Shown in pieces: positions 1 through 25,854 of a stretch of DNA of 25,854 bases (positions are counted from its first letter, which is position 1; each line of letters starts with the position of its first letter). The notes beneath the pieces are model-generated. The model was not told the DNA's origin and did no database searches. It saw only the letters and a program-made list of their open reading frames with translations. Both the position numbers and the translations under genes were made by a program. This stretch comes from a virus. The stretch spans positions 1-25,854 of the IMG/VR virus record IMGVR_UViG_3300034167_000054; one strand, written 5' to 3'.

Positions 1-704
1 ACAGCAGATCCGGTGACCTTCAGTGGAGCGTTGATCTCCACAGCACCCGTAAATGTCTTCTGCCCATCAATGGTCTGAATGCTATCGGTGAGGACTACTG
101 TTGCAGGGAGAGAACCAGCGTTAATGGTTGTTTCTTCCCAATGGACATCACCGGATGTACCGTTTGCTCCAAGTACATACTGCTTACCGTCTGGAGTCTT
201 GTCAGCAATGATGTCGAGACCTTGTAGGAACTTGAAGGATCCTTCGGCACCAATAGTCGTAGTTCCCGTGAATGTCTTGGATCCCGTAATGGTCTCAGCG
301 AAGTTGATGCTGACCCCTGCTCCACCCTGGTCGAGGAACTGATCCGAGGATTCCTGAGAGACATACAGGGAGTTCAGCTGCGACATATCCAAGTCTGATG
401 CAGTCAGTACATCACCATCGGTAAAGTTGATCACACGGTCAGCCTCACGCGCCGGTGTGAATCGACGGAGCATCACATTGCCTGGTGTTTGACCATCTGG
501 CGGAATATCGAAGTGGACATAGGTTGCACCGTTGATGGTCACGAAAGACCAGCCACTCGATATCTCTGTCTGATTCACATACACACGTACATGACTTGGG
601 TCGAGCGGTGCTCCCCCATAGAAGGTCACTAGGAAGTCATTGGTGCCGCCGTCACCTGAGTAGAAAGTACGGGCGTAGTAGTTCAGTTCATAGAATGCTG
701 GCAT
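1..704 (-). CDS. Tail fibre protein, N-terminal part (T7 gp17-like), cut by left edge
   Basis: The reading frame is open from an ATG at 704 to the window edge, giving about 234 residues. Residues near 85-120 carry the phage T7 tail-fibre N-terminal signature: LRRFTPAREADRVINFTDGD is followed by VLTASDLDMSQLNSL, matching the T7 gp17 pattern of RR.T....RLV.FTDGS.L.A.DLN. That domain attaches the fibre to the tail tube in the family. The ATG overlaps the gp16-like stop by one base (TGATG), and GAGGA lies five bases upstream, so the start is well supported. Beyond residue 130 the protein moves into a repeat of the form TI.G.KTFTG, seen twice. The receptor-binding C-terminus lies outside the window, so host range cannot be judged. 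Confidence 0.88.
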   Translation of the reverse strand, partial: MPAFYELNYYARTFYSGDGGTNDFLVTFYGGAPLDPSHVRVYVNQTEISSGWSFVTINGATYVHFDIPPDGQTPGNVMLRRFTPAREADRVINFTDGDVLTASDLDMSQLNSLYVSQESSDQFLDQGGAGVSINFAETITGSKTFTGTTTIGAEGSFKFLQGLDIIADKTPDGKQYVLGANGTSGDVHWEETTINAGSLPATVVLTDSIQTIDGQKTFTGAVEINAPLKVTGSA

Positions 705-3700
705 CAGTTTCCTCGGTAAAGATTGGCTTTGACATCACGGGCGTGTGCCATGGCTTGGGCTAGTTCAGGCGACTCTTTGATTAACTTCTCAAGGGCAACC
801 CGACGGTAGTCAGATACCTGCCCTCGGATGAGCGATGTGCGGGGACTTGTGATCCCATCGGTTCCCATTTCAGGGAGACCCTTGAAGAACGGTGATGAGA
901 TCACGGAGCGCAGTTGGTCACGCACAGTCTTCCCACCGATCTTCACTTGACCCGTGAGTTCCCCATAGCGGTCATAGGCAGACTGACCGTTCTTCAACTT
1001 GATCTGCTTGAGATCGATGTTGCCTGGGAGGGTTCGACGGGCACCACCGACTGAGATCAATGAATCCGATAGAGCACGGTTCACAGGATCCTTGGTTGCC
1101 CTAGTGCCAGTAACGGGGAACAGAATAGACCATGGGCTCTCGGTGCCTTGCAGTGGTTCCCCAAGAGCATTACGGGTCTTATCAACGGAGTTCCCCGTGA
1201 ACGGTAGACGAGCCAATATGGCATCGACTGCGTTACGGGTTTCATAGATGGTGCTGTCGGTAAAGGTTGCCTCAGTCTGTGCCAAGGCGTTCGGTACAAC
1301 TGCTCCTGCAAACTGACGCATCATCTTGTTTGCAGCAGCCTCATCACCCATGGCCGCCGACATAGCCGTAGTCAATCCACGCAGGTATGACTTGGAAGTC
1401 ACATTGTTAGCGATAGACATGATGGCAGCCTTAGAGACACCCATGATGATCCCGTTGTCCTCAGGGGTTGGGTCATAGGTGCTGCGGCTGATGTCCACAG
1501 TGTCCGCAACGATTCCAAGGAAGGTGGCTACGGGGTCATTGCGTCCAAAGGAGACATACACGCCTCCCACCTTGATGGCATAGGGTTGCCAACCGGATGC
1601 AAGGAGTTGCTTTCGGATATCAGGATCTACAGGACCCTTGCCGGTGATCATGCCACTCGCTGCTAGACCGATGCCTGTGGTGTACAGGACACTTCCGGTA
1701 GCCAATCGCCCTGCTGCTTGAGCTGCTGCCTTCTTATCACCAGCCTTGGCTGCTTGCACCCAAGCGAGACTCTGCCCGATGGGGTTACGGTCTGTAACGA
1801 ATGCAAGAAGGTTCGTAGGGGTCTTGATGAACGGAACAATCAGTTGCAGTTCAGGTACATGACCAACTGCTGTTGAGAATGCCTTACCGATGTTGCCTAC
1901 GAGGCGTGAGCCGAAGGGTGCTGTTTCATCAGCGATATCGGTGTAGTCACGCTTCCAAGTTTGCTCCTTGACTCGACGCTCGATTTCCCCTGAGACACGC
2001 TGAAGGACTCGATAGTCCTCACCGGCGGCCTGTTGCATATTGCCACCAAAGGGAGCCAAGTCGCTATCGACAGTGGCATCCCAATTCTGATCGATATATC
2101 GTTGGACTTCAGGAATGAACAGAGGATGTGCCTTCGCCTTGGCACCTGAGGCATCCAAGGCAGAAAGCACAGCCTTCCGTTCAGTCACATCAGCAATAGC
2201 CTTGATGGCTTCTCGATCAACCTTACCGGCTTTCATCGAGGCGTTGTAAAGGCGGCTTACCTCAGTAACTACTGCTGGATCAGTTACAGGTTTCCCTAGG
2301 CGATCAGCAACCACGGTACCGAGGGTTTCCCGGAAAGCACCGGGCAGGTACTTATCCCGAGCCTGACGGAGCCCACGCTCTTCAACAGTCTTACGGGTGT
2401 ACAGCTGACCATCAATGAAGAGAAGATCACGGAGCCTCGATACCTCTGCTGATACCGCAGCATCTGTGAGGGGCTTGCCCATGCGCTTCGCTACATCAGC
2501 ACGGATAACCGTATCTGCTTCTGAGCGGGCAACAAGGGTCATAAAGAACTCATCGGAAAAACCGAGGGCTCTCATGGGAGCGTTGACGAATTGACCAAAC
2601 CAATCCATTGCAGCACCGGCTGGTGTGCGTTGGACTGCGCCGGTGACCTTGTCCACCTCGTTAAGCCAAGTAACACCCTTGGAACCAATACGCCTACCAG
2701 GTACAAACTCATCACCGTATTGTTGGTTTCCTCGACCGAGAACGAAGGAGTCACCTTCTTCTGATGCGGAGATCTTGAGAGCCTGAAAGGCATCCGTAGT
2801 CTGTGACCAGTACCGCGTGAGTACCGATAGTTCATTCGCTGCGCCCGCTGCATCACCTGACAATGCTTTGCCAGCAGCCCGCTCAAGAGGCATTGCCAAC
2901 ATCTGCAAGCCGTTCCATGCATTGACTGCAAGGGTCTTTGGTCCCGACAGGATCGAGTTACGGAACATCTCAACCGTCACACGCATTCCGCTTCGATAGG
3001 AACCTTCTGTGAGTAGTTGGGCAGCGCGGCGGCCTGTCTTGGGATCTAGTAGAAGTAACTGGAGAGTATCCCCCATCATTTCCATACGCACCCGCTGTTC
3101 CGCTGGTGTGAGTGCAAGGAACTGCTTACCTATCGTTTCCGTATCACTAAAGGCTTGAGACATTTGAAGGCTCTTGCCTATGTTTGATTTGATCCCCTCG
3201 GATGCTCTGAATATCTCAGTAAATGCCCTCAGCGCAGCATCAGAATCTGCTCCTGGCGCACGGATGGCTTGTAGGGCGTTGTAGCGTGATGCTGCTGTGA
3301 GACCTTCGAGGAATGGCATCATGTCAACGAGCTGTTTAGATGTAACTAACCCACGCTGCATTAACTGAATCCCCTCCGCAGCATTGATCGCACCTGTCTC
3401 CACAGCAGCCTTAACCGAGGCTATGCCGGTCATACGGTTGATTTCGTTTGTGGCGGGAGTTCCTTTGGCAAACTTATCGGGATTCGCCTCGTACTGACGG
3501 AGGGCGACGATTGCCTCTTCAAGCATATTGGGAGTAGGTGGTACCCCGGATCTCCCTGGGATCTTCCCAAGAAGTGGTTTCAGATTGATGAGACCCTTCT
3601 TCTCTAATTCATCGATACGGGCAGCAAGGGCAGCTACATCGGCTCCGCTAGTGTGCAGATCGTGAAGTTCCTTCATCGAAGGTGGGTCATTAACAACAGT

Positions 3701-5449
3701 CCGCATCCCGTCCACACTCGGAGGCGCAAATGCTGTAGTACCAGCAGCACTCTGCCCATACATACGCTGCTCTGCACGGCGACCTGCACCGAAGTAGAAC
3801 TCAGAATCCTTAGCAAGCGCGTAGCGACCGTTGAGCCAATCCTTAGTCAGCTTGTCGTACTTGGCACCACCGAACACCGCCTTGACTTCAGTAAGAGTGT
3901 TCTTGGTGAAGTAGCGGAGGAAGCCAAGTACTGACTTGGTATCTGCTTCAAGAGCGAGGCGCGAGAATGTTGCATCAGTCAATGTCTCTGCAACCCACTC
4001 ATCCATATTGATGAGGCGATACCACTCAGAGACAGGAATCTTCTTATCGAGAACAGCCTTCTTAAATGTCTTGGAGACAGCACCATCTACGGTTGCCTCG
4101 CGGGGACTGATGCCATGCTTATCAAAGAACGCAACATGAGCCTTCTCATAGTCACGCTTCATTGAAGCCAACATGGAATCATCGAGGTACCCAGTGAGTG
4201 AGTGCCACACTTCATGGACGAAGGTTCTCTTGGCATCACCTGTAGTGGTAGCGCGGCGGGCGATGTTGATGACATCCTGCGTGAAGGAGAATGATCCATT
4301 CTGATTAGGACCTAACTTCCTGAAGCGGATGCCCATGCTCTCAAAGTTGTCTACGCCCATCCGGCGGACAAGAGAGGTCATCATGGTGGCCTCTTCTTGA
4401 GTGATAGATCCACCTTGTCCTGCCTCACGGTTAATCCGATCCATCATGGCTTCTGCGCCACGCTTAACCGGGTACGTAGGATCAGATGTAGATGGCTTCT
4501 TAGGAGCAGCATCAGCAGCGAGGTTGTCCACAGCAGAACCGGGTGGGACATCATCAGCCGAATCAGTCAAGGCATCAATGAGCGATGGTTTCGGGGCAAC
4601 CTTGGCAGCCACAGCGTCACCCACAGGGGCAACCTCAGGCTGTGCCATCATGGAATCATCTTCAGCCCGAGCAGCAGCATCCGCAGCATCCTGTAGATCC
4701 TTACCGGCGACCTGCATGGCACCCTGCACAGCCTCCTCTTCAGACTTGCCAGCAGCCCGAAGACGCTTCATCTCCTTGACAGCCTTCATGGATCCCTTGA
4801 TTCCCGCGATGACTCCCTCAAAGGCACCACCAATGATGCCACCCTCAAGGGCGTTCTTTAGGCGACCTTCGAGTTCCGAGTCATTCATGTCGGTTGCCAT
4901 GAACTGCGTGAAGGCGTTATTCAGTGCAGGGTTGTCCGCTTGCACTAGGAGATCAGAGAGGCGACCTGCGTTGCCCTCGAAGGCAGCGAAGTCCGTAACG
5001 GCACCCTTGACAAAGGTTCCCCGGATAGCAGCTGATGCACCACCCCCTGCTCCACCCAACCAACCGGCGGTGGCACCTACAGCACCAGGGATCTTTGAGG
5101 CTGCCCCAAGGACACCCCCGGCAGCGAGGAACCCTGTGGCTACCTGCGAGATACCTGACACAATGGAACCAGACCATGATGTGCTAGTGCCCAGTGGGTT
5201 CGTGTGCCAATCTGGGAGGAGATCCATGGTTGCCCAATCGGCAAGGTTGTAGACACCCTTGGCAGCATCGATGGCACCACGGGGGACCGCCTTGATGGTG
5301 TCGTAGGTATCCCAGATGGGCTTCGATGGTTCTGCTGCGGGATCAGTAGGTTCCCCGAGATCCGTGGGCATCTGAGGAGATACCTGACCGTTGACGATGG
5401 CACTGAGCTCATCCTCGTTGAAGTATCTGCTATTTGGTGTTGTTGGCAT
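704..5449 (-). CDS. Large internal virion (ejection) protein, gp16-like, with HEXXH metallopeptidase motif
   Basis: A 1581-residue protein lies immediately before the tail fibre and after the gp15-like gene, the place of T7 gp16 (1318 residues). In the family this protein is ejected from the capsid core with the DNA and helps form the channel across the cell envelope. T7 gp16 begins with a lytic transglycosylase domain; I see no transglycosylase motif here. Instead residues 408-416 read KRTFVHEVWH-like, giving HEXXH at H412-E413-H416, and an acidic EW(V)AE segment at 484-488 could give the third zinc ligand. Gly/Ala-rich hydrophobic stretches occur near residues 95-150 and 1220-1250. PFIKTPTNLLAF near residue 1205 resembles a motif I associate with other large phage virion proteins. 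Role by synteny is firm; peptidase activity is inferred. Confidence 0.85.
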   Translation of the reverse strand: MPTTPNSRYFNEDELSAIVNGQVSPQMPTDLGEPTDPAAEPSKPIWDTYDTIKAVPRGAIDAAKGVYNLADWATMDLLPDWHTNPLGTSTSWSGSIVSGISQVATGFLAAGGVLGAASKIPGAVGATAGWLGGAGGGASAAIRGTFVKGAVTDFAAFEGNAGRLSDLLVQADNPALNNAFTQFMATDMNDSELEGRLKNALEGGIIGGAFEGVIAGIKGSMKAVKEMKRLRAAGKSEEEAVQGAMQVAGKDLQDAADAAARAEDDSMMAQPEVAPVGDAVAAKVAPKPSLIDALTDSADDVPPGSAVDNLAADAAPKKPSTSDPTYPVKRGAEAMMDRINREAGQGGSITQEEATMMTSLVRRMGVDNFESMGIRFRKLGPNQNGSFSFTQDVINIARRATTTGDAKRTFVHEVWHSLTGYLDDSMLASMKRDYEKAHVAFFDKHGISPREATVDGAVSKTFKKAVLDKKIPVSEWYRLINMDEWVAETLTDATFSRLALEADTKSVLGFLRYFTKNTLTEVKAVFGGAKYDKLTKDWLNGRYALAKDSEFYFGAGRRAEQRMYGQSAAGTTAFAPPSVDGMRTVVNDPPSMKELHDLHTSGADVAALAARIDELEKKGLINLKPLLGKIPGRSGVPPTPNMLEEAIVALRQYEANPDKFAKGTPATNEINRMTGIASVKAAVETGAINAAEGIQLMQRGLVTSKQLVDMMPFLEGLTAASRYNALQAIRAPGADSDAALRAFTEIFRASEGIKSNIGKSLQMSQAFSDTETIGKQFLALTPAEQRVRMEMMGDTLQLLLLDPKTGRRAAQLLTEGSYRSGMRVTVEMFRNSILSGPKTLAVNAWNGLQMLAMPLERAAGKALSGDAAGAANELSVLTRYWSQTTDAFQALKISASEEGDSFVLGRGNQQYGDEFVPGRRIGSKGVTWLNEVDKVTGAVQRTPAGAAMDWFGQFVNAPMRALGFSDEFFMTLVARSEADTVIRADVAKRMGKPLTDAAVSAEVSRLRDLLFIDGQLYTRKTVEERGLRQARDKYLPGAFRETLGTVVADRLGKPVTDPAVVTEVSRLYNASMKAGKVDREAIKAIADVTERKAVLSALDASGAKAKAHPLFIPEVQRYIDQNWDATVDSDLAPFGGNMQQAAGEDYRVLQRVSGEIERRVKEQTWKRDYTDIADETAPFGSRLVGNIGKAFSTAVGHVPELQLIVPFIKTPTNLLAFVTDRNPIGQSLAWVQAAKAGDKKAAAQAAGRLATGSVLYTTGIGLAASGMITGKGPVDPDIRKQLLASGWQPYAIKVGGVYVSFGRNDPVATFLGIVADTVDISRSTYDPTPEDNGIIMGVSKAAIMSIANNVTSKSYLRGLTTAMSAAMGDEAAANKMMRQFAGAVVPNALAQTEATFTDSTIYETRNAVDAILARLPFTGNSVDKTRNALGEPLQGTESPWSILFPVTGTRATKDPVNRALSDSLISVGGARRTLPGNIDLKQIKLKNGQSAYDRYGELTGQVKIGGKTVRDQLRSVISSPFFKGLPEMGTDGITSPRTSLIRGQVSDYRRVALEKLIKESPELAQAMAHARDVKANLYRGN

Positions 5450-5452
5450 TGA

Positions 5453-7849
5453 TTATTTCGTGAGACTCGGGTTCTTGATGAGGAGCTGCCTCTTGTACCG
5501 AATGAGTTCTGCTTGACGCGCTACGAAGGCTTCTCTGACTTGAGCAGAGAGACCAAGTGCATCCATGACCTTGTTGGTTGTGAGTGGGCTCATCAGTTCA
5601 AGTTCGTTCCTGAACATGGGCACTGTGAATGCATAGTCCACGGCGGCTTCCTTGTTAGGAAGTACCACGCCGAATACCGGGACACCTTCGGATGTTTGGT
5701 TTGCAATGACTTCTTGCGCTGACAGACCAGCAGTCATAGATCGCTTGACACGGCCATACTGCTGAAGGACTAAGTCAGGTGTGTATTCACGGTTGGTGTT
5801 GAAAAGAACACCTCGGCGCACCACGCCAACCTTGCCTTCCTTCTGTGCGGTAGCCCACATATCACCAAGACGCTGTAGGAGTTTGTCTGTGTTGTAGACA
5901 GCACCGAGGTTCATGTCCAAAGCAACTTGGTTGATTTGTGCAACCTCGCTCTTGAGGGATGTAACGAAACCCTCGCTCTGCGCTTCAATCGATGTACCCG
6001 CTCCTTTGGCTACAGCGAATGCATTAGTGACAGACATCTTTTGTTCCGTAGCCACTTCCTCAATGAACGCTTGGCGAGGTTCAATGACCTTAGCCTTACC
6101 AACGGTCACCCCGGATTCAGTAGCCGCCTTTACCCCACGCATAGCCTGGTTCTGCTCCTTGACCTTACCGTCGTAGTAGCCATCAAGAATCCCCACGACT
6201 GCGCGGTTGGCAACCTCAACACCCGAGGCAGCCTTGAGATCCCGGTAGGTCATCCCTGAGGTTGCATCGAGTACATCACCACGCACGAATGCTTTAACGC
6301 GTTCGTTAGCACCCGCTCTCCACTCAGTCTCTAGATCATTTGCTTCATCCATCTTGGACGGAGGCAGCATGGGTTGCCCACTGGCATTCCTGCCGGTAGC
6401 CATGTCAGCATCGACATAACTCTGAAGGATCTTTGCGGTGATCCCCTTGCCATTCTGTTGGACATAGGCCGTAGTAGCACCACGCACCACACCAATATTC
6501 TCTTGCCAGTGCCTATCAAGCATCATCTGGCTTTGGATAGGTAGTTTGGTCATGCGGTCACGGAGTAGTCCGCGATCAGGGATTGATCCATCGTCAATTG
6601 CATCCATGATGTCCCGAGTTTCTGCATCAGAAGCAGCGTTTCTCTGCACACCAACGGCAGCAAACAGCGGGCTCAACTTAAGTTGGATTGCTGAACGCAA
6701 CCCATCACGGACATCAGGCTTCATATCCGGATTCTTAGTTACATATTCATCGAGGAGCTTCTCTGTGATCTGCTGCGCCTGTTCAGCATTGCCAGCCATA
6801 ATGGCTGCACTGACCTTCTCATTCCAACCGAGGGCATAGAGCCCACGGACACCCTGTTGGATGTTCTGGTCAAAGACCCGTTCATTCCGGGTTGCCTCAG
6901 CCGCAATCTCGTTGAGCCGCTGATCCTTGATGGTCAATAGGTTTGAATAGAAGGCAGGGTTCTGATTGATCTGAGCCTTACCAAAGGACAACTTGCCCAT
7001 GGCTGACATCATGGTCTCCACTTCAGCCTCATCCTTGGTCTGCGAGATCGCTGTCTCAAAGCCACCCAGGAGAACCTTACGAGCAATCAGCGGATCCGTA
7101 GTGGTCAAGTGGATACTGTCCACCATCTGCTGCATGGCTACACCTACGGAACCCTTAGAGTCCCATTCATAGCCACTGGCACCAGCAGTCCGTAGAGCCT
7201 CAGCGATACCGTTCTGAGTCTGCTCAACAGCAACGAACTCCTGACGCTTCAGCATCTCCGCTTGGAACTTACTGCTGAACTCAGCGTTGGCTTCTTGGGC
7301 AACCGAGGCAAACCCCGCAGCACCATAGATGTCTGATGTGAAGGCATCCATGCCTACCTTCTCGGCGGCCTGTTTGGCGATCTCAGAGAATGGCACAGGG
7401 TTCGCAGGGTCTGTGGCAGATGCTGAGAGTGACGCTAAAGCGTTCCTGTACTGGAGGCCACCGGATCGCCCAAAGTTCTTACGGGCTTCCATGAGGAAGA
7501 AGGGGTTCGCTGAATCAGGTGCATTGTTCTTGACAACGGCTTCCTTGAAGGCGCGGTTGAGGGCGAACTGACGCTCCTGTGGGGTAGCGTTGGGATCTAC
7601 ATTGAGATCAACCTGGGAGAAGTCAACAGAGGCTCCTTGGATTGCAAGGTTCCGCTTGTCCTCATCAGCAGCCCGCGCAAGCATTCCTTGGAGTGATGGG
7701 GAGAACCCTGAGAGAGCCTCACCCAATTGCTGTAGGGAGTTACCACGGAGTTGTTGCCCAGGTGCCGGGGTGACATTGAGGTTCACCGGCGAGGCTGAAG
7801 GTTGAATAGCGACCTGCGTGAGGTCACGGGGTGTAAGGGATGTTGCCAT
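5453..7849 (-). CDS. Internal virion protein, gp15-like (ejection channel component)
   Basis: A 798-residue protein sits between the gp14-like and gp16-like genes, exactly where T7 encodes gp15 (747 residues). In T7, gp15 forms part of the internal core and then the periplasmic ejection tube. The sequence is soluble and helix-rich, with no signal peptide, membrane segment or enzyme motif that I can see. The frame could start at a GTG at 7861, but that overlaps the upstream gene by 10 bases and lacks a ribosome binding site. The ATG at 7849 follows GAGGGTGG by about 10 bases and gives MATSLTPRDL, so it is preferred. Assignment rests on size and gene order more than on residue motifs. Confidence 0.8.
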   Translation of the reverse strand: MATSLTPRDLTQVAIQPSASPVNLNVTPAPGQQLRGNSLQQLGEALSGFSPSLQGMLARAADEDKRNLAIQGASVDFSQVDLNVDPNATPQERQFALNRAFKEAVVKNNAPDSANPFFLMEARKNFGRSGGLQYRNALASLSASATDPANPVPFSEIAKQAAEKVGMDAFTSDIYGAAGFASVAQEANAEFSSKFQAEMLKRQEFVAVEQTQNGIAEALRTAGASGYEWDSKGSVGVAMQQMVDSIHLTTTDPLIARKVLLGGFETAISQTKDEAEVETMMSAMGKLSFGKAQINQNPAFYSNLLTIKDQRLNEIAAEATRNERVFDQNIQQGVRGLYALGWNEKVSAAIMAGNAEQAQQITEKLLDEYVTKNPDMKPDVRDGLRSAIQLKLSPLFAAVGVQRNAASDAETRDIMDAIDDGSIPDRGLLRDRMTKLPIQSQMMLDRHWQENIGVVRGATTAYVQQNGKGITAKILQSYVDADMATGRNASGQPMLPPSKMDEANDLETEWRAGANERVKAFVRGDVLDATSGMTYRDLKAASGVEVANRAVVGILDGYYDGKVKEQNQAMRGVKAATESGVTVGKAKVIEPRQAFIEEVATEQKMSVTNAFAVAKGAGTSIEAQSEGFVTSLKSEVAQINQVALDMNLGAVYNTDKLLQRLGDMWATAQKEGKVGVVRRGVLFNTNREYTPDLVLQQYGRVKRSMTAGLSAQEVIANQTSEGVPVFGVVLPNKEAAVDYAFTVPMFRNELELMSPLTTNKVMDALGLSAQVREAFVARQAELIRYKRQLLIKNPSLTK

Positions 7850-7851
7850 AG

Positions 7852-8556
7852 TTAGTACCACCCTCGGCTAACCATGCGGACTGATGTGGGCATGGAACCC
7901 ATGAAAGCCTCGCGTCGAGCAAGCGTTGAGTAGTTGGCAGAAGGTGCACTACCTGTACCGAAGTTCATTTTTTCCACATTGCCATAAGTATTTATGGCAC
8001 CCAGTACACCTCCACCGATCTGAAGAGCAGGAGTAAAGGGGCTCGGTGCGGTAGTCGTTGGGTAGGAACGGATCATGGTTCCATCGGCTTGCCCCTGCAT
8101 ACCGAGTTGTTCAATCATCAATTGGCGACTACGGAAGTCGTAGTTGAGGTTGACATTGGCGATGGATTCATTCTGTTGACGGGTGAACTCGTTCATCAAC
8201 ATATTGACGGAGTTGCCCTGGATACCCGCTTCACCCGTAGTGGTACGAATGGAACCAAAGGCAGTCTCTGCTTCCTGACGGATCTGCTGAACCTGTTGAG
8301 CCTTACTGATCTGCTCCTCACGCTGACGGACACCTACCTGCTGATATTGGAGTTGCAGGTTCTCTTGGGCAAGCCGCTGCCCTTCTTCGTACTGGTACTT
8401 CTGTGAGTCAGCCGCTTGCTTCTGACCGGCATAGGACACACCGGCACTCGCTGCTGTTGCTGCCACCGATAGCACTGCCATGGTTCCAGCAGCAGCTGCC
8501 GCTGCCTCTGATGCTCCAAGAGCAACACCGATGGGTGCTAGGAATGGAATACACAT
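7852..8556 (-). CDS. Internal virion protein, gp14-like
   Basis: This 234-residue protein has the typical gp14 layout. A short N-terminus is followed by an Ala/Gly-rich hydrophobic segment (about residues 12-45, ending AGVSYAGQKQAADSQ). Then comes a long Gln/Glu-rich helical region (about 50-100), a conserved-looking segment with GNSVNMLMNEF and YDFRSRQLMIEQLG, and a flexible C-terminus. In T7, gp14 (196 residues) inserts in the outer membrane during genome ejection, and the hydrophobic N-terminus fits that role. It lies three bases after the gp13-like stop and just before the gp15-like start, matching the T7 order 13-14-15-16. Confidence is high from order and composition together. Confidence 0.87.
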   Translation of the reverse strand: MCIPFLAPIGVALGASEAAAAAAGTMAVLSVAATAASAGVSYAGQKQAADSQKYQYEEGQRLAQENLQLQYQQVGVRQREEQISKAQQVQQIRQEAETAFGSIRTTTGEAGIQGNSVNMLMNEFTRQQNESIANVNLNYDFRSRQLMIEQLGMQGQADGTMIRSYPTTTAPSPFTPALQIGGGVLGAINTYGNVEKMNFGTGSAPSANYSTLARREAFMGSMPTSVRMVSRGWY

Positions 8557-8559
8557 GAG

Positions 8560-9012
8560 TTAGATAGCCTTTCGGTAGTAACCGATTCGTTGATTGTTGT
8601 GAGTAGCGATATTGGTGAGAGTGAATCCCACCCATACCAGCCAATCTGTATGTTTCGTGTTTCGCATATCGACCCAGTTTCCTACTCCGGAAACACCAGG
8701 CAACTTGGAAACAGGCGCAATGATGTGGTTCACCCACAGCCGACTCTGCCGCAGGAATGCCATAGGAAATGTGAAGAGCTCTTCAGTCCCTAGAAGCCAG
8801 ACGGTGCCGGTGGGCGTGATCCCGAACATGGCCGTGGGATTCCCTGTTTCCCCGATGACGGTGAGGCACTGCAACGAATGCGCCAGACCCTCCCGCAGAG
8901 AACACAGCGGATCAACCCCCCACAAGTCGCACTCTTGTCTGTCAGCCTCACGCAGAGCTCCTGCGATCCGAGCACAATCGGCTTCTTTCGAGGGACGCAC
9001 ATGGGGGGTCAT
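8560..9012 (-). CDS. Internal virion protein A, gp13-like, acetyltransferase-like fold
   Basis: This 150-residue protein starts MTPHVRPSKEADCARIAGAL, resembling the opening of T7 gp13 (MMTIRPTKSTDFEVF) and of GNAT-type proteins. The segment LWVNHIIAPVSKLPGVSG followed by NTKHTDWLVWVGF parallels the T7 gp13 stretch containing LWNYVWVGNTSHIRFLKTIGA. T7 gp13 (138 residues) is a small protein needed for correct virion morphogenesis. No catalytic function is known for it, and none is claimed here. The ATG overlaps the tail tubular B stop by four bases (ATGA), and AGGA lies four bases upstream. It sits between tail tubular B and the gp14-like gene, as in T7. Confidence 0.82.
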   Translation of the reverse strand: MTPHVRPSKEADCARIAGALREADRQECDLWGVDPLCSLREGLAHSLQCLTVIGETGNPTAMFGITPTGTVWLLGTEELFTFPMAFLRQSRLWVNHIIAPVSKLPGVSGVGNWVDMRNTKHTDWLVWVGFTLTNIATHNNQRIGYYRKAI

Positions 9013-11369
9013 ATAGTCCTATTACGGGTTGAGTAGTTTGCCTCAAAGGAGGCACTTTGGATCCGACATGGAAGATGAGATGTGCTGACTACAGATACCT
9101 TGGCATCAGCAGCACGGCAGTGAACAGGGAACCTAAACGAGTCTGTGACTAGATTCGGAGTATTGGCAAGCAGACTGCCACCGAGTACTGACCCATCGAA
9201 TGTGTAGGAGAATGGCGTTCGATACTTAGGGGTCACTTCAACCTTGAAGTTCCCTGTTTCCTCGAACGATAGAACTCCATAGGTGAGTTGCAAGCGGCCA
9301 TCAATGATGGGCTTATCCTGGTTCCGTGCATACTGCTTCGAGAATGTCCAACGCATTTCGTATGGAACACCCACCCAAGCAACGGTTCCAACGAGATTCG
9401 CAAGGACAACTGCCTCAGTGCTAGTGACCTGAATAGGCTGATACTTGATCCCGTTGGCTACCACTACGGGGCTATAGGCACTCAGGTTTAAGTTGGGTGC
9501 GTAGAGGAACTTAGTGGTTCCATAGACTGTTCCCACAACTCCTGTGGCAACTGCGCGACGGTCAAGGTGAACACCCCAAGTTAACCCTGGGTCTGTGAAG
9601 CGTCCTTCAAACTCCACCTTCTCCAAGAAGGTTTCGGTTCCACGGGTAACCACCATGTACAGGATGTGGTCGTACCAGTGCATACCTGCGACTACTGCAT
9701 CAGCACCGAGATCCCATTTGCTCCAGGCTGATTGGATCTTCTCGCTGCCGTTTACAAACCACTTATGGTTGTACAGGCCGGTAGATGTACGGAGGAATGC
9801 CGTACTGTCATGGGTGCTCACAGCGATCTGTTGAGGTACCCCTGCGATGTAAGCAGGGATGTTGGCAGTGATATCAAGTCCGTCATACTTCTCATCGACT
9901 GATATACGGACATACTCACGGACACCCACATTCTGTCCCTTGCTCTGGATGAACAAGAGTGATCTACCCGTAGGTTGTGGCTTACAGACTGAGGAGAAGT
10001 TCTCGAAGTCTGTGGTCTGAACGATCTCCACAGTCTCAGGGGTCAGGTTGGTATCTGCACCGGAACCTAAGGAGAACTGAGTGGTATCCGTGAAGAGGAT
10101 CAGGCGTTCATCCCAACCGACTGCTGCTCGTAGCGAAGATACCTGAGAGTGTGCTACCGATACATCGATGGGATCTGAATCAATGATCTGCGTTGATGTT
10201 GTACGCCAGAAGCCGAAATAGTTCCCCGCCTCACTCATGACCACCTTGTTGTCCGCGAGGAAACCAAGGCGATTCCTGTAGAGGAACATATCGTTGATCT
10301 TGCGTCCAACGAATGACGGAGGGGCTGCTGTTACAGCATCACCTACCAGGCGGAGATCCCATGTGGGTTTGTAGCATCCAAAGTTGCCATCTGACCTTCT
10401 TACAAGGACATAAGGCAGCGTGGTATCTGAGAGTGTCGTAGTAACACCGAAGCCAACAGACTCTTCCCAGCGGCCTGAGCCGGTGATCCCATCGTTAGCG
10501 ATGAAGATCCCGTAGTAGTCGCTCGTAGATGGATCTTCAATGTCAGCACCAATGGCTATCTTGAAGTCGTGAGGAGCCGCTAGGGGTAGATCAGAGATAC
10601 GGGCTACCTTGCCCTTGGCAACGGACATGATGGTTCCACCAGCAGAATCAGATGTCTTGACGGTGAATGTCTTGGCAATACCAGTTTGACTCTGAACCAG
10701 GACGATGGTGGATCCTGTGACAGTTGCTGTTACATAGTGAGTAGTAGTTCCTCCGTTAATCAGGGTCACCAAGGCAGCAGCAATTGCTTCTGTATCAACG
10801 GTAGGAGCACTAGTAGTTGTCGTATGGGTGTATGGATAATCAGTAGTCAAATACCGAATCGTTACGGTGTACTTAGTTGAGTAGGAAGCCTGGATGATGG
10901 CTACAAGAGCCTTCTGTTCCGCCACCGCAGTTGCTGTAGCTTCCATCGTTACAGCCGTAGTGGTGTTCAGCAAGAAGGTGTAGTCAGCAACCGTGAGTGC
11001 CCGTAGGTTCGCAGGGGTGCTGAGGTAACCAGAACCAGGGAGCGTGAAGGCAGTGAAGCCGGTGCTATTGGTATAGACAGGCTTCTCTACACCAGCAAGC
11101 GTAAATACCTTCAAAGTAGTTGAGGTTCCGCGCACCACATACCGCTCAACCGAATCACGATTGATGAAGTGCACAAACGGTGCTGCCGCTTCAGTAGTAG
11201 CCAACCGCTCAATGTGGTTTGTTGGTGGCCGCTTAGTCAGCCCCTCGGTCAACGAAGGGTAAGCATTGGTCTGCTCCTCAAGCTGTGAGGGCAACCGCAT
11301 CTGCGGGGGCTGCTGAGAGACCCCTTGAATCAGGTTGGGGATCTGGAGCGAGATTAAGCTCACGCCCAC
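9009..11369 (-). CDS. Tail tubular protein B (nozzle), gp12-like
   Basis: The 786-residue product matches the length of T7 gp12 (794 residues), which builds the lower tail tube or nozzle and anchors the fibres. The N-terminus has the family hallmark: IPNLIQGVSQQPPQMRLPSQ, then EEQTNAYPSLTEGLTKRPPT. Further on, NRLGFLADNKVVMSEAGNYF is also typical of this family. A Thr-rich segment near residues 175-240 (YTHTTTTSAPT) probably forms a beta domain. The start overlaps the gp11-like stop by ten bases. The gene is followed by the gp13-like gene with a four-base overlap. Identification is essentially certain from N-terminal motif, length and order. Confidence 0.95.
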   Translation of the reverse strand: MGVSLISLQIPNLIQGVSQQPPQMRLPSQLEEQTNAYPSLTEGLTKRPPTNHIERLATTEAAAPFVHFINRDSVERYVVRGTSTTLKVFTLAGVEKPVYTNSTGFTAFTLPGSGYLSTPANLRALTVADYTFLLNTTTAVTMEATATAVAEQKALVAIIQASYSTKYTVTIRYLTTDYPYTHTTTTSAPTVDTEAIAAALVTLINGGTTTHYVTATVTGSTIVLVQSQTGIAKTFTVKTSDSAGGTIMSVAKGKVARISDLPLAAPHDFKIAIGADIEDPSTSDYYGIFIANDGITGSGRWEESVGFGVTTTLSDTTLPYVLVRRSDGNFGCYKPTWDLRLVGDAVTAAPPSFVGRKINDMFLYRNRLGFLADNKVVMSEAGNYFGFWRTTSTQIIDSDPIDVSVAHSQVSSLRAAVGWDERLILFTDTTQFSLGSGADTNLTPETVEIVQTTDFENFSSVCKPQPTGRSLLFIQSKGQNVGVREYVRISVDEKYDGLDITANIPAYIAGVPQQIAVSTHDSTAFLRTSTGLYNHKWFVNGSEKIQSAWSKWDLGADAVVAGMHWYDHILYMVVTRGTETFLEKVEFEGRFTDPGLTWGVHLDRRAVATGVVGTVYGTTKFLYAPNLNLSAYSPVVVANGIKYQPIQVTSTEAVVLANLVGTVAWVGVPYEMRWTFSKQYARNQDKPIIDGRLQLTYGVLSFEETGNFKVEVTPKYRTPFSYTFDGSVLGGSLLANTPNLVTDSFRFPVHCRAADAKVSVVSTSHLPCRIQSASFEANYSTRNRTI

Positions 11370-11932
11370 CTCCGGAGGTTCGATGAGACATCTGCATTGT
11401 TGAAGATGTTGAGATCTGCTTGCTCAGATTCAAACTCACGAAGAGTCATCCAAGCCTGAACCTCATCACGCTCCGTAAAGGCAACACCCTTCTCACTCCC
11501 AACCAACCGGGCTACCAAGGTGCGCCCTGCTCTGATCATGGCGTACCTGCGGGCTGACTCAGGCATATCGTCCCATTCCAGGAGGATGACTACGTCTAGT
11601 TCATCCATGTCAGTCGTGAAGACATCCGTGGAGTCCTCACGGTTGTAAAGGAAACTCCCTCTCTTGGCGACATCCTTAGTCGCATGGTCAACACGAACCC
11701 AAGCAGCGGGTACTGCAATCTTGCCATTGACATTCTTAGTCAGAGTCTGCTTGGTTAACTTGTTCCAAGACCACTCGCGGCTGCAAAGGTCTCGGCAGAC
11801 TTCATCGAGGATGTTGATGGACATACTCACATCAGCCGTAGCAGTTGCTTCAAGCGAAGACACCGGGGATTCCCCGATGCAGGACAGCATCGTGTTGATC
11901 GCAGAGATCTTCGTTGTTTCAGTGAGTGCCAT
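11360..11932 (-). CDS. Tail tubular protein A (adaptor/gatekeeper), gp11-like
   Basis: This 190-residue protein compares with 196 residues for T7 gp11. It has the family's typical start: an Ala-Ile-Asn-rich opening, then MLSCIGESPVSSLE, then a DEVCRDLCSREWSWN segment, which corresponds to the conserved EVx..vqs.GW.fN stretch of tail tubular A proteins. The product forms the ring between portal and nozzle. It is the first gene after the capsid and the hairpin at 11970-12000, and its end overlaps tail tubular B by ten bases. No strong ribosome binding site is obvious upstream of the ATG. Confidence 0.92.
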   Translation of the reverse strand: MALTETTKISAINTMLSCIGESPVSSLEATATADVSMSINILDEVCRDLCSREWSWNKLTKQTLTKNVNGKIAVPAAWVRVDHATKDVAKRGSFLYNREDSTDVFTTDMDELDVVILLEWDDMPESARRYAMIRAGRTLVARLVGSEKGVAFTERDEVQAWMTLREFESEQADLNIFNNADVSSNLRRWA

Positions 11933-11969
11933 GGGGTTCTCGATGGTTGCTTAGGGGATCAAACAGAAT

Positions 11970-12000
11970 CCCCCTGCACCTATTTCTAGATGCAGGGGGG
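11970..12000 (-). terminator. Hairpin after the capsid gene, candidate T-phi-like terminator
   Basis: A perfect nine-base inverted repeat, CCCCCTGCA with TGCAGGGGG, flanks a 12-base loop 19 bases after the capsid stop. Read on the transcribed strand, the stem is followed by ATTCTGTTTG, which is only moderately T-rich. T7 has its terminator T-phi at the same place, between genes 10 and 11, where partial termination lowers expression of the tail genes relative to capsid. The same role is inferred here. Confidence 0.7.
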
Positions 12001-12019
12001 ATAAGTGGGTTAAACGGGA

Positions 12020-13087
12020 TTAGGCAACAGCAAGACCAATGGCGCACTCAGGACGCAGAACGCCGAAGCCAGCCATCATCTTCGAGACAACCAGGGTGCC
12101 CTGGTACTCGATCTTGCGCTCCATCTCAGTCGTGACATCGAACTTCTTGACGCAACCAATGGCATCAGCGTGTCCACAGATACCCCATGCCTTAGCCATG
12201 GAGTTAGCAGTACTAACAGTACCACCGTAGCCAACGCCGTTAGCACCGTACACATCGGAGACAGCATTGGCATCAACAAACAGCGCAGTAGCAGCCAAGT
12301 TCTCGCGAGGGAACAAGTTGGACTTCAAGACACGGAAACCAGCAATCTCTACAGCAGCAGCGGTACCCTTGGAGACATCACCAACTCCACTACCAAAGTC
12401 CTTGCTGAAGCGTGGGCTTGTCGCGAGGGAGATTGGTGAGGCCAAGAGGGCTTGGTACTGTTCAGGACGAACAACGCAGAAACGACCGTCCACAGGAACA
12501 TCCTTGTTATCAAGGGCAACCTGTGCTTCATAGAGCCCATCAACGATTTCAGTACCCGTTGGGTTAGTAGTACCCTTAGTGATGATCTGACCAATCAAGT
12601 CCGTACCGTTAGCAGATTTACCGCTGATAGGCGAAGTGCTGGTGTTCGCTGCTGCCCAGAAGGTGGACATTGCAAAGCGGTCATAGGCATACGCAAGCGC
12701 ACGACCAAGTTCCGTTGCAATCGGTGAACGCACATCCCAATGGTTGATTAGCTCGTCCACATCCGAGATGAGCGTGTTTGCGGTCAACATATTGTCGAGC
12801 GTAAGGATGCGCTCGGCGTACTTGAAGTTCGTCAGGTAACCCGAAGCAGCTTCAAGGATGTTGTCACCAGGGGTGTGCCACTTCGCGGTAGCAGAACCGT
12901 ACAGTGGGAACGATGCAGACTTGCCGGTAGCAATGCTGCGGGTCCGCACAAGGTCCTTCATGACGCACTTACTTTCGTATTGCGAAATGATTTCTCCACT
13001 AAACACTTTAAGGAAAAGTGCACGGGCATCATTCGCCCCGTTGATCTGTCCAAGACGGTTAATTGCTTGATTGAATTCGCCAGCCAT
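12020..13087 (-). CDS. Major capsid protein, gp10-like
   Basis: This 355-residue protein is close in length to T7 gp10A (345). The sequence follows the T7-group capsid pattern: an N-terminal alpha segment (ALFLKVFSGEIISQYESKCV), then TRSIATGKSASFPLYGSATA, then HTPGDNILEA and a LTLDNMLTANTLISDVDELI stretch with WDVRSPIATELGRALA. These are HK97-fold segments in this family. It lies downstream of scaffold and the small membrane-gene cluster, and upstream of a strong hairpin and tail tubular A. The ATG is preceded by a purine-rich AGAAAGAAAAACT tract that is only a weak ribosome binding site, unexpected for the most abundant product. I see no slippery sequence near the stop that would suggest a 10B-type frameshift product. 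Confidence 0.95.
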   Translation of the reverse strand: MAGEFNQAINRLGQINGANDARALFLKVFSGEIISQYESKCVMKDLVRTRSIATGKSASFPLYGSATAKWHTPGDNILEAASGYLTNFKYAERILTLDNMLTANTLISDVDELINHWDVRSPIATELGRALAYAYDRFAMSTFWAAANTSTSPISGKSANGTDLIGQIITKGTTNPTGTEIVDGLYEAQVALDNKDVPVDGRFCVVRPEQYQALLASPISLATSPRFSKDFGSGVGDVSKGTAAAVEIAGFRVLKSNLFPRENLAATALFVDANAVSDVYGANGVGYGGTVSTANSMAKAWGICGHADAIGCVKKFDVTTEMERKIEYQGTLVVSKMMAGFGVLRPECAIGLAVA

Positions 13088-13141
13088 AATAGTTTTTCTT
13101 TCTCAAAACATGACAAAGCAGGATTGTTGGTTGTCCTTTGA

Positions 13142-13429
13142 TTACGGTGCAACACCTGAGCTGGTACCCAACGCATTGGGCAGCCCCGTGTCTGCATCAT
13201 CTTCTGGGAGTGTGGCCACCCAGGCTCCTGCTGGAAGCCTGACGCGACCATTTGATTTCACCTTAGTTCCATCCTTCTGCACCACGAACACATGGGCTTG
13301 GACGCTTTCAGCAAGTTGAACTGGGGTACCCTCAGGTACCAGGATCACGCTGCTTGAGCAGCCAAGCACGAATATGAGCCCGAAAGCGGCGACGTTTGTC
13401 ACCAGCACCCGGGTCAGCGTCTTGGGCAT
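13142..13429 (-). CDS. Small lipoprotein, o-spanin candidate
   Basis: The 95-residue protein begins MPKTLTRVLV with a hydrophobic core (AAFGLIFVLG) and a lipobox VLGC at residues 21-24, so it should be lipidated at Cys24. Ser at +2 after the cysteine favours outer-membrane delivery. The mature part contains LVPEGTPVQLAE and a short beta-rich segment. Its first 98 bases overlap a 56-residue ORF in another frame that starts upstream. In many phages a small lipoprotein encoded across another lysis gene is an outer-membrane spanin, but the partner here lacks a clear membrane helix, so o-spanin is only a candidate role. It could equally be a superinfection-exclusion lipoprotein. Confidence 0.75.
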   Translation of the reverse strand: MPKTLTRVLVTNVAAFGLIFVLGCSSSVILVPEGTPVQLAESVQAHVFVVQKDGTKVKSNGRVRLPAGAWVATLPEDDADTGLPNALGTSSGVAP

Positions 13430-13502
13430 AGGTTGGTTCTTTGGCTAATTTGGTGAAGTAATTGAGTAGTGCCTCAAGGAGTGGTTTGAGCCACCCCCAC
13501 AT
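13332..13502 (-). CDS. Small 56-residue protein overlapping the lipoprotein gene
   Basis: Translating the minus strand from an ATG at 13502 gives 56 residues beginning MWGWLKPLLEALLNYFTK and ending in a basic region rich in Arg (DKRRRFRAHIRAW). The ATG shares one base with the stop of the holin-like gene (TAATG), and AAGAAGG lies about seven bases upstream, a good ribosome binding site. Without this ORF a 72-base gap would separate the holin-like and lipoprotein genes. The N-terminal half is amphipathic, with Trp and Leu on one face and Lys/Glu on the other, rather than a full membrane helix. The 3' 98 bases overlap the lipoprotein in another frame. Function is unknown; a membrane-active or lysis-accessory role is a guess from context. 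Confidence 0.62.
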   Translation of the reverse strand: MWGWLKPLLEALLNYFTKLAKEPTYAQDADPGAGDKRRRFRAHIRAWLLKQRDPGT

Positions 13503-13684
13503 TAGGCAACCTTCTTCGAGGAATCCTTTGCGAGGATCAGTCCGACACCGGCGGTGATAGCGGCGATTGTTGCCCCGATATCCATGGCAGTCGTTGGGTC
13601 ACCATCGAAGAATGATGTGAGTGCGGATCCGATAGCAACAACGATTGCAGCGATACCGCAGATAGTGGTGTTCTTGTCTGACAT
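13502..13684 (-). CDS. Small two-helix membrane protein, putative holin
   Basis: The 60-residue product has two hydrophobic segments, about residues 8-25 (TICGIAAIVVAIGSALTS core) and 35-52 (DIGATIAAITAGVGLILA), joined by a short acidic turn FFDGDP and followed by a charged tail KDSSKKVA. That architecture fits small class II holins, which make the inner-membrane lesion at lysis. AAGGA lies six bases before the ATG, and the stop shares a base with the next ORF. It is placed between scaffold and capsid, whereas T7 keeps its holin gp17.5 after the tail fibre. The holin role is inferred from topology and from its lipoprotein neighbour; it could be another small membrane protein. Confidence 0.7.
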   Translation of the reverse strand: MSDKNTTICGIAAIVVAIGSALTSFFDGDPTTAMDIGATIAAITAGVGLILAKDSSKKVA

Positions 13685-13686
13685 AT

Positions 13687-14487
13687 TTATCCTTGTTGGA
13701 AGTTGGAAGCACCCATACGCAAGGACACCTCGCGCCGGAATGCTGGATCAGTTTGATAGCGGGGATCAGTCATAGCAGTAACCATCTCATGCTTCGAGCG
13801 GAACCCAATCTGAGTACCCGTTGCTTTCCCATCGACCCGCGCAGGGCTCCGGTTCTGAGCATCGAATTGTGCCTTGAGGGTCTTGATGGCAAACGAGGCA
13901 GACTTCATGTTGCCACTGCCCATGATCACATTGAACGCCTCTTGGTCATCTGCTGACAGGTTCTTCCCTGCCCAATCGATGACCTCGTTGAAGCCTTCAC
14001 GGCCACCTACGACTGCATAGACACCCTCGGCTTGTTTATCAGCGACTGCCTTCTGACCTTCGATGTAGGCATCCACAACACCCTTACCGAGACCAAGGGA
14101 CTGAAGCTTGGCGTAGGAGTCCTCGGACAGGTTGCCCTGGTTACGGAACTCCGATACGAAGCCATCGAGTGCCTCTGTACCAATGACCTTGGCAGCAGAT
14201 GCTTCATCAGCAACTGGCTCAGTCTTTGGATCCTTGGCACCCAACTTCGCCTGTAGTTCAAGGTAAGCCTTCTCTAACTCAGCGGCATCTTTGAACTTCC
14301 CGGCAAGAGGGGCGGGTGCTTCGGAGGATGCAGGGGATCCCGAAGGTTCCGCTACCTGCCCAAAGTCACCCGCTGGCACATTGGCCTCTGCCTCTGCACG
14401 GGCGGTCTCATCAAACCGTGCAGCGTAAGCCGCATCGTTGGGACCTTGTGATGGATTAATCTCGAATACTGGTGTCGCCTCAGCCAT
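13687..14487 (-). CDS. Capsid assembly scaffold protein, gp9-like
   Basis: This 266-residue, acidic, Ala/Glu-rich protein sits between portal and capsid, the T7 gp9 position (307 residues). The N-terminal third is low-complexity (PSGSPASSEAPAPLAG) and is followed by the segment KFKDAAELEKAYLELQAKLG, typical of phage scaffolds. A helical middle (WAGKNLSADDQEAFNVIMGS) leads to the C-terminus, which ends PAFRREVSLRMGASNFQ. In this family the C-terminal helices bind the inner face of the capsid and scaffold is lost on DNA packaging. The start overlaps the portal stop by eight bases, with AGGAG twelve bases upstream. Confidence 0.9.
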   Translation of the reverse strand: MAEATPVFEINPSQGPNDAAYAARFDETARAEAEANVPAGDFGQVAEPSGSPASSEAPAPLAGKFKDAAELEKAYLELQAKLGAKDPKTEPVADEASAAKVIGTEALDGFVSEFRNQGNLSEDSYAKLQSLGLGKGVVDAYIEGQKAVADKQAEGVYAVVGGREGFNEVIDWAGKNLSADDQEAFNVIMGSGNMKSASFAIKTLKAQFDAQNRSPARVDGKATGTQIGFRSKHEMVTAMTDPRYQTDPAFRREVSLRMGASNFQQG

Positions 14488-16045
14488 TTGGTGTCATTGC
14501 TCCTGGTTGCATCTGTTGTCCCTGTTGCATCTGTGCTTGCATCAACTTCGCACCACCTTGTACAACACTGGGACCGAGTTTCTCAATACTTGCTTGTTGC
14601 TGTGCCTGTTCGGTTTCCTGTTGGATCTGCTCTTGGCTCTTAACGAGTCCATTGAGGTCGAGTCCAAGTGCACTTGCTCTCTTCGTGAGATACCCCTGCA
14701 CATTGAGGTATTGAGCGAGTGCCTGTGGTCCAAGGCTGTCCTTGACACCCACAACAAACGCATCGAGTTTCTGTAGATCCTGTCCACGACCAAGGGCATC
14801 AAGGCCGGTGACGATGACGGGACGCACCATGCCCTTAGGCATCTTGCGGAGTTTCTTCTTACGCAGCATCTGACCCATGACAATGAGTACGAGGGGCTGC
14901 GACAGTTCTTCGCTGAGGGTTGCGAACACACCACCCAATGATGACTCCAGCTCTGAGATCATTGCGCGGACTTCAGTAGCAGTCACACGCTCTCCCCCAC
15001 GCTGTACCGCAGTGTTCAGTAGGAACGCATATCCGAGGCGATCCTTAATCCCATCCATAGTGTCAAGGGCAACCCGGAAGTCCTGGTACTTCTCGACCTG
15101 AAGAACGCTCACATCGTCTGCGATGCCCTCACGGATAGCACCGTTAGGAGCATCCTGTAGGGTTCGAGCCTGTGTGAGACCATTGGGGTTCACAAGGAAC
15201 AGCATTCGTGATGCTGCCATGGAAGCCTCAACGATGCTGCGGGTCAGACCTTCCAGGCTGATCAGGTCACCGAGGTACTCCTCAACGAGACCGCGACCAT
15301 AGTCCTCGTTCGATACACGGTTCCACCTAAGGACAACATAGGGCAGATCTTCAACAGCGTAGGTAGAGCGCGAGTCCGCTACTTCGATACCTGCTACCTC
15401 TTGCCAGACATCAAACTTGCCTGATTCATTGCGGCAAGCGATGGTGTAGACATCGACTTCACGGGCGACATCACCGGATTCCATGTAGACAGCAGCACGG
15501 ATCTCAGGGGATAGTACGGCTAAATCAGACACTTCTTTCGTGACGATGTGGATGATGTTGTCTGAGGGATCCCGTTCAACGACATAACTCTCAAGCCCAC
15601 GGAACCGCCACTTACCCTTAGGGGTCAGTTCGATCAAGCCGTTGCCTGAGATCAGGAGGTGGCGCATGGCCTCATACATGATGGGTCGAGTCTGCATTGA
15701 CTCGATTTCATCCATGATCTCCTTCTCCATCTCGCTGAAGGCATAGTCAAGTTCACCCAGGAGATCAGCGGACTGAGCAGCCCGAATGGTTTCCCGGTTG
15801 ATGGTGAAGCGGAAGAAGGGGGTATTCGGGGGGAGCAGCGAGAGCAGCAGTTTGGCTGCTAGGTTGTTGACCCCTCGGGCTCCAAGGCTGTTGTAGGGGG
15901 TAGGGAGTGCCGAGGCAGATCCTGTACCGGCGGCTGGATACATATATGGCAGCGTCAGTTCAGAGCACTTACGCGCCCGAAGGACATAGGAGGAACGCTC
16001 CCCATCCAAACGGTTCCACTTCTCCTTAGCCGAGTAGTCCATCAT
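14480..16045 (-). CDS. Portal (head-tail connector) protein, gp8-like
   Basis: This 521-residue protein is near the 536 residues of T7 gp8. It has the family N-terminus with RLDGERSSYVLRARKCSELT, then LPYMYP, then NSLGARGVNNLAAKLLLSLL followed by PPNTPFFRF. This is the best-conserved signature of T7-like connectors. The C-terminus is Gln-rich (QIQQETEQAQQQA and QMQQGQQMQPG). Twelve copies form the portal vertex through which DNA enters and leaves. The start abuts the stop of the gp7.3-like gene (TAAATGATG), where either of two consecutive ATGs could be used, and the end overlaps scaffold. Confidence 0.95.
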   Translation of the reverse strand: MMDYSAKEKWNRLDGERSSYVLRARKCSELTLPYMYPAAGTGSASALPTPYNSLGARGVNNLAAKLLLSLLPPNTPFFRFTINRETIRAAQSADLLGELDYAFSEMEKEIMDEIESMQTRPIMYEAMRHLLISGNGLIELTPKGKWRFRGLESYVVERDPSDNIIHIVTKEVSDLAVLSPEIRAAVYMESGDVAREVDVYTIACRNESGKFDVWQEVAGIEVADSRSTYAVEDLPYVVLRWNRVSNEDYGRGLVEEYLGDLISLEGLTRSIVEASMAASRMLFLVNPNGLTQARTLQDAPNGAIREGIADDVSVLQVEKYQDFRVALDTMDGIKDRLGYAFLLNTAVQRGGERVTATEVRAMISELESSLGGVFATLSEELSQPLVLIVMGQMLRKKKLRKMPKGMVRPVIVTGLDALGRGQDLQKLDAFVVGVKDSLGPQALAQYLNVQGYLTKRASALGLDLNGLVKSQEQIQQETEQAQQQASIEKLGPSVVQGGAKLMQAQMQQGQQMQPGAMTPNG

Positions 16046-16237
16046 TTAGTAAGCCCCAGGGATGTTGGCACCGGATCCATTGTTGGCACGGGGGATCGTC
16101 AGGAGATCCAACCCGAAACCACCGGGCTTGCGCTTTGCCATGGTTGCTGCCGTAGCTCTGAAGGATTCAGCCATCTTGACGGGTGCCGGTGGCGGTGGTG
16201 GTGATGGTTGTGGCTTCGGGATCGAGGGCATACACAT
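16046..16237 (-). CDS. Small gp7.3-like tail assembly protein
   Basis: The 63-residue protein starts MCMPSIPKPQPSPPPPPAPV and ends KRKPGGFGLDLLTIPRANNG then SGANIPGAY. The C-terminal pattern of basic residues, hydrophobic stretch, then Arg-rich Gly/Ser and N-I-P parallels the end of T7 gp7.3 (KKSLSVARSSGGGINI). T7 gp7.3 is also the gene directly before the portal, and it is needed for tail assembly and adsorption. The poly-proline N-terminus differs from T7. The frame runs open further upstream to 16294, but the ATG at 16237, nine bases after AGGA, gives the natural start. The next gene, portal, begins immediately at its stop. Confidence 0.7.
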   Translation of the reverse strand: MCMPSIPKPQPSPPPPPAPVKMAESFRATAATMAKRKPGGFGLDLLTIPRANNGSGANIPGAY

Positions 16238-16239
16238 GG

Positions 16240-16416
16240 TTATTTTTCCTGTTGTTCTTTGAGCTTTAGTTCGAGGAATTGGATCACTGACCAACTCCCA
16301 AGGCGGTGCCAGATAGCGCGGTCTTGATCATCCAACCGAGGGATGGGTAGAGGGAACCGCGCCTTCAAGGCAACGATCAATTGGGGATTGATTAGCGGGA
16401 TTTCAGTATCCTTCAT
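16240..16416 (-). CDS. Small conserved protein upstream of the portal block
   Basis: This 58-residue protein reads MKDTEIPLINPQLIVALKAR with DDQDRAIWHRLGSWSVIQFL further on. The pattern of an N-terminal LINP and a central D(R/Q)..IW...G..SV(I/V).FL looks like a family I recall in many T7-like podophages just before the connector genes. No function is known to me. The frame is open further upstream, but the ATG at 16416 overlaps the preceding stop by four bases (ATGA), which is the favoured layout here. Soluble, no membrane segment. Confidence 0.72.
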   Translation of the reverse strand: MKDTEIPLINPQLIVALKARFPLPIPRLDDQDRAIWHRLGSWSVIQFLELKLKEQQEK

Positions 16417-16814
16417 TCCATAGGTACCAATCCAGGCAGGATGACCTCGCCGGTGTCGTTCAATTCCATGGGCAAAGTGTTCTCCCGGATCCGGTTGAGA
16501 GTCCATTGGTAAGCCGCAAGGTTCCAACGGGCAGCCTGTAGATGGGGCTCATCCCGGTGACCAATCATGTACCGGGTCAGATGCCGTAGGCCTGAGTCGA
16601 GGTAGCGCGATAGGGGCTGCCCCTTCTCCCAGTTGCGATCCCCATACTTCTTCGCACCCAACTCCATGTACCGGGCATCTGCTTCGATGACTTCCCAAGG
16701 AAGGAGATCGAACCTCCCCTTCCCCTCCCGTGTATCCCGGCGGCTACCTGTGTTCCACTCCTGCCGCTTGCCACTGTCCTTCAGGCTGATCCCTGCTATT
16801 TGATGATCACTCAT
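16413..16814 (-). CDS. Putative dATP/dGTP diphosphohydrolase-like protein
   Basis: The 133-residue protein carries a conserved helical core: GKGRFDLLPW (31-40), EADARYMELGAKKYGDRNWE (44-63), YLDSGLRHLTRY (71-82) and DEPHLQAARWN (88-98). This matches the phage family annotated as dATP/dGTP diphosphohydrolase N-terminal domain, in which the GA.KYG.RNW and R H...DEPHL..A.WN stretches recur. Such proteins are thought to cleave purine deoxynucleoside triphosphates and so shape the nucleotide pool; the reaction here is inferred. It lies between an unknown coiled-coil gene (four-base overlap) and a small conserved gene (four-base overlap), at the replication-to-assembly boundary. Confidence 0.68.
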   Translation of the reverse strand: MSDHQIAGISLKDSGKRQEWNTGSRRDTREGKGRFDLLPWEVIEADARYMELGAKKYGDRNWEKGQPLSRYLDSGLRHLTRYMIGHRDEPHLQAARWNLAAYQWTLNRIRENTLPMELNDTGEVILPGLVPME

Positions 16815-17056
16815 TCGACCACCGAGTGCTTTCCGTAGTGGACAATCTTGGGTGCCTTAGGTTCCACACGGATGTCATCACCACACCCAAGGTTCACCAA
16901 GCGAACCTCAAGCTCACGGATCCGAGCGAACTGCTTCTTCTCTTTCTCCGCGTAGTAATCAAGTTCAGCCAGGATGTCGGACATTAGGTTGTCTGAGACA
17001 ATCCCTAACCGGCGGCTGTCCTCTACACGGGCTATCAATGTTTGTGGCTTTGGCAT
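16811..17056 (-). CDS. Unknown 81-residue protein with a central helix
   Basis: I do not recognise this protein. The first 25 residues are mixed (MPKPQTLIARVEDSRRLGIV). Residues about 26-58 form a charged helix likely to be a short coiled coil (DILAELDYYAEKEKKQFARI then RELEVRLVNLG). The C-terminus is basic and probably flexible. It begins 11 bases after the stop of a 32-residue membrane peptide and ends overlapping the diphosphohydrolase-like gene by four bases. Only a weak GAAAG lies before the ATG. It is real by frame, position and coupling rather than by homology. Confidence 0.68.
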   Translation of the reverse strand: MPKPQTLIARVEDSRRLGIVSDNLMSDILAELDYYAEKEKKQFARIRELEVRLVNLGCGDDIRVEPKAPKIVHYGKHSVVE

Positions 17057-17067
17057 TGCAGATACTT

Positions 17068-17166
17068 TCAGTAATCGGGTGAACTGTCGATGATGAAGAA
17101 CAAGAGAGTGCTACAGGCCGCTAAGAACGCGATAGCAAGCCCAAAGTGAAGGAGAAAATCAAGCAT
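17068..17166 (-). CDS. 32-residue single-pass membrane peptide
   Basis: A short frame starts at an ATG eight bases inside the end of the exonuclease gene. It reads MLDFLLHFGLAIAFLAACST followed by LLFFIIDSSPDY. Residues 4-26 form one hydrophobic helix, and the C-terminus is short and acidic. GGGAG lies seven bases upstream of the ATG, a good ribosome binding site within the exonuclease codons. Without this ORF the gap between exonuclease and the next gene would be about 100 bases, unusual in this tightly packed region. Function is unknown: possibilities include a small holin, pinholin or host-membrane effector. Confidence 0.6.
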   Translation of the reverse strand: MLDFLLHFGLAIAFLAACSTLLFFIIDSSPDY

Positions 17167-17893
17167 GGCTTGGCTCCCATAGACGAACGCGACCCGTCTT
17201 CTTGACATAGTCACCCTTGCGAAGGATGTAGGCACACCGGGCTTGAGTAATGGCTACCGATGCTGAGAGCCCTGCTTTTGCATAGGTCTCCACAACACCC
17301 GCCCAACCACCCTCATCAACGATCTTCTCTGCCCGCACTGGACCAATGCCTGGGCACCCTGGGTACCCATCGACTCTGTCGCCGGTGAGCGTTTGGATCA
17401 GATGGGTTCTATTGGCATCCGCAGGGGTAACTGTGATCACACCGGCATCAGGGTTGTTGGGGTTGAACCAACGACCGGGGATGGTCTTCATGTCCTTATC
17501 AGCGGAGACAATGATGGACTTGGTCTTGCCTGTTGCGTAGATGCCCATGACATCATCAGCCTCAAGGTTCTTCCAGGTCTGGCAAGGCCAACACTCATTG
17601 ATGTAAGCGCGGAGCTCCACGAAGCAGATGGGCTTACGGGTTGCCTTACGATTTGATTTGTACTCCGGGTACACACCCTTTCGGAAGTTCGTGTGATCCG
17701 TAAAGCAGACTGTGTAGGAGTCTCCCCCAAGTTTCTCAACGAACTCCACGATGTCTACATCAACCCGACTCTTAGCCTCAGCGAAGTCTGAGTGGAGCGT
17801 GAAGAAGTCATCACCCCAGTTGATCACCTTCTCTACCGAGGCGGCTGCTGTGTATGCGAGGATGTCACCATCGATAACAATATGTGTCTTCAT
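17159..17893 (-). CDS. 5'-3' exonuclease, gp6-like (FEN/PIN family)
   Basis: The 244-residue protein has the motifs of the flap endonuclease family in order: IDGDILAY with Asp8/Asp10, FRKGVYPEYKSNRK (70-83) with the basic phosphate-binding residues, LEADDVMG (110-117), SADKDMKTIPG (130-140), LTGDRVDGYPG (169-179) and a helix-3-turn-helix segment CPGIGPVRAEKIV (180-192). These acidic clusters bind the two metal ions. T7 gp6 removes RNA primers and, with the phage endonuclease, degrades host DNA to recycle nucleotides. The length is below T7 gp6 (300). The start overlaps the previous gene by four bases; the end overlaps a 32-residue membrane peptide. Confidence 0.93.
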   Translation of the reverse strand: MKTHIVIDGDILAYTAAASVEKVINWGDDFFTLHSDFAEAKSRVDVDIVEFVEKLGGDSYTVCFTDHTNFRKGVYPEYKSNRKATRKPICFVELRAYINECWPCQTWKNLEADDVMGIYATGKTKSIIVSADKDMKTIPGRWFNPNNPDAGVITVTPADANRTHLIQTLTGDRVDGYPGCPGIGPVRAEKIVDEGGWAGVVETYAKAGLSASVAITQARCAYILRKGDYVKKTGRVRLWEPSHA

Positions 17894-18120
17894 GTCTCGT
17901 CCCTACCATCTCGCTCTTCAGAATTAGTAATCATGTTCCGCACCCGCATTGAGAGCATCTCAGTCATCCCCAGCATCTCGGGAGCACTCCCATTGGTTTC
18001 CATAACGATTGCATAGGTGGTCTTGGATCTGTTCTGGTACCCAAAGAACACGAAGCAATCCATGCGCTTATCGATCTCTTCGAGTAGTTCTGTGGTGCTT
18101 GCAAGTTCAAGGTCTTTCAT
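17890..18120 (-). CDS. Unknown 76-residue protein between homing endonuclease and exonuclease
   Basis: I do not recognise this protein. It reads MKDLELASTTELLEEIDKRM, then CFVFFGYQNRSKTTYAIVME, then a helical, Met-rich C-terminal half (EMLGMTEMLSMRVRNMI). The likely fold is alpha-beta-alpha, soluble. The frame runs open further upstream, but the ATG at 18120 overlaps the homing endonuclease stop by four bases (ATGA) and has AAGGA six bases before it. Its stop overlaps the exonuclease start in the same way. If the endonuclease is a later insertion, this gene now takes its ribosome binding site from the end of that gene. Confidence 0.7.
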   Translation of the reverse strand: MKDLELASTTELLEEIDKRMDCFVFFGYQNRSKTTYAIVMETNGSAPEMLGMTEMLSMRVRNMITNSEERDGRDET

Positions 18121-18542
18121 GAAGATTCCTTTCCGTAGTCGATTCGCTTCAATGACTTGATGCGCTGTATCAGTTGCTTCCGTTGCTCTGACCCTGGAGG
18201 CCAAGTGCGGATCTGTGTCATCAAGGATGCTTGGGTTCGCTTCTCAATGAGGTAAGGCGAGACCATCAGGGCAGCATTGATTGCGTTGTCTCCATCAACG
18301 ACCCACTCCCAGGCTGTACGGGCGTTGGGGTTGGTGGTGGACTTGCGGCGGATGCTTCCGCCCCATTCCTTCTTGAGCGCAGCGAGTACCCCTGGAAATG
18401 TGTTCGAGACACATAGGCGCGCATTGCCCTTGCGGTAGAGCGCAAAGGATCCTTCACCATCGATATAGCCAGCCAGATAAGCAATCCAGTTGCTCCTTTC
18501 AATGAGTCTCGGCCCATGAAGCCCCGGTACGGAACTCACCAT
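18117..18542 (-). CDS. LAGLIDADG homing endonuclease, single motif
   Basis: The frame contains IAYLAGYIDGEGSFALYRKG, a clear single LAGLIDADG motif with Glu at the catalytic acid position, followed by a basic beta region (GGSIRRKSTTN), W.W.V.G, and SPYLIEKRTQASLM, which matches the later part of the family domain. Single-motif members act as homodimers that cut long DNA sites and copy their own gene. It lies directly after the DNA polymerase gene. The start is unclear. The ATG at 18542 gives 141 residues but lies inside the polymerase and lacks a ribosome binding site. A strong AAAGGAG at 18493-18499 sits seven bases before an in-frame ATT at 18485, which would give 122 residues. Confidence 0.82.
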   Translation of the reverse strand: MVSSVPGLHGPRLIERSNWIAYLAGYIDGEGSFALYRKGNARLCVSNTFPGVLAALKKEWGGSIRRKSTTNPNARTAWEWVVDGDNAINAALMVSPYLIEKRTQASLMTQIRTWPPGSEQRKQLIQRIKSLKRIDYGKESS

Positions 18543-20280
18543 CGAGGGCACACCGGAAGCCAAGGGTTTCCCCTGCTGACTTGATGCAACCAACGGCACT
18601 GGTGCCAATGTGGTCTTCGAGACCCCGACGGCATTCGATTTGGAACTCATCATGGATCCATCCGATGACTGCATAGTCTTTCCCCCATTCGAGATTTGCC
18701 CAGGACATATTCTGAACGAAGTGCAAGAGTGCTTGCTTCATAATGACTGCACCGGCAGACTGAAGCAGTGTGTTCAATGCTGCGTGTTCTGAGCGGATAG
18801 GTAGATGTCTGCCATCGAGACCAATCAGGTACCCACGCTTCGATGCTGCTGATACGCAGTCTTTGAGAACCTTGTAGGCACCCACCTTCTTCTCAAAGGA
18901 ACCCCGGAGCCGCTTGCCTTCCTTCACGCCACCACCAACGGTCATGCCTAACTTGAGATCACCGGCTCCATAGATCATTGCATAGATCAGAGTCTTAGCG
19001 ATGTTCCGCTTCTCTTCAAGATCTGCATTGTGCTTATCCCGCTTAGTCCCTGGTGCAACGATGCCGAATGCAATCGCGTTCGTCCAATGGATGTCACCCT
19101 CAAGTACAGCCTTGCAGTAGAGACCATCGTCATAAGCATGGAGGAAGTGGGATAGGCAGCGAAGCTCTAGCCCCGAAGCATCAGCACCAACGAGTACCCA
19201 GTTGGGACGGGGACCAAAGAGGCTTCGACACTCCTTGCCATAGGGTGACCTTGAGGCAGGAACCTGCGCCATGTTGGGCTTACTGTGGGTTGCTCTGCCG
19301 GTGACTGCACCATTGGTATTGATGCGGCCATGGATGACTCCATTGCGGGACAACTTCACCCATGCTTCCTCACCCTCACCGATCTGCCCAAGACGCTTCA
19401 CGATCAGTAGGTACTCACATAGAAGTTTGGCTTCCGGATAAGGGAGCTTTGAGAGCACCGCCTCGTCGATCTTTGGTTGCCCTGAGGGAGTCACCTCCTC
19501 CGCTTGCCACCCGTAGAGTTCATTAAGACCTCTCGCAATGTCCATACGAGACCCTGGGTTGAATACAGCGGTCTTCACCTTGGTCTTCATCTGAATCATC
19601 TTGGCAGGGAAGACCTTCACCAACTGTTCCTTGAGATCCACCCGCTTGATCAGTAGTTGCGCGGTGAGCCTGTCAGCACCAGGGCGATCAAAGTGCCACC
19701 CTGCTCTCTCAATGCGTTGGCAGATGCGAGCGACCCCTAGTTCCAACTCAACGGCCTTCGGTGCAGGACCCTGTGCAATCAGGTGCTGATAGAGAGCCAG
19801 GGTGACCTTGGTATCTACTTCGCAGTAGTCCTGCATCTCCTGAGTCCATGCTGACCAATCAGCGTTCTCACCGTAGGTGTCCTTGAGGAGACCAAGACGC
19901 TGCCCCCATGCCTTGAGGCTGTGGCTACCAATCAGTTCCTTGTTGAATCCAACACGCTTCCAATCATCATTGCGGAGGTCTGGGTAGACCAAGCGAGAGA
20001 GTGTCAGGGTGTCAAGGATCTTCTTGGTTGGAATGAATCCAAGGAGTTGTTGAAGGATCGGTAGATCGAAGCCAATGATGTTCTGACCGATGATGCAAGA
20101 GGCTTCTTGGAGAACCTTGATGGAAGCACCATGACCTGAGGCAAGACTTGTAGATGTAAGGATGGCTCCGGTATTCGCATCACGGGTGACGATGCACCAG
20201 ATCCTTGTGGAGGCATCGAGTGAATCGGTCTCGATATCGAAGACCACAGAAGTGTCCAAAGTATTTGGACTATTGCTCAT
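18499..20280 (-). CDS. DNA polymerase, family A, gp5-like, with 3'-5' exonuclease
   Basis: The 593-residue protein has the proofreading motifs Exo I DIETDS (Asp15, Glu17), Exo II NIIGFD (Asp72) and Exo III YCEVD (Tyr152, Asp156). The polymerase motifs are A DASGLELR (Asp367), B KRNIAKTLIY (Arg425, Lys429, Tyr433) and C HDE (543-545). It ends GASWAETH, typical of the group. T7 gp5 has 704 residues. The shortfall lies mainly before VFNPGSR at 239, where T7 carries its roughly 75-residue thioredoxin-binding loop; here only about 13 residues separate the corresponding helix end from that motif. It replicates the phage genome together with the primase-helicase and SSB. Start overlaps the preceding gene by four bases. 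Confidence 0.96.
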   Translation of the reverse strand: MSNSPNTLDTSVVFDIETDSLDASTRIWCIVTRDANTGAILTSTSLASGHGASIKVLQEASCIIGQNIIGFDLPILQQLLGFIPTKKILDTLTLSRLVYPDLRNDDWKRVGFNKELIGSHSLKAWGQRLGLLKDTYGENADWSAWTQEMQDYCEVDTKVTLALYQHLIAQGPAPKAVELELGVARICQRIERAGWHFDRPGADRLTAQLLIKRVDLKEQLVKVFPAKMIQMKTKVKTAVFNPGSRMDIARGLNELYGWQAEEVTPSGQPKIDEAVLSKLPYPEAKLLCEYLLIVKRLGQIGEGEEAWVKLSRNGVIHGRINTNGAVTGRATHSKPNMAQVPASRSPYGKECRSLFGPRPNWVLVGADASGLELRCLSHFLHAYDDGLYCKAVLEGDIHWTNAIAFGIVAPGTKRDKHNADLEEKRNIAKTLIYAMIYGAGDLKLGMTVGGGVKEGKRLRGSFEKKVGAYKVLKDCVSAASKRGYLIGLDGRHLPIRSEHAALNTLLQSAGAVIMKQALLHFVQNMSWANLEWGKDYAVIGWIHDEFQIECRRGLEDHIGTSAVGCIKSAGETLGFRCALDGEFRTGASWAETH

Positions 20281-20564
20281 GGTTCTTGTTCACTCCCGAT
20301 CCAGAGCCGAAGGTCTGCTGCTGTGCCCCGGTGGAGAATCCCTGGTGTCCCTGCTCCCATACCAGCACCTTCAATGTTGAAGCTGACCCACTCTGCTGCT
20401 TCCTCATCAGTCATGCCCTGCTTGACGAATACACTGCACAGCTTCGGGTAGCTGTAGATCACTACAGGTGGATAGCCACACCGATCAATGAAGCCGATGA
20501 CGGCCTTGTCTGCTCCGTCAATCCACAAGGTCTCAGCACTTTCCTTCTTTGCGGATTTATCCAT
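20277..20564 (-). CDS. Small conserved protein upstream of DNA polymerase
   Basis: A protein of 95 residues from ATG (98 from a TTG at 20573). It contains GADKAVIGFIDRCGYPPVVI, then MTDEEAAEWVSFNIEGAGMG, then GTPGILHRG. I recall the pattern of an RCG...I.Y near the start and M..EEA.E...FN..GA..G..TP as a widespread phage protein of unknown function. It is probably a small alpha-beta protein. Neither start has an obvious ribosome binding site; a TATAAT box ends only 12 bases before the ATG, so the message could be nearly leaderless. The stop overlaps the polymerase start by four bases. Confidence 0.78.
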   Translation of the reverse strand: MDKSAKKESAETLWIDGADKAVIGFIDRCGYPPVVIYSYPKLCSVFVKQGMTDEEAAEWVSFNIEGAGMGAGTPGILHRGTAADLRLWIGSEQEP

Positions 20565-20576
20565 GTTGGTCAACTA

Positions 20577-20604
20577 ATTATAAGTGACGCTTTCGCCAAG
20601 GCAA
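20577..20604 (-). promoter_or_regulatory. Candidate sigma70-type promoter before the DNA polymerase pair
   Basis: On the transcribed strand TTGCCT (20599-20604) and a perfect TATAAT (20577-20582) are separated by 16 bases. The -35 box matches four of six consensus positions. The predicted start would lie near 20570, only a few bases before the ATG of the next gene. It also overlaps the hairpin at 20600-20616. It could be chance in a short AT-rich gap. Confidence 0.35.
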
Positions 20605-20630
20605 TAGTGCATTGCCGTGGATTTCCACGG
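20600..20630 (-). promoter_or_regulatory. Two abutting hairpins after the primase-helicase stop
   Basis: Two perfect six-base-pair stems lie back to back: CCGTGG-AAAT-CCACGG (20615-20630) and GGCAAT-GCACT-ATTGCC (20600-20616). They share two G residues, so both cannot be complete at once. The first begins two bases after the primase-helicase stop. No T run follows, so an RNA processing or stability element is more likely than a terminator. Confidence 0.5.
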
Positions 20631-20632
20631 AA

Positions 20633-22231
20633 TTAGAAGGGAGCTTCTTCGACCTCTTGAGCAGGATCGAACATGACACATTCAGTTAAGCGACCAGTCT
20701 CCTTGTCGTACTCAAGTGCCATGCAGCACCCTGTCTCACCTGTGTAGCGACACTTCAGAACACGCACTCTCGTTTGGTTCTTATTCTCGCCCTGTTGGTT
20801 CCGCTCAAGGGCGATGACTGAATCACTCAGTTGAGCAATACTCTGAGAAGACCTGAGGTGTGACAGACTTACTTCACCGCCCTCTTCATGGCTGCGCCCA
20901 TCGATACGCTTCAGGTGGCACACAACAAACAGGGTGATACCTGTCTCCTCCACTAGGGTGCGGAGCTTGGTCATCAGGTTGTCCAACATCCGCCGCTCAT
21001 CACCTTGCCCATCATTGAGCCCGGATACTGCAATGGATATGTGGTCGAGTACTACAGCCTTGCACCCAAGTCCCTTACCCATGTAGCGGATGCGGTCGAG
21101 GAGGTTCTGACCCTCGGTACTCCCGAAGTGGTCATAGAGGAACACCTGTCCAGCAGCGAAGACTTTGTCAAAGGAGTCCCGTAGTTCCTTCGGGTCAGCC
21201 CCGAGGTGGAGCCGCTTGTTCGCTTCGAGACTCATCAGGCCAATAGCGGTACGCGCTACAGATTCCTCAAGGGCGATGTAGCCCACGGGTATCCCTGCTT
21301 TGATTAGGCTGAACGCGAGTTCACGGCAGAACTGGCTCTTGCCTACACCTGTACCGGCGGTGACTGTGACGAGTTCCCCTGGACGGATCCCATGGAGCAT
21401 GGCCGACAGAGGAGCCCATGGGTATGGGATGCCTTCGGTTGCATCGAATGCTTGGATGCGCTCCCAGATGTCGTTGGCTGAAACGATGCCATCAGGACGA
21501 AATGGTGGTGCTGTCCATATGGCATCAATCAGTTGCTTCGCCTTACCACCCTTGAGGCACTCGTTGGCATCCTTCAGGGGCAAGCGGGCTATGAAGGCTT
21601 TCCCGGGACTCAATACCTTGGCACATTCCTTGGCAGCGAGTTGCCCTGGTTCATCCATATCAAAGGCGAAGACCACCCGGTCAAACCCCTCCAACCAATC
21701 GAGGCTCTTTGCCACTGCCTTGGGTGCCGATTGGGCACCATTGGGTACCGATACCACCGGCCACTTGTGATCCTGCATCTGAGACAGGCTCATGGCATCG
21801 ATCTCACCCTCGGTCACTACCACCATGCGCCCACTACCGGCGAAGCGGTGTTGCCCAAAGAGCACCATTTGAGTGGCATCACCCAAGATACGGAACTGCT
21901 TGTCAGCGGTACGGATCTTCTGAGCAATGATCTCCCCTGATGCGTTGCGGTACTGCGCTACCTGTACGGGTACACCAAGGTGCTCACCGATACCGTAGTT
22001 CCATGATCGGCAGGTTTCCTCGGAGAGACCTCTACGCTCAAGTGTCACATATTCGGTTTCAATCATTGCTGCGAAGTCCTTCCGCTGTGGGGTTGGCGCG
22101 GTAGTTCCATCACCACGCTCATGGTGCTTGCATCCAAAGCAGAATCCGTGACCATCGGAGTAACGCGCTAGGTTGTTCTTGGAGCCACAGGCCGGACAAG
22201 GTTCATGGCGCAAGAAGGAAGCTTCAGTCAC
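20633..22231 (-). CDS. Primase-helicase, gp4-like
   Basis: This 532-residue bifunctional protein compares with 566 in T7 gp4. In order: zinc ribbon with Cys12, Cys15, Cys31, Cys34; TOPRIM primase motifs EGEIDA (141-146) and DMDEPG (191-196); RecA-type helicase with Walker A AGTGVGKS (292-299), Walker B VVLDHI (393-398), a CHLKR segment near 438-442 and a likely arginine finger in KCRYTGETG (Arg495). The C-terminus EVEEAPF is acidic and ends in Phe, like the T7 tail that contacts polymerase. It synthesises primers and unwinds DNA at the fork. Start is GTG, overlapping the previous gene by eight bases. An ATG at 22066 (Met56), ten bases after GGAAGGA, could give a helicase-only form as in T7 gp4B. 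Confidence 0.96.
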   Translation of the reverse strand: MTEASFLRHEPCPACGSKNNLARYSDGHGFCFGCKHHERGDGTTAPTPQRKDFAAMIETEYVTLERRGLSEETCRSWNYGIGEHLGVPVQVAQYRNASGEIIAQKIRTADKQFRILGDATQMVLFGQHRFAGSGRMVVVTEGEIDAMSLSQMQDHKWPVVSVPNGAQSAPKAVAKSLDWLEGFDRVVFAFDMDEPGQLAAKECAKVLSPGKAFIARLPLKDANECLKGGKAKQLIDAIWTAPPFRPDGIVSANDIWERIQAFDATEGIPYPWAPLSAMLHGIRPGELVTVTAGTGVGKSQFCRELAFSLIKAGIPVGYIALEESVARTAIGLMSLEANKRLHLGADPKELRDSFDKVFAAGQVFLYDHFGSTEGQNLLDRIRYMGKGLGCKAVVLDHISIAVSGLNDGQGDERRMLDNLMTKLRTLVEETGITLFVVCHLKRIDGRSHEEGGEVSLSHLRSSQSIAQLSDSVIALERNQQGENKNQTRVRVLKCRYTGETGCCMALEYDKETGRLTECVMFDPAQEVEEAPF

Positions 22232-22499
22232 GGAACTGATCTCCCGGGGTAACTACTGCCACTCGATCTCCGTCAATCCAAGTGCAAGACACCGTTTCTC
22301 CAAGGTGCTTTACGAGTGCCAAGGCATCCTCGCGGTACACGGGTAACCACTTCTCCGCTGATGATGATCCTTTACCTGGTGCCCCTGCTAGGAGCCGACG
22401 AATTGTCACACCGGCACCGTAGGGGTAGTCACCTTCAAGTGCGTAGAACGACACTGTGATCAGGGATCCACCACCTCGGTACTTGATGATGTCTTTCAT
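22224..22499 (-). CDS. Unknown 91-residue protein before primase-helicase
   Basis: I do not recognise this protein. It contains YRGGGSLITVSFYALEGDYP, a GAPGKGSSSAEKW loop, EDALALVKHLGE and CTWIDGDRVAVVTPGDQF, suggesting a small alpha-beta domain of mainly strands. There is no signal peptide or membrane segment. Start and stop overlap neighbours by four and eight bases, so it is translated within the SSB to primase unit. In T7 this place holds the amidase gp3.5, to which it shows no motif similarity: no zinc-binding His/Cys set is visible. Confidence 0.68.
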   Translation of the reverse strand: MKDIIKYRGGGSLITVSFYALEGDYPYGAGVTIRRLLAGAPGKGSSSAEKWLPVYREDALALVKHLGETVSCTWIDGDRVAVVTPGDQFRD

Positions 22500-22756
22500 G
22501 CTTCCAGCGCGTAGTTGCTGCGTGATGGTGCAGGAGTTCGATTAGGTGTGATGCGGTCATCGAGTAGAGGCATCTGCCCAACAAGTGTTGAGAGGAAGAT
22601 GCGGAGTGAGCGGATCTCTACGCGATCCAAGGTTGCAAAGGTGTCTGATCCAAACTCGATCTTCAGTTCACCACTCGACTCCGAGACTTGGCAGAAGGAA
22701 GGCTGACTCGGATCATCACTGACCAACCGTGGGTTGAACACTTGCTTGTAAGCCAT
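22496..22756 (-). CDS. Unknown 86-residue protein overlapping the nuclease gene
   Basis: I do not recognise this protein. It reads MAYKQVFNPRLVSDDPSQPS then LKIEFGSDTFATLDRVEIRS and LRIFLSTLVGQMPLLD, with a Pro/Arg-rich tail. The middle looks like a short strand pair followed by a helix. Its first 41 bases overlap the end of the PD-(D/E)XK nuclease gene in a different frame; its stop overlaps the next start by four bases. No clear ribosome binding site is seen. An accessory role in DNA metabolism is suggested by position only. Confidence 0.65.
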   Translation of the reverse strand: MAYKQVFNPRLVSDDPSQPSFCQVSESSGELKIEFGSDTFATLDRVEIRSLRIFLSTLVGQMPLLDDRITPNRTPAPSRSNYALEA

Positions 22757-23123
22757 ATTGATTCGTTTCTGTTAGGTGCATCATGGAGCCCTGTTGCTCC
22801 TGCTGCGCTGCTGCTAATGACTGAATGAATGAAGGGGTGTCAGATAAACGCATCATCAACAACCATTCGCCGCGATCCCTACGCATCACAACAGCGGGAC
22901 ACTTCTTGCCCTTACTGTCCTTGATGGCCTGTTCGATGAAGTCATAAACAGCCAATGACTTCCGTAACTTCACCTCAAAGTGCAAGCCGCCGGTACCACC
23001 TAAGTCTGCCGAGAGGCTCCCGCTTGATTGGGCTGCCCGGAAGCAACCAGGGAGATTTAAGTGCTCCCTGATTGCATCCCGTGCATCCCGTTCCCCACGC
23101 TTCCCTCGTTCCCGGTTGTTCAT
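22716..23123 (-). CDS. PD-(D/E)XK endonuclease, resolvase-like, in the gp3 position
   Basis: The 135-residue protein begins NNRERGKRGERDARDAIREH, typical of Holliday-junction-resolvase-type PD-(D/E)XK nucleases (G.RGE...A...). It continues with SSGSLSADLGGTGGLHFEVK, giving Asp40, Glu50 and Lys52 as the probable metal-binding and catalytic residues. T7 gp3 (149 residues), in the same place between SSB and primase, resolves branched DNA during packaging and attacks host DNA; the same role is inferred here. The last 40 or so residues are Gln-rich and may be a flexible tail. Start shares one base with the SSB stop (TGATG). Confidence 0.85.
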   Translation of the reverse strand: MNNRERGKRGERDARDAIREHLNLPGCFRAAQSSGSLSADLGGTGGLHFEVKLRKSLAVYDFIEQAIKDSKGKKCPAVVMRRDRGEWLLMMRLSDTPSFIQSLAAAQQEQQGSMMHLTETNQYGLQASVQPTVGQ

Positions 23124-23782
23124 CAGAAGTCTTGCGCCTTGGGTGACTTCTTCTTAGGAAGTGACTCTTGCTTAGGTTCTTCCTTAGCAGCCGAGGGTTT
23201 CTTATCCTCCTCAAAGTCTGAGAAGGTCTCCGTGGTGAAGCCCGCATCAGTCGCGCCGAAACCGAAGTCCGATGCACTGGATGGCATACCTTCGCGGAGC
23301 TCAATGATCTGTACACCACGAAGACGGAGACTCAGACCTACCCCACCGATGCCTGGTTGATTCCAAGAGGTGATCTCAACAGCAAGCCGAGCGCGGCTGC
23401 CGTTGCCTACCCGGATATCACCCTCAAGCTTGGTGCCGCGAGAGTCAAAGAGTGCCGGACGCTGAACCCAAGTCTTCCCTGACTTGGTCTCGACATTCGC
23501 CCGCAACTTTGCCTTGACTACCAACTTGCCTTCTTCGTTGCGGCTGTAAGGGAGCGAAGGGGATACCTTCACCTTCTTGCCACCGGAACGCTTGGTCTCT
23601 TCAGAGACAGCCAGGCTCAACGCTTGTGCGAGGGTTGCCTCAAGGGCATCCGCATCAGCACCTGCTTCAAACATGATCCGGGTGCTGTAGGTACCCGCTG
23701 CATCAAACTTCATGTCCGGCTCAGTCAAGGAGGGCCAGATCAGGGTTCCTGTGGGTGTCGTTAACTGCGTATGTGCGCTCAT
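23123..23782 (-). CDS. Single-stranded DNA-binding protein, gp2.5-like
   Basis: This 219-residue protein (T7 gp2.5 has 232) lies between RNA polymerase and the gp3-like nuclease. The N-terminus TPTGTLIWPSLTEPDMKFDA followed by GTYSTRIMF is a pattern of phage SSBs with an OB-fold. The centre has KLRANVETKSGKTWVQRPAL and DIRVGNGSRARLAVEI. The tail is charged: acidic near 189-192 (FEED), then Lys/Glu mixed, with a basic KKKSPK run just before a final QDF. T7 gp2.5 also ends in Phe on an acidic tail that docks on polymerase and helicase. It coats single-stranded DNA and helps strand annealing. A weak AGGG lies close to the ATG. Confidence 0.9.
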   Translation of the reverse strand: MSAHTQLTTPTGTLIWPSLTEPDMKFDAAGTYSTRIMFEAGADADALEATLAQALSLAVSEETKRSGGKKVKVSPSLPYSRNEEGKLVVKAKLRANVETKSGKTWVQRPALFDSRGTKLEGDIRVGNGSRARLAVEITSWNQPGIGGVGLSLRLRGVQIIELREGMPSSASDFGFGATDAGFTTETFSDFEEDKKPSAAKEEPKQESLPKKKSPKAQDF

Positions 23783-23840
23783 TTGCCCTACTTTCTATAT
23801 ATGTTGTGCCCGATATGCATACCTAACGATCATTTTCACC

Positions 23841-23869
23841 ATTGTATGTACGAATAGAGTATCTCGCAA
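23841..23869 (-). promoter_or_regulatory. Candidate sigma70-type promoter between RNA polymerase and SSB
   Basis: In the 101-base gap between RNA polymerase and SSB, the transcribed strand has TTGCGA (23864-23869) and TACAAT (23841-23846) with a 17-base spacer. Matches to consensus are four of six and five of six. The predicted leader to the SSB start would be about 50 bases. A promoter for the phage's own RNA polymerase could equally sit here; I see no T7, T3 or SP6 consensus. Confidence 0.35.
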
Positions 23870-23883
23870 TGGTCAACTATTAA

Positions 23884-25854
23884 CTACGAGAAGAAATACG
23901 GAGCATCCACCAACAACTTCGTATCAAGGGTTCCCTGGGGAGGAGCCGGTGGCAACACCATTCCCACGGGTAACTGAGCGTTGATCTGTCGGATCCAATC
24001 GCCTAAGGGATCACCATCGAATGTGTCTACCCAGGCTGCCCGTAGTTCCCTGTTCAGTACCGGGGCGTAAGCAGCGTGTGTCAAGTACGAATCATGCACG
24101 AAAGCCATATCAGGCACCCCTGCTGCTACCAACCGAATCGCTGTCTTCCGGGCTGCACAGGCATCCAAGGAGTGAACAAGGTTTGGAACGATGCCATGGA
24201 TGTGCTTGCGCCTGTTGATCCGCGCTGTCTTCTTGCGGATCTGCCAGATGTTTGCCTGAGGTCCCAGGACAGTCCTGACCCGTGATTTGTCATAGTTCAT
24301 GTATGACTGCTGCACAGTAAAGCCATCAGGGGTAACCCATGTGGCGTGTATCCCACTTTGAACGAGAACCTTGGCTGCCCGCTGCGCCCAACTGAGGAAC
24401 GCCATGCCGCCTACACACACCTCGCTGATTGCTGGCCATAGGCTCTTGATCAGGACTCCGCAGGGGTAACTCGGATCCATCCAAGGTCCACCACGGTGCT
24501 GCTCGAAGTATGCCTCCCGTAGGTACATGACAGCAGACCGCTGCGAGATGCTGTAGGGAACAGTCATCACCACACGCTTGATGAGGCTCCGTGTGATCCC
24601 TAGTTCTGCCCATTGAGCAGCATGGTCATCACCCCGCTTGGCAGCCTCAATGATCTTCTGCTGCGTCCGTGCAGCAACAATGCTGTAGATGTCTGCGGGG
24701 ACATTGGAGGGCAACAGGTTGACGGCTGCACCCCCTACTTCATCCTTGAGGAGGAGCGAGAGAACCTGTAGGCCATTGCAGCTTCCATCGACGGCAACCA
24801 TGAGGTGCGAAGGTTTACCGGCGCGGACATTGGGTACATCAAGGCACCAAGCAAGGAACGAGAAGGGATCTGCGGCATCCTTCCAGCGACCCACGGTGCC
24901 TAAGGGATCCTTGGCGATACTCTCGGCTTCCCCTGAGTTGACCCATTGGCGGGCTGCTGCCTCACGCTCGGCATAGGTGCCCTTGACACCCCTACAGGCT
25001 GCCGCATGGCGCAACCAGGCTGCTGTCGCCTCCCCTGCATGAGGGATCACATGACCCTGACCGAACTCAATGAGACCCTTCTGAAGATCATTACCCTGGT
25101 GGGATAGCCCCGTGGACTGACAGTAGAACCTGCCTCGGAAGTCCAGGCTTGAGGCATGGAAGAACCGGAGGTCACCCTCACTCGCAAACTTAGACGCAAG
25201 GCTGAGGGTCTGAAGGATCCCGATGCGCCGTGACTTGATCCGCCGGTTGTTCTCGGCGACCCGGTTGGCCTCATGCCAGTACCTACGGATCTCCGCTCGT
25301 TGCTCAGGGGTCTTCTCACAGACCAAGTCAAGGATCGGAGGACGCGCAGGGAACACACCTTCGGCATAGACATCAAGGTCACCCACGGGTGAACGGGTTT
25401 CCATGAGCCTCTGCACCACATCAAGGACTACAGCATTGACGCGGTAGGGAGTGTGCTGCACAGCATTGATAGCTGCATACACCTCAGGCATGGTCTTGAT
25501 GTCATGGCACTCGGTGGCTGACTTGGTAGCCCCACGGACCAAAGGGAACCCAAGACCCTCCTCATAGCCACCATCGGTTGGTGAAGACCACTTACGGGGA
25601 GGGACAACCATGGGCATCTTGATGGGGTGTAGAGCCTCACCATGCTTCATGTTCTTGTGGGCATACTCCCAGGCATCCTCGGAGAGCGACAGGAGCACCA
25701 CCGTCTGCCGCATACCACGCTTATGGCTCCTACGCTCAAAGAGACCTGTTGACTCGATAGCAGCAATAGCCAGGATGTACCCCACCTTGAGGGCAGTCTC
25801 ATCGTCCCAGGCAAACTCGTTGGTGATGTCCGTGAAGGTACGGGAGACAATCTT
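23884..25854 (-). CDS. T7-like single-subunit RNA polymerase, N-terminus cut by right edge
   Basis: The frame is open to the window edge, giving about 656 residues; roughly the first 200 of the usual 880 or so are missing. Conserved parts include LDFRGRFYCQSTGLSHQGND, AVDGSCNGLQ (first catalytic Asp, codon at 24787-24789), ITRSLIKRVVMTVPYS with the Arg, Lys and Tyr that contact incoming NTP, WVTPDGFTVQ, GIVPNLVHSLDA and FVHDSY (second catalytic Asp, codon near 24091-24093). The C-terminal foot ends PYFFS where T7 ends FAFA. The specificity-loop region differs strongly from T7, so it should read its own promoters. It transcribes the middle and late genes. The GTG at 25785 is internal, not the start. 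Confidence 0.97.
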   Translation of the reverse strand, partial: KIVSRTFTDITNEFAWDDETALKVGYILAIAAIESTGLFERRSHKRGMRQTVVLLSLSEDAWEYAHKNMKHGEALHPIKMPMVVPPRKWSSPTDGGYEEGLGFPLVRGATKSATECHDIKTMPEVYAAINAVQHTPYRVNAVVLDVVQRLMETRSPVGDLDVYAEGVFPARPPILDLVCEKTPEQRAEIRRYWHEANRVAENNRRIKSRRIGILQTLSLASKFASEGDLRFFHASSLDFRGRFYCQSTGLSHQGNDLQKGLIEFGQGHVIPHAGEATAAWLRHAAACRGVKGTYAEREAAARQWVNSGEAESIAKDPLGTVGRWKDAADPFSFLAWCLDVPNVRAGKPSHLMVAVDGSCNGLQVLSLLLKDEVGGAAVNLLPSNVPADIYSIVAARTQQKIIEAAKRGDDHAAQWAELGITRSLIKRVVMTVPYSISQRSAVMYLREAYFEQHRGGPWMDPSYPCGVLIKSLWPAISEVCVGGMAFLSWAQRAAKVLVQSGIHATWVTPDGFTVQQSYMNYDKSRVRTVLGPQANIWQIRKKTARINRRKHIHGIVPNLVHSLDACAARKTAIRLVAAGVPDMAFVHDSYLTHAAYAPVLNRELRAAWVDTFDGDPLGDWIRQINAQLPVGMVLPPAPPQGTLDTKLLVDAPYFFS

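What the first reader, a model, noticed from the sequence alone, without database searches (positions are those of the whole stretch)
3980..4240. Metallopeptidase motif inside the gp16-like ejection protein
The protein that occupies the T7 gp16 position has HEVWH at residues 412-416, preceded by a hydrophobic helix start (RTFV) and followed about 70 residues later by EWVAE, a plausible third zinc ligand. No lytic transglycosylase motif is seen, although T7 gp16 uses one to open peptidoglycan. This suggests that the phage carries a zincin-type peptidase in its virion to cut a cell-wall peptide or a protein during genome entry.
Basis: partly seen in the sequence, partly recalled or inferred. Interest (0 to 1): 0.65.

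Follow-up and report, generated by a model that had tools for sequence, protein, structure and literature searches.

The report
Swappable peptidase cassette in phage ejection protein
A protein that this T7-like phage probably injects with its DNA carries a zinc-peptidase domain with a strictly conserved active site; close relatives lose or swap the domain while keeping the rest of the protein, which suggests an injected weapon against host proteins rather than an essential cell-wall drill.

Summary
HEVWH (residues 412-416) and EWVAE (484-488) are present as described in the 1581-aa protein at window 704-5449(-), the gp16-position ejection protein of a T7-like phage. They form a real domain. 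Across about 50 homologues (about 30 clusters at 90% identity, down to about 20% identity) H412, E413, H416, Y477 and E484 are invariant, and the Y-x6-E spacing is fixed; E488 is not conserved. AlphaFold2 gives a confident model (pLDDT 84.6, pTM 0.83); its best PDB matches are zincins (jannalysin/selecase, probability 0.99-1.00; IrrE). No Pfam, NCBIfam, PHROG or isolate-phage sequence match covers the domain.

It is an optional cassette. Relatives 85-89% identical elsewhere lack residues about 313-574 cleanly. Pairs with near-identical cores differ in having it, and one pair carries different inserts. 30 of 42 complete relatives have HExxH in this slot, none outside it. The same domain sits in an unrelated gp16-like backbone, beside an ADP-ribosyltransferase domain, and in a giant polyvalent protein.

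Best reading: a polyvalent-protein-type zincin effector, ejected with the genome to cleave a host protein. A cell-wall or entry-essential role is disfavoured. The general kind is known (Iyer et al. 2017; N4 vRNAP); the swappable slot in T7-type ejection proteins appears new.

The parts
704..5449 (-). gp16-position internal virion (ejection) protein, 1581 aa (P0001)
   Evidence: ORF; C-terminal half matches phrog_6651 'internal virion protein', E 1.2e-41; lies after gp14-like (PF24072) and gp15-position genes and before the T7-type tail fibre gene
4700..5449 (-). conserved N-terminal anchor, residues 1-250, with a hydrophobic segment at 96-114
   Evidence: found in 42 complete relatives; hydrophobicity
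3728..4513 (-). optional cassette, residues about 313-574, absent in L005, L006 and L010
   Evidence: alignment A2; tblastn segments break at 308-322 and resume at 572
3785..4504 (-). zincin domain, residues 316-555, predicted fold: helices, 3 strands, HExxH helix, Glu helix
   Evidence: AlphaFold2 pLDDT 84.6, pTM 0.83; Foldseek PDB top hits jannalysin/selecase prob 0.99-1.00, IrrE
4202..4216 (-). HEVWH, residues 412-416: predicted Zn ligands H412 and H416, general base E413
   Evidence: invariant in 48/48 homologues
4019..4021 (-). Tyr477, predicted active-site tyrosine
   Evidence: invariant in 49/49; always 7 residues before Glu484, 47/47
3986..4000 (-). EWVAE, residues 484-488; Glu484 predicted third Zn ligand
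   Evidence: E484 invariant 49/49, E488 only 38/49
707..2989 (-). conserved C-terminal core of the ejection protein, residues 821-1581
   Evidence: alignment A5 and HMM; used for the slot survey

Best explanation
The gp16-position ejection protein of this T7-like phage carries, in a flexible A/P/D-rich linker between its N-terminal anchor and its C-terminal core, an exchangeable zincin (gluzincin-type) metallopeptidase cassette of the polyvalent-protein kind. Two His (412, 416) and Glu484 bind Zn, Glu413 activates water, and Tyr477 probably stabilises the transition state. The protein is packaged in the virion, threaded out with the genome, refolds in the host, and the peptidase cleaves one or more host proteins (most likely a defence or early-infection factor) before phage genes are expressed. 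The domain, its active-site conservation and its cassette behaviour are shown by sequence and structure prediction; virion packaging is inferred from family and gene order; zinc binding, catalysis, cellular location and substrate are inferred.
For: Invariant H/E/H/Y/E across about 50 domains in about 30 clusters at 90% identity. Confident model and zincin fold matches; the profile's best PDB hits include IrrE (E 0.005) and an IrrE orthologue (0.056). Clean absence in 85-89% identical relatives. Near-identical core pairs differing in the cassette: L060/L062 (97-98% flanks, 336-aa in-frame absence), L057/L058, L063/L068, L052/L053; L096/L099 carry different inserts between 97-99% identical flanks. 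At least 12 presence/absence changes on the core tree. HExxH in the slot in 30/42 complete proteins, 0 outside it, 0.17 expected. Same domain in a different backbone (L012/L014; phrog_342-type core in L014; no detectable core homology to the window's protein), next to ART-PolyVal in L036 and in a 4321-aa protein with LPD23 and a helicase (L041). Iyer et al. 2017 (PMC5512222) describe zincin MPTases as the commonest domain of polyvalent proteins, with T4 Alt, IPI, P1 Dar proteins and N4 vRNAP as examples of virion proteins acting early in the host. PMC12373910 shows variable injected proteins of T4 inhibiting restriction enzymes.
Against: No substrate, zinc binding or proteolysis has been shown. 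The window protein has no other recognised effector domain. Rapid gain and loss would also fit a host-specific periplasmic role. Foldseek E-values to PDB are above 0.01 (best 0.032) although probabilities are high. The slot survey was seeded with cores of cassette-bearing proteins, so 30/42 is not a population frequency.
Confidence: 0.6

Rival explanations
1. Self-processing peptidase: the domain cuts its own polypeptide or a partner ejection protein before, during or after packaging, so that the ejection protein can be threaded or a product released.
For: Iyer et al. 2017 (PMC5512222) propose this for polyvalent MPTases by analogy to phage P1 DdrB processing; the cassette lies between two conserved modules.
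Against: Near-identical ejection proteins exist without the cassette, so neither the backbone nor its partners seem to need cutting. The same paper notes that N4 vRNAP, with an MPTase, is packaged unprocessed.
Confidence: 0.15
2. Cell-wall peptidase: the zincin cuts peptidoglycan cross-link peptides so that the ejectosome can cross the wall, replacing T7 gp16's transglycosylase.
For: No transglycosylase is recognisable in the protein; T7 gp16 has a wall-active N-terminal domain (PMC8954989).
Against: Cassette-less close relatives have nothing in its place; 8 of 8 deposited-genome homologues lack HExxH. Best fold matches are selecase-, IrrE- and lethal-factor-type proteinases, not dedicated wall peptidases. 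PMC8954989 says P22-like gp16 also lacks the wall domain, so its absence needs no replacement.
Confidence: 0.1
3. Catalytically dead zincin fold kept as a structural or binding module.
For: Activity is untested; the domain sits in a structural protein.
Against: Strict conservation of all five active-site residues, including the general base E413 and Tyr477, at about 20% overall identity.
Confidence: 0.07

Closest known systems
Zincin-like MPTase domains of polyvalent proteins (Iyer et al. 2017, PMC5512222)
   Same: HExxH helix and a Glu in a second conserved helix, three-stranded sheet preceded by a helix; carried by large late-gene phage proteins; relatives of this domain sit beside ART-PolyVal (L036) and LPD23 plus helicase (L041)
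   Different: The paper does not mention gp16 or internal virion proteins; this subfamily has no Pfam, NCBIfam or PHROG model that matches; it behaves as a present/absent cassette in a conserved ejection backbone; Y-x6-E motif
N4 virion RNA polymerase C1 domain (PMC5512222, PMC12633501)
   Same: HExxH domain inside a giant ejected protein of a short-tailed phage
   Different: Fused to an RNA polymerase and required for encapsidation according to PMC5512222; here the carrier is a gp16-position protein and the domain is dispensable
T7 gp16 internal virion protein / ejectosome component
   Same: Gene order (gp14-like, gp15-position, gp16-position, tail fibre) and large size
   Different: No transglycosylase domain, no hit of P0001 to the gp16-type PHROG phrog_342, and a zincin cassette
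IrrE/PprI and minigluzincins (jannalysin, selecase)
   Same: Best sequence-profile and fold matches among solved structures, same predicted ligand set
   Different: Longer and variable HExxH-to-Glu spacing (54-117 residues), extra helices, no significant family-model hit
Anthrax lethal-factor-type (M34) fold
   Same: Weak profile hit over the Tyr/Glu segment (E 0.067) and low-ranking fold hits; Iyer et al. link polyvalent MPTases to it
   Different: Pfam ATLF hit only at E 0.49 for one member; not examined further

Membership tests
Zincin (gluzincin) metallopeptidase fold | HExxH motif conserved | tested here: met
   48/48
Zincin (gluzincin) metallopeptidase fold | third ligand Glu in a downstream helix | tested here: met
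   E484 49/49; it is model residue 169, in helix 167-190
Zincin (gluzincin) metallopeptidase fold | overall fold | tested here: met
   pLDDT 84.6; top PDB matches are zincins, prob 0.99-1.00, although the Foldseek E-value is at best 0.032
Zincin (gluzincin) metallopeptidase fold | two His and Glu close together in space | not testable with these tools
   the structure tool returns no coordinates
Zincin (gluzincin) metallopeptidase fold | Zn binding and proteolysis | not testable with these tools
   needs purified protein
Polyvalent-protein MPTase (Iyer 2017) | helix, three-stranded sheet, HExxH helix, Glu helix | tested here: met
   secondary structure of the model against the description in PMC5512222
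Polyvalent-protein MPTase (Iyer 2017) | co-occurs with other polyvalent domains in one polypeptide | tested here: inconclusive
   met in relatives L036 (ART-PolyVal) and L041 (LPD23); not in the window's own protein
Polyvalent-protein MPTase (Iyer 2017) | belongs to one of the 12 published clades | not tested
   published alignment not available here
T7 gp16 ejection protein | position after gp14/gp15-type genes and before the tail fibre gene | tested here: met
   PF24072 and PF03906 neighbours
T7 gp16 ejection protein | sequence match to the gp16-type family phrog_342 | tested here: not met
   P0001 matches phrog_6651 instead
T7 gp16 ejection protein | N-terminal transglycosylase domain | tested here: not met
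   no hit in Pfam, PHROGs or NCBIfam
IrrE/ImmA (M78) | significant family-model match | tested here: not met
   no such Pfam or NCBIfam hit; PDB profile hit to IrrE at E 0.005 only

The most novel reading that the evidence does not exclude
T7-type ejection proteins contain a dedicated, rapidly exchanging effector slot, loaded with different peptidase and other cassettes, that delivers pre-made anti-host enzymes with the genome; the zincin is one cargo class and cleaves a specific bacterial defence protein.
Probability: 0.4. Interest if true: 0.75.

Novelty: new variant of a known kind. Interest (0 to 1): 0.5.

Why it matters
It would turn the large, poorly understood gp16-type ejection proteins into delivery platforms whose middle section is a swap site for injected enzymes. 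Cassette-plus and cassette-minus pairs that are almost identical elsewhere give a natural test of what one injected peptidase does for the phage. The subfamily has no library model and no match among the deposited phage genomes searched here, so it has been invisible to annotation.

Tried and rejected
tblastn of the domain against isolate phages (four different representatives) and plasmids: nothing. Scan of genome contigs with A1: no relative, though the pattern method has limited reach. phmmer of the domain or the whole protein against PDB: nothing; only alignments gave hits. The first structure model (20 sequences) was weak, pLDDT 63.8; the 34-sequence alignment fixed this. Chance motif: rejected. 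Core homology between the window's protein and the L012-type protein: not found. Pfam scan of the long slots gave one strong identification (ART-PolyVal) and mostly weak hits. E488 as third ligand: rejected, not conserved.

Full report
Observation. The minus-strand ORF 704-5449 encodes 1581 aa. It follows gp14-like (PF24072) and gp15-position genes and precedes a T7-type tail fibre gene (PF03906); the rest of the window holds a T7-type RNA polymerase, DNA polymerase, primase/helicase, ssDNA-binding protein, portal, capsid and scaffold, so this is a T7-like (autographivirus-type) phage. Its C-terminal half matches phrog_6651 'internal virion protein'. HEVWH lies at 412-416 and EWVAE at 484-488, as stated. 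No transglycosylase model matches.

Is it a real active site? The domain (residues 310-570) has no acceptable match in Pfam, PHROGs, NCBIfam or PDB sequences and none in isolate phages or plasmids. IMG/VR gave relatives from 98% down to about 20% identity. In a 50-row alignment the residues H412, E413, H416 (48/48) and Y477, E484 (49/49) never vary, W415 is 42/48, and E488 varies. The spacing from HExxH to Glu484 ranges from 54 to 117 residues, while Tyr477 is always 7 residues before Glu484. With 34 sequences AlphaFold2 reaches pLDDT 84.6 and pTM 0.83: helices, three strands, the HExxH helix (91-106 of the model) and the Glu helix (167-190). The best PDB matches are jannalysin (prob 1.00), selecase (0.99; 2.6-2.7 A over 67 columns) and IrrE/PprI, and nearly all of the top ranks are metallopeptidases or relatives of them. 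Foldseek E-values are modest (0.03 upward), so the fold call rests on the coherence of the hit list, the secondary structure and the conservation together. The profile's best PDB sequence hit is IrrE, E 0.005. I conclude that this is a gluzincin-type domain. Coordinates are not returned, so the His-Glu distances were not measured.

It is a cassette. L005, L006 and L010 are 85-89% identical to the window protein but lack residues about 313-574. To survey this I searched with the C-terminal core only. Of 42 distinct proteins with both N-terminal anchor and core (40 from that scan, plus L036 and L029), 30 have HExxH between anchor and core and none has it elsewhere (0.17 expected by composition); 24 match the zincin HMM. 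Slots without HExxH are mostly 275-374 aa; slots with the zincin are typically 540-620 aa. On a tree of the core the presence of the zincin changes at least 12 times. Pairs with near-identical cores differ: L060/L062 share 97-98% identical flanks around a 336-aa in-frame difference; L057/L058, L063/L068 and L052/L053 behave alike; L096/L099 have 97-99% identical flanks around different inserts. Eight deposited phage genomes with homologous ejection proteins (Roseobacter, Pelagibacter, Synechococcus and Desulfovibrio phages and one uncultured genome) all lack HExxH in that protein. The survey was seeded with cores of cassette-bearing proteins, so 30/42 is not a population frequency.

Company it keeps. 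A 44% identical copy sits in L012 and L014, in 1905-1907-aa gp16-position proteins; the C-terminus of L014's protein matches phrog_342, and that backbone has no detectable homology to the window's core. In L036 (2604 aa) it lies in the same slot beside an ART-PolyVal domain and another HExxH. In L041 it is one of three HExxH sites in a 4321-aa protein with LPD23 and helicase domains. The viral fold library's top hits for the first, weaker model include several large polyvalent proteins and a virion RNA polymerase.

Mechanism. The literature supplies the frame: zincin MPTases are the commonest domain of polyvalent proteins, which are delivered with invading DNA (Iyer et al., PMC5512222); gp16-type proteins leave the virion, span the inner membrane and reach the cytoplasm (PMC8954989); variable injected proteins of T4 counter restriction systems (PMC12373910). 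Dispensability in near-identical relatives argues against an essential role in wall passage or in processing of the backbone; strict active-site conservation argues for catalysis; turnover at one site argues for arms-race selection. I therefore favour an ejected peptidase acting on host proteins (0.6), over self-processing (0.15), wall cutting (0.1) and a dead scaffold (0.07). Packaging and ejection are inferred; substrate and compartment are unknown.

Novelty. MPTases in phage virion proteins are known, so this is not a new kind. I found no description of a zincin in T7-type gp16-position proteins in the open-access library searched; subscription papers were not covered. What appears new is the uncatalogued subfamily with its Y-x6-E signature, and the swappable slot.

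Noticed in passing
L036 4853-12667: A 2604-aa ejection protein with two HExxH sites (343, 797), ART-PolyVal (491-659) and a short endolysin-PHROG match (1277-1329), all between anchor and core.
   Followed up: partly
L096 2060-7411 and L099 3683-8107: Two ejection genes 97-99% identical at both ends with quite different middle sections (about 2.1 kb against 1.2 kb): an apparent cassette exchange.
   Followed up: partly
L080, L082, L083, L085, L089, L092: Other HExxH sites (HEFAH, HESTH, HELAH, HEVSH, HEVAH) in the same slot that the zincin HMM does not recognise; possibly further peptidase classes.
   Followed up: no
L115, L123, L124: Long slots (610-886 aa) without HExxH: unidentified cargo.
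   Followed up: no
window 4223-4894 (-), residues 186-409: Weak match to the virion RNA polymerase family phrog_2206 (E 1.7e-5) that ends just before HEVWH; unexplained.
   Followed up: no
L040 5504-8296: Stretches flanking the zincin look ADP-ribosyltransferase-like by eye; Pfam found nothing at E<=0.01.
   Followed up: no
window 18117-18674 (-): HNH endonuclease gene overlapping the end of the DNA polymerase gene and lying next to the exonuclease gene.
   Followed up: no
window 16413-16814 (-): 133-aa protein matching parts of a pyrophosphohydrolase and an endolysin PHROG; probably a small shared accessory domain rather than a lysis enzyme.
   Followed up: no
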